From: Gammaproteobacteria bacterium
GTDB lineage: Bacteria > Pseudomonadota > Gammaproteobacteria > Steroidobacterales > Woeseiaceae
Assembly (NCBI GenBank): GCA_029863305.1
Contig: JAOTVR010000006.1
Location: 1 to 64,000, forward strand
DNA: 64,000 nt
Reading direction: 5' to 3'
A program made the translations under genes and the position numbers. Position 1 is the first letter of the stretch. The number at the start of each line of letters is the position of its first letter. Shown here in pieces: positions 1-64,000 of the stretch. The notes beneath the pieces were generated by a model, which ran no database searches, was not told the origin of the DNA, and saw only the letters and a list, made by a program, of their open reading frames with translations.

Positions 1-2
1 GC

Positions 3-1559
3 TACCTGGGCATGCGCAAGTCAGTGCTGTTCGGCGGCATCCTGTTATCGCTCGGTCACCTGCTCATGGCTGTCGAGGGTCATCAGGCGATCAACTACCC
101 GGCCGGTACCGTTCTGACGGACAGCCTGACGCTTGCCAGCGGCGAAGTGCTGGCCGCCGGCACGATCCTGTCGGAGGCCCTGACCTTTCGTGATACTGCG
201 GCCCTGAGTATCTTCTACTTCGCATTGGCGCTCATCGTCATGGGCGTCGGCTATCTGAAGCCGAATATTTCGACAATCGTTGGCCGCCTGTATTCGAAGG
301 ATGACCCGCGGCGCGACTCGGGCTTCACGATTTTTTACATGGGCATCAACATCGGCTCATTTACCGCGACCCTGTTGTGCGGCTGGCTCGGCGAAGCCTT
401 TGGCTGGAAATACGGTTTTGGCGCAGCCGGCATCGGCATGATACTCGGGCTGATTACTTTCAGTTACGGACAGAAATTCCTCAAAGGGCATGCGGAACCG
501 GCAGACCCGGAAAGCCTCAGGCAGAAGGTCTTCGGTCCGATCAGCCGCGAGTGGTCGATCTACTTGTTGAGCTTGCCGGTGCTGGGTGTGCTCTGGCTCC
601 TCGTACAGCACGAGCCCGTGGTGTTGTTGACGCAAAATGTATTCCTGATCGCGTCCATCGTCGGCATCATCCTGTACTCGATGGTGCACAAGAAATCCGG
701 CAGTAACACAGTCGCCTATCTGTTTGCTGCCTTCGCCGTCCTTCTCGGCGCTTACGCCGCCACTGCTAACCTCGGCTTTTTGCCCGGGTCTGCAGCCCTG
801 GCCGAGAATGCCGCTTATGCGGCGATTATCGTTATCATCGGTTTCGTCATTTATGGGTTCATGACGCATAACTCCGATGAATTCGGGCGCACTGTCGTCT
901 TGATGATCCTGATACTCTCGACCGTCGTGTTCTGGGCGCTGTTCGAGCAATCCGCCGGCTCGATGACCCTGTATGCCGATCGCGTCGTCGATCGTGAGGC
1001 GGGCGGCATTACGTTTACGGCCGCCCAGTTCGGCTCATTGAATGCAATGTTCATCTGGATACTGGCGATTCCGTTCGCCGCCCTCTGGACCTGGCTGTCC
1101 AAACGAAACCTCGAGCCGTCCACGCCTGCCAAATTTGCTCTTGGTATCATCCAGGCGGGGCTCGGATTCGGCGCCCTGGTGCTCGGTGCGCAGTTCCCCG
1201 ACGCCGCCGGCAAGGTCGCCATGATCTGGCTGATTCTTGCCTACCTGCTGCACACGACCGGGGAGTTGATGCTATCGCCGGTCGGTCTGTCGGCCGTTAC
1301 CAAGCTCTCGATCGGCAAGGTTGTCGGCGTCAGCATGGGAACCTGGTTTCTTGCCACGGCGCTTTCGGAAACTGTTGCCACGCGACTTGGCAAGTTGGCG
1401 GCCGTCGGCACTCATGGCGGCGAAGTCGTCGATTCGGCCAGCGCATTGGCCACCTATACGCAGCTGTTTGAGTTCCTGATGTACGTTGGCGTCGGCTTTG
1501 GCTTGTTCATGCTGCTGATAACCCCGCTGTTGCGGCGCGGCATGCACGGCGTCCATTAA
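3..1559 (+). CDS. POT/PTR-family peptide MFS transporter (5' truncated by window edge)
   Basis: Frame is open upstream of ATG 12 (YLGMRKSV...); GYLKPNISTIVGRLY and multiple TM helices typical of proton-dependent oligopeptide transporters. Confidence 0.85.
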   Translation, partial: YLGMRKSVLFGGILLSLGHLLMAVEGHQAINYPAGTVLTDSLTLASGEVLAAGTILSEALTFRDTAALSIFYFALALIVMGVGYLKPNISTIVGRLYSKDDPRRDSGFTIFYMGINIGSFTATLLCGWLGEAFGWKYGFGAAGIGMILGLITFSYGQKFLKGHAEPADPESLRQKVFGPISREWSIYLLSLPVLGVLWLLVQHEPVVLLTQNVFLIASIVGIILYSMVHKKSGSNTVAYLFAAFAVLLGAYAATANLGFLPGSAALAENAAYAAIIVIIGFVIYGFMTHNSDEFGRTVVLMILILSTVVFWALFEQSAGSMTLYADRVVDREAGGITFTAAQFGSLNAMFIWILAIPFAALWTWLSKRNLEPSTPAKFALGIIQAGLGFGALVLGAQFPDAAGKVAMIWLILAYLLHTTGELMLSPVGLSAVTKLSIGKVVGVSMGTWFLATALSETVATRLGKLAAVGTHGGEVVDSASALATYTQLFEFLMYVGVGFGLFMLLITPLLRRGMHGVH

Positions 1560-1583
1560 CCTGATTATTAGTAGGGAAATATA

Positions 1584-3404
1584 ATGAAGCTAATTGCAAG
1601 ACTGCTTTCGTCCGTGTTGCTCGTATTTGTGATCGCTGCGTGCTCGACAGAATCGACGGACGAGCCCACAACAGCGGCGCCGGCAGAAACGGCACAAGAG
1701 TTTGTTGCCCGAGCCAACCGGGAGGCCAGGGAACTCTGGATTGAGAATTCCGCCGCCAACTGGACCTACGTCACTTATATTAATGAAGACACGGCGCTGA
1801 TGAATGCGCTGGCCAGCGAGCGCTATTCGGCGTGGCACAGTCGTATGGTCGCAGAGTCACTGCAGTATGACGATCAGGAGCTTGACGCCGAGACCCGTCG
1901 GGCGATCGATCTGCTGCGGCTGGGAAATACCTTGCCCGCACCCAATGATCCGGACAAGCGTAAAGAGCTGACACGCCTGCAAACCGAGATGGAGGGCATG
2001 TACGGTGCGGGGGAATACTGCCGCAGCGAGAACGACTGCCGCACGCTGCCCGAGCTCGAGGACATTATTGCCGGAAGCCGCGATTACGATGAACTGCTGG
2101 ACGCGTGGCAGGGTTGGCGCAGTATTTCGCCGCCGATGCGCGACAAGTATGCGCGCTATGTCGAACTTGCCAATGAAGGCGCGGCTGAACTCGGACACGA
2201 TAATCTCGGCGCAATGTGGCGCTCCGGTTACGACATGACGCCGGCGCAATTTCGACAGGAGTCGCAGCGGCTCTGGGAGCAGGTCGAACCGCTTTACGAA
2301 GAATTGCATTGCCATGTCAGAGCGAAACTGGGCGAGGTCTACGGTGAGGACAAGGTTCCACAGGACGGTCCGATTCCTGCACACCTGCTCGGCAACATGT
2401 GGGCGCAGCAGTGGGGCTTCATCTACGACCTGCTGGAACCGTATCCCGGAGTCTCCGACCTCGATGTGGACAGCACGCTGAAGACGAAGGACTACTCGCC
2501 ACAGGAAATGGTCCGCTCGGCCGAGAACTTCTACGTCTCGCTCGGCATGCCACGGCTGCCCGATACGTTCTGGGAGCGCTCGATGTTCTCAAAACCGGCA
2601 GACCGCGACGTGGTTTGCCACGCGAGCGCCTGGACGATGGACACCGAGGATGATTTGCGCATCAAGATGTGCATCAAGCAAACCTATGAAGAATTGCGCG
2701 TGATTTATCACGAACTCGGCCACAACTATTACCAGTGGGCATACAAAACCCAGCCGGTGCTTTTCCAGGATGGTGCGCACGACGGTTTTCACGAGGCGAT
2801 CGGCGACACGATTACATTGTCGATGACGCCCGAATACCTGGCCGAAGTCGGTCTGGTCGCCTCGGCCGAGCAGTCGCAACAGGCGATTATCAATCGACAG
2901 ATGCAACAGGCGCTCGACAAGATCGCATTCTTGCCGTTCGGCAAGCTCATTGACGAATGGCGCTGGGCGGTTTTTGCAGGAGAAGTGACGCCCGAGAATT
3001 ACAATCAGGCGTGGTGGGATATGCGCACGAAGTACCAGGGCATTGCGCCTGCGGTGGCGCGTAGCGAAGCCGATTTTGACCCTGGTGCGAAATACCATGT
3101 CCCGGCGAACGTCTCCTACACGCGTTACTTTCTCGCCCACGTCATGCAGTTTCAGTTTCAACGCGCACTGTGTGATGCGGCCGGGCATGAAGGTGACCTT
3201 CATGCCTGCTCTATTTATGGCAGCAAGGAGGCCGGTGAACGCCTGCAGGCGATGTTGGAGGCCGGTGCAAGCGCTCCCTGGCCGGATACGCTCGAGAAGC
3301 TGACCGGCACGCGGGAAATGGACGCCAGCGCGATCATCGACTATTTCGCACCGCTCATGGCCTACCTGCAAGAGCAGAACGAGGGCCGAAGCTGCGGTTG
3401 GTAG
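1584..3404 (+). CDS. M2-family peptidyl-dipeptidase (ACE-like), lipoprotein
   Basis: Lipoprotein-like signal (LLSSVLLVFVIAAC); zinc motif VIYHELGHNYYQWAY. Confidence 0.9.
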   Translation: MKLIARLLSSVLLVFVIAACSTESTDEPTTAAPAETAQEFVARANREARELWIENSAANWTYVTYINEDTALMNALASERYSAWHSRMVAESLQYDDQELDAETRRAIDLLRLGNTLPAPNDPDKRKELTRLQTEMEGMYGAGEYCRSENDCRTLPELEDIIAGSRDYDELLDAWQGWRSISPPMRDKYARYVELANEGAAELGHDNLGAMWRSGYDMTPAQFRQESQRLWEQVEPLYEELHCHVRAKLGEVYGEDKVPQDGPIPAHLLGNMWAQQWGFIYDLLEPYPGVSDLDVDSTLKTKDYSPQEMVRSAENFYVSLGMPRLPDTFWERSMFSKPADRDVVCHASAWTMDTEDDLRIKMCIKQTYEELRVIYHELGHNYYQWAYKTQPVLFQDGAHDGFHEAIGDTITLSMTPEYLAEVGLVASAEQSQQAIINRQMQQALDKIAFLPFGKLIDEWRWAVFAGEVTPENYNQAWWDMRTKYQGIAPAVARSEADFDPGAKYHVPANVSYTRYFLAHVMQFQFQRALCDAAGHEGDLHACSIYGSKEAGERLQAMLEAGASAPWPDTLEKLTGTREMDASAIIDYFAPLMAYLQEQNEGRSCGW

Positions 3405-3416
3405 CGAACGAGGCGG

Positions 3417-4310
3417 TCAGGTCTTTGTTGCCAGAAAGGGCTCCGACCCCTTCCGCCTGATGAGCAGGAGGGCGGTCGACAGCACCAGCACCTCGAAGAT
3501 CACGGCGGGCAACGACGCTTCGAAGCCGTAACTGCCCCCGGTTAGCCAGTCCGCGCCGCTGAGTGTGCTGTGGAAGATGCTGCCCTTTTCCTCGAAGCCC
3601 GAGAGTTCCAGTCCGAACAGACCCGACGCTGTCGCATTCCAGCCGAAGTGATAGCCGATCAGCAACCACAGCGAACCCGAGCGTAGTACCAGCCACCCCA
3701 TCAGGATGCCGCCAATGGCTGTGTACAGCAGCCCCTGCCAGTTCGCGCCGGGATTGCCGCTGTGCATCAGACCAAACAGCAGGCCCGTGATGACGACCGC
3801 AGCCGCCGGATTGAAACCGAGTGACAGCTGCCGCAACAGATAGCCGCGCAGCACGAACTCCTCCCAGGCCGCAAGCAGGAATCCGGCTGTCAGCATCGGC
3901 AACAGCATCGACACGAAGTTCTCGACATTCATGCCGCCAGAAGACACGCTTCCGTAGCCGCCAATTACCGCGAGACCCATCAACAGGCTAACGGGCACAG
4001 CACCGAGCAACGTGCCGACTGCGATATCCTTCCACGCTGTTGCGACAAAGGGCATGCCGATGGCCGCGAAACCGGCCCTTTCGAAATAGCGCAACAGCAG
4101 AGCGATGACACCCAATGCGCCGCCGGACACCAGCAACGAGAACAGCAAGAACATCCACGGACCGGCTTGCTGCTGGCCCGGCAGGCCGAGCGCCCGCCAG
4201 CCGACATTTACGCCGAAAACGACAATCGCCAACAACGCGAGCATCGCGGCAATCCGCCAGCCTGTGCGCCATGTATCGTCCGGTCCTCTGACTATCGTTC
4301 GCAGGCGCAT
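3417..4310 (-). CDS. CPBP-family intramembrane metalloprotease
   Basis: AAWEEFVLRGYLL (EExxxR) and FGLMHSGNPG motifs in a multi-TM protein. Confidence 0.85.
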   Translation of the reverse strand: MRLRTIVRGPDDTWRTGWRIAAMLALLAIVVFGVNVGWRALGLPGQQQAGPWMFLLFSLLVSGGALGVIALLLRYFERAGFAAIGMPFVATAWKDIAVGTLLGAVPVSLLMGLAVIGGYGSVSSGGMNVENFVSMLLPMLTAGFLLAAWEEFVLRGYLLRQLSLGFNPAAAVVITGLLFGLMHSGNPGANWQGLLYTAIGGILMGWLVLRSGSLWLLIGYHFGWNATASGLFGLELSGFEEKGSIFHSTLSGADWLTGGSYGFEASLPAVIFEVLVLSTALLLIRRKGSEPFLATKT

Positions 4311-4433
4311 TTCTCTGATCCTCTGTCCCGCTTTACCAACAGATGCCCGGGCCGGCCGATTGCTTGCCCGCGGGCGCGACTCGGCTGGCTTGATTGAGTA
4401 AACTCTGCCGAATCATAAGGGAGGGGGCACCCC

Positions 4434-5978
4434 ATGTCCGAAGAAAAAGAAGAAGTAAAGGTCAGCCTGTCCACACGAATGCTCGCCTCGGTCGAGAGAG
4501 TCGGCAACAAGCTGCCCGATCCGGCGGTTCTGTTTATCGTCTTGCTGTTCGCCGTCTGGGTGCTCTCGTGGTTGCTTTCCTACGTCACCTTTAACGTTCT
4601 TGACCCGCGAACCAGCGAACCGCTCATCATCAACAATCTGTTGTCGGGCTCGGCGATCACAGCGTTCACCTCGGTGATGGTGACCAACTTTTCCCATTTT
4701 CACCCCCTGGGCGTCGTGCTCGTCGCCATGCTCGGAATCGGTGTCGCCGAACATACGGGCTTCATCAATTCCGGATTGCGGGCGCTGCTTGGGGTGACGG
4801 CCAAATGGCTGCTGACACCGATGGTCATTCTCGTTGGCATCGTCAGTCACTCGGCAGTCGATGCGGGGTATGTGCTGGTCATTCCGCTGGGTGGCGTCAT
4901 TTTCTATGCTGCCGGCCGACACCCTCTTGCAGGTATAGCTGCGGCGTTTGCCGGTGTATCCGGCGGCTTTTCGGCGAATTTCGTACCGTCATCACTCGAC
5001 CCCTTGTTACAGGGCCTGTCGCAGGCGGGCGCGCAAATACTGGATCCGGGCGTGGTTCTCAATCCGCTCAACAACTACTTTTTCACAACCGCTTCGTCGT
5101 TGCTGATTATCGGTTTTGGCTGGTACCTGACAGAGAAGGTCGTCGAGCCGCGCCTGCAAGGCACCGAACTCGATGGCGACCTCGAGGACCTGCCGACCAT
5201 GCACGCGCTCGAACCGCACGAGCGCAAGGGCCTGCGCGCTGCCGGCATTGCGTTCCTGCTGGGCATCATTGTCATGGTCGTCACGGCATGGCCGGCCACC
5301 TCACCCTGGCGTGACGCAACCGGTGACATGACGACCGGCGCGGCGCCGATGATGCGCTCGATCGTGTCGCTGATCTTCCTTGGCTTCATCATTCCGGGCT
5401 ACGTATACGGCCTTGCGGCAGGTACCGTGAAGAGCTCGAAAGACGTCATCGAGGGGATGACCAAAGCCATGCACCAGATGGCTTACTACCTGGTCATCAT
5501 GTTTTTCATCGCCCAGTTCGTGTACGCCTTCGGCCAGTCTAATCTGGGCGTGTTGCTCGCCCTGCAGGGTGCGGCCGGACTCAAGGCTCTGGCGATGCCG
5601 TCCTACATCACGATAGTCGGCATCGTCATGCTGACCGCCTTCATCAATATCTTCGTCGGCTCGGCAAGTGGCAAGTGGGGCCTGCTGGCACCCATCTTCG
5701 TGCCCATGCTGATGCAGCTCGGCATTTCTCCCGACCTGACACAGGCCGCCTACCGGGTTGGCGATTCGAGCACAAACATCATCACACCATTGATGCCGTA
5801 CTTTCCGTTAGTCGTGGTCTATTGCCAGCGCTACGTGAAGAACACCGGCATCGGTACCGTAACGGCCATGATGTTGCCGTATTCGGTGACTTTTCTCGTC
5901 ATCTGGACGATATTCCTGTTGCTGTACTCTTTGACCGGCTTGCCGCTTGGCATTCAGTCCAGCTACACCTACCCCTGA
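4434..5978 (+). CDS. AbgT-family transporter
   Basis: SERVGNKLPDPAVLF start, FINIFVGSASGKWGLLAPIFVPM and YRVGDSSTNIITPLMPYFPL typical of AbgT. Confidence 0.9.
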   Translation: MSEEKEEVKVSLSTRMLASVERVGNKLPDPAVLFIVLLFAVWVLSWLLSYVTFNVLDPRTSEPLIINNLLSGSAITAFTSVMVTNFSHFHPLGVVLVAMLGIGVAEHTGFINSGLRALLGVTAKWLLTPMVILVGIVSHSAVDAGYVLVIPLGGVIFYAAGRHPLAGIAAAFAGVSGGFSANFVPSSLDPLLQGLSQAGAQILDPGVVLNPLNNYFFTTASSLLIIGFGWYLTEKVVEPRLQGTELDGDLEDLPTMHALEPHERKGLRAAGIAFLLGIIVMVVTAWPATSPWRDATGDMTTGAAPMMRSIVSLIFLGFIIPGYVYGLAAGTVKSSKDVIEGMTKAMHQMAYYLVIMFFIAQFVYAFGQSNLGVLLALQGAAGLKALAMPSYITIVGIVMLTAFINIFVGSASGKWGLLAPIFVPMLMQLGISPDLTQAAYRVGDSSTNIITPLMPYFPLVVVYCQRYVKNTGIGTVTAMMLPYSVTFLVIWTIFLLLYSLTGLPLGIQSSYTYP

Positions 5979-5993
5979 GAGCGAATTCGAATC

Positions 5994-8390
5994 ATGCAGG
6001 ACTTCGAGAAGCTTGGCGCTTTTTATCTTGGCAAGCGCTACGACACCGAAAATGACAAGCTCACGGACGAGCTTGTGCTTTATGACTCCAAGGATCTGAC
6101 AACCCACGCGGTCATCATCGGCATGACGGGCTCCGGTAAGACAGGGCTCGGCATCGGCATCCTCGAGGAAGCCGCGCTCGATCATGTACCGGTCATTGCG
6201 ATCGATCCCAAGGGCGATATGGGCAACCTGCTGCTTACGTTTCCGCAGCTGCGCGCCGAAGACTTTCGGCCGTGGGTCAACCCCCGCGCCGCGACCGACA
6301 AGGGGCAGACGCCCGATGAGTACGCCAGCGCCCAAGCGGAGCTGTGGAAGAAAGGTCTGGGTGAGTGGGGCCAAACCGGTGCGCGCATTGCGCAACTTCG
6401 CAAGAACGTCGATCTTTCGATCTATACGCCTGGCAGTAATTCCGGCTTGCCGGTGTCTGTACTGCAGTCTTTTGTCGCGCCCGATGCGGCACTTATTGAC
6501 GATGTCGACCTGTATCGCGAGCGCGTGCAGGCGACGGCGACGGGGATACTGACCTTACTTGATATCGATGCGGATCCGGTCGCGAGCCGCGAACACATTC
6601 TGATCTCGCGGCTATTGGACAATGCCTGGCGTGACGGACGTGATCTCGATGTCGCCAGCCTGATCGGTGAAATTCAAAGTCCGCCGATCAGCCAGGTTGG
6701 CGTCATGACGCTCGACTCGTTCTTCCCGGCAAAGGACCGATTCGCGCTGGCTATGCGGCTCAACAATCTGCTTGCCGCGCCCGGCTTCGAGGCCTGGATG
6801 CAGGGCGAGCCGCTCGATACCAGGAGCCTCTTGTACACCGCCGAGGGCAAGCCGAAGATTTCAGTGATGTCGATCGCACACCTCGATGATGCGCAACGCA
6901 TGTTCTTCGTCTCGATGTTGTTGAACGACCTGATCGGCTGGATGCGCGCACAGCAGGGCACATCGAGCCTGCGCGCCATTCTCTACATGGATGAAATCTT
7001 CGGCTACATGCCGCCGGTTGCAAATCCGCCATCCAAAAAGCTGTTCCTCACCCTGCTCAAGCAAGCCCGCGCCTACGGTCTCGGGCTTGTGCTCGCAACG
7101 CAGAATCCGGTCGACCTCGATTACAAGGGCCTGTCGAATACCGGCACGTGGTTTATTGGCCGGCTGCAGACGGAGCGGGACAAGGCGCGCGTAATGGAGG
7201 GTCTCGAGGGTGCCAGCGACGGCAACTTCGACAAACAGAAGATGGAACGTACGCTGGCCGGACTCGGCAAGCGACGCTTTCTCTTGCACAACGTGCACGA
7301 AGATGAGGCTGTTGTCTTTAACACCCGCTGGGTCCTCTCGTACCTCGCCGGGCCGTTGACCCGTGACGCCATCAAGACACTGATGTCCAGGATAAAGGCT
7401 CAGGGTGCCGCTGTCATTCGCAAGGCCAGCAAGCCGAAGCAACGCAGTAACGCCAGCGCGCCGTCTTTACCCCCGGCGATCGATCAGTACTTCGTTCCGG
7501 GTAGCGGCGACAACATCGTCTATCACCCGCGACTGGTCGGCACGGCCGACATTCTGTTCAACAGTGCCCGCTATCACATCGAGGCCGAGCGCAGCCGCGT
7601 CTACACCGTCGAATTCGAGGACGGACCCGTAGACGTCGATTGGGACAACAGCGAGCCCGTAGCCATCAGCATTGATGATCTCGACGACAAAGGCTTCGAC
7701 GGCGCCGCGTTCGCGGACTGTCCACAATGCGCTACCGTTGCCAAGAACTACACGGGCTGGAGCAGGGACTTTAAGCGCTGGCTGCGGCAGCACGAAACGA
7801 TCTCACTGTATCGCAGCAAGCGCTTCAACGTGTCGTCGGACAGCGGCGAAACCGAAGGCGAATTCCGTGCCCGTCTGCAAACCATCGCAAGCGAAAAACG
7901 CGACCAGGCAATAGCGAAGATTCGTAAACGCTATGCCACCAAAACCACGACCCTGGAGAATCGTCTGCTCCGTGCGCAGCAGGCCGTAGAGCGCGAGTCG
8001 CAACAGGCAACGAAAAAGAAGCTCGACACAGCGGTGTCTTTTGGCACCGCTATTCTGGGAGCGGTCCTCGGACGCAAGCGTCTGTCGACGAGCTCCGCAA
8101 GCAAAATTGGCACGGCGATTAAAACCGCCAGTGGCGCGCGTAAAGAATCCGCCGACATCAAACGCGCCGAGGAAACGGCTCGCAAGGTGCGGGCCGATAT
8201 CGAAGCGCTGAATGGCGAGCTCGAAAAGGAAATCGCAGCGCTGGATACGGCTTTCGACGCTCAGACCGAAGAGCTTGATGAGATCGTGGTGCGGGCGAAG
8301 AGCACCGACATCCACGTGCCGCTCATCGGCCTGGCATGGATGCCCTATCAGGCAGACGACAAAGGTCGGCTCAAGCCTGCCTGGAGCTAG
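5994..8390 (+). CDS. HerA-like ATP-binding protein with C-terminal coiled coil
   Basis: Walker A GMTGSGKTGLG, Walker B RAILYMDEIFGYMPP, ATQNPVDLDYKGL; charged helical C-terminus. Confidence 0.8.
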   Translation: MQDFEKLGAFYLGKRYDTENDKLTDELVLYDSKDLTTHAVIIGMTGSGKTGLGIGILEEAALDHVPVIAIDPKGDMGNLLLTFPQLRAEDFRPWVNPRAATDKGQTPDEYASAQAELWKKGLGEWGQTGARIAQLRKNVDLSIYTPGSNSGLPVSVLQSFVAPDAALIDDVDLYRERVQATATGILTLLDIDADPVASREHILISRLLDNAWRDGRDLDVASLIGEIQSPPISQVGVMTLDSFFPAKDRFALAMRLNNLLAAPGFEAWMQGEPLDTRSLLYTAEGKPKISVMSIAHLDDAQRMFFVSMLLNDLIGWMRAQQGTSSLRAILYMDEIFGYMPPVANPPSKKLFLTLLKQARAYGLGLVLATQNPVDLDYKGLSNTGTWFIGRLQTERDKARVMEGLEGASDGNFDKQKMERTLAGLGKRRFLLHNVHEDEAVVFNTRWVLSYLAGPLTRDAIKTLMSRIKAQGAAVIRKASKPKQRSNASAPSLPPAIDQYFVPGSGDNIVYHPRLVGTADILFNSARYHIEAERSRVYTVEFEDGPVDVDWDNSEPVAISIDDLDDKGFDGAAFADCPQCATVAKNYTGWSRDFKRWLRQHETISLYRSKRFNVSSDSGETEGEFRARLQTIASEKRDQAIAKIRKRYATKTTTLENRLLRAQQAVERESQQATKKKLDTAVSFGTAILGAVLGRKRLSTSSASKIGTAIKTASGARKESADIKRAEETARKVRADIEALNGELEKEIAALDTAFDAQTEELDEIVVRAKSTDIHVPLIGLAWMPYQADDKGRLKPAWS

Positions 8391-9250
8391 TCGCCGGCGC
8401 ACGCCCCTGCGTAGGCCTTGCGGACGTCCGCGTTGTCGAGCTGGCATTCGTTGTCGTAAGTAACTCCGTCCAGTCCGCAAACCGGCGCGTAGACCCGCGC
8501 ACAATTTCTGCCCTGGCCTTCACACATGCCAGCGTAGTCGATGCGCATGCCGCGACGCTCTGCCTGGCAGGCATTACTGTATGTCAGGCCATCCGACGCG
8601 CAGACCGGGACGAAGATGCTGGGGCACGGTCGCACATTGCAAATGCCCTCGGTGAACGTCGCGACGCCGGCCTTATCTGCGTGGCAGGCATTTTCATAGG
8701 TGACGCTGTCATCGCCGCAAACCGGCGCGAAGACCTTCGGACAATTATCGAGGTCACAAACGCCTTTGCGCTGCACCGGGACGCGCTTGACATCGGCCTC
8801 GCAGCGGTTGATGTATGTGCGCCCATTCATACCGCAAACCGGTTCCTCGACACTCGGACAGCCATTGGGCGTACACGCGCCCAACCCTGCGATCTGCACA
8901 TTGGCCAGGTCAGCAAGACACTCATTGATGTAGGTATTGCCGTCTATACCGCACACGGGGTCGTATTGCTCGCCACACGCCGAATCGCTCACAGGACACG
9001 CGCCCGCGCTTGCGATGGCCACTCCCGCCGCGCGCGCTACGCAATCATTGCTGTAAGTCTGGCCATCAACACCACACACCGGGTCGAATTGCATCGTGCA
9101 CGCGACGTCCTTTGTTTCTGTGACAGGCGGCGATTCGTCACTCTGCGCAGTCGACGGCGCCTCAAGCTCATCCGCAAAGCCTGGTGGCAACAGCGTGAAC
9201 GCTGCGATCATGCAGCTTGTCAGGAATACGGCGAGCCCTTGTTTCATCAT
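8387..9250 (-). CDS. Secreted protein with six tandem Kazal-type inhibitor domains
   Basis: N-terminal signal peptide; six repeats of CxxxxxPVCGxDGxTYxNxCxA...GxC. Confidence 0.9.
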   Translation of the reverse strand: MMKQGLAVFLTSCMIAAFTLLPPGFADELEAPSTAQSDESPPVTETKDVACTMQFDPVCGVDGQTYSNDCVARAAGVAIASAGACPVSDSACGEQYDPVCGIDGNTYINECLADLANVQIAGLGACTPNGCPSVEEPVCGMNGRTYINRCEADVKRVPVQRKGVCDLDNCPKVFAPVCGDDSVTYENACHADKAGVATFTEGICNVRPCPSIFVPVCASDGLTYSNACQAERRGMRIDYAGMCEGQGRNCARVYAPVCGLDGVTYDNECQLDNADVRKAYAGACAGD

Positions 9251-9291
9251 TTTCCGTTGGTGGCGGTCGTAGCACTATTAGAGCGCATACA

Positions 9292-10041
9292 TCAGATGCG
9301 GTTCAACGGTCGCGACAGCAATTCGCTGATCGCCACGAGCTCGAATCCTTCGGCATGTAACTTCGGCAGCTCACGTTCGAGCACTTCCAGCGTTTCCCTG
9401 AACGGATGGCCGATCGCAACGGCGCTTCCGCGCTGCCGCGCCACCGCCTTCAGGCGCTCGAATTCGCGGGAGACCGCCTTGCTCGATCGATCATGATCAA
9501 GAAACACGTCCCGCCTGGTGGCGGTTACGCCTGACTCAGCAGCAATCCGCAGCGCGACACTTTCGTGAGTGGTGTAGCTGTCGATAAAAAACAGATTCTC
9601 CCGCGCCAGTATCTCCTCCATCAGCCAGCCCATATGGCCCGGATGGCGCGTCAACAGGCTGCCTCGATGACTGCTGACGCCGATCGCGAAAGGTACGGTG
9701 GCGATCGCGCCAGCGAAGGTTTCCGCAAATGTCCTGCGCGACATGTCGAGCATTAGCGCCCCGGGCTCCAGGAAATCACGATTCTCGACCGACTCCAGCG
9801 GCAGGTGCATCAGGACTTCCTTGCCGCGTTCATTGGCCAGTCTGGCAAGTTGCCGCCCCTGCGGCGTGCCCGGAAGAACAGCAAACGCAACGGGGCCAGG
9901 CAGATCGATGGCGCGCCGGCCGGCCTCCAGTTCATAGCCAAGATCGTCGATGATGATGGCTATGCGCGGCTTTGGCTCTGCAACGCTTTGCGCAACCAGC
10001 AGCGTCACCGCCGCCACACACAGAAACCCGCTGCGGATCAT
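9292..10041 (-). CDS. Divergent polysaccharide deacetylase family protein (YibQ-like)
   Basis: PRIAIIIDDLGY...GPVAFAVLPGTPQG...LMHLPLES; adjacent to ctpA and envC. Confidence 0.85.
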   Translation of the reverse strand: MIRSGFLCVAAVTLLVAQSVAEPKPRIAIIIDDLGYELEAGRRAIDLPGPVAFAVLPGTPQGRQLARLANERGKEVLMHLPLESVENRDFLEPGALMLDMSRRTFAETFAGAIATVPFAIGVSSHRGSLLTRHPGHMGWLMEEILARENLFFIDSYTTHESVALRIAAESGVTATRRDVFLDHDRSSKAVSREFERLKAVARQRGSAVAIGHPFRETLEVLERELPKLHAEGFELVAISELLSRPLNRI

Positions 10042-11258
10042 AGCGCGTTGCTATGCATTACCTGTTCGCGTCGCAGCCGCTCAACGGCTGCAAGCAGCTG
10101 ACCGTCTTGCTCCCGGTCTACCGTGCCGGTCAGACTCAGGTCCGGGAATCCCGGTGTGTCTTCGACGTACAAATCCGGCGTGATGCCGGTCTCGTGAATC
10201 GAGCTACCCGACGGTGTGTAATAACGCGATGTCGTGAGCTTGATCGCTCGCCCCTTGGACAACGGCATTACCGTTTGTACAAGGCCCTTGCCGAAGGTTG
10301 CCGTTCCTACAATGGCTGCGCGGCCATGATCCTGCAGTGCGCCCGCGACGATCTCCGACGCCGATGCGGACCCCTGGTTGACGAGTACCACCATCTCCGC
10401 GCCGTCGAGCACATCACCGCGGTGAGCGGAGCGCCGGAATCGCGAGTCGGCCGTGCGCCCTTCGGCTGAAACGATAGTCCCCGAATCGAGAAACAGGTCG
10501 GAAACGTCGACTGCCGCTTCGAGAACCCCGCCCGGGTTGTTGCGCAGATCGAGCACCAGGCCCTCCAGCAGACCATCGCTGTCATCCTGCATCGAGTCAA
10601 TCGCGCGACTCAGTTCGCGCGCCGTCGTCTCGCTGAACTGATTGACTCGAACGTATCCGTAGGCGGGCGCAAGCAATTCGTGATGAACGCTGGCGACCCG
10701 AATAACCTCCCGGCGCATTTCATGAATAATCGCTTCGTCGTCACGCAATACCGTGATGCTGATCTTGCTTCCAGCGCGGCCGCGCATACGGCCTATCGTT
10801 TCTTGCAGCCTGGCTGCGTCGACCCGAACACCATCGACCGCAATGATCTGGTCTCCGCTGCGCAGACCGGAGCGCGCTGCCGGCGATCCTGCCATTGGGG
10901 TAACCACCAGAATCTCGCCGTCTTTCTCGTTGACCTCGACGCCGACACCCGAATAAGTGCCAGAGGTGCTGATCTGGATGTCGCGGTATTCACCGGCATC
11001 GAGGTATTGCGAGTGCGGATCGAGATCGCCGACCATGCCGCGAATGGCATTCTCGAGTAATACGCTGTCATCGATCGGCTCCACGTAATCCCGCTGCACG
11101 CGCTGCATGACTTCGGCGAACAGCCGTGCCTGCTGCAGCGCCCGCTGCTCGGCACCGGGCTGCGATCGATTGGCCATCAGATCGCCGCCCAAGGACAGGC
11201 TCAGGCCCATCACGGTACCGACAACCACAACCAGAATTGCTCTGGTTTTCAACAACAT
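10038..11258 (-). CDS. S41-family carboxy-terminal processing peptidase
   Basis: PDZ domain plus LVLDLRNNPGGVLEAAVDVSDLFL and FGKGLVQTVMPL; start set at MLLKTRAILV. Confidence 0.9.
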   Translation of the reverse strand: MLLKTRAILVVVVGTVMGLSLSLGGDLMANRSQPGAEQRALQQARLFAEVMQRVQRDYVEPIDDSVLLENAIRGMVGDLDPHSQYLDAGEYRDIQISTSGTYSGVGVEVNEKDGEILVVTPMAGSPAARSGLRSGDQIIAVDGVRVDAARLQETIGRMRGRAGSKISITVLRDDEAIIHEMRREVIRVASVHHELLAPAYGYVRVNQFSETTARELSRAIDSMQDDSDGLLEGLVLDLRNNPGGVLEAAVDVSDLFLDSGTIVSAEGRTADSRFRRSAHRGDVLDGAEMVVLVNQGSASASEIVAGALQDHGRAAIVGTATFGKGLVQTVMPLSKGRAIKLTTSRYYTPSGSSIHETGITPDLYVEDTPGFPDLSLTGTVDREQDGQLLAAVERLRREQVMHSNAL

Positions 11259-11354
11259 ATACGTCTCCTGCAACCCTGGTAGCGGAGCCCGCCGCGCAGG
11301 GCTCCTGACGATAACATAGCGGTGGGATAGCGCCTACACGGGCGGGTCACGTTT

Positions 11355-12515
11355 TTACCGGCCCGGACGGCGCGTCACCCACTGCCGCGGGTTCACCGCT
11401 TGCGTACCTCGCCGTATCTCGAAATAGAGGCTCGACTGCGGTTGGCCACCGCTGTCACCGACTGTCGCAATCACGTCGCCGGGCGCCACCCAGTCGCCGG
11501 TGTTCTTGACGATGGTTTCGTTGTAGCCGTAAAGCGTCATGTAATTTTCGCCATGGTTGACGATGACCAACAGGCCGAGGCCCGCCAGCCAGTCGGCGAA
11601 CACGACGCGGCCGTGATAGACGGATCGCACCTCCTGGCCGCGCGGCGCCGCAAGCACGACACCGTTCCATTTCAGGCGGTCGCTAACCCGGGGTTGCCCA
11701 TAGTCATGCAGCAAGCGGCCGGCGACGGGCCACGTCAGCCGCCCTTTGTGTTCGCTAAACGGGTCCTCGGAGCTGATCGGGTAGTCGGACAATATGCTCG
11801 TCAGCTCCGTGATCAGGCGAGACAGGTCTTTCTCCTGCGCTGCCAGGCGCTCAACCTCACGGCCCTCATCGGCGATCTTCGCCTGCAGGCCGCTGAGCAA
11901 TTGCTGCCGCTTTTCCTGCGCGGTATTGAGCGCGGTCAGCTCCGCATAGCGTGTTTTGGCAAGATCGGCCAGGCGCGCTTCCTCGGCGGCCACCTGGCTG
12001 CGCAGCTCCGCCAGTTCGCGAATCGCCGCCGTGACGGCCTCGATATTGGCGCCGCGATAGGCGTTCAAATACCCGTAATAGGCCATGAGCCGCCCCAGCG
12101 TTGCCGGATCGCGCTGATTGAGAAGCAGCTTGATCCTTTCCTGCTTGCCGCTCATATACGCGGCGCGCACCTGATTCGCGAGCTCCCTTGTTTCGCCGTC
12201 AAGCTCGGCTTCGCGTGTTTTTAGCCGCTCATCGAGCTCGGACTTGCGTTTCGCGCTGTATGCTCGTTGCCGCTCGAGTTCCTTGAGTCGAATTCGCTGT
12301 TCGGAAATCGCGATCTCCGCATCCTGCAGTTCCGCGGTCAGTCGGTCCCGGCTCGACGCGCTGGCATCCATGCTCTGTTTGAGTTCGCTGATACGCTCGC
12401 GCACCTCCTCGAGCTCCTGCTCCTTGATTTTGGCGAGTTCCCCCTCGGATTGCTGCGCCGCCGCAGGCATGACCACAGCCAGAGAGAAGAATAAGAGGAG
12501 TATGAGCCGCTTCAT
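11355..12515 (-). CDS. envC: Murein hydrolase activator EnvC-like (coiled coil + M23 LytM domain)
   Basis: Signal peptide, long coiled coil, C-terminal LytM-like GRLLHDYGQPR...VNHGENYMTLYGYNE. Confidence 0.88.
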   Translation of the reverse strand: MKRLILLLFFSLAVVMPAAAQQSEGELAKIKEQELEEVRERISELKQSMDASASSRDRLTAELQDAEIAISEQRIRLKELERQRAYSAKRKSELDERLKTREAELDGETRELANQVRAAYMSGKQERIKLLLNQRDPATLGRLMAYYGYLNAYRGANIEAVTAAIRELAELRSQVAAEEARLADLAKTRYAELTALNTAQEKRQQLLSGLQAKIADEGREVERLAAQEKDLSRLITELTSILSDYPISSEDPFSEHKGRLTWPVAGRLLHDYGQPRVSDRLKWNGVVLAAPRGQEVRSVYHGRVVFADWLAGLGLLVIVNHGENYMTLYGYNETIVKNTGDWVAPGDVIATVGDSGGQPQSSLYFEIRRGTQAVNPRQWVTRRPGR

Positions 12516-12527
12516 GATTCGGCAGTT

Positions 12528-12536
12528 TGGTATAAT
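12528..12536 (+). promoter_or_regulatory. Extended -10 promoter element (TGGTATAAT) upstream of yibN-secB-gpsA
   Basis: TGnTATAAT 53 bp before the yibN ATG, in the envC/yibN divergent gap. Confidence 0.6.
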
Positions 12537-12588
12537 GCGTCCTTTGCCACAACCAGGGCGTCACGCTCCCCGCCCCAAAATAATAACC

Positions 12589-13038
12589 ATGGACAAATTC
12601 CTCGAATTCGCCGGCAACCATACCTTGCTGGTGCTCGCTCTCGTGATCAGTTTTCTGGTGCTGATCTTCACCGAGCTGCGCCGCAAGGCGGGTGGGCTGG
12701 TTGCTGTTGATCCGACCGACGCGGTCCGCCTGATCAACAACGAAGCTGCCGTAATCGACCTGCGTAACGCCGAGGCGTACGCTCGCGGACATATTGTCAA
12801 CGCGAAGAACATTCCACTGGATGAATTCGAAGCCAAACGAAGTTCGGTCGACAGTTTCAAGAGCAAGCCGGTCATCGCCGTGTGCGACAGCGGCATCAGT
12901 TCCAATAAAGTGGTTGCTTCGTTGCGCAAGTCCGGCTTCGAAAGTGCCTACGGCCTGAAAGGTGGCATGAACGCCTGGAACCAGGCGGGGCTCCCGGTTG
13001 TCACTGGCAAGAAGACCAAAAGCAAGCGCAAGAAATAG
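12589..13038 (+). CDS. Rhodanese-like domain protein (YibN-like)
   Basis: MDKFLEFAGNHTLLVLAL TM anchor, AVIDLRNAEAYARGHIVNAKNIP rhodanese, VCDSG active-site Cys; start trimmed from ORF 12244. Confidence 0.88.
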   Translation: MDKFLEFAGNHTLLVLALVISFLVLIFTELRRKAGGLVAVDPTDAVRLINNEAAVIDLRNAEAYARGHIVNAKNIPLDEFEAKRSSVDSFKSKPVIAVCDSGISSNKVVASLRKSGFESAYGLKGGMNAWNQAGLPVVTGKKTKSKRKK

Positions 13039-13089
13039 TCATCCCGACACACAGGCATTCAAGCAGCGAACTTACGACTAGGAATCAGC

Positions 13090-13566
13090 ATGGCCGACGA
13101 AATCAAAGACGAAACAGAAAAACACATTTCCATTAACAAGATCTATCTCAAGGACTTCTCATTCGAATCACCGCAGGCTCCGGCCATATTTCGCAGCAAT
13201 GAGTGGAAACCGCAGACCAACCTGAATCTGCGCAGTAGTCACAACGAGGTCGAAGGCAATCTTCACGAGGTCGTCCTGACAATTACTGTCGACGCCAAAG
13301 ATGGAGATCAAACGCTTTTCCTGGTTGAGATTCACCAATCCGGCCTGTTCGACATTGGCGGTTATAAGGAAGAGGAGTTTGGCGCGATCGTCGGCAGCTT
13401 CTGCCCGAACATATTGTTCCCGTACGCGCGTGAATCTATCGCCAGCATCATTCAGAAAGGCGGTTTTCCGGAATTCGTCTTGCAACCAATCAATTTTGAT
13501 GCGCTGTACATGCAGTCGCGGGCGCAGGCCGCGCAGGCTCAGGTAGAGAGCGCGGAGAAACACTGA
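13090..13566 (+). CDS. secB: Protein-export chaperone SecB
   Basis: INKIYLKDFSFESPQAPAIF, FLVEIHQSGLFDIGGY, CPNILFPYARESI. Confidence 0.96.
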   Translation: MADEIKDETEKHISINKIYLKDFSFESPQAPAIFRSNEWKPQTNLNLRSSHNEVEGNLHEVVLTITVDAKDGDQTLFLVEIHQSGLFDIGGYKEEEFGAIVGSFCPNILFPYARESIASIIQKGGFPEFVLQPINFDALYMQSRAQAAQAQVESAEKH

Positions 13567-14582
13567 TAGGCGCCGCGACCGCAAGAAAGGTCGCTGTCGT
13601 CGGCGCCGGCTCCTGGGGAACCGCGCTGGCGCTGCAACTGGCGCGCCGCGGATGCGATGTGCGCCTGGGGGGGGTGCGCGAACTCGACCTGCTCGAGATC
13701 ATGGCGGCTGATGGCGAAAACGCTCGCTACCTGCCCGGCATTCCTTTCCCGGCCAACCTGATCGCATACCCCGACATAAAGGAATGTATCGACGACGCAC
13801 GCGATATTCTCGTGGTCGTACCGAGCCACGGCTTGCGTGAAACACTCACGACGATTAAGCCCCTGCTCGGCCCACGCTCACGCGTTTGCTGGGCGACCAA
13901 GGGCTTTGAGCTTCACACCGGCAAGCTGCCGCACCAGGTGGCCGCTGACGTGCTGGGCCCCGATCGCCCGATGGCCGTGTTATCCGGGCCGACGTTCGCC
14001 AAGGAGGTCGCCGCCGGTCTGCCGACAGCGATGACCATCGCTGCGAGCGACGCTGGCTTTGCCGAGGATCTTGCTGTTGCGCTTTCTGCCAGGAACTTCC
14101 GCGCATACACCTCCGACGACATGATTGGTGTCGAGGTCGGTGGCGCGGTCAAAAACGTGCTCGCCATTGCCGCTGGCATGTCAGATGGGCTGGGCTTTGG
14201 TGCAAATACCCGCGTCGCACTGATTAATCGCGGTCTCGTTGAGATGACCCGTCTCGGTGTCGCGCTGGGCGCCAAACAGGAAACATTTATGGGGCTCGCC
14301 TGCATGGGCGACCTCGTCCTGACCTGCACCGACAATCTCTCACGCAACCGACGCATGGGTCTTGCCCTCGCGAGCGGCATGTCGATTGAGGAAGCCAAGA
14401 AAGAAATCCAGCAGGTTGTCGAGGGCGTCATGGCGGCTGAAGCGGTGAAAGAAGTCGCAGATGACCTCGGCATTGAAATGCCCATCTGCCAACAGGTTTA
14501 CCAGATTCTCTATGCCGGCACATCGCCACGTGAGGCGGTCGAGACACTGATGGGGCGAGAGCTAAAACCAGAAAACTCGTGA
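13566..14582 (+). CDS. gpsA: NAD(P)H-dependent glycerol-3-phosphate dehydrogenase; non-canonical ATA start proposed
   Basis: In-frame sequence upstream of GTG 13659 encodes KVAVVGAGSWGTALALQLARRG (Rossmann motif); no ATG/GTG/TTG precedes it in the open frame; ATA overlaps the secB TGA (TGATA). Confidence 0.85.
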   Translation: MGAATARKVAVVGAGSWGTALALQLARRGCDVRLGGVRELDLLEIMAADGENARYLPGIPFPANLIAYPDIKECIDDARDILVVVPSHGLRETLTTIKPLLGPRSRVCWATKGFELHTGKLPHQVAADVLGPDRPMAVLSGPTFAKEVAAGLPTAMTIAASDAGFAEDLAVALSARNFRAYTSDDMIGVEVGGAVKNVLAIAAGMSDGLGFGANTRVALINRGLVEMTRLGVALGAKQETFMGLACMGDLVLTCTDNLSRNRRMGLALASGMSIEEAKKEIQQVVEGVMAAEAVKEVADDLGIEMPICQQVYQILYAGTSPREAVETLMGRELKPENS

Positions 14583-14826
14583 CAAGGGGCTTTCGAGGGG
14601 TTCGTCGCCCCGCGGCTCAAAATGTGCAAGAACCGACCCGAAAACCAGGACCCGTGTGGTGCCGGAACAGCGGCAGGCAGAATGGACGATTCGCAAGGCG
14701 ATTGAAGAGCTCGTGAGCCTGAACAAGAACCAGGGCTTCATCTTTCCGAGAGGCTCCTGCTGCTGGCAATCGCCCCTGAATGCACTAGTATGCTTGCAAT
14801 AAGCCAATAACAATTTGGGGGTTATC

Positions 14827-16314
14827 ATGGATCGACGCAAGTTCTGCCGTACTGCACTTGCTGCCAGTGTGGCGGCAGCTATTCCGCTGTTGCCGGGCTG
14901 CGAGCGCAAAGCGCCGGTTGCAACCGACGCCGTTACCAGCGTGCGCGGCATTTCTCTCGAAGGCGCCGAACTCGAACTTGAAAGAGCTGCCATCAGGGAA
15001 CTCGGCGAAAGCCTGACGGGGCCGGTATTGTTGTCAAACCACGCCGAATACGACAATGCGCGCAAAATCTGGAACGGCATGCACGATCGCCGGCCGGCGC
15101 TGATCGCGCGCTGCATGAACACTGAGGATGTTGGCAACGCCGTCACTTTCGCTCGTGAGCGCGGGCTGTTAACAGCGGTCCGCGGCGGTGGGCATAGCTG
15201 GCCGGGTAAATCTGTCTGTGACGACGGCTTGATGATCGACCTTTCGCTGATGAATACAGTGGCTGCCGACCCGGAAGCACAGCGCGCGCATGCGCGCGGC
15301 GGCGCGTTGTTGAACGCGCTTGACTCGGCCGCGCTCGAATACGGACTGATTACCACGGCTGGTGTCGTTTCGCATACCGGCGTTGGTGGTTTTACGCTGG
15401 GCGGTGGAATGGGTCGGCTCAATCGCAAGTACGGCCTGGCGATTGACAATCTGCGCTCTGCTGAAATCATTACTGCCGACGGCGTGGTACGACGCGTCAG
15501 CGAAGAGCAGGAGCCTGATTTGTTTTGGGCGCTGCGCGGCGGCGGCGGCAACTTTGGGGTGGTTACGGAATTCGAATTCGCGCTGCATCCATTCGAACGC
15601 AAGCTCTTTTCCGGCAATATTGTCTGGCCGGTCGCCCAGGCACGCGATGTACTCGAGTTCTACGGTGAGTGGTACCTGGGCCTGTCCGACGAAATGTATG
15701 TCGGCCCCGCGATGGCGACCGGCGCAGATGGCGCCGGCGTCATCCTGATGGAGGTCGTTTACAACGGCGATCCGGCGGCGGGCGAAAAAGAACTCGAGCC
15801 ACTCAGAAAAATAGGTAAGCCGATCGACGATACTGTCGCGATGCAGGATTACATGATCATGCAAACGCAGGAAGACGTCGCATTCGGTCACGGTGTTCGT
15901 TCCTACATCAAGAATGGCATGGTCAGTGAATTCACGCAGGGCCTGGTCGACATGATGATCGAGTCGTTTACAAACGATCCACGCCTCGCGATGTTTACAC
16001 ACACTCTGGGCGGCGCCGCAAAGCGCGTTGGTGAACTGGACACGGCATTCCCGCATCGAAACGCCGAGACAATGGTGGGCGTCGGCGGCGGCTGGATGGA
16101 CCCGGCAGACGACGAATCGGGCATCGCATTGTCTCGCGAGTGGTATTACAAGCTCGAGCCCTTTATGGGCGGCTACTACGACAACATCGATTTCGACGGT
16201 GACAAGGCCGCTGGAAACTACGGCCCAGCGTATCCGCGGCTCAGCAAAATCAAGGCGCAATACGATCCAGGCAATCTGTTTCGCCTGAACAGCAACATCA
16301 TTCCGGCGGCTTAG
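14827..16314 (+). CDS. FAD-binding oxidoreductase, berberine-bridge-enzyme type, exported
   Basis: Tat/lipoprotein-like N-terminus MDRRKFCRTALAAS...LLPGC; RGGGHSWPG, GGGMGRLNRKYGLAIDNL, C-terminal LFRLNSNIIP. Confidence 0.87.
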   Translation: MDRRKFCRTALAASVAAAIPLLPGCERKAPVATDAVTSVRGISLEGAELELERAAIRELGESLTGPVLLSNHAEYDNARKIWNGMHDRRPALIARCMNTEDVGNAVTFARERGLLTAVRGGGHSWPGKSVCDDGLMIDLSLMNTVAADPEAQRAHARGGALLNALDSAALEYGLITTAGVVSHTGVGGFTLGGGMGRLNRKYGLAIDNLRSAEIITADGVVRRVSEEQEPDLFWALRGGGGNFGVVTEFEFALHPFERKLFSGNIVWPVAQARDVLEFYGEWYLGLSDEMYVGPAMATGADGAGVILMEVVYNGDPAAGEKELEPLRKIGKPIDDTVAMQDYMIMQTQEDVAFGHGVRSYIKNGMVSEFTQGLVDMMIESFTNDPRLAMFTHTLGGAAKRVGELDTAFPHRNAETMVGVGGGWMDPADDESGIALSREWYYKLEPFMGGYYDNIDFDGDKAAGNYGPAYPRLSKIKAQYDPGNLFRLNSNIIPAA

Positions 16315-16779
16315 TCAGACGCCGTTCTCGAAGCCAAGCTGCCGCCACGCCTCGTAGACGATGACGGCGGCGGCGTTGGAGAGATTCAGGCTGCGGCTGC
16401 CCTGCCGCATCGGCACGCGCAATACCTGCGCCGCCGGCAGGGCCTCCAGCACTGCCCGCGGCAGGCCGCGGGTTTCCGGCCCGAGCAGAAATGTGTCGCC
16501 CGCGTTGTATGCCGGCTGGTCGTGGGGCGTTGTGCCATGGGTGCTCAAGGCAAATACTCGCGGCCGGCCAATGGCCATCAAGCACTGATCGAGTGACTTG
16601 TGCGTTGTCACTCTGGCGAACTCGCGATAGTCCAGGCCCGCGCGCCGCAATTTTTTCTCTTCCAGATCGAAGCCGAGCGGCTCGATCAGGTGCAGCGCAA
16701 CACCTGTATTCGCACACAATCGAATGACGTTGCCCGTGTTCGGCGGAATCTCGGGTTCATAGAGAATCAGGTTGAACAT
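16315..16779 (-). CDS. trmL: tRNA (cytidine(34)-2'-O)-methyltransferase
   Basis: SPOUT family: MFNLILYEPEIPPNTGNVIRLCANTG, LLGPETRGLP, VPMRQGSRSLNLSNAAAVIVYEA. Confidence 0.92.
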   Translation of the reverse strand: MFNLILYEPEIPPNTGNVIRLCANTGVALHLIEPLGFDLEEKKLRRAGLDYREFARVTTHKSLDQCLMAIGRPRVFALSTHGTTPHDQPAYNAGDTFLLGPETRGLPRAVLEALPAAQVLRVPMRQGSRSLNLSNAAAVIVYEAWRQLGFENGV

Positions 16780-16800
16780 TGACGTAGAATGCCGCATCCA

Positions 16801-17739
16801 ATGGTCGACTCACAAACAAACCTTCTACACGTCGATTTTTGCGGCCTGTCATTAGCCTCGCCGATTGTGCTCTTGTCCGGCTGTGTTGGCTTTGGCGAGG
16901 AATACACCCGGGTCGAAGGGTTCTCCAATAACGACGTCGGCGCCGTGGTGCTCAAGGGCACGACGAAAGAGCCGCGTCTTGGCAATGCACCGCACCGCGT
17001 CTGCGAAACGCCTATGGGCATGCTGAACGCCATCGGTCTGCAGAATCCGGGCGTGGACACGGTCGTCGACGAGATTCTGCCGGGCCTGGATTTTTCCGAG
17101 ACTCGATTCATCGCCAATGTCTGTGGCTCGACCATCGACGACTACGCCATCGTTACCAGGCGCTTCGACGACTCGCCAATCGATGCGATCGAAATCAACA
17201 TCTCCTGCCCGAACATCCGGGAAGGTGGCGTTCAGTTCGGCAACATTCCCGAGATGTCGGCGCGCGTCGTCGCCGCATGTCGTGCCGCAACCAGCAAGCC
17301 GATCATCACCAAGCTCTCGCCGAATCAGACGGATATCGCGGAGAATGCGCGGCTGTGTATCGAGGCAGGCACCGACGGTCTCGCCGTGATCAACACCCTC
17401 ATGGGTATGGCGATCGACATCGAGAAACGTGCGCCTGTCCTCGGCAACGTCCGCGGCGGCCTTTCCGGGCCAGCCATAAAACCGATCGCATTGCTCAAGA
17501 CGCAACAGGTCTATGAGGTCGCAAGACCACACGATGTGCCGATCATAGGGCAGGGCGGCATCACAACGCCGAACGATGCGATCGAATTCCTGATCGCCGG
17601 CGCAGCTGCCGTGGGCGTCGGTACCGCGCTGTTTTATGACCCTCTGGTCTGCAGGAAGATCAACGCGGAAATCGCCGGCTACCTCGAGCGCCACAAGATG
17701 ACCTCTGTAGCGGATCTCACAGGGTCGCTACAGCTATAG
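16801..17739 (+). CDS. pyrD: Class 1B-type dihydroorotate dehydrogenase, catalytic subunit
   Basis: NAIGLQNPG, EINISCPNIREGG, IIGQGGITTPNDAIEFLIAGA; alternative start at 16789. Confidence 0.87.
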   Translation: MVDSQTNLLHVDFCGLSLASPIVLLSGCVGFGEEYTRVEGFSNNDVGAVVLKGTTKEPRLGNAPHRVCETPMGMLNAIGLQNPGVDTVVDEILPGLDFSETRFIANVCGSTIDDYAIVTRRFDDSPIDAIEINISCPNIREGGVQFGNIPEMSARVVAACRAATSKPIITKLSPNQTDIAENARLCIEAGTDGLAVINTLMGMAIDIEKRAPVLGNVRGGLSGPAIKPIALLKTQQVYEVARPHDVPIIGQGGITTPNDAIEFLIAGAAAVGVGTALFYDPLVCRKINAEIAGYLERHKMTSVADLTGSLQL

Positions 17740-17821
17740 GCGGTGTTGCTGCATCGCAGGTCAGGGGCAGCGCAGCGAGCCGGGACGATGAGGCACCGCT
17801 GGATTGTCGCCGCTCCGGGCA

Positions 17822-19225
17822 TCAGTCCATGTGCAGTGACTTCATCTTGCGCGCGAGCGTATTGCGGCCCCAGCCAAGCAGTTTAGCCGCTTCCTGGCGA
17901 TGTCCGTTCGTCTGGCTCATCGCGATCTGTATCAGCGTTTTCTCAAATTCCGGTAATGCCGTATCGAGCAGCGGTTCAGCGTTTTTTGAAGTCAGCTGAC
18001 GCTCTGCCCACGAAGCCAGGCTGCGTGTCCAGTCCTGCACCGCACGTTGCGACGGAACCTGGCCGCCAAGGTCCGTTGGAATGTCTTCCGGCGTGATAAC
18101 CGCTCCGGGCGCAGTCACCGTCAGCCGTCTGGTCGCATTCACGAGCTGGCGCACGTTGCCAGGCCAGTCGTAACTCTGCAGAACATCCAGCGCGTCCGCA
18201 TCGAGCGCCTTGGCGGGCGCACCGAGCTCCTTCGCTGATTCGGTCAGATAATGATTGAGCAGAACCGGGATATCGGCGCGGCGCTGCCGGAGCGGTGGCG
18301 AATTGATGCGGATTACGTTCAGGCGATGATACAGATCTTCGCGAAAGCGAGACTCTTTTACGGCACGAGCGAGATCCTGGTTGGTTGCAGCGATAACGCG
18401 CACGTCCACCTTGATCGACGTCTGCCCGCCGACACGGTAGAACTCACTTTCGGCCAGCACACGCAGCAATCGCGTTTGCAGCGCCGGCGACATATCGCCG
18501 ATTTCATCGAGAAACAACGTGCCGCCGTCTGCTTGTTCGAAGCGCCCGACGCGGCGGGCGTCGGCGCCCGTAAATGCGCCCTTTTCATGCCCGAACAGCT
18601 CCGACTCGAGCAGCTCCGCCGCGATCGCCGATGTGTTTAGCGCGACGAATGGCTTATTCGCCCGCGGGCTATGTTCATGTAGCGCCCTCGCGATGAGTTC
18701 CTTGCCTGTCCCGGACTCGCCGGTAATGAGCACGGTCATGCTCGAACCGGCGAGGCGGCCAATTGACCGGAATACTTCCTGCATTGCCGGGGCCTGACCG
18801 ATCAGCGATGGAATAACGCGCTGATCCTGCTGGTCGTCGCTTGCGCCGTAGCCGTTCTGCCGTGCCGCCTTGCGAACGAGTTCCATCACCTCGTCGATAT
18901 CGAAGGGCTTGGGGAGATATTCGAAAGCGCCGCCTTTGTAGGCGGCAACGGCATTTTCCAGATCCGAGTGCGCCGTTACAACGATGATCGGCAATGTCGG
19001 ACAGCTCGTGCGCAATCGCTCCAGCAGCGCGATACCACTCATGCCCGGCATGCGCACATCGGTAATCAGTACGTCCGGCTGAGCGTGCCGGATCGCGTCA
19101 AGCAGGTGTTCCGCGCGCTCGAAGCCTCTGCTCTCCATGTTCGCCTGGTGCAGCGCCTTTTCGAGGACCCAGCGTACCGACTGATCGTCGTCCACGACCC
19201 ACACATTAAGTCTGTCTTCTGCCAT
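17822..19225 (-). CDS. ntrC: Nitrogen regulation response regulator NR(I), NtrC
   Basis: Receiver domain (DVLITDVRMPGMSG), AAA+ with GESGTGKE and GAFTGA, C-terminal Fis-type HTH. Confidence 0.95.
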   Translation of the reverse strand: MAEDRLNVWVVDDDQSVRWVLEKALHQANMESRGFERAEHLLDAIRHAQPDVLITDVRMPGMSGIALLERLRTSCPTLPIIVVTAHSDLENAVAAYKGGAFEYLPKPFDIDEVMELVRKAARQNGYGASDDQQDQRVIPSLIGQAPAMQEVFRSIGRLAGSSMTVLITGESGTGKELIARALHEHSPRANKPFVALNTSAIAAELLESELFGHEKGAFTGADARRVGRFEQADGGTLFLDEIGDMSPALQTRLLRVLAESEFYRVGGQTSIKVDVRVIAATNQDLARAVKESRFREDLYHRLNVIRINSPPLRQRRADIPVLLNHYLTESAKELGAPAKALDADALDVLQSYDWPGNVRQLVNATRRLTVTAPGAVITPEDIPTDLGGQVPSQRAVQDWTRSLASWAERQLTSKNAEPLLDTALPEFEKTLIQIAMSQTNGHRQEAAKLLGWGRNTLARKMKSLHMD

Positions 19226-20574
19226 CAGCTTTTTTCCACCGCCTGCAGGGGAATGCGCACGAAGAACACGGTACGGCCGGGCCGGCTTTCAAATTCGATC
19301 AGGCCGCCGTGGCGGCTCAGCAATTCCTGAGCGGCCGGCAATCCAAGCCCTGTGCCATCGGGCCGGTTCGTGATCAGCGGATAAAACACCGAGTCCTGTA
19401 AGTCGAACGGAATGCCGGGGCCGTCATCTTCTATTTCTATCGAGGCGATAACCCTGTGCCGGGTGTCGCCTATCGTAAAGTTGGTCGCCGCCCGGCTCCG
19501 CAGAGTTATCGTGCCGTGACCCTCGAGCGCAGTCACAGCGTTGCGAATCAGGTTCAAAAACGCCTGCACCATCTGGTCGCGGTCAAGATCGATCAGCGGC
19601 AACCCCGGGTCGTAGTCACGCCGAAAAGACACTTGTCTTTGTTCTTCTGCTTCGATGATGCGCACAACGTATTCGAGTAATTCGTGCACGTTTAATGGCT
19701 GTTTGTTCGCAGGACCACCGGGGCCGAGCAAGGTGTCGACGAGAGCCGCGAGGCGATCGGTTTCACTGATGACGACGTCGGTGTACTCCTTGAGTTCATC
19801 CTCAGCCAGTTGTCTCTCCAGGAGCTGCGCAGCGCCGCGGATTCCTCCCAGCGGGTTCTTGATCTCATGTGCGAGTTGCCGAATCATCTGCCGGCCGGCA
19901 CCGTGTTGAATGAGCAGCGCATTTTCGCGACTGATCCGGGCGCGTCGGGTAACGTCGGTCATCTCCACGAGCAGCGCAGCCTCGCCAAAGTCTACCGGTG
20001 ATACGTGGCAATCGACGACGCGTTCCTTGGCGTTTACCTCCGTTCGGCCCAGGCGTATTTCATTCGCATAGTGATCGCCCGTCTCAATGACGCGACTCAG
20101 GATGTCGCGCAATTCCGGTTCATCATCGGCAAGCCGCAATAACGACGCTCCGGCCGCGCGCCGCGCGCTGATACCCAGGATATTTTCGGCCGCGGGGTTC
20201 AGCCCGACGATCAGGAGACTCCTGTCCAGCAGGATGACACCTGAACTCAGGCTGTCGAGTATGCGTTTGGAGTGATCGTCGAATCCGCCGTTGTCGTCGG
20301 AACGCTTGCCGGTTTTTCCGCCTAGGGCCTGGCTGTGGCGACCTTGCTCTGCTGCACGTAGAATCGATTCGGCTGGCTGCGAATCATGAGCCGACCCGTG
20401 CTGTCGATGACTTCCGCTTGCAGGTTGTGCTCGCCGCGAAACACTTCCTCTATCTGGAAGCTCGTGCCGGTCACCACCCTCGGTTCGCCGTCGAAATACA
20501 CCCGCAGCTGATGCCCGCGTTGCAGGGCCGGGCTCAACGCCAGCGAAACGTTCAGTACGCCTTCGATATTCCAC
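19225..20574 (-). CDS. ntrB: Nitrogen regulation sensor kinase NR(II), NtrB; true N-terminus unresolved
   Basis: PAS (RILDSLSSGVILLDRS), H-box RQLAHEIKNPLGGIRGAAQLLER, HATPase EDDGPGIPFDLQ; only canonical in-frame start is GTG 20574, far inside the DUF4124 gene. Confidence 0.88.
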   Translation of the reverse strand: MEYRRRTERFAGVEPGPATRASAAGVFRRRTEGGDRHELPDRGSVSRRAQPASGSHRQHGSAHDSQPAESILRAAEQGRHSQALGGKTGKRSDDNGGFDDHSKRILDSLSSGVILLDRSLLIVGLNPAAENILGISARRAAGASLLRLADDEPELRDILSRVIETGDHYANEIRLGRTEVNAKERVVDCHVSPVDFGEAALLVEMTDVTRRARISRENALLIQHGAGRQMIRQLAHEIKNPLGGIRGAAQLLERQLAEDELKEYTDVVISETDRLAALVDTLLGPGGPANKQPLNVHELLEYVVRIIEAEEQRQVSFRRDYDPGLPLIDLDRDQMVQAFLNLIRNAVTALEGHGTITLRSRAATNFTIGDTRHRVIASIEIEDDGPGIPFDLQDSVFYPLITNRPDGTGLGLPAAQELLSRHGGLIEFESRPGRTVFFVRIPLQAVEKS

Positions 20575-20855
20575 AGCGTTTCTTCTGCGCCAGGCGAGGA
20601 AATTGACAGGCTTGCATAACGGAAGGGCTCGTCGGTTGCCTGCTCGTCGTCGTCCGCATCACGCTGCGGCGGCGGCCGGTACAGGCGCGCGCCGGTATCG
20701 CGCGAATATTCCGACAGCTGCACCACCTCGGCACCTTCCCGAGGCCGGTCGGAGTAGTGCACGATACCGTCTTCATCCACCCAGCGGTACGCCTCAGCCA
20801 GGACGGCGCTAGCCGCCAGCAGGCACAGGAGGAGAAGAATAGCGCGTGTTTGCAT
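20322..20855 (-). CDS. DUF4124 domain-containing periplasmic protein
   Basis: Signal peptide then EAYRWVDEDGIVHYSDRPREGAE; position between glnA and ntrB. Confidence 0.85.
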   Translation of the reverse strand: MQTRAILLLLCLLAASAVLAEAYRWVDEDGIVHYSDRPREGAEVVQLSEYSRDTGARLYRPPPQRDADDDEQATDEPFRYASLSISSPGAEETLWNIEGVLNVSLALSPALQRGHQLRVYFDGEPRVVTGTSFQIEEVFRGEHNLQAEVIDSTGRLMIRSQPNRFYVQQSKVATARP

Positions 20856-20895
20856 CGAGTTAGCATAGCAACTTCGGCAGGATTTGGGGTAGTGG

Positions 20896-20918
20896 CCGGG
20901 CGGCAATTTGCCGCCCGG
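20896..20918. terminator. Near-perfect hairpin downstream of glnA (CCGGGCGGCAATTTGCCGCCCGG)
   Basis: Inverted repeat CCGGGCGGCAA-T-TTGCCGCCCGG; on the glnA (minus) strand no strong U-tract follows, so it may be an attenuator or processing hairpin. Confidence 0.6.
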
Positions 20919-20934
20919 TTCACACTTTTTGCCT

Positions 20935-22344
20935 TTACAAGCTGTAATACATGTCGAATTCGACCGGATGCGTGGTCATGCGCAGCCGGGTGACATTTTC
21001 CTGCTTGAGGTCGATATACGCATCGATCAGGTCATCCGAGAACACGTCGCCCGCCTTCAGGAACTCGCGGTCACCGTCCAGCGCGGCCAGTGCCTCATCC
21101 AGCGAGAACGCAACCAGCTTGAGTTCTTTCTCTTCCTCCGGCGGCAGGTCATACAGATCCTTATCCATCGCATCGCCCGGATGAATCTTGTTCGTGATGC
21201 CGTCGAGGCCCGCCATCATCATTGCGGCAAAGGCCAGATACGGATTCGCCATCGAGTCCGGGAAGCGCACTTCGATGCGGCGCCCTTTCGGATTCGAGAT
21301 GTACGGAATGCGAATGGATGCCGAGCGGTTGCGCGCCGAGTAAGCGAGAATGGTCGGCGCCTCGAAACCTGGAACCAGCCGCTTGTAACTGTTGGTTGCC
21401 GGGTTTGTGAATGCGTTCAACGCTTTGGCATGTTTGATGATGCCGCCGATGTAAAACAGCGCCGTTTCAGACAGACCGCCATAGCCATCACCGGAAAACA
21501 GGTTTTCACCGTCTTTGAACAAGGACTGATGTACGTGCATGCCGTTACCGTTGTCGTTGACCAGCGGCTTGGGCATGAACGTCGCCGTCTTGCCGTAAGC
21601 ATGCGCCACATTGTGTACGACGTACTTGAGGATCTGAACTTCGTCGGCCTTGGCCACTAACGTATTGAATTTAGCTCCAATTTCGCACTGTCCGGCAGTT
21701 GCCACTTCATGGTGATGCACTTCGGTTTCGACGCCCATGTCCTCGATCGCGAGACACATGGCCGAGCGCAGGTTGTGTAATGAATCCACCGGCGGCACGG
21801 GAAAGTATCCGCCTTTGACCGTTGGCCGGTGACCGGTATTGCCTTCCTCGATGCTGCGATCCGTGTTCCAGGCACCTTCATCCGAATCAACCTTATAGAA
21901 CGCTCCCTGCATCGAGTCGTCCCAGGCAACGTGATCGAAGACGAAGAATTCGTTTTCGGGACCGAAAAATGCAGCGTCGGCGATGCCGGTCGACTTGAGA
22001 TACGCTTCTGCGCGATCGGCCAGCGAGCGTGGACAACGATCATATCCCTGCATCGTCGCCGGCTCGATGACGTTGCAGCGCAGATTGATTGTCGTCTCAT
22101 CCGAAAACACGTCGACGACCGCGGATGCCGGGTCCGGCAGCAGGATCATGTCGGACTCGTTGATGCCCTTCCAACCGGAGATCGACGAGCCGTCGAACAT
22201 CTTGCCATCTTCAAACAACTCCTCGTCGATCGTATGAGCGGGCACCGTTACGTGTTGTTCCTTGCCTATCGTGTCCGTGAAACGAAAATCGACAAATTTG
22301 GCCTCAGTCTCTTTGATCAGGCCGAGTACGTCCTTGGGCTTCAT
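20935..22344 (-). CDS. glnA: Type I glutamine synthetase
   Basis: [37 protein letters not shown], start [10 protein letters not shown]. Confidence 0.97.
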
Positions 22345-22410
22345 GACTTTCCTCCAGTTTCTAAAGCGCAAAAAATGCCCGGTAGGTCCGGGCCGGATTA
22401 CAGAAGTCTC

Positions 22411-22426
22411 TGCAGGATGCGTGCCA
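22411..22426 (-). promoter_or_regulatory. Sigma54 promoter of glnA (TGGCACGCATCCTGCA)
   Basis: Minus-strand match to TGGCACG-N4-TTGCA with one mismatch and correct GG/GC spacing. Confidence 0.85.
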
Positions 22427-22488
22427 AATTGGTGCGCACCGTAAGTTGTTGATTGTCTTGATCTCGTGCCAGCCTGCTAATCCGCTCC

Positions 22489-22505
22489 TGCACCACTATA
22501 GAGCA
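22489..22505. promoter_or_regulatory. NtrC binding site (TGCACCACTATAGAGCA)
   Basis: Two mismatches to TGCACCA-N3-TGGTGCA. Confidence 0.7.
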
Positions 22506-22519
22506 ATCGCTGCCGAATG

Positions 22520-22536
22520 TGCACCATTTGGGTGCG
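22520..22536. promoter_or_regulatory. NtrC binding site (TGCACCATTTGGGTGCG)
   Basis: Two mismatches to TGCACCA-N3-TGGTGCA; 31 bp from the other site. Confidence 0.75.
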
Positions 22537-22629
22537 ATTCCTGGCGGCGTCACCCCCGGCATGAACACCGATGCCACGCATTCTCCCAAGTCCTATATAC
22601 TCCGCGGGTTTGGGACCGGTAATACACAA

Positions 22630-23562
22630 ATGACTACGGACAAACCGTCCGCTGTGCTCAGCTTTCAGGACCTGATCCTCAAGCTGCAGCAGTATTGGGC
22701 GGAGCGCGGCTGCGTCGTAATGCAGCCCTATGACAAGGAGATGGGCGCGGGCACGTTTCATCCGGCGACGTTCCTGAGGGCCATCGGCCCGGAACCCTGG
22801 AGCGCAGCCTACGTGCAGCCGTCGCGGCGGCCGACGGACGGGCGTTATGGCGACAACCCGTTTCGACTGCAGCATTACTATCAGTACCAGGTCGTCATCA
22901 AACCCTCGCCCGACGACTTTCAGGAGCTCTATCTCGATTCCTTGCGCGCCATCGGCATCGACACGCTGGTGCACGATATTCGCTTTGTCGAAGACAACTG
23001 GGAGTCGCCCACACTCGGCGCCTGGGGTCTTGGCTGGGAGGTCTGGCTAAACGGCATGGAGGTCACCCAGTTCACCTATTTCCAGCAGGTCGGCGGCCTT
23101 GAGTGCCGGCCCGTGACGGGTGAAATCACCTACGGTATCGAACGTCTTGCGATGTATCTGCAAGGTGTCGAAAGCATTTTCGACCTCGTCTGGACCGACG
23201 GGCCGCTGGGTCGCATTACGTATGGCGACGTTTATCACCAGAATGAAGTCGAACAGTCCCGCTACAACTTCGACGCTGCTGATATTGATGACCTGTTTCA
23301 CCAGTTCGATCATGCCGAACACGAGAGCGAGCGCCTCATCGGGCTGAATCTCGCACTCCCTGCCTATGAACAAATGCTCACGGCATCACACGTTTTCAAC
23401 TTGCTCGATGCGCGGCAGGCAATTTCAGTCAGCGAGCGACAACGATTCATTTTGCGCGTCCGCACAATGGCCCGCGCCATAGCAGAGGCGTACTACTCCA
23501 GCCGCGAATCGCTCGGTTTCCCGATGCTGGCCTCTGTTGCCGGCGGAGACTCGACCCAATGA
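22630..23562 (+). CDS. glyQ: Glycine--tRNA ligase alpha subunit
   Basis: [48 protein letters not shown]. Confidence 0.97.
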
Positions 23563-25643
23563 GCAAGGCGAACGACTTTCTCGTCGAGATCGGCACCGAA
23601 GAACTGCCGCCAAAAGCGCTGCGCACATTGATGGGTGCATTTGCCGGCTCCCTCGAGGCCGCTGTCGATGACGCGCGGCTGGCGCACGGCGCCGTGCACG
23701 CTTACGCGAGCCCGCGCCGCCTGGCGGTCCTGATAGAAGAGCTGCAGGCAGGTCAGGAAGACCGCAAGACGTCGCAAAAGGGCCCGCCGGTCTCCATTGC
23801 CTTCGATGACGACGGCAATATCACGCCGGCCGGTGAAGCCTTCGCCAGCAAGTGCGGGGTCGCGATTGCGGAACTCGGCCGGGTGACAACCGACAAGGGC
23901 GAATGGTTGTCCTGCGACATCGTCGAGACCGGCAAGACGGCCGCAGCCCTCATGCCCGAGCTCATCGAAAAGACGCTGGCCGGACTACCGATTCCGCGAC
24001 GTATGCGCTGGGGCGCAGGCGATGCCGAATTTGTGCGCCCGATTCACTGGATAGTGCTCTTGCATGGCAGCAAGGTCATAAAAGCGCCCATCATGGGGAT
24101 TACCGCCGACAACAAGTCGCGCGGCCATCGCTTTCACAGCAAGAAGCCCATTACCATCAAGGCGCCCGGTGACTATTTGCGGGCGCTCGAGGACGACGGT
24201 CGCGTCATCGCCGACTTCGACAGACGACGGCAACTCGTCGAAAGCGGCGTCACGCAACAGGCGAAGCAGGCGGGCGGCAACATCGTCGACGGCGAACTCA
24301 TCTACGACGAAGTTACTGCCCTGGTTGAGTGGCCCGTGCCCATCACCGGCACATTCGACGATGAATACCTGGAATTGCCCCGCGAGGCCATTGTCTCCAC
24401 GCTGACCAGCCATCAGCGGTACTTTCCGGTGGCGGACAAGAGCGGCGCCTTGCTACCCCGCTTTGTCACCGTTGCCAATCTTGACAGCAAGGATCCCGAG
24501 CAGGTCCGCGACGGCAATGAACGCGTCATTCGCCCGCGCCTGGCGGACGCCGCTTTTTTCTGGGACAACGATCGTCGTACGGCCCTGGCCGTGCGCCAGG
24601 AAGCTCTGCGTGACGTCGTCTATCAACGCGGCCTGGGCAGTTTGTATGACAAGAGCGTGCGCACCGCTGCAATGGTCGAGACGCTCGCCGCAGCGCTCGG
24701 CGTCGATTCGAGCACGGCGCAGCGCGCTGCTGCATTGGCCAAGTGCGACCTGCTCACCGGGATGGTCGGTGAGTTTCCGGAGTTACAGGGCACGATGGGC
24801 CGCTATTACGCGCTGTCCGACGGCGAACCGCAGAGCGTTGCCGACGCCATCGCCGAGCACTATTTGCCGCGCTTTTCCGGCGATGCGCTGCCCACGTCAA
24901 TCGATGGTCAGATCCTTGCTGTCGCCGACAAGCTCGACACGCTCGCCGGCATTTTCGTCATAGGCAAGAAACCGACTGGCAACCGTGATCCGTTCGCCCT
25001 GCGCCGGGCTGCGCTCGGCGTGATTCGCGTTCTGATCGAGTGCGAACTCGATGTCGACCTCAAGGCGATGCTGGCGGCTGCCGTCGCAGCGCAGCCGCCA
25101 GGCAAGACAGACGCGCGGCAAACAGTCGATGAGCTGTACACGTTTATCAGCGAACGGCTGCGGCGCTATTTTCTTGATCGGGACAAGGGTCTTGCGACCG
25201 AAACCTTTGATGCCGTGCTGGCACGCAGCCCGGCCTCGCTTCTCGATTTCGAGCGCCGCCTTGTTGCGGTGCAGGCATTCATCAAGCTCGAGCCTGCCGC
25301 CAGCCTGGCTGCTGCGAACAAGCGCATTGCGAACATCCTGAAGAAGGCCACGGTTGACAGCGGGGCGCAGGTGAAAGAGAAGTTGCTTGCCGATCCGGCA
25401 GAGGTCGCCTTGTGGTCCGCGCTTGGCGCCGCCAGGACTACGGTAGCACCGCTGTTGCAGGGCCGTGAGTACACGGCTGCGTTAACCGCGCTCGCGGAGT
25501 TGCGTGAGCCGGTTGACCTGTTCTTCGACGGCGTCATGGTCATGGCCGATGACGCGGCACTACAAAACAACCGGCTGGCGCTGCTTGACGACTTGCGCGC
25601 ACTGTTTCTCGACATCGCCGATATCTCGCGGCTGTCTATTTGA
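23559..25643 (+). CDS. glyS: Glycine--tRNA ligase beta subunit
   Basis: [35 protein letters not shown]; overlaps glyQ by 4 bp. Confidence 0.97.
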
Positions 25644-26377
25644 TGTTGTGGCTGCGCGGACTGATCTTCACTTTCGTCATGTACGGCGCCGCGCTCGTTG
25701 GGTCCTCGCTGGTCGTGTTGCTGTTCTGGGCGCCGCACAGGGTGCGCTGGGCTGTCGCCGTTGGCTGGGCCGACACCTGCCTCTGGGCCGGGCGTTTTTT
25801 TTGCGGTCTCGATGTACACACCGAAGGCCGGGAGAATATTCCTGATGAGCCGTGTGTCTTTCTGATCAAGCACACGACGGCGCTCGAAACCTACTGGCAA
25901 ATCGCCGCGCTGCCGCCTTCGTGTTGGGTGCTGAAGCGTGAGTTGCTGTGGCTACCGGTTTTCGGCTGGTCGCTGGCGGTGATGCGCTCGATTGCCATCG
26001 ATCGCAAAGCCGGCGGATCGGCCGTGAAGCAGGTCATCGCAAAGGGCAGAGACCGGCTCGCCTCGGGCATGAGCGTCTGCATTTTTCCGGAAGGCACGCG
26101 CATGCCACCGGGCGAAACGCGCCGCTACGGCGTCAGCGGCGCGGCGCTCGCCCAGGAGGCCGCTTGCCCGATCGTGCCGGTGGCGCACAATGCCGGCGAC
26201 TTTTGGCCCAAGCGCGGCCTTCGCAAGCGCCCCGGCCAGATCCGCTTTTGTATCGGCCCGCCGATCGATCCAGCCGGACGGCGGCCAAAGGAAACAAACG
26301 TTATTGCGCAGCAGTGGGTCGAAGCGAAGATGGCCGACATCAGCGATTTCTATAAGGAACGCGCACATGGAACCTAA
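25643..26377 (+). CDS. 1-acyl-sn-glycerol-3-phosphate acyltransferase (PlsC-like)
   Basis: Modified HxxxxD-like KHTTALE, FPEGTRMPPGE motif; follows glyS. Confidence 0.85.
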   Translation: MLWLRGLIFTFVMYGAALVGSSLVVLLFWAPHRVRWAVAVGWADTCLWAGRFFCGLDVHTEGRENIPDEPCVFLIKHTTALETYWQIAALPPSCWVLKRELLWLPVFGWSLAVMRSIAIDRKAGGSAVKQVIAKGRDRLASGMSVCIFPEGTRMPPGETRRYGVSGAALAQEAACPIVPVAHNAGDFWPKRGLRKRPGQIRFCIGPPIDPAGRRPKETNVIAQQWVEAKMADISDFYKERAHGT

Positions 26378-28010
26378 GCATATCTGCACGACTTTTTTGT
26401 TTCTCGCCCTCAGTGCCTGCGGCGCCGGTCAGCCGCCGCCTGTTACCGACAGGGACGGCGCCCTGGATGCCGTCACGGCGCAGAAGCTCGAGGCACATGT
26501 CGCCTACCTTGCCGACGATGCACTCGAGGGTCGCATGGCCGGCGAGCCCGGTTACAACGAGGCGGCACAATATGTGGCCGACCGCTTTGCCGGATTTAGC
26601 CTTGAGCCCGCTGGCGAGGATGGCTGGTTTCAGCAGGTGCCACTGATAACGTATCGCCTCGATGAGGAAAGCGCGGCGCTCATCGCTCACCGCGACGGCG
26701 AAGACACCGAGCTGCTGTACAAAGAGCACTTCGCAATGTCCGGCGACAAGGTTCGTGAGACAAGAAGCGTGCGTGCCGAGGTCGTTTATGTCGGTTTCGG
26801 CGTGCATGCGCCGGACCTCGGCTACTCCGACTATGATGGTGTTGATGTCGAGGGCAAGATCGTTGCTGTGTTTAGCAACGCGCCGGCGTCTTTTCCGCAC
26901 AACGAGCGCGCTTATTATGCGTCCAACCGGACCAAGGCCGAGCAGGCGATAGCCCGCGGTGCGGTCGGTATTATCGGTCTGGTATCCAAGCGCATGGAAG
27001 AGTACTTCCCCTGGGAGCGAGTGATGCTTGAACTGGGCACCAGGCCCGGAATGGCCTGGGTCACGCTCACCGGCGAGGCCGCGGACTATTATCCGGAGCT
27101 GCGCGGCAGCGCGATGATCAACGTCGACATTGCAAGAGAGCTGTTCGCCGGCACCGCCATTTCTTTCGACGAAGCACGCACAGCAACCGAGGCGTCAACG
27201 CCTGCGTCGACTCCGCTGGGCTTCGAAGTGACACTTAGCAGCAAAACGACACACGACATGGTCACGAGCCCCAACGTGATTGGTATCGTGCGCGGAACCG
27301 ACCCGGAACTGGCCGATGAGTACGTCGTCTACAGCGCACACCTCGATCACAACGGGGTCGGCGCGCCCGTTGACGGCGATGCCATCTACAACGGTGCGTA
27401 CGACAACGCGATGGGTGCTTCGCTGTTAATCGAGACAGCAAGAGTCTTTGCCGCGTCGCCACCGCGCCGCTCAGTCTTGTTCATTGCCGTAACGGCAGAA
27501 GAGCGTGGATTGCTCGGCTCCGATTACTTCGCGCACTACCCGACCGTACCGACCGCATCGATGGTCGCCAACGTCAATCTCGATATGCCTTTGTTTCTTT
27601 ATCCGGTCGCCGACATCATCGCGTTCGGCGCCGAGCACTCTTCGCTCGAGGCAACGGTCGAGGCCGCTATCCGCATCGAAGGTTTCGAATTAACGCCGGA
27701 CCCGATGCCCGAAGAAACCATCTTCATTCGCTCCGATCAGTACTCGTTTGTGCGCAAGGGTGTACCCGCGACCTTCCTCGTCCCCGGCTTTGGCTCGCTC
27801 GACCCCGATATCGACGGTCAGGCCGTCGTTGAGGATCACCGCAAGAACCATTACCACCGCCCTTCCGACGACCTGACGCGCCCTGTCGATTGGGACTCTG
27901 CGGTGCGATTTGCACGCGCTAATGCGCGCATCGGCTATGCGATCGCCGACGACGATGCGCGACCGACGTGGAACGAGGGAGACTTTTTCGGCGAGACATT
28001 TGCTCCCTGA
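26367..28010 (+). CDS. M28-family metallopeptidase, lipoprotein
   Basis: Lipobox LALSACGAG, YSAHLDHNG, NGAYDNAMGASLLIETARVF, AVTAEERGLLGSDYF. Confidence 0.9.
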   Translation: MEPKHICTTFLFLALSACGAGQPPPVTDRDGALDAVTAQKLEAHVAYLADDALEGRMAGEPGYNEAAQYVADRFAGFSLEPAGEDGWFQQVPLITYRLDEESAALIAHRDGEDTELLYKEHFAMSGDKVRETRSVRAEVVYVGFGVHAPDLGYSDYDGVDVEGKIVAVFSNAPASFPHNERAYYASNRTKAEQAIARGAVGIIGLVSKRMEEYFPWERVMLELGTRPGMAWVTLTGEAADYYPELRGSAMINVDIARELFAGTAISFDEARTATEASTPASTPLGFEVTLSSKTTHDMVTSPNVIGIVRGTDPELADEYVVYSAHLDHNGVGAPVDGDAIYNGAYDNAMGASLLIETARVFAASPPRRSVLFIAVTAEERGLLGSDYFAHYPTVPTASMVANVNLDMPLFLYPVADIIAFGAEHSSLEATVEAAIRIEGFELTPDPMPEETIFIRSDQYSFVRKGVPATFLVPGFGSLDPDIDGQAVVEDHRKNHYHRPSDDLTRPVDWDSAVRFARANARIGYAIADDDARPTWNEGDFFGETFAP

Positions 28011-28034
28011 CCCTGCTGGCGGGCGCCAGGCAGA

Positions 28035-28454
28035 TCAGTTGCGACTTCCGGGTGCTTCACCCAGGCTCTTCAGCTCGGCGGCCTCGGCTTCTGTCAATGC
28101 GTAAATTCTGTGAATCCGGCAACCCCGAATCGTATCGAAACGCGCGCGGATCCTGCGGCTGTCCCAGCGCTCGTCGGCAACGATGCGACTGTTGTCGCTC
28201 AGCTCCCAGCAGCGACGATCAAAGTCAACCAGATAGGTGTCATTGCGCCCCTTATAGATCAGGAAGTAGTCGTCGATGGACTCCCAGCTGTCCTGTGCTC
28301 GCGACTCGATCGCGTCCATTTCTTCGAGCTGACGAACGTCAATAAAATCGCGTACCGCCTGAACCTGATCTTGCCTGCTGGTGCTGTCATTCGCGTCGTG
28401 CGCCGCGCACGCCGTGATCAGGGCGCTGGCAGTGATCAACATGGCCGTCTTCAT
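28035..28454 (-). CDS. Small lipoprotein, DUF6491-like
   Basis: Lipobox-like ALITACAAH; R-x-I-RGCRIHRIYALTEAEAAELKSLG C-terminus. Confidence 0.65.
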   Translation of the reverse strand: MKTAMLITASALITACAAHDANDSTSRQDQVQAVRDFIDVRQLEEMDAIESRAQDSWESIDDYFLIYKGRNDTYLVDFDRRCWELSDNSRIVADERWDSRRIRARFDTIRGCRIHRIYALTEAEAAELKSLGEAPGSRN

Positions 28455-29392
28455 AATCGCTCCTCGGCATACAGCCGCACGATGTACGCGCTCGCTTTTG
28501 GATAGTCCTCTGTCCAGCGTTCGATATCGGCGCGCATGTTCGCCGGCAGTTGCTCGCGTTCTATGCGGCTCGCATCGGCCATGCCGCCACCGTAACCCTC
28601 TGGCTGCATCCACAGTCCTGAATGCGCCGCAAAAGTAATGTCCGTGTAGTTAATTATATCGCCGCCGAGGATCGATTGCCGTCCGTCGGCCAGCTGTGTA
28701 TCGACCGTGCTGAGCAATTCATCGATGTGCAAAACAGATTTGGCAAAGTGCTCGTCGGTGATGGCAAAGCTCTTGCGTATCAGAAAGCCGAGCAGCGGAA
28801 ACAACAGGCGCAATGACATTCGCTGCCAGGCAGGCACCCGCGGGTTGTTGGCGCCCCAGGCCTGCAACGTCAGCTCACGATCATGCAGCAGGTAATAATA
28901 GATCCACACCTGCAAATTGCGTCCGTAGCGATCGAGTTTCTTCTCAAGTGCGAGCCGCTCTTCGGTCGGTCGCAGAAACTCGGCGGCTTCCGCATGACCC
29001 TCTCCGTAGCAGCCCCAGAGGTATCGCAGGATCTCTGGCGAATTGCCGATAATCGACTGGACGATTCCAGTCCTTATACGCAACTGTGGCACTGAGCGTC
29101 CGCTGAAATACGCACCGAGCGTACCGCCGCTTTGCCGCTCGCTGTAGTCCACCCCGAGCCGGTCCATGCACCAGCGGACCTTTTCGACGAAATGACTGGC
29201 CGATATCGTTTCCAGCACCATATCGGGCGATTTCTCGGGCGCGACAATACCACTTAACACGATCAGCCAGCGCCACAGCAGCGCCAGGGCCACAAGCGCT
29301 ATTGCCATTGAGACGCTCATCTCGAACCATGCAACCAGAATGGGCAGCAACAACAGGAATAGCGAATAAATCAGTAGTCGATTGCGAGTCAT
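28451..29392 (-). CDS. Membrane-anchored glutathione S-transferase-like protein
   Basis: Two N-terminal TM segments, then SHFVEKVRWCMDRLGVDYSE thioredoxin-like start and C-terminal helical domain. Confidence 0.75.
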   Translation of the reverse strand: MTRNRLLIYSLFLLLLPILVAWFEMSVSMAIALVALALLWRWLIVLSGIVAPEKSPDMVLETISASHFVEKVRWCMDRLGVDYSERQSGGTLGAYFSGRSVPQLRIRTGIVQSIIGNSPEILRYLWGCYGEGHAEAAEFLRPTEERLALEKKLDRYGRNLQVWIYYYLLHDRELTLQAWGANNPRVPAWQRMSLRLLFPLLGFLIRKSFAITDEHFAKSVLHIDELLSTVDTQLADGRQSILGGDIINYTDITFAAHSGLWMQPEGYGGGMADASRIEREQLPANMRADIERWTEDYPKASAYIVRLYAEERL

Positions 29393-29458
29393 CGCGGCTA
29401 TTGTAACGGTATTCGCTCACCGACACCCGGGCCCCACGGCGGGTACACTCAGGAGCAC

Positions 29459-31498
29459 ATGCAAGTCAGGATACGACAGCGCTGGATGGTTCTGCTGGTC
29501 TGGGTCGCCGATCGGCCCCGCGGTTCGGCCGTTGCGGCGACGCTCCTGCTTGCTCTGGTGGCCACGCTGATTCGCCCGCCGCTTATCGAGGGCTCCATGG
29601 TCGATCAGCTGGCCGGCAGCAACGTGCAGCTTGAGATTGCGCGGGAAATTTCCGCGGCTAGCGGTGCAGCAAGCGCCGCGGCGGTCATTGTCTCGCCGGC
29701 GGATGTAAGCATCTCCGCCGTTTTCGGCGGCCTGGCAAAACTCGAACAACGTTTGGTGCAGCTCGACTCGCGCATTTCGCTGCGCTCGATAGACGCAGCT
29801 CGTGACCAGCTATTTGTTTATGACCTGACGTCGAGCGACCGGGTTGCCGATTTACTCGCGGTGCTGCGCGATAATCCGGCTGCATCGACGATCATTGCTC
29901 GGGATGCAACACGCTTCCTGATTGTAGTGCAGGCGCCGGAGAATCTGGAGCTGCAGGTGATCGACATATTGAACGATTACGACTGGCGCGAGATAGCTAC
30001 GCAGACGACTGTTCTTGCGAGCGCGCAGCTCGAGCGCGACGTCGTGGCGGGCCTCGAAAAGGACCTGCGCCTGCTGCTACCCGTTATCGTCGGTACGACT
30101 CTGGTCGCGCTGTTTGTTGCATTCGGTTACTGGCGCGCACTGTTGTTGCCGCTGTTCGCGAGCATTTCGTCGACGCTGGTTACATTTGCCCTGTTTTCGG
30201 CCACTGTCGTTACGATTAACCTCATCACCTTGCTGGCGCTGCCGGTTGTGTTGATTGTCGGGCTCGCCAATAGCTGCCATTTTCTTGCGCGATCAGAGAC
30301 AGACCTTTCATCGGGCGAGGATGTTGATGAAGCTATCAGGGTCACGATGCGGCGCGTTGGCCCGCCGTTTTTTTTCAGCTCGCTCACAACGGCAATTGCC
30401 CTCGCGTCGCTGGGTCTGAATGAGCTTCCCCCTATTGCGAATTTCGGCCTTCTGTCTGCGGGCGCCTTGTTGATTGTGTTCCTGCTGGTGTTGCTGGCGG
30501 CGCCGTTGTCGTTGCGCTGGTATCTGCAGGGATCGGGGGCCTCGTGGCAGGCGTCACGGCATTTCGCAGCACTCTCGCGATTGCTCGCCACCTGGCGTAC
30601 GCACATCGGCGCCTTGCTGCTGCTCGCGATGATTGCCGGGGCCGTGTCGCTGCCGTTATTGAGCGTCAAGTCGGAGCCGCGCGCGTTCTTTCCCGACGAC
30701 GCTCCGTTTTCCTCTGCTTTGCGCATGTTCGAAAATGAGTTCTATCTGTTCTCACCGCTGCGCGTACTCGTTTTTGCAGATGGCGCCGAGCCGTTGCCCA
30801 TGCTGCGCAGTGCGGGCGCGCTTCGCGATGCGTTAGCCGAACTTCCTGCTACAAGGCAAGTGACCATGGAGCCTGCTGCAGATCGCGACGACGCGTATGT
30901 TATCAGCGCCTTGCTGGCGAGCGAGGATCATCTCGCTGAAGTCCGGCGCCTGATTGATGGCGCGGCTTTGGGAGATGGTGTGATGGCGATCTACAGCAAC
31001 GCGTCGCTTGTCTATGGCGACATCGATCGCCAGGCGATGGGGTCGCTGCTGCGCTCGCTCGGCTGGTCTGTGCTACTGATTTTCGGTGCCATATGGCTCG
31101 CGTTCGGCTCGGCCCGCGCGACGCTCAGCGCTATGCTCGCAAATGCCGTGCCGCTGATGCTTGTCTGCGGGGCTGTCTGGCTGATCGGCAACCCGCTGAA
31201 TCTCGTTTCCGTATTCGTGTTTCTCGTTGCCCTGGGCGTCATCGTGGATGACTCGATTCACCTCCTCTTCTGGCGCGCGGCCGGTGACTCGATCTCGGGC
31301 AGCAGTATTGAGTTCAGTGTCATACTCAGCACGGTCGTGCTGTGTCTCGGACTGTTGCTTTGCCAGCTGAGCGACTTTCCGACAACACGACAGTTCGCTG
31401 CTTATTGCGCACTGGCGCTCGTCGGGGCCGTTGTCAGCAACCTGTCGGTGCTACCCCTCATGTTGGGCTCGTCGCAGCCACGCGCAGCGTCAGCCTGA
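29459..31498 (+). CDS. MMPL/RND-family transporter
   Basis: Two repeats of five to six TMs; GVIVDDSIHLLFW motif. Confidence 0.8.
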   Translation: MQVRIRQRWMVLLVWVADRPRGSAVAATLLLALVATLIRPPLIEGSMVDQLAGSNVQLEIAREISAASGAASAAAVIVSPADVSISAVFGGLAKLEQRLVQLDSRISLRSIDAARDQLFVYDLTSSDRVADLLAVLRDNPAASTIIARDATRFLIVVQAPENLELQVIDILNDYDWREIATQTTVLASAQLERDVVAGLEKDLRLLLPVIVGTTLVALFVAFGYWRALLLPLFASISSTLVTFALFSATVVTINLITLLALPVVLIVGLANSCHFLARSETDLSSGEDVDEAIRVTMRRVGPPFFFSSLTTAIALASLGLNELPPIANFGLLSAGALLIVFLLVLLAAPLSLRWYLQGSGASWQASRHFAALSRLLATWRTHIGALLLLAMIAGAVSLPLLSVKSEPRAFFPDDAPFSSALRMFENEFYLFSPLRVLVFADGAEPLPMLRSAGALRDALAELPATRQVTMEPAADRDDAYVISALLASEDHLAEVRRLIDGAALGDGVMAIYSNASLVYGDIDRQAMGSLLRSLGWSVLLIFGAIWLAFGSARATLSAMLANAVPLMLVCGAVWLIGNPLNLVSVFVFLVALGVIVDDSIHLLFWRAAGDSISGSSIEFSVILSTVVLCLGLLLCQLSDFPTTRQFAAYCALALVGAVVSNLSVLPLMLGSSQPRAASA

Positions 31499-34003
<2,505 letters not shown>

Positions 34004-34030
34004 TTATTTTTTAAGGAATTATGCGACGAA

Positions 34031-34058
34031 AACCGGGCCCGCCCACGGCCCCGGTTTG
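34031..34058 (-). terminator. Hairpin downstream of recF
   Basis: AAACCGGG...CCCGGTTT inverted repeat just after the recF stop, then TTTTCGTC on the minus strand. Confidence 0.45.
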
Positions 34059-34060
34059 CC

Positions 34061-35128
34061 CTATGCCTCGCGCTCCAGTTCGCCGTGTTCCACGTGGAAC
34101 ACGGCCACCTCGCGGTCAAACAATTCCGTGTCTCGTTGCAGGCTCGTTGCAATGACCTGGCAACCCAAATCCTTGACCCGGCCCATCAGTCGCAACAGGG
34201 CGTCACTGTCCAACTCCGCCGCCGGATCATCCAGCAGCAGCAGCAACGGTCGCTCGAGCGCCGCCTGGGCCGTTTCAGTCGCGGCGAGCACCATCGCGCA
34301 AGCGAGCAGTTTCTGTTGTCCACGAGACACCAGCCGCCGCGCCTGCCGTTCGTCATAGATAAGCTTCAGGTCCGCACGATGCGGCCCCGCCTGGGTGCTG
34401 CCCTGCTGGACATCCCGCTCCAACGAGGTCTCGAGTGTATCGAGCAGGCTCCTGTCCTCCGACCACCCGCCGCGATACTCGAATCGCACCTCACTACCGA
34501 GCAACCCGAGACCGGTTTCGTGCAGGGCTTGGCTGGCAACCTCCAACGCAAACCGCCGCCCGGTATCAACTTGCTGCGCCAACTCGACAAACTCCGTGTT
34601 CCAGCCGCGGATAGTCGGGATCGCCGCGCCGGACTTCAGCGCAGCATTTCGCTGCTTCAGCGCCCGCCGAAACCTCCGCCAAACATCGAGGTAGCCGTGT
34701 TCCACGTGAAACGCGATCCAGTCCAGGTAGCGGCGCCGCTGCTCCGGAGCGCCCGCGACAAGCTCGTGCACGTCCGGATCAACGATTTGCAGCGGCAGCG
34801 CCGCTGCCAGAGCCGCCGCCCCGCCGTCACTCTGGCCATCGATGCGCACTTCCAGCCCATTGCTGCTGTTGCGCACACCAACGCTGCTGTGCCGTCCGCC
34901 GGCCTCAACCCGCCCAAAAAGAACAAATTCCCTCTGACCGTGCCGTATCAGGTTGGTCGTCGGCGCGCCGCGAAAGGACTTGCCGCGACCCAGGTAACCA
35001 AGCGCCTCGAGCACGCTCGTCTTGCCGGACGCGTTCGCACCATAAATCAGGTTGTAGCGAGGATCTGCTTCAAACTCTATGTTGGCGAGGCACCGAAAAT
35101 CCTTCACCGAGAATCGTTGGATCGGCAC
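34061..35128 (-). CDS. recF: DNA replication/repair protein RecF
   Basis: YNLIYGANASGKTSVLEALGYLGRGKSFRG; LVSRGQQKLLACAMVLA; LLLLDDPAAELD. Confidence 0.96.
   Translation of the reverse strand: MPIQRFSVKDFRCLANIEFEADPRYNLIYGANASGKTSVLEALGYLGRGKSFRGAPTTNLIRHGQREFVLFGRVEAGGRHSSVGVRNSSNGLEVRIDGQSDGGAAALAAALPLQIVDPDVHELVAGAPEQRRRYLDWIAFHVEHGYLDVWRRFRRALKQRNAALKSGAAIPTIRGWNTEFVELAQQVDTGRRFALEVASQALHETGLGLLGSEVRFEYRGGWSEDRSLLDTLETSLERDVQQGSTQAGPHRADLKLIYDERQARRLVSRGQQKLLACAMVLAATETAQAALERPLLLLLDDPAAELDSDALLRLMGRVKDLGCQVIATSLQRDTELFDREVAVFHVEHGELEREA
34082..34105. promoter_or_regulatory. parS-like site inside the 3' end of recF (GCCGTGTTCCACGTGGAACACGGC)
   Basis: 24-bp perfect palindrome containing TGTTCCACGTGGAACA; one mismatch from TGTTNCACGTGAAACA. 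Confidence 0.85.
34698..34713. promoter_or_regulatory. parS-like site inside recF (TGTTCCACGTGAAACG)
   Basis: 15/16 match to TGTTNCACGTGAAACA. Confidence 0.8.
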
Positions 35129-35149
35129 CGTGCCGCCCTCTGGCCGCTC

Positions 35150-36244
35150 CTACAGTCGCATCGGCATAACGACAAACTTGCTGTCGTCCTTGCCGGGCTC
35201 GCGTATCAGACAGCTCGAATTGCCATCCAGCACTGACAGCGTCACGGCGTCACCGTCCACGGCTCCCAGTGCATCCAGCAGGTAATTGACATTGAAGCCG
35301 ATTTCGATGTCTTCGCCGGTGTATTCGACCTCCAGCTCTTCTTCCGCCTCTTCCTGCTCCGGATTGTGCGCCTGCATCACCACCCCGCTATCCCTGATAA
35401 TCAACCGGATACCCCGGTATTTCTCATTTGAGAGGATCGCGGTACGCTGCAGCGCGCCTTTGAACGCGATCCGATCCGCCGTCAGTTCATTGCTCGATTC
35501 TTTGGGAATAACCCGGTCATACTCCGGAAAACGACCGTCTATGAGCTTCGACGTAAACCGGATACCCTCCAGCTGAATACGCACATGGTTCGGCCCCAGC
35601 TCAATGTTGAGCGTTCCCTCACCACTCATGAGCCGCTGTAGCTCCAACACTCCCTTTCTCGGAACAATAACCTGCTGTTCATCCAGTGCGCCGCCGAGCT
35701 CGGCCTCACACAGCGCCAGGCGATGTCCGTCAGTCGCAACCGCCCGAAGGTACTTCCCGCCGGTTTCGAGCAGCATGCCATTCAGGTAGTACCGAACGTC
35801 TTGCTGTGCCATCGAGAAATGCGTTTTATCGATCAATCGACCCAATACGGCCTGATCAACCTCGATCATCTGGCCGGCCTTGATGTCTTCTATGGCAGGA
35901 AATTCGGCAGCCGGGAGAGTCGCCAGGCTAAACTTGCTCCTGCCGGAACGGACCACGGCTTTCTCCCCGCTCACACTGATATCAATGTCCGATCCCTCCG
36001 GCAGGGCACGGCAAATATCCAACAGCTTGCGCCCGGATACCGTTATTTCGCCGGCGGTCTCCACAGTGACTTCTGTATGAGCGACCAACTCGACTTCGAG
36101 ATCTGTGGCCGTCACCGACAGTTCATTGTCCTTCGCAACCAGCAGGACATTCGAGAGTATCGGCATGGTCTGACGGCGCTCTACGACACCAATGACTGCC
36201 TGAAGGGGCTTTAACAGCACGTCCCGAGCCGCGTTTAACTTCAT
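35150..36244 (-). CDS. dnaN: DNA polymerase III subunit beta (sliding clamp)
   Basis: MKLNAARDVLLKPLQAVIGVVERRQTMPILSNVLL; C-terminal KFVVMPMRL. Confidence 0.97.
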   Translation of the reverse strand: MKLNAARDVLLKPLQAVIGVVERRQTMPILSNVLLVAKDNELSVTATDLEVELVAHTEVTVETAGEITVSGRKLLDICRALPEGSDIDISVSGEKAVVRSGRSKFSLATLPAAEFPAIEDIKAGQMIEVDQAVLGRLIDKTHFSMAQQDVRYYLNGMLLETGGKYLRAVATDGHRLALCEAELGGALDEQQVIVPRKGVLELQRLMSGEGTLNIELGPNHVRIQLEGIRFTSKLIDGRFPEYDRVIPKESSNELTADRIAFKGALQRTAILSNEKYRGIRLIIRDSGVVMQAHNPEQEEAEEELEVEYTGEDIEIGFNVNYLLDALGAVDGDAVTLSVLDGNSSCLIREPGKDDSKFVVMPMRL

Positions 36245-36254
36245 AGATTCCACC

Positions 36255-36452
36255 TGTTAATAAATATTGGATAATATTGATTTATTGTTATTATTAAGGA
36301 CGCCAACACCTGTGGATAACTTAATAAATACATTAATAAACAAATAGTTACAAACAAAAATCGTCGCTGAAACCCGGTGCAAAGAACACCCGGGAGCTGT
36401 GCGCAGCCTGTGGATAATTTTTCGTCCCGCGCTTATCAACGACTTATCCACA
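36255..36452. other. oriC: Probable chromosomal origin oriC (dnaN-dnaA intergenic region)
   Basis: AT-rich tract at about 36258-36360 plus DnaA boxes TTATCCACA at 36311-36319 (rc), 36409-36417 (rc) and 36444-36452; flanked by dnaA and dnaN. Confidence 0.85.
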
Positions 36453-37778
36453 TCATCCTGTCAGAGTTCTCAACAAATTCAAATAATCATCATCGATGCG
36501 CTTGTCTGTCTCTCGCAGCGATTGAATCCGTCGACAGCCGTGCAAAACGGTTGTGTGATCCCGACCACCAAAGGCGTCGCCGATCTCGGGCAAACTGTGA
36601 TTGGTCAACTCCTTTGACAGCGCCATCGCAATCTGGCGCGGCCTGGCAATCGAGCGACTGCGCCGCTTCGACAGCAGATCCCCAACGCGAATCTTGAAAT
36701 AGTCGGCCACCGTTTTTTGAATGTTTTCGATTGACACAAGACGAGCCTGCAGAGCCAGCAGGTCCCTGAGCGCTTCCTTGGCGAAATCGAGATTGATCGG
36801 ACGCTCGGTAAACCTGGAGTTTGCTATGACCCGGCGGAGCGCACCCTCCAGCTCGCGCACGTTGGAGCGAATTCGCTTGGCAATGAAAAACGCGACTTCT
36901 TCGGGCAGCTCGATGTCCTCGGCAACCGCCTTGCTCATGAGAATCGCCACCGATGTTTCCAGCTCCGGTGGCTCGATGGCCACCGTCAGGCCCCAGCCGA
37001 AGCGTGATTTCAGACGCTCCTCCAGGCCATGAACTTCTTTGGGGTAGCGATCACAGGTCAGAACCACCTGCCCCTGCCCTTCGAGCAGCGCATTGAACGT
37101 ATGAAAAAACTCTTCCTGTGATCGCTCCTTGCCAGCGAAGAACTGAATGTCGTCGATCAGCAGTGCGTCGAGTGAGCGGTAGGCGCGCTTGAAATCCGAA
37201 ATCGTGTTGTGCTGCAGGCCGCGAACCATATCACCCACGAAGCGCTCCGAATGCACGTAGGCAACACGGGCAGACGGGCTTTTCCGCAACATGCTGTTGC
37301 CGATTGCTTGCATGAGATGGGTCTTGCCGAGGCCTACGCCGCCGTAAATAAAAAGCGGGTTGTATGACTTGCCGGGGTTCTGTGCTACCTGCGTTGCAGC
37401 AGCTTTTGCAAGCTGGTTGCTCTTGCCCTCGACAAAAGCGTCAAAGGTGAAGGTGGGGTTGAGCCGAGACTCCACCGCCGACGCGGCGGGCTGCTTGACC
37501 GCAACAGGGCGCGGACGTTGTCCAGTGCTCGGCGGCGGGCTGGCTTGCCGCGAACCGACTTCGATGATCAGCCGCGTCTTGTCATCCTGGTCGCCGACAA
37601 GCTGCAGAATTCTATCTATATAGTGTTGCTTCAGCCAATCGACCACGAAACGATTTGGTGCAAGCACGCGGAGAGTCCCGCCATCTTCGACAGCCTGGAG
37701 CGGACGAATCCAGGTGTTGAATTCCTGCTCGGGGATCTCTGCCTGAAGATCACGCACACAGCGATCCCAAAGCGTCAT
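36453..37778 (-). CDS. dnaA: Chromosomal replication initiator DnaA
   Basis: Start at [64 protein letters not shown]. Confidence 0.97.
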
Positions 37779-37925
37779 CCCGGCTGCCAATTGAGTCCCC
37801 AAAGTTCTTTCGAATTGTATTATTTGAATGCAGACCGGCCAGTCTATACCGTCTGCCTGAGCGCCGCCAGACGGCGCTGACAATCATCCACCTGGCCCCT
37901 GTGGCGCAGTGTTTGCGCCACTCTA

Positions 37926-37954
37926 TTGACACTGTCAGGGCATCTGCGTACTCT
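37926..37954 (+). promoter_or_regulatory. Sigma70-like promoter for rpmH-rnpA-yidC
   Basis: TTGACA, 17-bp spacer, TACTCT, about 60 bp before the rpmH ATG. Confidence 0.55.
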
Positions 37955-38014
37955 TGCCGCCCTTCCGGATCGCAGGTCATTGAGAGACCAGCAGAAAAAC
38001 CAGGTAGCAGGCAA

Positions 38015-38149
38015 ATGAAACGTACGTATCAGCCAAGCAAAATCAAGCGCGCACGCACACACGGGTTCCGCGCCCGTATGGCGACGAAAGCCGGGCGGCT
38101 TATTTTGAAGCGGCGCCGCGCGAAAGGCCGCGCCAAGCTCACGCCCTGA
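38015..38149 (+). CDS. rpmH: 50S ribosomal protein L34
   Basis: [44 protein letters not shown]. Confidence 0.98.
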
Positions 38150-38569
38150 TTGTTGGCCCTGTCGCCAGCGATAACCGCCTTTCCCTTGGCTGGCAGCTCT
38201 TCGTACCGGCTTCAAAAAGAAAATCGTTTGCTCGATGCCGCGGCCTTTACGCGCGTGTTCAAAAAAGCAACGCGCAGCCGGGACAAATGGTTTACGGTGC
38301 TTTACCGGGAGAATGAGAAGGATATCGCCCGGCTGGGTTTGGCCATCTCGAAAAAACACTGTCGGCAAGCAACAGCAAGAAACAGAATCAAGCGCGTTGT
38401 CAGGGAGTCGTTCCGACAACATCAGGAAGAGCTGGCAGGGCTCGACATTGTCGTCATTAACGAGCCGGCCGCCCGATCCGCTGGCAACCAGCAACTGTTC
38501 GACAGCATGCTGGGGCACTGGCGAAAATGTCGCTCGGCCCGGGCTGACAACAGCGCGCAGGAAAAATAA
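38150..38569 (+). CDS. rnpA: Ribonuclease P protein component
   Basis: LGLAISKKHCRQATARNRIKRVVRESFR; TTG start directly after the rpmH stop. Confidence 0.93.
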   Translation: MLALSPAITAFPLAGSSSYRLQKENRLLDAAAFTRVFKKATRSRDKWFTVLYRENEKDIARLGLAISKKHCRQATARNRIKRVVRESFRQHQEELAGLDIVVINEPAARSAGNQQLFDSMLGHWRKCRSARADNSAQEK

Positions 38570-38571
38570 GC

Positions 38572-40275
38572 ATGGATAACCAACGACTGCTGGTATGGGC
38601 CCTTTTTGGCATGATGGCCTGGCTAACGTATCAGGCCTGGATGCAGGACTACGGACAGAAGCCCGTTGCCGCGCCTGCGGCAACGGAGGCTCCCGCCACC
38701 GAAGCAGGGACGGACGTTGCCTTGCCCGACCTTGATGCCCCCGCAATCGATGCCCCCGACGTCATGCCGTCTGTCGATGCCATTGGCGACGAGGTGGTCG
38801 GTCAGCCGCAGTCCTCGCCGGCGATTCGTGTCGAAACGGACGTCTTCCGGGTCGACATCAACACGCAGGGTGGCACCCTGCAACATGCCGAGCTACTGCA
38901 TTACCCGGTCGCAAAGGACCGGCCCGACGAGCTTGTCGATCTGCTGAGCACCGACGTCGGCCAGCTCGGCCTGATTCAGACCGGCTTGCGGTCGGTGGGT
39001 GACGGCCCGGAAGCCAACCATCGGGCGGGCTTTTCCAGTTCGAGACAGAGCTACGAACTGAATGGCGCGGATGAGTTGCTGGTGCCGCTCAGCTGGACCG
39101 ACGGCGCCGGGATAACAGTCGAAAAACGCTATCGCTTCAAACGCGGCAGCTACAAGATTGTCATCGAACAGGAGGTGACGAATCGCAGCGACCAGGCTTG
39201 GCGTGGCGCGGAATACGCGCAATTGCAGAGGCGCTTGTTCGAGCAGCAGCGGTCCATGTTTGACGTCGATTCGTATTCCTTTGACGGGCCAATCGTTTAC
39301 GACGGCGACAAGTCGGCGAAGCTCAACCGGGACGATCTCGAGGACGACGGTCCGTATGCCTTCGCGGCAGATCAGGGATGGTTCGGCGCGATACAGCATC
39401 ACTTCGTCAGCGCCGTGATACCTGAGCCAGGCACGAGCCAGCGTTATAACGTATCCATACGCGGCGATGTGATGACGGCCAGCGGCATTGGTTCGGCTGC
39501 TACCGTCCAGTCCGGCGAGGCGAATACATTTACCACCACCGTCTTTGTGGGACCGAAACTGCAAAGCCAGCTCGAGGACATCGATCCCAGCCTGAAGCTG
39601 ACCGTTGACTATGGGTGGTTGACGATACTCTCACAGCCGCTTTTCTGGCTGCTGAGCAAGGCATTCGGCATCTTCGGCAACTGGGGTGTCGCAATAATAT
39701 CGGTGACTGTGCTGATCAAGCTGCTGTTCTACAAGCTGACCGAATCGAGCGGCCGATCGATGGCGAAAATGCGCAACCTGCAACCGCGGCTCAAAGCCTT
39801 GCAAGAACGCTATAAAGACGATCGCCAGCAGCTTAGCCAGGCCATGATGGAGTTGTACAAGAGGGAAAAGGTCAATCCGGCCGCCGGCTGCCTGCCGATC
39901 CTGATCCAAATGCCGTTTTTTCTGGCGTTCTACTGGGTGTTGCTCGAAAGCGTCGAGATGCGCCAGGCACCATTTGCACTTTGGATAAGTGACCTGTCCT
40001 CGCGAGACCCGTTCTTCATCTTGCCCCTGATCATGGGCGCGGCGATGTTCTTCCAGCAGAAGCTCAACCCGCAGGTCGGCGATCCGGTGCAGGTCAAGGT
40101 GATGCAGATCATGCCGATTATCTTCACGGTGTTCTTTGCGTTTTTCCCGTCTGGCCTCGTGCTTTACTGGGTGACGAACACGCTATTGTCGATCGCTCAG
40201 CAATGGAAGATCAACAAGGTTGTGGAGGCCGAGGCGAAACAAAAGAAGGGCGGCAAGAAATCAAAGTCGGACTAA
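38572..40275 (+). CDS. yidC: Membrane protein insertase YidC
   Basis: MDNQRLLVWALFGMMAWLTYQAW; KVNPAAGCLPILIQMPFFLAFYWVLLESVEMRQAPF. Confidence 0.97.
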   Translation: MDNQRLLVWALFGMMAWLTYQAWMQDYGQKPVAAPAATEAPATEAGTDVALPDLDAPAIDAPDVMPSVDAIGDEVVGQPQSSPAIRVETDVFRVDINTQGGTLQHAELLHYPVAKDRPDELVDLLSTDVGQLGLIQTGLRSVGDGPEANHRAGFSSSRQSYELNGADELLVPLSWTDGAGITVEKRYRFKRGSYKIVIEQEVTNRSDQAWRGAEYAQLQRRLFEQQRSMFDVDSYSFDGPIVYDGDKSAKLNRDDLEDDGPYAFAADQGWFGAIQHHFVSAVIPEPGTSQRYNVSIRGDVMTASGIGSAATVQSGEANTFTTTVFVGPKLQSQLEDIDPSLKLTVDYGWLTILSQPLFWLLSKAFGIFGNWGVAIISVTVLIKLLFYKLTESSGRSMAKMRNLQPRLKALQERYKDDRQQLSQAMMELYKREKVNPAAGCLPILIQMPFFLAFYWVLLESVEMRQAPFALWISDLSSRDPFFILPLIMGAAMFFQQKLNPQVGDPVQVKVMQIMPIIFTVFFAFFPSGLVLYWVTNTLLSIAQQWKINKVVEAEAKQKKGGKKSKSD

Positions 40276-40290
40276 GCGAGGCCACCGCCA

Positions 40291-41502
40291 TCAGGACAGT
40301 GTTGTACGCACCTTGATTTCACCGTGCAGCGTCTTGTGGACGGGACAGCGATCCGCAATTTCGAGCAGCCGCGCAATCTCTTTTTCAGTAAGTTCGCCAT
40401 CGAATGAAAGCTCGCGGCGGAACTCGTCGATTTTTCCGGTGGTGCTTTCACAGTCAGAACAATCTTCGGCGTGAACCTTGTCGTGGGATACACGCACGGT
40501 CGTTGACCGAAGCCGGAGCTTTTTCAGGCTCGCGTACATTTTCAAGGTCATGCTTGTGCAGGTTGCCAGGGCCGCCGCCAGCAGATCGTACGGAGACGGG
40601 CCCAGATCACCACCGCCAACCGACGCCGGCTCATCGGCGACAAGATGATGCCTGCCGACACGGAAGTCGGTTCGAAAGCTGTCCGTAAGGGTGCGCGCGA
40701 CGACCTCGCCACCGTTCACCGCAAGCTCCACCGCATTGTCCGGCTCGGGCAAATACCGCGAAGCCCACGCCGCAAGGACGCGGCCGACGTACAGCGAATC
40801 CTCGCTGCGGGACAACAGGTGGTCGGCCTTGTCGAGGCTTACAAAGCTCTTCGGGTGCTTGGCGGCTGCGAACAGCGTTCCGGCGTTGTCCACTTCGACG
40901 ATGTCGTCGAGTGGCGCGTGCATGATCAACAGGGCCTTGCGAAGAGCCCCGATGGTCTTCGGCAAATCGTGCGCGCCCAGGTCGTCGAGGAACTGCTGCC
41001 CGAGTGTAAATGGCCGGCCGCCGAGCGACACGGTCGCGAAGCCACTTCTTTCAAGCTCGTCCCGTGCGCCGGCAAACAGCCGCGCCACATGCGTCGGTTC
41101 CGCGGGTGAGCCGATCGTCGCCACGGCAACCGCCGCAGGAATGCTTGCCGCCGCCTGCAGCACGGCGGTGCCGCCGAGCGAGTGGCCAAGCAGAATCGCA
41201 GGCGCCGCGTAATGCGTGTCCAGAAATGCCACGGCGGCAAGCAGATCACTGATATTGCTCGAAAACGTGGTGTCCGCGAATTCGCCCTCACTTTGTCCGA
41301 GCCCGGTGAAGTCGAAACGCAGCACCGCGATGCCAGCGCCGTTCAACGCGCGACTGATATTAGTTGCAGCCTTGAGGTTCTTGGAGCAGGTGAAACAGTG
41401 AGCAAACAAGGCATAGGCTTGCACCGTGGTCGCCGGGAGATCGAGAATGCCCGACAACGTCTGCCCGTCAACATTTTCGAACTCGACCTTGAGATTCTGC
41501 AT
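40291..41502 (-). CDS. Bifunctional alpha/beta hydrolase-OsmC family protein
   Basis: N-terminal hydrolase (GHSLGG nucleophile elbow) fused to OsmC domain (GPSPYDLLAAALATCTSMTLKMYA). Confidence 0.88.
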   Translation of the reverse strand: MQNLKVEFENVDGQTLSGILDLPATTVQAYALFAHCFTCSKNLKAATNISRALNGAGIAVLRFDFTGLGQSEGEFADTTFSSNISDLLAAVAFLDTHYAAPAILLGHSLGGTAVLQAAASIPAAVAVATIGSPAEPTHVARLFAGARDELERSGFATVSLGGRPFTLGQQFLDDLGAHDLPKTIGALRKALLIMHAPLDDIVEVDNAGTLFAAAKHPKSFVSLDKADHLLSRSEDSLYVGRVLAAWASRYLPEPDNAVELAVNGGEVVARTLTDSFRTDFRVGRHHLVADEPASVGGGDLGPSPYDLLAAALATCTSMTLKMYASLKKLRLRSTTVRVSHDKVHAEDCSDCESTTGKIDEFRRELSFDGELTEKEIARLLEIADRCPVHKTLHGEIKVRTTLS

Positions 41503-41531
41503 AACATGTATTCCTGTGGTCTTATTGGCAC

Positions 41532-42872
41532 ATGAAAGACACGACTGACACGATCGTTGCGCCGGCTACGCCGCCCGGTATAGGAGGGGTCGGCGTCGTT
41601 CGCATATCGGGTGACGCTGCCGAGGCGATTGCACGACGGATGCTCGGCAGTTTACCTGAACCGCGAACGGCGACGTATCGAACGTTTCGCGGCGCCGGCG
41701 GCGAACAGCTTGATGCCGGCCTTGCGTTGTACTTTCCGGCGCCAGCCTCCTTCACCGGAGACTCGGTGCTCGAGCTGCATGGACACGGCGGGCCGGTCGT
41801 TATGTCGTTGCTCGTCGATGCGGCCGTCGCGCTCGGCGCCAGACTGGCCGAGCCCGGCGAATTTACGAAGCGCGCTTTCCTGAATGACAAACTCGACCTG
41901 GCGCAGGCAGAAGCTGTTGCGGACCTGATCGGCAGCGGCACGGCACAAGCGGCACGCGCCGCGCTGCGATCATTATCGGGCGCCTTCTCCAGGTCGGTCG
42001 ATGCGCTTGCCGAGCAACTCGTACGCTTGCGCATGCATGTCGAGGCAGCGATCGACTTTCCGGAAGAGGAGATCGACTTTCTCTCGGATGACGCGCTGCA
42101 TGAACGACTCAGGCAATGTGCGGACGCGTTTGATGAGTTAACGAAGCAGGCGAGGATCGGGCGCGTACTACGCGATGGTTTCCGCGTCGTCATCGTCGGC
42201 AAACCAAATGCGGGCAAGTCGAGTTTGCTGAATCTGCTCAGCGGTGAAGAAACAGCGATTGTCACCGAGGTGGCCGGCACGACACGAGACGTCCTGCGAG
42301 AGCAGATCAACATCGACGGTCTGGCCGTCGAGCTCGTCGATACCGCAGGGCTGCGAGACAACCCCGATCGCATCGAAGCGGAAGGCATACGACGCGCACG
42401 TGAGGCGCTGACAACAGCAGATGCCGTGCTCTGGATCCAGGACGCAACACAGCCGCGAGAAACCGACATCGGTGAGCCGGTTCCCGCAGGCGCGCAGATC
42501 ACCGTGGTGCGCAACAAGATCGATCTGACCGACGAAAGAGCGGGCGTTGCCGCTGCCGACGAGGCCTGCATCAAGCTGTCGGCCAAGAGCGGGGCAGGAA
42601 TCAGCGCCCTGCAGGAACGGCTTCGCCAGCTGGCCGGCTACAAGAACCTTGGCGAGGGCGCCTTTACGGCGCGCAAGCGCCATATCGACGCCCTGAATCG
42701 CGCGGCCGGGCATTTCAGCGCGGGGCAGAAAGCCCTTGCCGAAAGCCGCGCCGGGGAACTGCTGGCCGAAGAACTGCGCCTGGCGCAGGAGGCGCTCGGC
42801 GAAATAACGGGCGCGGTGTCATCAGACGACCTGCTTGGCCGGATCTTCGCGGATTTTTGTATCGGCAAGTAG
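41532..42872 (+). CDS. mnmE: tRNA modification GTPase MnmE
   Basis: DTIVAPATPPGIGGVGVVRISG; GKPNAGKSSLLN; C-terminal FADFCIGK. Confidence 0.97.
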   Translation: MKDTTDTIVAPATPPGIGGVGVVRISGDAAEAIARRMLGSLPEPRTATYRTFRGAGGEQLDAGLALYFPAPASFTGDSVLELHGHGGPVVMSLLVDAAVALGARLAEPGEFTKRAFLNDKLDLAQAEAVADLIGSGTAQAARAALRSLSGAFSRSVDALAEQLVRLRMHVEAAIDFPEEEIDFLSDDALHERLRQCADAFDELTKQARIGRVLRDGFRVVIVGKPNAGKSSLLNLLSGEETAIVTEVAGTTRDVLREQINIDGLAVELVDTAGLRDNPDRIEAEGIRRAREALTTADAVLWIQDATQPRETDIGEPVPAGAQITVVRNKIDLTDERAGVAAADEACIKLSAKSGAGISALQERLRQLAGYKNLGEGAFTARKRHIDALNRAAGHFSAGQKALAESRAGELLAEELRLAQEALGEITGAVSSDDLLGRIFADFCIGK

Positions 42873-42902
42873 GCCCGTCGAGAGTGTGGCGAGCCGCGCG
42901 CT

Positions 42903-44309
42903 CTAAGGAGCCTCCGGCCGAAAGCGGGGCTCGGTGATCGCCATCTCGGTGACGGGGCCGTAGCGGGCGACGTCCTCGCGGATCAGCTCGGCATCCCCCA
43001 GGATCACGAAGACGAGGTCATCCGGCGAGGGATAAACCGCGTTGATGACGGAGCGAATGGTTTCGCTGTCCGCCATCGCCACCGCATTTCCGTAGTCATT
43101 GATGAACGACTCGTCGAGTCCGAGCGCGTCGAGTTCGGCAAACTGGCCCGCGAGCTGTGAAGCCGTTTCGAGTTCGGGCGGGAACTGCCCGAGAATGTAG
43201 TTCTTGCCGGAGGCAATCGTCTCTTCGTCGAAGCCTTGTTCGCGCATTCGCATAAGCAGCGCCAGCGCCAGATCGATCGCAGCGACGGTCGATTCTGTTT
43301 TTGTGTAGGAAACCATTGCGACATAGCCAGGCATCGAGGGGCGCAGCAACACCGAGCGCGCACCATAAGTCAGCCCCGCCCTGGTGCGCAGCTCGTCCAT
43401 CAGTAACGAGGTAATGCGGCCGCCAAACAGGGTGTTTGCGATATCGAGTTCAGCGCGCTGCGCATAGGCGATGTCGACTCCGACATTGCCTATCCAGAAA
43501 TACGTCTGCGTTGCACCGGGCTTGTCCACGAGCAGGACGCGCCGGCCTTCGATCGGAAGCGGCGGCTCAATCTCCGGCAAAGGCGCGGCGGCCGGCTCCC
43601 AGTCGGCAAACGCAGCCGTCAGCTTTTCGGTCATCGAGGCCGTATCGAAATCCCCGGCGACAGCGATGATCAGCCGATCCGAGCCGACGTGATCGGCAAA
43701 ATACCCGCGCAGATCGCGATGCGTGATTTTCGCCAACGACGCTTCGTCACCGTCAATGGCCGTACCGTACGGGTGCTCATCGAACAGGAATGCCGTGCCG
43801 TAAAGCGGGTTCAAGCGCCGGAGGTCGCCGTCCTTCGCGGCCCGAATCAGGTTGATCTGTCGATCGCGGAGTTTGTCCATTTCGGCCGCATCGAGGGTCG
43901 GCGACCGCAACATGTCGGCGAGCAACTCGATCATCAGGTCCGCGTCACGCGCCAGGAACTCGGCGGAGATCGTTATGGACTCGAGGTCGGCACGCGCTGA
44001 CAGGGAACCACCAACGGCATCTATGCTTTCGGCGAATTCGGCGGCGCTGCGATCGCCGGCGCCCTTTTCGAGCAAGCCCGCGAGCAGGCTCGCCAGACCG
44101 GCGCGGTCGTCCGGGTCGGTGACGGCGCCACCGCGAATGATGGCCTTGAGGCCAATAAGCGGAACGTCGTGTTTTTCGTGCACGATCAAAATGACGCCGT
44201 TGTCGAGCTGTACGCGGTGCGCGTCCGGCAGGGTCACGCCTTGTGCGGACACTGCACCAGTGTACAGGATGGCCCACAGCAGAAAGACCAGCGGTCGCAA
44301 GCGGATCAC
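42903..44309 (-). CDS. M16-family peptidase-like subunit lacking the HxxEH zinc motif
   Basis: Signal peptide; M16 fold with LASLLAGLLEKGAG at the zinc-motif position; retains RAGLTYGARS (R/Y motif). Confidence 0.85.
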   Translation of the reverse strand: MIRLRPLVFLLWAILYTGAVSAQGVTLPDAHRVQLDNGVILIVHEKHDVPLIGLKAIIRGGAVTDPDDRAGLASLLAGLLEKGAGDRSAAEFAESIDAVGGSLSARADLESITISAEFLARDADLMIELLADMLRSPTLDAAEMDKLRDRQINLIRAAKDGDLRRLNPLYGTAFLFDEHPYGTAIDGDEASLAKITHRDLRGYFADHVGSDRLIIAVAGDFDTASMTEKLTAAFADWEPAAAPLPEIEPPLPIEGRRVLLVDKPGATQTYFWIGNVGVDIAYAQRAELDIANTLFGGRITSLLMDELRTRAGLTYGARSVLLRPSMPGYVAMVSYTKTESTVAAIDLALALLMRMREQGFDEETIASGKNYILGQFPPELETASQLAGQFAELDALGLDESFINDYGNAVAMADSETIRSVINAVYPSPDDLVFVILGDAELIREDVARYGPVTEMAITEPRFRPEAP

Positions 44310-45967
44310 TGTGTGCTCTCCTCGGGGGGCGCGCGCAGGACGCCAACCGTCATGTTATTTGCATGGAATACCCTGGCAGCGACGTCGCGCAGCTGTTCGG
44401 CCGTGACAGCCTCCAGGTTTGCGGGCAGGTCAAACAGCATCTCGTAGTTACCGTAGAAAACCTCAAAGCGACCGAGCGCGGCCGCTTTGCCGTCGATCGT
44501 CGCAAGCTCACGCCAGAATTGCGCGAGGATAATGTTCCGCGCTTTCGCCAGCTCGGCCTCCGTGACGCCCTCGGTGCCGACGCGCAGCAGCTCCTCGAGC
44601 ACGCGCGCTTCCGCCACGACCGGGTCGGCGCCCGGCGGAAGCGTCAGGTAAAAATACGCCAGCCCCGGATCGAATCCCTCCGACTGGTAAGCACCGATGG
44701 ACAGCGCCAGGCCCTCGTCCTCAACCAGCAGGCGATGCAGGCGCGACGATTCTCCTTCAGTGAGAATGTTGAGCAACAGGCTCATCGGCAGTGTTTCCGG
44801 GTCAGTCGCGCTGGCCGCATGAAAAGCCATGTGCAACAACGGCGTCTGTGCTGCCGCTTCGACGAGAACGCGACGCACGCCGAGTTGCTCGGGCTCGATC
44901 GTGCGTACCGGCGGCGGCGGCTCCTGTGCCGGCGTCGAGGCGAAAAACTTGTCGGCAAGCTTGAAGATTTCCTTTGACGTGACGTCTCCGCTAACGATCA
45001 CGGTGCGATTATTCGGCGCGTAGTAGGTGCGGTAATAATTGATCAGGTCGTTCTCGGTCCATGCTTCGATATCGGATGGCCAGCCGATCACCGGGAACTG
45101 ATACGGGTGTGCGACAAAAGCGGTTGCCTGCACCTGTTCGGCGAGCTTCCAGAAGTTGTTGTTGTCGATACTCGAGCGACGCTCCGAATACACAACCTCG
45201 CGCTCGCTGTTGACCACCTCGGCCACGGTTGTGAGGTTCTGCAGGCGATCACCCTCGAGGTCGAAAATAGTCTCGAGCGCGGAGCGCGGGAACCAGTCCT
45301 GATAAACGGTGACATCCTCCGAGGTGTAGGCGTTGTTTGCGCCGCCCGCGGCCTCCATTGTGCGGTCAAATTCGCCGGGTTCGCGGTTCGACGTGCCAAG
45401 AAACATCATATGCTCGAAGAAATGGGACAGCCCGGTAATACCCGGGTATTCATTGCGGCCGCCGGCACGGACAAAGTTATACAACACCACGTTCGGAATA
45501 TCGTGATCCGGCCAGACGATGACCTTGAGGCCGTTATCGAGCGTCAGCGAGCGTATTTCAGGCGGTGACTTCTCGGACACGGGCGCAGCGCCTTCCGGAA
45601 CACCCGGTACCAGAAACTCGAAGGTCGGCAGTAAGCGCTGGCCAAAAACCGCGAGAACGCCGAGCACGAGAAACACGGCAACGGCCGCATTGAGCTTCTG
45701 CCCGGTTTTGTAGACGATGGACTGTGTCTGATCGACATCGGCGGCTTTCTTGAGCCCGGCCGGCGTTATTTCATAGGTCCAGGCAAATAACAACGCGACC
45801 GGAAAACCGACCGCCAGAATGAAATAGACGAAGGTGTTGGTCCAGGCCGGTACAGTCACGGCCGGCTGAATAGCGTCGACGAACCAAATGATCAGCCAGC
45901 CTGCTACGGCGTATAGCAGTGCGACCTTGAAAACGTTTCGACGGCGAAGTTCTGCGAACAGGGCCAT
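44306..45967 (-). CDS. Catalytic M16-family metallopeptidase with N-terminal membrane domain
   Basis: N-terminal LRRRNVFKVALLYAVAGWLIIWFVDAIQP...WTYEITPAGLKK membrane domain; then GLSHFFEHMMFLGT (HxxEH) and NSEREVVYSE. Confidence 0.88.
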   Translation of the reverse strand: MALFAELRRRNVFKVALLYAVAGWLIIWFVDAIQPAVTVPAWTNTFVYFILAVGFPVALLFAWTYEITPAGLKKAADVDQTQSIVYKTGQKLNAAVAVFLVLGVLAVFGQRLLPTFEFLVPGVPEGAAPVSEKSPPEIRSLTLDNGLKVIVWPDHDIPNVVLYNFVRAGGRNEYPGITGLSHFFEHMMFLGTSNREPGEFDRTMEAAGGANNAYTSEDVTVYQDWFPRSALETIFDLEGDRLQNLTTVAEVVNSEREVVYSERRSSIDNNNFWKLAEQVQATAFVAHPYQFPVIGWPSDIEAWTENDLINYYRTYYAPNNRTVIVSGDVTSKEIFKLADKFFASTPAQEPPPPVRTIEPEQLGVRRVLVEAAAQTPLLHMAFHAASATDPETLPMSLLLNILTEGESSRLHRLLVEDEGLALSIGAYQSEGFDPGLAYFYLTLPPGADPVVAEARVLEELLRVGTEGVTEAELAKARNIILAQFWRELATIDGKAAALGRFEVFYGNYEMLFDLPANLEAVTAEQLRDVAARVFHANNMTVGVLRAPPEESTQ

Positions 45968-45976
45968 ATTTGCATC

Positions 45977-47155
45977 CTAACCCAGCAGCCCCTCCCGCCG
46001 ATACAGGCGGGCACAGATCCATGTCAGCATGGCCCCTATTGCCAGCGTGCTCAGGACCGAAATTGCGGCGTGCAGCAGGTTGACCGGCTCATTCTTGATC
46101 ATGTCCACGAGCAGCAGGTGCTGGCTCAGGCTGGGTACGAACATGAATTCCAGCCGGGGCCGCAGGGTCAGAATGCTGACAATCAAAATTGGCAGTGTCG
46201 GCGCAATCAGCACGACGCTCAACCAGGTTTGCGCTTCCTTGTAGCTCTTGGTGAAAGATGCGACGAGCGTCATGAGTGAGGCGCCGAGCAGCATAAAAGG
46301 CAAGAGCAAAAGAAACGCCGCGAAGACGGTGCGGGCGCCGAAGTTCGGCGTCATGCCGAGCTGTTCGAGCGGCATGAACTTCAGCGCGACATAGAACGAA
46401 CCAAGACTGAGCAGCAGCGACATGGCCATGAACAGGCAGGTTGCCGCTATCTTGCCCAGCATCAACTGATTTCGAGTGACGGGCAGAGAAAGAATCGGTT
46501 CCAGCGAGCCGCGCTCACGTTCGCCCGCGGTCGTGTCGATTGCGAGGTACATGCCACCCATCAACAGCGCGAAGATAAAAAAGTAACTCATCATGCCGAG
46601 CAACATTGCAGAGCGTCCGCTGGGCGTCGAGACATCGACATCGTCGACGTTGATGGGCCGCAAGACCATCGGGCTGACGCCGCGTGCGACAAGCCGCATT
46701 GCGGCAAGCTCCTGGCTGTAGGAGTGCAGCGCGGTACGCACCCGGCGAGCATCACGCTCGGCCTGAGTATTCGCACGATCGGATATCAGGTCGACCTGCG
46801 CCGGAATCGAGCCGGCAAGTTGCTCGCCGAAGGACTCGGGCACGAAAACGACCACGTCGTGTGCGCCGGTCTTGACCGCCTCGACCGCAGCGGCGCGATC
46901 CATCGGTCCGGCAACAACGTCAATGTTATGGCTGCGCAGATAGCGCATCAGATTCGGTGCATGTTCCTGGCCGATAACGGGGACCTCGAGGTTGCGCTCG
47001 ATGTCGTCGAGAGAGCGCTCGATCGACAGGTTGATGACAAACGCGAACAACAGCGGGCCGAATAAAGGACCCATGATCAGAGCGGAGGCGAGGGTGCGAC
47101 GATCGCGAAAGTTGTCGACGACCTCTTTAACAAAAACCGTAATCAGGGTGCGCAT
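45977..47155 (-). CDS. ABC transporter permease (NatB/ABC-2 type)
   Basis: VFVKEVVDNFRDRRTLASALIMGPLFGPLLFAF; six predicted TMs; GERERGSLEPILSLPVTRNQL. Confidence 0.87.
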   Translation of the reverse strand: MRTLITVFVKEVVDNFRDRRTLASALIMGPLFGPLLFAFVINLSIERSLDDIERNLEVPVIGQEHAPNLMRYLRSHNIDVVAGPMDRAAAVEAVKTGAHDVVVFVPESFGEQLAGSIPAQVDLISDRANTQAERDARRVRTALHSYSQELAAMRLVARGVSPMVLRPINVDDVDVSTPSGRSAMLLGMMSYFFIFALLMGGMYLAIDTTAGERERGSLEPILSLPVTRNQLMLGKIAATCLFMAMSLLLSLGSFYVALKFMPLEQLGMTPNFGARTVFAAFLLLLPFMLLGASLMTLVASFTKSYKEAQTWLSVVLIAPTLPILIVSILTLRPRLEFMFVPSLSQHLLLVDMIKNEPVNLLHAAISVLSTLAIGAMLTWICARLYRREGLLG

Positions 47156-47883
47156 TACTCGGGACCCACCATCTCGATGGCGCGCACGAATGCATCTTCG
47201 AGATCGTCACGGCCTGTACGTTGGCGTATGCCGTCGGCGGAGTCATCAATCGCCACTTTGCCGTTCGCAATGATGACGATGTCGTCACACAATGCAGCGA
47301 CTTCCTGCATGACATGGCTGGAAAACAACACGCAGCGACCGGCGTCCTTGAGTTTGAGTATCAAATCGCGCAATGAACGCGTCGCCATCACGTCAAGGCC
47401 GTTGCTGGGCTCGTCAAGAATGATGTTTTGCGGGTTATGTACAAGCGCGCGCGCGAGCGCGACCTTGGTTCGCTGCCCGTGCGAGAAGCCCTTGCTGCGG
47501 CGCTCGGCAAAGTCGCCGATCTCGAGCAGATCGACGATGCTCTCAACGCGCTCCTGCAGCGTGTGATCGTCGAGTCCGCAGAGCTTCGCGTAGTAGGCAA
47601 TGTTTTCTCTCGCGGTCAGGTGCGGGTACAGGCCGGCACCGTGTGGCAGTGCGCCGATGCGCTGTCTGGCCTGCAGGCTTGCGGTGACGACATCGGCGCC
47701 ATCGATGCTGGCACTGCCCTGGTCGGGTTTGAGTACCGTGTACAGGATGCGCAAGGTGGTCGACTTGCCGGCGCCGTTGGGTCCCAGCAGGCCGGTGATC
47801 TTGCCGTCGGGCGCGTCGAAGCTGACACCCTGCACCGCACGAATCTTGCCGAAGGACTTGTAAATGTCGTTAACGCGAATCAC
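47155..47883 (-). CDS. ABC transporter ATP-binding protein (NatA-like)
   Basis: LLGPNGAGKSTTLRILYT, FSHGQRTKVALARALVHNPQNIILDEPSNGLD. Confidence 0.9.
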   Translation of the reverse strand: MIRVNDIYKSFGKIRAVQGVSFDAPDGKITGLLGPNGAGKSTTLRILYTVLKPDQGSASIDGADVVTASLQARQRIGALPHGAGLYPHLTARENIAYYAKLCGLDDHTLQERVESIVDLLEIGDFAERRSKGFSHGQRTKVALARALVHNPQNIILDEPSNGLDVMATRSLRDLILKLKDAGRCVLFSSHVMQEVAALCDDIVIIANGKVAIDDSADGIRQRTGRDDLEDAFVRAIEMVGPE

Positions 47884-49337
47884 GGCATCGGCCCGGAGAA
47901 ATCAAGGAAGAACGGCATGACAAAGGCGTCTTGCATGCACTCGGTATCAAGCGCGCCGGGGTCGGCGCTTGCCACGAATTCGGCGATCAGCTTTGGCATG
48001 CAGCCGGCGGCAATCTGGCCGTGACCCTGGCGCTCGTTGATGATATGGCGGGCGTTGCCGAGATCCACGGCGGCGAGTTCGGCGTAACGCGGCGGTGTAA
48101 TAGGGTCGGCATCGCCCGATAGCAACAGCACCGGCAGGTTGGTCGCCAGCGGCTCGCGAAAGCCGTCGTCGATCACGCCGCGCGGCCAGATCGCGCAAAT
48201 CGACTCCAGCGCCTGAAGCTGCAAGGCGCCTATATAGCTGGCCTCCAGCGCAGCATAGTCGATCGTGTCGCGATCGACATACGGCAGGTCTTCGGTGCAG
48301 ACAACGGCATTGTGCATGCCAAGCGAAAGCGCGTCGGCGAGGCTGCTGACGGTCAGCTTGAACTGCGCAGCCAGTGGCAGGAAGTTGCCATCTGCGGCCT
48401 CGTGTATCAGCAGCGGCATGATCGCCATGGATTGTGGCTGATAAGCGAGCAAGCGAATGGCAGCGGCAAGCTCGTCACGGCCAAAGTCCAGCACCTCGGG
48501 CCGGCCCGTGAGCGGATCGGCCAGCGTCACGGCGACAGCGCCCTCAGCGACCCGCGCTCGTATCGACTCGAAATCGAGGTCGACCTCCGGAAAGCGTTCG
48601 TTGCAATCGGTGTCTGCCGCACAACGGGCGAGAATGCTGTCGAGCGCACGCTGCGCTTCTGTCGCGATTTCAGGGCCGAGCGGTATTTGCGGCGGCACGA
48701 CACCATCGAGAATGATCGTTCGTGTCGTGTCCGGGTAGCGACGCGCGTAGTGTTGCGCAACTCTTGTGCCGTAGGACGTGCCGAGCAGGTTCAGCGCTGG
48801 ATAGCCGAGAGCCTGACGCAAGGCCTCAAGATCGGTAACAGCGACGCTGGTCGTGAAAAATTGCGGGTCGTGCGGTAGCTGCTCGAGGCACGTTGTTGTG
48901 AATTCTCGCGTTTGCTCGTCGCTGTATTGCCCCTCGACGATGTCGTCGTCGAACGGGCAATCCATGCGAGCAGATTCGCCCGTTCCGCGTTGATCCAGCA
49001 GCAGGATGTCGCGTTCGCGGCGCACGGCCTCGAACGCCGAATAGTATCCTGAGTAGAACTGAATCGCGCTGCCGCCAGGCCCACCCGCAAGCGGCACGAA
49101 CGGATCGCGTTCCGGCTCGAGGTCCAGCGCGGGTACAACGGCCACGCGAAGCTCGATCTGCCCGGCGCCAGGATCGGCGGGGTTGAGGGGGCGCGCGAAA
49201 CTGCCGCAGCGTGCCGCGATGCCCGGATACCCCGGCCCGGCGCTGATGCGGCAATCACTCAGCTCGAGAGCCGGTGCAACGCTTGATGCCGTGGTTGCGG
49301 CCAGCAGCAACACCGATAAGACTGTGATACGAGTCAT
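47880..49337 (-). CDS. Secreted alpha/beta hydrolase, S33/tripeptidyl aminopeptidase-like
   Basis: Signal peptide; GGPGGSAIQFYSGYY, LLGTSYGTRVAQHYARRYPDTTR, TAP-like C-terminus. Confidence 0.87.
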   Translation of the reverse strand: MTRITVLSVLLLAATTASSVAPALELSDCRISAGPGYPGIAARCGSFARPLNPADPGAGQIELRVAVVPALDLEPERDPFVPLAGGPGGSAIQFYSGYYSAFEAVRRERDILLLDQRGTGESARMDCPFDDDIVEGQYSDEQTREFTTTCLEQLPHDPQFFTTSVAVTDLEALRQALGYPALNLLGTSYGTRVAQHYARRYPDTTRTIILDGVVPPQIPLGPEIATEAQRALDSILARCAADTDCNERFPEVDLDFESIRARVAEGAVAVTLADPLTGRPEVLDFGRDELAAAIRLLAYQPQSMAIMPLLIHEAADGNFLPLAAQFKLTVSSLADALSLGMHNAVVCTEDLPYVDRDTIDYAALEASYIGALQLQALESICAIWPRGVIDDGFREPLATNLPVLLLSGDADPITPPRYAELAAVDLGNARHIINERQGHGQIAAGCMPKLIAEFVASADPGALDTECMQDAFVMPFFLDFSGPMP

Positions 49338-49498
49338 AAATAATCGCAGAATCCCTGGGCGCAGCAATCTTGGCCACATGGCCGGCACAAGTAAAGCCGG
49401 GAAAGTAAGCCCGAATCAGCAGAAGCGGCGGCTGCGTTGTGGCGGCGCCAGAGCTAAGCGACTAAAATGCGCCGCCCCTGTTGCGCATTATTGGACCA

Positions 49499-51400
49499 AT
49501 GTCCGAAGCATACGATGTCATCGTAATTGGCGGCGGCCACGCCGGTACGGAAGCCTCTCTGGCTGCCGCGCGTGCGGGTGCGCGCACACTGCTGCTTACT
49601 CAGAACCTCGCGACGCTCGGGCAAATGAGCTGCAACCCGGCAATCGGCGGTATCGGCAAGGGCCACCTGGCCAGGGAAATCGATGCGCTGGGCGGAGCCA
49701 TGGCTGTCGCCATCGACACGGCGGGCATTCAGTTTCGAACGCTGAATGCGAGCAAGGGGCCTGCTGTAAGGGCGACCCGTGCGCAGGCCGACCGCGAACT
49801 TTACAAAAAGGCTATCCGCAGGCTGCTCGAGCAGCAAAACATGTTGACGATCGTGCAGGGCTCCGTCGAGGATCTTTTGGTCGAGCGTGAACGGGTTGCC
49901 GGTGTGGTGACCGGAGAGGGCGCCGAAATCCGGGCGGCTACGGTTGTGCTGACGGTGGGCACCTTTCTCGGCGGGCGAATCCTCATCGGGCACACTGAAG
50001 AAGCGGGCGGCCGTGTTGGCGATCCACCCTCGATCAAGCTGGCCGACAGGCTGCGCGAAATGCCGCTGCGGGTGGCGCGGCTGAAAACCGGTACGCCGCC
50101 AAGGCTCGACGGCACGACGCTCGATTTTGCGTCGATGCTCGAGCAGCCCGGTGATGAGCCAACGCCAGTGTTCTCTTTTGTTGGGCGACGCAGCGAGCAC
50201 CCACGGCAGATTTCCTGCTACATCACGAAGACGACGGAACAGACACACGACATCATCCGCGGCTCACTCGATGAGTCGCCCATGTACAGCGGCGCCATCG
50301 AGGGCGTGGGGCCGCGCTATTGCCCGTCGGTTGAAGACAAGATTGTCCGTTTTGCCGACAGGACATCACACCAGATTTTCGTCGAGCCAGAGGGGCTGAC
50401 GACCGACATCGTCTACCCTAACGGTATCTCGACGAGCCTCCCTGCCGAAGTGCAAGAGCGATTTGTGCGGACGATTCCGGGGTTTGAAAGGGCGCGCATA
50501 ACGCAGCCGGGCTACGCGATCGAGTACGACTATTTCGATCCTCGCGACCTGCGGCCGACCCTCGAAACGAAGCCCATTGCAGGACTGTACTTTGCCGGGC
50601 AGATCAATGGCACGACAGGCTACGAAGAAGCCGGCGCGCAAGGCCTGCTCGCTGGCCTTAATGCAGCGCGCCAGGCACAACAGAAGGAGCAATGGTTTCC
50701 GCAGCGCCACGAGGCGTATCTGGGTGTGCTGGTTGATGACCTGATCACGCGTGGCGTGAGCGAGCCATATCGCATGTTCACGAGCAGGGCAGAGTATCGG
50801 CTCACCTTACGCGAGGACAACGCCGATCAGCGACTGACCCCGATTGGCCGAGAACTTGGCCTGATTGGCGATACGCGCTGGTCGGCGTTCAATGAAAAAC
50901 AACAGCTCGTCGCAACAGAGCAGGAGCGGCTGAGCGGCATCATGCTGCGACCGGCGGTGCTGACCACAAACGACGAGATTCTGATCGGCAAGTCACTGCA
51001 ACGCGAATGCACGGCCGCGGAGCTGTTGCGGCGCCCGGAACTCGATTATGCGGCGGTGTCCGCTTTGTCGGCCGTCGGTTACTTCGACGCGAGTACATTG
51101 GCGAGCGATGAGCAGCGCGAGCAGGTGGAGCTGCAGCTCGAGGTGCAGGCGAAATACGCGGGTTACATCGACCGGCAAGAGCGCGAAATCGCGAAGCATG
51201 CGAAGCAGGAGTCGCTGCGCCTGCCGGATGACATCGACTACGCCGCGGTCGATGGCCTGTCGAATGAAGCGCGGCAGCGATTGCAGCGAGTGCGCCCGGT
51301 AACGCTCGGGCAGGCTTCACGGCTCGAGGGCATGACGCCGTCGGCCGTATCGCTGCTCCTGATTCACCTCAAGAAGCGGCAGCTCAGGAAGTCCGCATGA
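49499..51400 (+). CDS. mnmG: tRNA uridine-5-carboxymethylaminomethyl(34) synthesis enzyme MnmG
   Basis: [45 protein letters not shown]. Confidence 0.97.
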
Positions 51401-53025
51401 AAAGCGTCCGCGCTGCCCTCGTTGCGATAGTCGTCGCCGGACTTTGCGGTGTTGTGCTTGTCTCATGCGGAGGGCCACAGGATGCAGGCAGTGCCCGGCC
51501 GGTACTGAATCGCGGAATATCCTCGGATCCGGAATCGCTGGATCCACACAAGATTCGCAGCGTGCAGGCCGGCGAAGTCCTGCGGGATATCGGCGAAGGT
51601 CTTGCGGGTTACACGCCGACCGGCGAACTCATACCGGCCGCGGCGGAGTCCTGGACGATGTCCGATGACGGGCTCACGTACACGTTTGCGATTCGTGCCG
51701 ACGCGCGCTGGTCAAACGGCGACGCGGTAACCGCGGAGCACTTCGCATTCAGTCTGCGCCGGCTGGTCGATCCGGCAACGGCAGCATTTAACGCGCACCT
51801 GATTGCGGACGTCGTCAACGCCCGGGCGATTTCGTCGGGCGAAAAGCCGCCGACGGAGCTGGGGGTGCAGGCGGTCAACGATCAAATGCTGGTGATCAGG
51901 CTGGCGCAGCCGACGCCCTACTTCCTGAGCCTGCTGACGCACGCAAGCACCTTTCCGGTGCACCCCGGGCTGATTGCCGTGCACGGTGATGCGTTCAGTC
52001 GACCGGGCACGCTGTTGTCCAATGGCGCATACAAACTGGATAGCTGGGAGCCCGGCTCGGTGCTGCAGCTTAGCCGTAATGTGCATTACTGGAATAATGC
52101 GGCGACAGCCATCGATGCGGTAAACCATCACGTGATCACACAGGAGATGACCGAGCTCAGCCGCTATCGGGCAGGCGAGCTCCACATAACGGGCGCGATT
52201 CCACCGGACAGTTTCGAGCAGCTTCGACAGGAGCGGCCGGAGGAAATGCACATCGCACCATATCTCGGTGTCTATTACTTCGGCTTCAATCTGAGCAAGC
52301 CGCCGTTCAGGGATAGTCCGCGGCTGCGTGAGGCGCTGTCCATGGCGATCGATCGTGACGTACTCGTGGCAAAGATCACGGGTCGCGGAGAAGCGCCCGC
52401 ATACAGCTGGGTGCCGCCCGGCGTTGCCAACTACGAGCCCAGGCGCCTCGCCTATGCGGACGAAAGCCAGGATGAACGCAATGGGCACGCGCGCCGGCTC
52501 ATGGCCGAAGCGGGCTACGGTCCGGAAAACCCGTTGCAAATAGAGCTGCGTTACAACACCTCCGATACGCAGCAACGCATCGCACTGGCTGTACAAGCGA
52601 TGTGGCGCGAGGCGCTCGGCGTCGAAACCACGCTGATCAATGAGGAGTTTCAGGTGCTGCTGGCGAACATGCGTGCTGCCGAAGTCACGCAGGTGTTTCG
52701 TTCGAGCTGGATCGGCGACTACAACGACGCACATACCTTTCTTAGCATCCTGCAAACCGGCAATCCCTCGAATACGCCGCTGTACGCGAGCGACGAATTC
52801 GACGAGCTGATGCAAAAAGCGAGCACTCAACTCGATGCGAAGGCACGCAGGTTGTACCTCGAGGAGGCCGAGCGCGTGTTGCTCACCGACCACCCGGTCA
52901 TCCCGATCTATTTTTATGTCAGCAAGCACCTCGTCAGCCCCGAGGTCGTTGGCTGGGGAGACAATGTGCTGGATTATCATTACAGTCAGCACCTGAGTCT
53001 GGCATCGTCTGACGCCACACCTTAA
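51397..53025 (+). CDS. Oligopeptide ABC transporter substrate-binding lipoprotein (OppA family)
   Basis: Lipobox VLVSCGG; SBP_bac_5-type [16 protein letters not shown]...[20 protein letters not shown]. Confidence 0.9.
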
Positions 53026-53038
53026 TCGGAACACAGCC

Positions 53039-53962
53039 TTGCTGCGATACGCCCTGCTGCGACTGCTGGGCGCAATTCCAACGCTACTGTTGGTTATTGT
53101 GCTTGCCTTTCTGATGGTGCATGCCGCACCGGGCGGGCCGTTTGACGCCGAACGGGCGCTGCCTGCCGAAATCGAAGCCAACATCGCTGCGGCGTATCAC
53201 CTCGACGAGCCGCTCTATCAACAGTTTGTTCGCTACCTCAAGGGCTTGGTGCAAGGCGATCTCGGCCCGTCCTACCGCTACCGCGATCATACCGTCAGCG
53301 AGCTGATTGCTACGGCGTTTCCGCTGTCGCTGAAGCTTGGGGCGATGGCGATGTTGCTGGCGCTCATCGTTGGCGTTGCGGCGGGTTCGCTGGCGGCGTT
53401 GCGGCGCAACACCCTGTCGGATCGCGTGCTGATGATGCTCGCAATGACCGGAATATCGATACCGGTATTCGTCATTGCTCCGGTGCTGGTCCTGTTTCTC
53501 GCGGTCAGGCTGCAATGGCTGCCAGCCGGGTGGAGCGGCAACGAGGGCGCGGCGCGATTTCTGCTGCCCGTCATAGCATTGGCGCTACCGCAGATCGCGT
53601 ACATCGCGCGTCTCACGCGCGCCAGCATGATCGATGTGCTAGCGAGTGATTTCGTGCGCACTGCCCGAGCCCAGGGACTGGGGACAGCAGCAATCGTTCG
53701 CTATCACGCCCTGAAGCCGGCGATGCTGCCGGTCCTGTCGTACCTGGGTCCCGCTATAGCCGCCATCCTCACCGGCTCCGTCGTGGTCGAGGAGATCTTC
53801 GGCATTCCCGGACTGGGCCAGTTCTTCGTGCGCGGCGCGCTGAACAGGGATTACACACTGGTGCTCGGCATCGTTATCTTTTATGCAACTCTCGTGGTGC
53901 TGTTGAATCTCGTCGTCGACATTCTTTATGGCGCGATCGACCCGCGGATCCGGCGCCGATGA
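53039..53962 (+). CDS. Oligopeptide ABC transporter permease (OppB family)
   Basis: MLRYALLRLLGAIPTLLLVIVLAFLMVHAAPGGPFD; EEIFGIPGLGQFFVRGALNRDYTLV; TTG start. Confidence 0.92.
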   Translation: MLRYALLRLLGAIPTLLLVIVLAFLMVHAAPGGPFDAERALPAEIEANIAAAYHLDEPLYQQFVRYLKGLVQGDLGPSYRYRDHTVSELIATAFPLSLKLGAMAMLLALIVGVAAGSLAALRRNTLSDRVLMMLAMTGISIPVFVIAPVLVLFLAVRLQWLPAGWSGNEGAARFLLPVIALALPQIAYIARLTRASMIDVLASDFVRTARAQGLGTAAIVRYHALKPAMLPVLSYLGPAIAAILTGSVVVEEIFGIPGLGQFFVRGALNRDYTLVLGIVIFYATLVVLLNLVVDILYGAIDPRIRRR

Positions 53963-54804
53963 GAACGCTCGCGGCTATCTGGCGACGCATGCGACGGAGC
54001 CGCGCTGTGATGGTCAGTGGCGGCATTCTCGCGGGCATCGTCGTTGTTGCGATCCTGGGGCCACTGATCAGTCCGCACGATTACCTGCAGACGAATTTCG
54101 ATGCGCTGCTGCAGCGGCCAACTCTCAGCGGGGCACGCCTGTTTGGCACCGACGATCTGGGCCGCGACTTGTTTGTTCGAGCAATGCTCGGCGTGCAGGT
54201 CACAATCGTCGTTGCGATCGTCGCGAGTATCGTAAGCCTTGTCATTGGCGTGGCGTATGGCGCGATAGCAGGATACGTCGGTGGGCGCGTCGACGCCGTC
54301 ATGATGCGTTTTGTCGATACGCTGTACGCATTGCCATTCATTTTCTTTGTCATTCTGCTGATGGTCGCCTTTGAGCGGAACTTCCTGTTGATCTTTGTTG
54401 CTATTGGCGCGATCAACTGGCTGGACATGGCGCGTATCGTGCGCGGACAAACGCTGTCGCTGCGTGAACGCGAGTTCGTCGAAGCCGCGCGGCTGACCGG
54501 CGTTTCAACGCTGCGCATCATCTTCCGCCACATCGCGCCGAACCTCCTTGGCGTCGTCATCGTCTACGTGACGCTGACGATCCCGCAGGCAATTCTGGTG
54601 GAGTCATTTCTGAGTTTTCTCGGGTTGGGGATTCAGGAGCCTCAGACATCGCTTGGCGGGCTTGTGGACGCAGGCGTCAATCAGATGGAGGGCGCATCGT
54701 GGATGCTGCTGATACCGGCGGGCCTGCTTGCGATCGTCCTGTTGTGCTTTAATTTTCTCGGCGACGCAATGCGTGATGTGTTCGACGCGAGGAACCCGCG
54801 ATGA
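53959..54804 (+). CDS. Oligopeptide ABC transporter permease (OppC family)
   Basis: LFGTDDLGRDLFVRAMLGVQVT; GLGIQEPQTSLGGLV. Confidence 0.92.
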   Translation: MRTLAAIWRRMRRSRAVMVSGGILAGIVVVAILGPLISPHDYLQTNFDALLQRPTLSGARLFGTDDLGRDLFVRAMLGVQVTIVVAIVASIVSLVIGVAYGAIAGYVGGRVDAVMMRFVDTLYALPFIFFVILLMVAFERNFLLIFVAIGAINWLDMARIVRGQTLSLREREFVEAARLTGVSTLRIIFRHIAPNLLGVVIVYVTLTIPQAILVESFLSFLGLGIQEPQTSLGGLVDAGVNQMEGASWMLLIPAGLLAIVLLCFNFLGDAMRDVFDARNPR

Positions 54805-56552
54805 GCCTGTTGGAGCTCGACGGCCTGACGATACGCTACGGAGACACAGACGTCGTCAGGGATCTGAGCTTTGGCGTCGACAACGGCGAGTCGGTAGGCC
54901 TGGTCGGCGAATCGGGCTCCGGCAAAACACAGACCGCACTGGCTATTCTTGGCCTGTTGCCGGCGAACGCGACGGTCGCCGGCAGCATCAGGATTGATGG
55001 CACGGAGCTTCTTGGTGCCAGTGAAAAAGCGCTGAATTCCGTGCGTGCGCGCCACGTGGCGATGGTCTTCCAGGATCCGATGCAAGCGCTCAACCCGTTT
55101 ACGCAAATCGGTCAGCAGGTGGGGCGCATATTGATTCAGCACAAGCTTGCGAGCGCCGCAGAGGCCCGCGCGCGTGTCATCAGGATGTTCGAGCGGGTTG
55201 GCTTGCCCGACCCCGCCCGCCAGTTCCACGCGTACCCACACCAGCTGTCCGGCGGTATGCGGCAACGAGCAATGATCGCCTCGGCACTGATCGCCGAACC
55301 GAAGTTGCTCATAGCGGACGAGCCGACCACGGCGCTCGATGTTACGGTGCAGGCACAGATTCTCGAACTGCTTGCCGATATACGCAGGGACACGGCGTTG
55401 CTGCTGATTACACATGACCTCGGCATCGTCGCAGGTCACTGCGAGCGCATGCTGATACTTGCGGATGGCAGACTCATCGAGCGGGGCGCGACCCGCGAGG
55501 TGTTTGCGCGGCCACAGCATGAACACACAGCTCGATTGCTCGCGGCCGCACCGCGGCTAGATCGTACGGACATCCCCACCGGGCCCCGTGGCGATACGGT
55601 GCTGGCGATCAGTGGTGCGGAAGTCATCTATGCCGACCGGGGTCAGGAGTCATTACAGGCGGTGAGGGGCGTCGACCTGACGGTGCGTTCGGGCGAGACC
55701 GTTGCAATCGTGGGCGAGTCGGGGTCAGGCAAGTCGAGCCTGGTGCGGGCGGCGCTAGGCCTGGTGCCCATGCACGCCGGTCGTGTCGTGTTTTGCGGCA
55801 CGGCGCTGGCCGGTCGCGTGCAACACCGGAAGAAGGCTGTTCGCCGGGGATTGCAGCTCGTTTTTCAGGATCCGGCCGGGTCGCTCAATCCACAGATGCG
55901 TGTCGCAAGCATCGTTGCGGAACCGCTGGTGGTTCATGAGCCGGCTGTCGATGCCGAAACACGTCAGGAGCGCGTCATTGCGATGCTGGAAAAGGTGGGC
56001 CTTGGTACCGACTATGTGCATCGTTATCCGCACGAGCTGTCCGGCGGGCAGGCGCAGCGCGTCGCGATCGCGCGCGCGCTGATACTCAGACCGAAAGTGC
56101 TGGTATGCGATGAGGCGGTTGCGGCGCTTGATGGCACTGTGCGCGAACAAATACTGGCGTTGCTGCGAGAGGTGCAGGCCGAGGCGGCATTAGCGATCAT
56201 ATTCATCACACACGACCTGTCTGTCGTGCGGGCGATCAGTCATCGTGTGCTCGTCATGTACCTGGGTTCTTTGGTGGAGCTTGCAGACAATGCGGAGCTG
56301 TTTGCGAACGCGAGACATCCGTATACGCAAGCGCTGCTGCAGGCCGTGCCCGTGCCCGATCCCGAGCATGCCGGAGGCAAGGCGATATTGGCCGGAGAGG
56401 TGCCGTCGGCTTTGCGGCCACCGGATGGATGTGCATTTCATCCGCGTTGCCCGTTCGCACGCGATATTTGCAGCGCCGAACGACCGCCGCCAAGAAAGAT
56501 CGACGGTGCGACCGTGGCGTGTCATTTCGCCGAAGACCTGAGCGGCGCGTAG
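54801..56552 (+). CDS. Fused oligopeptide ABC transporter ATPase (OppD-OppF type)
   Basis: Two complete ATPase modules (GESGSGKTQTAL / GESGSGKSSLV; LSGGMRQRAMIA / LSGGQAQRVAIA) and oligo_HPY C-terminus. Confidence 0.93.
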   Translation: MSLLELDGLTIRYGDTDVVRDLSFGVDNGESVGLVGESGSGKTQTALAILGLLPANATVAGSIRIDGTELLGASEKALNSVRARHVAMVFQDPMQALNPFTQIGQQVGRILIQHKLASAAEARARVIRMFERVGLPDPARQFHAYPHQLSGGMRQRAMIASALIAEPKLLIADEPTTALDVTVQAQILELLADIRRDTALLLITHDLGIVAGHCERMLILADGRLIERGATREVFARPQHEHTARLLAAAPRLDRTDIPTGPRGDTVLAISGAEVIYADRGQESLQAVRGVDLTVRSGETVAIVGESGSGKSSLVRAALGLVPMHAGRVVFCGTALAGRVQHRKKAVRRGLQLVFQDPAGSLNPQMRVASIVAEPLVVHEPAVDAETRQERVIAMLEKVGLGTDYVHRYPHELSGGQAQRVAIARALILRPKVLVCDEAVAALDGTVREQILALLREVQAEAALAIIFITHDLSVVRAISHRVLVMYLGSLVELADNAELFANARHPYTQALLQAVPVPDPEHAGGKAILAGEVPSALRPPDGCAFHPRCPFARDICSAERPPPRKIDGATVACHFAEDLSGA

Positions 56553-56575
56553 GTCGATGCCTGCCGGCTGCGCCC

Positions 56576-57886
56576 CTACTGGAATCCCGGAATTGGCATC
56601 GGCGCGCCGTTGACGGTGAGCAGCCCGTTTTCAAAGGCTGCCTGCATCTCATAGACGTCACCGTTGCGCCGCAGAAAACCCATGCCGACAGCGCCATTGA
56701 TTTGTGGGTCCATAGCGGTCGCGATATCCATCAGCGCTGCAGGTACTCGCAGATCAAACGAGGCATCGAGTGCAAGCAGCGCGGCCGGCCAACTGAACTC
56801 GTCGACATCGAAGCCGGTGGCGGAAACATCGATTCGGGTTTCGAGCTTGCCTTCTGGCAGAGCAATATCGAGGTGTTCAACCTGAAGCTCGAAGCCTTTT
56901 GCGAGCAGACGTTGCAGGTCGTCCTGCAAATAGAACATCGCCTCATCGGGGCTGCCGTAGGAGTCGATCTGCTCGAGCACGCGGGTGATGTTGCCGATGG
57001 CGGCGCCGTCCATGTCCTTGATGGTCGCGTCGATGAATATGCCTGCCGGACCGAGGTCGCCGAAAGGCACGTTGTTGAGCCGCATCTTTGTGCGGCCCGA
57101 GACGAGGTCGCCGTGCATCTCCGCCGCGGTGTCGAGGAGTATCGGACCTATCGTCTCGGTGCCTTGCGCGGTTGGCAGCGTTATCGACGCGATGCTCATG
57201 CTTATGTCGCCGACGCTGAAGCCGAATTTCGTTGGTTTTTGGCTGCCCTCGAGTTCGAGCGCGATGAGGCTGATATCGCTGTCGTATGTGACGACACTCA
57301 GCTCTTCGAATGCGCCGCGGAAGTCGACGCTGCTGTCCGAGGGGTTGGTTGTTACGAGAAGGTCAGAATCTCCCCAGTTTACGGTTGATCCGGCGCGACT
57401 GAATGAACCGGCCTGCAGCTTATAACTGGATGAGAGCTCGCCGGTCAGGCTGACCTCGCTGTAGATCGTGCCGGGCAAATCGACGCGCTCGCCATTGTCG
57501 AACTCGAGGCTGAGCGTTGACACCGCCCTGCCGAGTCCCGGCATCAGTGAGCCCTCGTCGCGAGTCATCGACGTAACAGGAACCAGTCCGTGATCAAGTC
57601 GCGTATCGATTATCAGCACCGGCAAGTCGGAGCCGGGGCCTTCGTCAGCGAGTGCCAGCAGCAAGTCTCGCAAGTCGCCATTGCGGACCTCAACCCTGTG
57701 CTGGCCTGCCGAGGAAAACCAGCCACGATCAAACCCCTGCGACTTTACGACGACGTCCTGGCTCTCGGCGGCGGCCCAGTCCAGGTTTTCGTCCATCGAC
57801 TTTTCGGCAAGCCGACCGACGATTCCCGGTGAGACCAGGACTACGACGGCAAGCACGATCAGCAGGGCGACAAAGCCTTTCTTCAC
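56576..57886 (-). CDS. YdgA-like DUF945 family protein
   Basis: MKKGFVALLIVLAVVVLVSPGIVGRLAE N-terminal anchor; DUF945-type body. Confidence 0.8.
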   Translation of the reverse strand: MKKGFVALLIVLAVVVLVSPGIVGRLAEKSMDENLDWAAAESQDVVVKSQGFDRGWFSSAGQHRVEVRNGDLRDLLLALADEGPGSDLPVLIIDTRLDHGLVPVTSMTRDEGSLMPGLGRAVSTLSLEFDNGERVDLPGTIYSEVSLTGELSSSYKLQAGSFSRAGSTVNWGDSDLLVTTNPSDSSVDFRGAFEELSVVTYDSDISLIALELEGSQKPTKFGFSVGDISMSIASITLPTAQGTETIGPILLDTAAEMHGDLVSGRTKMRLNNVPFGDLGPAGIFIDATIKDMDGAAIGNITRVLEQIDSYGSPDEAMFYLQDDLQRLLAKGFELQVEHLDIALPEGKLETRIDVSATGFDVDEFSWPAALLALDASFDLRVPAALMDIATAMDPQINGAVGMGFLRRNGDVYEMQAAFENGLLTVNGAPMPIPGFQ

Positions 57887-57982
57887 GGCAAATCCTCACG
57901 GCGCATGACTCGAGGGCGTGATGCTAGCATGCGATCCCCCTGGCTTCGGGCTAGAAATCACAGACTGTTGTCACTACCATAG

Positions 57983-58012
57983 CGGCCTCGAACGGCCTCG
58001 AACGGCCTCGAT
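57983..58012. repeat. Tandem repeat of CGGCCTCGAA (three units, last degenerate)
   Basis: CGGCCTCGAA CGGCCTCGAA CGGCCTCGAT. Confidence 0.9.
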
Positions 58013-58036
58013 ACCCGTGCCCAACCTCACAAAGCG

Positions 58037-58657
58037 TTGAAAAACATAGTGATTACCAACACAAGATGCGCCCTGATCGCTGCGATGATCTTCATCGGCA
58101 GCGCTTTCCTGCCCGCTTTTGCCGAAGGCGACGCCGCTCGCGGCGCAAAGCCTGGCTACACCTGTCTCGGTTGCCACGGAATCGAAGGCTATCGCAATGC
58201 CTACCCGTCCTACCGGGTACCGAAGCTTGGCGGACAAAAAGCCTCGTATCTTGTCGTTGCTCTGAGGGGCTATCGAGACGGCATGCGGGCGCATCCGACC
58301 ATGGCAGGACAGGCATCGAGCCTGACGGACCAGCAAATCGAAGATCTGGCAGCGTATTTCGCCAGCCTGAATGCGGACCGGGTCGCCGCCGGCGGATCGA
58401 GGGCGCCCAGCAACGAGGCGACAACAACGTGCATCGCCTGCCACGGGCAAAATGGCATCAGCCTGTCACCGACCTGGCCGACGCTGGCCGGGCAACACGA
58501 AGATTACCTGGTGCATGCGCTGAATCAATATCGAGACGGCAAGCGCAAGGATCCGGTAATGTCACCAATTGTGGCGGCGCTGAGCGACGACGATATCGCC
58601 TTGCTGGCGAAATACTACGCACGCCTCGACGGCCTGCAAACAACGAAGGCCGAGTAA
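58037..58657 (+). CDS. Periplasmic di-heme cytochrome c (c4-like)
   Basis: Signal peptide; CLGCH and CIACH heme motifs in two homologous halves; TTG start. Confidence 0.9.
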
Positions 58658-58687
58658 GCGCCGCCCCCAACTCAGGGAACACCGACC

Positions 58688-59641
58688 ATGCCGGAGCGGC
58701 ACGCGCAAACAACGAAGCTCAATGATGGCATCGTTGCTGTCGATACCGAATATGCCCGGCCGTTGCAGGATGCGAGCCATCTGCTCGTTGAGAGCGGACG
58801 CGCCGCGATAATCGACACGGGCGTAAACAGCAGCGTGCCGCTCCTGCTCGACGCGCTCATGCAACTGAATCTCGATCCGGCCGATGTCGACTTCGTGTTC
58901 CTGACGCACGTGCATCTCGATCATGCCGGCGGCGCAGGCTCGCTCATGCAGCAACTGCCGAATGCAAAGTGCGTCCTGCACCCCTACGGAGCGCCGCACA
59001 TGATCGATCCGACCAAGCTTGTTGCGGGCGCCGAGGTGGTCTACGGTAAAGAGAAAACGCGACGTATCTACGGCAGGATCGAGCCGATTGACGAGCGACG
59101 AATCGTCATAAGCGGTGATGAGCAATGGTTCGACCTTAACGGTCGAGCGCTGCAGACCATCTATACAGAAGGTCATGCCCGGCATCACTACGTGCTCAAC
59201 GACCCTGGCTCGCAAGGTGTTTTTACGGGCGACAGTTTTGGCGTGTCGTATCGCGAATTCGATACTGCGAACGGCGAAATCGTATTTCCGACAACGACGC
59301 CGGTGCAATTCGACCCACACGAAGCGCACAAAGCGGTCGACCGCATCATGGCCTGTGAGCCCGAGCATTGTTATCTGACCCACTACAGCCGTGTCCGTAA
59401 TGTCGACCGGCTCGCGGCGCAGATGCACGAGGGAATCGAGGCTTATGTCGCGATCGCGCGCAAACACGAGCACGCCGTGAACAGAATCGAGTCGATACAA
59501 AAGAGCATTTTCGAGTATTACGAACAACAGCTTGCCGAACATGGTTTCAGCGGTGACGGTGACGCCATTCAAGCCGTACTCGGCATCGACATCGACCTTA
59601 ATGCACAGGGCCTGGAAGTGTGGCTGGAGAGGGCAAAATGA
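58688..59641 (+). CDS. MBL-fold metallo-hydrolase
   Basis: FLTHVHLDHAGGAGSLMQ (HxHxDH). Confidence 0.9.
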   Translation: MPERHAQTTKLNDGIVAVDTEYARPLQDASHLLVESGRAAIIDTGVNSSVPLLLDALMQLNLDPADVDFVFLTHVHLDHAGGAGSLMQQLPNAKCVLHPYGAPHMIDPTKLVAGAEVVYGKEKTRRIYGRIEPIDERRIVISGDEQWFDLNGRALQTIYTEGHARHHYVLNDPGSQGVFTGDSFGVSYREFDTANGEIVFPTTTPVQFDPHEAHKAVDRIMACEPEHCYLTHYSRVRNVDRLAAQMHEGIEAYVAIARKHEHAVNRIESIQKSIFEYYEQQLAEHGFSGDGDAIQAVLGIDIDLNAQGLEVWLERAK

Positions 59642-60630
59642 CGGACAAATTTCGCGCGTACAGGATCGACGAACAAGACGGGAACGTTGTCGCCGGGTTT
59701 CAGGAGCTGGCACTTGAGGACCTGACGCCGGGCAATGTCGTCATCAAGGTCAGTCACTCGACAATCAATTACAAGGATGCGCTGGCGGCGACAGGCAGCG
59801 GCCGAATATTGCGACGCTATCCCTTGAACGGCGGCATCGACCTCGCCGGCACGGTGGTCAGTTCGGAGGATGCCGAGCTTCAGGCCGGCGCAAGCGTGCT
59901 GGTGAACGGCTGTGGTCTCAGCGAGACCGTCGACGGCGGCTACTCCGAGTTCGCTCGCGTCGACAGTGCGAGCGTCGTGCCGATTCCACAGGGCATGACG
60001 GCCAATGAGGCCATGCAAATCGGTACGGCCGGTTATACTGCGGCGCTCGCGATTCACCGCATGGAACAGAACGGCCAGCTGCCGGAAAACGGTCCGGTGG
60101 TTGTCACCGGCGCCACCGGCGGTGTCGGGAGTATTGCGATCGACATGCTTGGCAGGCGCGGTTACGAGGTTGTAGCCGTAACCGGCAAGGGCGCAGAAGA
60201 GAGCTACCTCAGGAGCATCGGCGCACAGCGCGTGCTGTTGCGCGAGCAGATCGACCTGGGCAAGCGGCCAATGGAAAAAGCGGAGTGGGCAGGCGCGATC
60301 GACAACCTCGGCGGCGACTACCTGGCGTGGTTGACGCGCACGATGGCATACGGCGGCAATATTGCCAGCATCGGTCTGGCGGCCAGTCACGAACTCAACA
60401 CGACTGTCCTGCCGTTCATCCTGCGCGCCGTCTGCCTGCTCGGCATCAATTCAGTCGAGACGCCACGCGACCTTCGACTTGCCGTCTGGTCCAGAATTGG
60501 CGGCGACCTGAAACCACAGCACCTCGATGTGATCGGTCGGCGCACGCTTCCATTCGATGAACTGCCCGGAGCATTTCAAGACTACATGGACGGCGCTGTG
60601 ACGGGCCGCACGGTGGTCGAAATCGCCTGA
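59638..60630 (+). CDS. acuI: YhdH/YhfP-family quinone oxidoreductase (AcuI-like acrylyl-CoA reductase)
   Basis: FRAYRIDEQDGNVVAGFQELALEDLTPGNVVIKVSHSTINYKDALA; VVTGATGGVGSIAIDMLGRRGYEVVAVTGK. Confidence 0.85.
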   Translation: MTDKFRAYRIDEQDGNVVAGFQELALEDLTPGNVVIKVSHSTINYKDALAATGSGRILRRYPLNGGIDLAGTVVSSEDAELQAGASVLVNGCGLSETVDGGYSEFARVDSASVVPIPQGMTANEAMQIGTAGYTAALAIHRMEQNGQLPENGPVVVTGATGGVGSIAIDMLGRRGYEVVAVTGKGAEESYLRSIGAQRVLLREQIDLGKRPMEKAEWAGAIDNLGGDYLAWLTRTMAYGGNIASIGLAASHELNTTVLPFILRAVCLLGINSVETPRDLRLAVWSRIGGDLKPQHLDVIGRRTLPFDELPGAFQDYMDGAVTGRTVVEIA

Positions 60631-60752
60631 CGCCGGCCCAGGCGAAGAGACCCTCAGATCATACGATTTGGGAATGGCGCCTGCCGTGGTTTAGAATCGC
60701 TCCCCCATGCTGTTTTAATGCAGATTAAAATCTGCTCGGGAGCAAACAAGTA

Positions 60753-61643
60753 ATGAGTTCAGGAGCACGTTTCCGGGCCGCGCTCGAGGCGGAGCGGCCG
60801 CTGCAAATCGTGGGCACGATCAACGCATTTACAGCGCTGCTGGCCGAAAAGGCCGGCTTCAGGGCGATATACCTGTCAGGCGCGGGCGTTGCCAATGCGT
60901 CCTTCGGCTTGCCGGATCTGGCAATGACGACCTTGAACGACGTCTGTGAAGACGTGCGCCGGATTGCATCGGTCAGCGACCTGCCGTTGCTCGTCGATGC
61001 CGATACTGGCTGGGGCAGCGCATTCATGATCGCGAGAACGATGCGTGAAATGACCTGGGCCGGCGCGGCCGGATGTCACCTCGAAGATCAGGTCGCAGCC
61101 AAACGCTGCGGACACCGTCCCGGCAAGGCGCTGGTCGAACCGCAGGAGATGTGCGACCGCATCAAGGCCGCCGTCGATGGCCGAATCGATGACCAGTTCG
61201 TGATCATGGCGCGCACGGATGCACATGCAGTCGAAGGGCAGCAGGCGGCTCTGGATCGCGCCGCGGCCTACGTCGAAGCCGGCGCCGATATGATTTTTGC
61301 CGAAGCGCTGACGACCCTGGACGAGTATCGGCAATTCACCGACGCCATTCACGTGCCAGTGCTGGCAAACCTGACGGAGTTCGGCAAGACGCCATTGTTT
61401 ACGACGGACGAGCTGGCGAAGGTCGGCATTCGCATGACCTTGTATCCGCTAAGCGCTTTTCGTGCAATGTCGGCGGCTGCGCTGGATGTTTATACAACGT
61501 TGCGCCAGGACGGAACGCAGGTTGCGTCTCTGGACAAAATGCAAACGCGCATGGAGCTATACGACGTGCTTGGCTATCAGAAGTACGAGGACAAGCTCGA
61601 CGAATTGTTTGCCGAAAAAGGGCTGGACACCGGCAAGGACTGA
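60753..61643 (+). CDS. prpB: Methylisocitrate lyase
   Basis: [51 protein letters not shown]. Confidence 0.93.
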
Positions 61644-61716
61644 AGTCGGCGAACCAGCATACGATCTTTTTCCAAATTGCGCCCGAGCCTGCACAAAACG
61701 GAAATCCGGAGACACC

Positions 61717-63165
61717 ATGTCCAACCTTGATATTCGCTCTGCGAAACGGCCTGACTGGGATCAGGAACTGGTTGATATCGCCGACTTTGTCTGCGACGCA
61801 GAAATAGACAGCCCGCTTGCTTTCGATACCGCACATTACTGCCTGATGGATACGCTCGCCTGCGGATTCCAGGCGCTTGACTATCCGGCCTGTACGAAAC
61901 TTCTCGGGCCGGTTGTTCCCGGGGCTACGCTGGCCGGCGGTGCGCGTGTGCCGGGTACGTCATTCGAGCTCGAACCGGTCATGGCGGCCTTCAACATCGG
62001 GGCGATGAATCGCTGGCTCGACTTCAATGACACCTGGCTTGCCGCCGAATGGGGCCACCCATCGGATAATCTGGGCGGCATACTGGCTGTCGCGGATTAT
62101 CTGAGTCGCCGGAATCGCGCGGCCGGCAAGAAGGCGCTGACGATGCACGACGTGCTCGAGGCTATGATTCGTGCGCACGAAATTCAGGGCGTGCTCGCGC
62201 TGGAGAACAGTTATAACCGCGTCGGTCTGGATCACGTACTTCTCGTGCGTGTCGCGTCTGCGGCAGTGGTCACACGCATGCTCGGTGGCAGCAAAGAGCA
62301 GGTCCTCAATGCGCTGTCGCACGCATGGATTGACGGCGGTGCGTTGCGAACATACCGGCACGCGCCGAACACCGGGTCACGTAAGAGCTGGGCAGCCGGA
62401 GACGCAACGAGTCGCGCAGTGCGTCTTGCATTGATTGCGATGACCGGCGAGATGGGCTACCCGTCGGCGCTGTCTGCCAGGACCTGGGGCTATTACGACG
62501 TGTTGTTCAAGGGCAAACCGTTCGGCTTTCAACGCGGCTACGGTAGTTATGTCATGGAGAACGTGTTGTTCAAGATCTCCTACCCGGCTGAGTTTCATTC
62601 GCAAACGGCCGTTGAGGCAGCGATGACCTTGCACGATGAGGTCAGGACTCGACTCGACGATATTGAGACGGTCGTTATCGAAACACAGGAGGCCGGCGTT
62701 CGTATCATCGACAAGACCGGGCCGCTCGATAACCCGGCAGATCGGGATCACTGCATTCAGTACATGACCGCGGTGCCATTGATATTCGGCCGGCTTACCG
62801 CAGCAGACTACGAAGACGATGTCGCCGGCGATCCACGCATCGATGTGCTGCGAGACAAGATGCAGGTTCGCGAGCACGAACGGTTCACCAGGGACTACTT
62901 CGATCCCGAGAAACGTTATATCGGCAACGCGCTGCAGGTGTTCTTCAAAGACGGCAGCAGTACAGATCGTATTGTGGTGGATTTTCCGATTGGCCATCGT
63001 GAGCGCCGCGAGGAAGGTATCCCCGTTCTGAAGCAGAAGTTCGTCGACAGCGTGTCGCCGAAACTCGCCGCAGGACAGTGGGAGGCGCTGAGCGCTCTTT
63101 GCGAGGATCGCGAAAAGCTGGGGATGACGGCCGTCGATGATTTCATGGCGTTGCTGGTCGTCTGA
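61717..63165 (+). CDS. prpD: 2-methylcitrate dehydratase
   Basis: MmgE/PrpD family: [40 protein letters not shown]. Confidence 0.92.
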
Positions 63166-63227
63166 GTTACCTGGAGGGCCAGATCCCTTTTGCCAAATAG
63201 GGCTCTGACGCCTTAAGCTGTGCGGGC

Positions 63228-63845
63228 ATGCTCGAAACCATCCAAGAAGCCCTCTCCGGGTTCGACCAAAACTACCCGGAGCAGACAGCGCAAAAATGCG
63301 CGATACTGCTCGATGAACTCGGCCGCTGGAATCGGCGCATGAATCTCACCGCGATTCGTAGCGCGGAGGAGATGGTCACGGTGCATATACTCGATAGCCT
63401 GTCGGCCCGGCCACTGTTGCGCGGCAAGCGTATTCTCGATGTGGGCACTGGCGCCGGTTTTCCCGGGCTGCCGCTCGCAATTGTGGAGCCGGACAGGTCT
63501 TTTGTGCTGCTCGACAGTAATAACAAGAAGATCCGCTTTGTTGAACACATCGCCGGATTACTTGGTCTGGGCAACGTAACCGCCGTAAATGCGCGCACAG
63601 AGGACTTTGCACCCGGCAAGCGCTTTGATACGGTGATCGCCCGGGCGGTTGCTGCGTTGCCACGGCTCGTTGAAATGGCCGGACATCACGTTGGAGAGGG
63701 CGGGTTGTTCGTGGCGCTCAAGGGGCGCTACCCGGCAGACGAATTAGAACAATTACCCGATACGTGGGGCAGTAACGTAACGGAACTCAAGGTGCCGGGG
63801 CTCGAGGCGGGTTCCCGGCATGCCGTGTTGATCGAGCATAAGTGA
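63228..63845 (+). CDS. rsmG: 16S rRNA (guanine(527)-N(7))-methyltransferase
   Basis: [43 protein letters not shown]. Confidence 0.95.
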
Positions 63846-63849
63846 CTTA

Positions 63850-64000
63850 ATGATGCGCATCATTGCAGTAGCAAACCAGAAAGGCGGGGTCGGCAAGACG
63901 ACGACCTGCGTCAATCTGGCGGCATCGCTTGCGGCAACGCAGCGCCGGGTCTTGCTGGTCGACATGGATCCGCAGGGCAATGCCACCATGGGTTGCGGCA
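63850..64000 (+). CDS. parA: ParA-family chromosome partitioning ATPase (3' truncated by window edge)
   Basis: Direct translation [50 protein letters not shown]. Confidence 0.95.

Follow-up and report, generated by a model that had tools for sequence, protein, structure and literature searches.

A catalytic M16 peptidase joined to a three-transmembrane (3-TM) module is encoded in the window analysed here (the whole 64,000-nucleotide stretch of a gammaproteobacterial contig; Table 1), and the same fusion occurs in 52 species genomes (MAGs) of one genus-level lineage of the Woeseiaceae, a family that ranks with the most abundant bacteria of sediments and has been described as proteolytic (PMC7082342). 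Together with the product of the next gene, M16B, the fusion protein (M16A) probably forms a periplasmic zinc peptidase heterodimer of the SPH2681/SPH2682 type, whose catalytic half is tethered to the inner membrane by a captured module with a cytosolic loop that probably makes a contact of its own. I regard this as a real and conserved variant, confined to one genus, of a heterodimeric M16B peptidase that is already known; its novelty is modest and it is not a new kind of system. Its architecture and history are well supported and its predicted topology is likely.

The fusion protein and its partner

M16A is read from one stop-free frame, with its ATG 9 bp beyond the upstream permease's stop codon. 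Both M16 domains score well above their Pfam cut-offs (PF00675, 71 bits against 22.3; PF05193, 127 bits against 23), the HxxEH motif is intact, and the 80-residue spacing from its histidine to E262 is the same as that from H51 to E131 in SPH2681 (review PMC12731061). The claim of an earlier note, made from the sequence alone, that a catalytic M16 peptidase is here fused to a membrane module therefore stands, and the interval that it singled out, 45640-45967, covers residues 1-109, almost the entire module. M16A appears to be an M16B peptidase with an intact active site and is expected to be proteolytically active. Its AF2 model (mean pLDDT 82, with the M16 part well modelled) has 3ami as its best Foldseek match (TMt 0.91). 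Two other assignments were rejected on NCBIfam equivalog cut-offs: the EF-P modification peptidases YfmH/YfmF (73 bits against 250, 50 against 285) and PqqF or pitrilysin (40.5 bits against 320; 39.7 against 765).

Table 1. Features of the M16A-M16B locus (positions in the window; residue numbers refer to M16A unless M16B is named).
Feature	Position	Strand	Basis or remark
TAP-like alpha/beta hydrolase, same operon	47880..49388	-	PF00561/PF08386; conserved neighbour in genus
NatA-like ABC ATPase, same operon	47155..47883	-	PF00005 E 8.6e-33; conserved neighbour in genus
NatB-like ABC-2 permease, same operon	45977..47155	-	PF12698 E 1.9e-27; conserved neighbour in genus
M16A fusion protein, 553 aa, 3-TM module + predicted catalytic M16B peptidase	44306..45967	-	Single ORF, Pfam, AF2, Foldseek
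N-terminal membrane module, residues 1-116	45620..45967	-	11 further copies in own genome; alignment
TM1, residues 12-32	45872..45934	-	Hydropathy in all fusions; AF2 helix 12-33
TM2, residues 44-64	45776..45838	-	Hydropathy; AF2
Predicted cytosolic loop YEITPxGLKKxxDVDQTQSIVYKTGQKLN, residues 65-93	45689..45775	-	Conservation, dN/dS
TM3, residues 94-114	45626..45688	-	Hydropathy; AF2; remnant anchor in two module-less relatives
Variable linker, residues 117-138	45554..45619	-	Identity 0.44 (residues 115-138); low pLDDT at 113-121
Peptidase_M16 catalytic domain, residues 165-292	45092..45475	-	PF00675 E 1.3e-19
HFFEH zinc motif, residues 182-186	45410..45424	-	H182, E185, H186 invariant in 52/52
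E262, third zinc ligand	45182..45184	-	Invariant in 52/52
Peptidase_M16_C domain, residues 303-479	44531..45061	-	PF05193 E 1.2e-36
M16B partner subunit, 468 aa, signal peptide	42903..44309	-	Best PDB match 3amj_B, inactive subunit, E 2.8e-26
M16B R308...Y315 substrate-binding pair	43365..43388	-	Aligned with 3amj_B

The start of M16B overlaps the stop of M16A by 4 bases, and all 73 M16B homologues (73/73) have both R308 and Y315 and none (0/73) has HxxEH. PMC8960859 and PMC12731061 give HxxEH on one subunit and the R/Y pair on the other as the signature of active heteromeric M16B peptidases. The best PDB matches of M16A and M16B are, respectively, the active and inactive chains of 3AMJ, that is, SPH2681/SPH2682 of Sphingomonas sp. 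A1 (3AMJ/3AMI; E 6.5e-71 and 2.8e-26). These too are encoded by adjacent genes and consist of an HxxEH...E catalytic half and an R/Y inactive half, but the matched chain, 34% identical in the Foldseek alignment, has no counterpart of M16A residues 1-140. The heterodimeric zinc protease PA0371/PA0372 (4NNZ) has the fold of M16A-M16B and is a pair of the same type (E 1.7e-60, TMt 0.91), but the match begins at M16A residue 139 and the chain lacks a counterpart of the module. The best reading of the two sequences is that M16A and M16B would form a periplasmic heterodimeric M16B peptidase. The pairs that process RiPP leaders (AlbF/AlbE, Bcn-gP1/Bcn-gP2 and PttP1/PttP2) also combine an HxxEH subunit with an R/Y subunit, but the available excerpts describing them mention no TM module, and the neighbourhood of the M16A-M16B pair showed no recognisable RiPP precursor or maturase.

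Throughout the genus the N-termini of M16B are signal-peptide-like. In the sister-group relatives L101, L102, L110 and L117, M16B has a lipoprotein-like signal (ASC, TGC, SAC), possibly a separate route of the pair to the membrane. At least one relocation to the membrane has probably occurred among heterodimeric M16B peptidases, and this lipoprotein-like partner may mark a second, which hints that their substrates sit at or near the membrane. The adjacent inactive partner, the apparent replacement of an ancestral signal peptide and the unusually conserved cytosolic loop all go beyond the earlier reading of this locus.

Origin, distribution and history of the module

Residues 1-116 have no above-cut-off match in Pfam or NCBIfam and none in PDB; a match to NADH5_C reached 14 bits against a cut-off of 28 and was taken as hydrophobic noise. 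The genome itself holds 11 further copies of the module (E 3.5e-31 to 4e-8), mostly N-terminal on TPR proteins, several of them with a TolB_N/FlgO-like domain; in the TPR-type copies the module is followed by a TolB/FlgO-like region, SIAVLPFxNMSxDPEQEYFSDG, and then by TPRs. M16A shares with these membrane proteins the module LRRRNVFRVA...FAWxYEITPxGxK...DVD...S...TGxKL at about 30-48% identity to most copies, with the three TM segments and conserved motifs all present by alignment and hydropathy. The two differ in their C-terminal parts, which in the TPR proteins is the TolB-like/TPR region and in M16A the peptidase: according to Pfam, M16 stands downstream of the module and the TolB-like/TPR region is absent. 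The suggestion that this N-terminus is a membrane module otherwise borne by TPR proteins is thus upheld, and a check for an N-terminus unlike that family found instead motifs that align with the TPR-protein copies.

A class-wide sample of 274 genomes yielded the module in 7 (E 1e-10). Among the module-bearing ORFs readable at the returned loci one is an M16 fusion, in the same genus, and the others carry the TolB-like region as far as their sequence could be read. One genome of that sample (G134, contig C94) has about nine module-bearing proteins in tandem within about 18 kb. One of the 11 copies in the window's own genome lies at the C-terminal end of a Ser/Thr protein kinase without TPRs (contig C93, L018:7082-8356(-); Pkinase E 7.8e-46). 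In a protein on contig C156 of that genome (L019:3-1226(+)) the module is preceded by a region of about 330 aa that is ATPase/STAND-like by eye and has no Pfam match at 1e-3.

The fusion itself has a much narrower distribution. Across the family 57 of 107 genomes match M16A at E 1e-100, all from one genus out of 12, and 52 of these 57 matches align from residue 1-4 (G036 being counted via two contig pieces); in the remaining five the alignment begins further in, owing to contig ends or to absence of the module. A scan of genome contigs recovered the fusion from about 40 MAGs that stem from independent studies and in many cases bear the label Woeseiaceae. The 32 genomes from the family's other genera contain no fusion; their M16 paralogs are distant, with no more than 34% identity over the M16 part, and mostly lie in frames of 800-1000 aa. 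In samples of the class (369) and phylum (399), M16 matches from outside the genus never extend into the TM1-TM2 part of the module; the best three candidates per genome were scored there, so a distant fusion may have escaped. None of 43 plasmid records matches over most of M16A, and among the matches listed the alignment starts at residue 111 or later. The papers searched, all from open-licence PMC, do not describe the fusion, which is weak evidence of novelty: the M16 review PMC12731061 does not contain the word "transmembrane", neither of two Woeseiaceae papers mentions M16 in its main text, no paper linking Woeseiaceae to M16 was found, and none on the module. The earlier impression that this architecture is uncommon agrees with the searches, all of which place it in a single genus-level lineage, and a search for signs that it is already widely catalogued returned a genus-restricted protein absent from the papers searched.

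Relatives at 55-63% identity (Myxococcus, Corallococcus, Steroidobacter, Arenimonas, Lysobacter and Thermomonas) have signal-peptide-like N-termini and no module, and the best explanation of these sequences is that the module took the place of an ancestral cleavable signal peptide on the catalytic half. In a maximum-likelihood tree of the M16 domain all fusions fall in one 44-row clade (support 100/100), which also contains three module-less rows (L088, L089 and L090). Module presence and absence require three changes on this tree, most simply one gain and two losses; the tree was rooted by midpoint and does not by itself settle gain versus loss, but the N-termini help. In the sister rows L089 and L090 the N-terminal sequence aligns with TM3 of the module (e.g. 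AAVAVVVVLAAIAMIVIRLSNE vs AALAVLTVLAAVAMIADRLLPE; mean score z 6.5 and 6.9, 0 of 500 shuffles), whereas five signal peptides used as a control gave z -0.9 to 0.8. TM3 is the sole hydrophobic segment in both, and given this remnant their ancestor had the module. The N-terminus of L088 was rejected as a module remnant (z -0.7) and is a signal peptide. The module is not essential everywhere, since three sequenced relatives in two lineages keep the peptidase with the module wholly or mostly gone. The clade offers a natural experiment in domain capture: the module was apparently gained once and lost twice, with remnants left behind, and the constraint on it shifted measurably.

Constraint on the module and its possible role

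No segment of the fusion is as conserved as the cytosolic loop, whose mean pairwise identity is 0.86 against 0.68 for the M16 part. Median dN/dS is 0.18 for the module, 0.17 for the M16 domain and 0.066 for the loop, values that are rough because synonymous sites are near saturation in most pairs; judging from these ratios, the module is under purifying selection equal to that on the peptidase. Among fusions (n=23) identity is 0.60 in TM1, 0.35 in the periplasmic loop, 0.63 in TM2 and 0.87 in the cytosolic loop, against 0.96, 0.79, 0.79 and 0.52 in one set of TPR orthologs from the same genus (n=16) and 0.78, 1.00, 0.79 and 0.78 in another (n=7). Constraint is reversed in the fusion, TM1, TM2 and the periplasmic loop having relaxed after capture and the cytosolic loop being most conserved; the reversal is clear against the n=16 family and milder against the n=7 set, which is small and has a loop as conserved as its TM1.

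This inversion suggests a specific contact on the cytosolic side, and the module may be more than an anchor, because constraint peaks in the loop and is relaxed in TM1, TM2 and the periplasmic loop. The loop is dispensable in some lineages, since L088, L089 and L090 have lost it. Tentatively, and with the odds against it, the module could be a transmembrane control element: its nearly invariant loop would take a signal from a cytosolic or membrane protein, or dock on it, and so regulate the periplasmic M16 domain. If so, M16A would span the membrane and be under regulation, in a peptidase family whose other known members are soluble or organellar, and the reversal of constraint would reflect how a shared module was re-purposed.

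A credible alternative, though I consider it somewhat improbable, is that the module serves as a signal-anchor, acquired from one of the genome's own gene families, whose role is limited to export and tethering. It would account for the relaxation of TM1, TM2 and the periplasmic loop relative to the TPR-type copies, and for the lineages that have lost most of the module, of which L089 and L090 retain a single TM3 and L088 has a plain signal peptide; the lipoprotein-like M16B signals would be another membrane route. However, a bare anchor has no need of a loop conserved above the M16 domain (0.86 vs 0.68; dN/dS 0.066).

The genomic context raises another candidate for the contact. The block mnmG / TAP hydrolase-NatA-NatB-M16A-M16B / mnmE is conserved in the genus, the TAP-like hydrolase having a hydrophobic, signal-peptide-like N-terminal stretch. 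Outside the genus the M16A-M16B pair alone was recognised, and the TAP hydrolase-NatAB operon was not seen at the module-less relatives there; Rfam and promoter/terminator scans of the operon gave nothing above expectation. The module might link the peptidase with the ABC-2 transporter of the upstream genes, and peptides would then be cut during their passage across the membrane. That this operon is genus-conserved and unseen around module-less relatives elsewhere speaks for such docking, as does RiPP maturation, in which M16 pairs adjoin transporters (AlbE/AlbF; see PMC12731061). It is nevertheless unlikely. Two streamlined genomes, G004 and G011 (90% and 89% complete), have no NatB homologue genome-wide at E 1e-10 and yet keep the module and cytosolic loop intact, whereas L088, L089 and L090 keep NatAB and have lost the loop. 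As each occurs without the other, NatAB and the module are uncoupled, and the loop-keeping genomes without NatB weaken docking as the cause of loop conservation. At the corresponding loci of these genomes of about 1.5 Mb (L060 in G004, L093 in G011), module-M16A and M16B adjoin mnmG (and mnmE too in L093), the TAP hydrolase, NatA and NatB genes having been lost there.

Predicted topology and proposed mechanism

Three hydrophobic segments, near residues 12-32, 44-64 and 93-113, are present in each of the 38 fusions examined; K/R residues occur in the N-tail and the TM2-TM3 loop and are scarce in the TM1-TM2 loop. The AF2 helices (12-33, 43-66 and 84-112) agree with this at modest confidence (pLDDT about 50-80). 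From hydropathy, the positive-inside rule and the AF2 model, M16A is likely to be N-in/C-out. With the N-terminus inside and an odd TM count the M16 domain would lie in the periplasm, a location that fits the signal peptides on the partner and on module-less relatives; because the N-termini of module-less M16A relatives and of the genus's M16B are signal-peptide-like, both halves should be exported. The inner-membrane tether foreseen in the earlier note is the best reading of this topology and remains a prediction.

In the mechanism that I favour, a 3-TM module from the lineage's abundant TolB-like/TPR membrane proteins would have supplanted the signal peptide of the catalytic half in one Woeseiaceae genus, and would target M16A to the inner membrane, N-in/C-out, and hold it there. 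On the periplasmic face the M16A clam-shell would pair with secreted M16B and cut peptides near the membrane, and the conserved cytosolic loop would probably contact a cytosolic or membrane protein and so position or regulate the enzyme. Cleavage of the linker could free the enzyme from the membrane.

Some M16 peptidases are cytosolic, and with an even number of true TM segments the domain would act on cytoplasmic peptides, but this is very improbable given three hydrophobic segments in every member, the positive-inside pattern, the signal peptides on relatives and partner, and the lone TM3 remnant with its positive N-tail. Finally, the window comes from a MAG-like assembly of 200 contigs, but the chance that two genes were fused by an assembly or annotation artefact is negligible: the same single ORF recurs in 52 genomes, many from independent studies, with purifying selection on either side of the joint.
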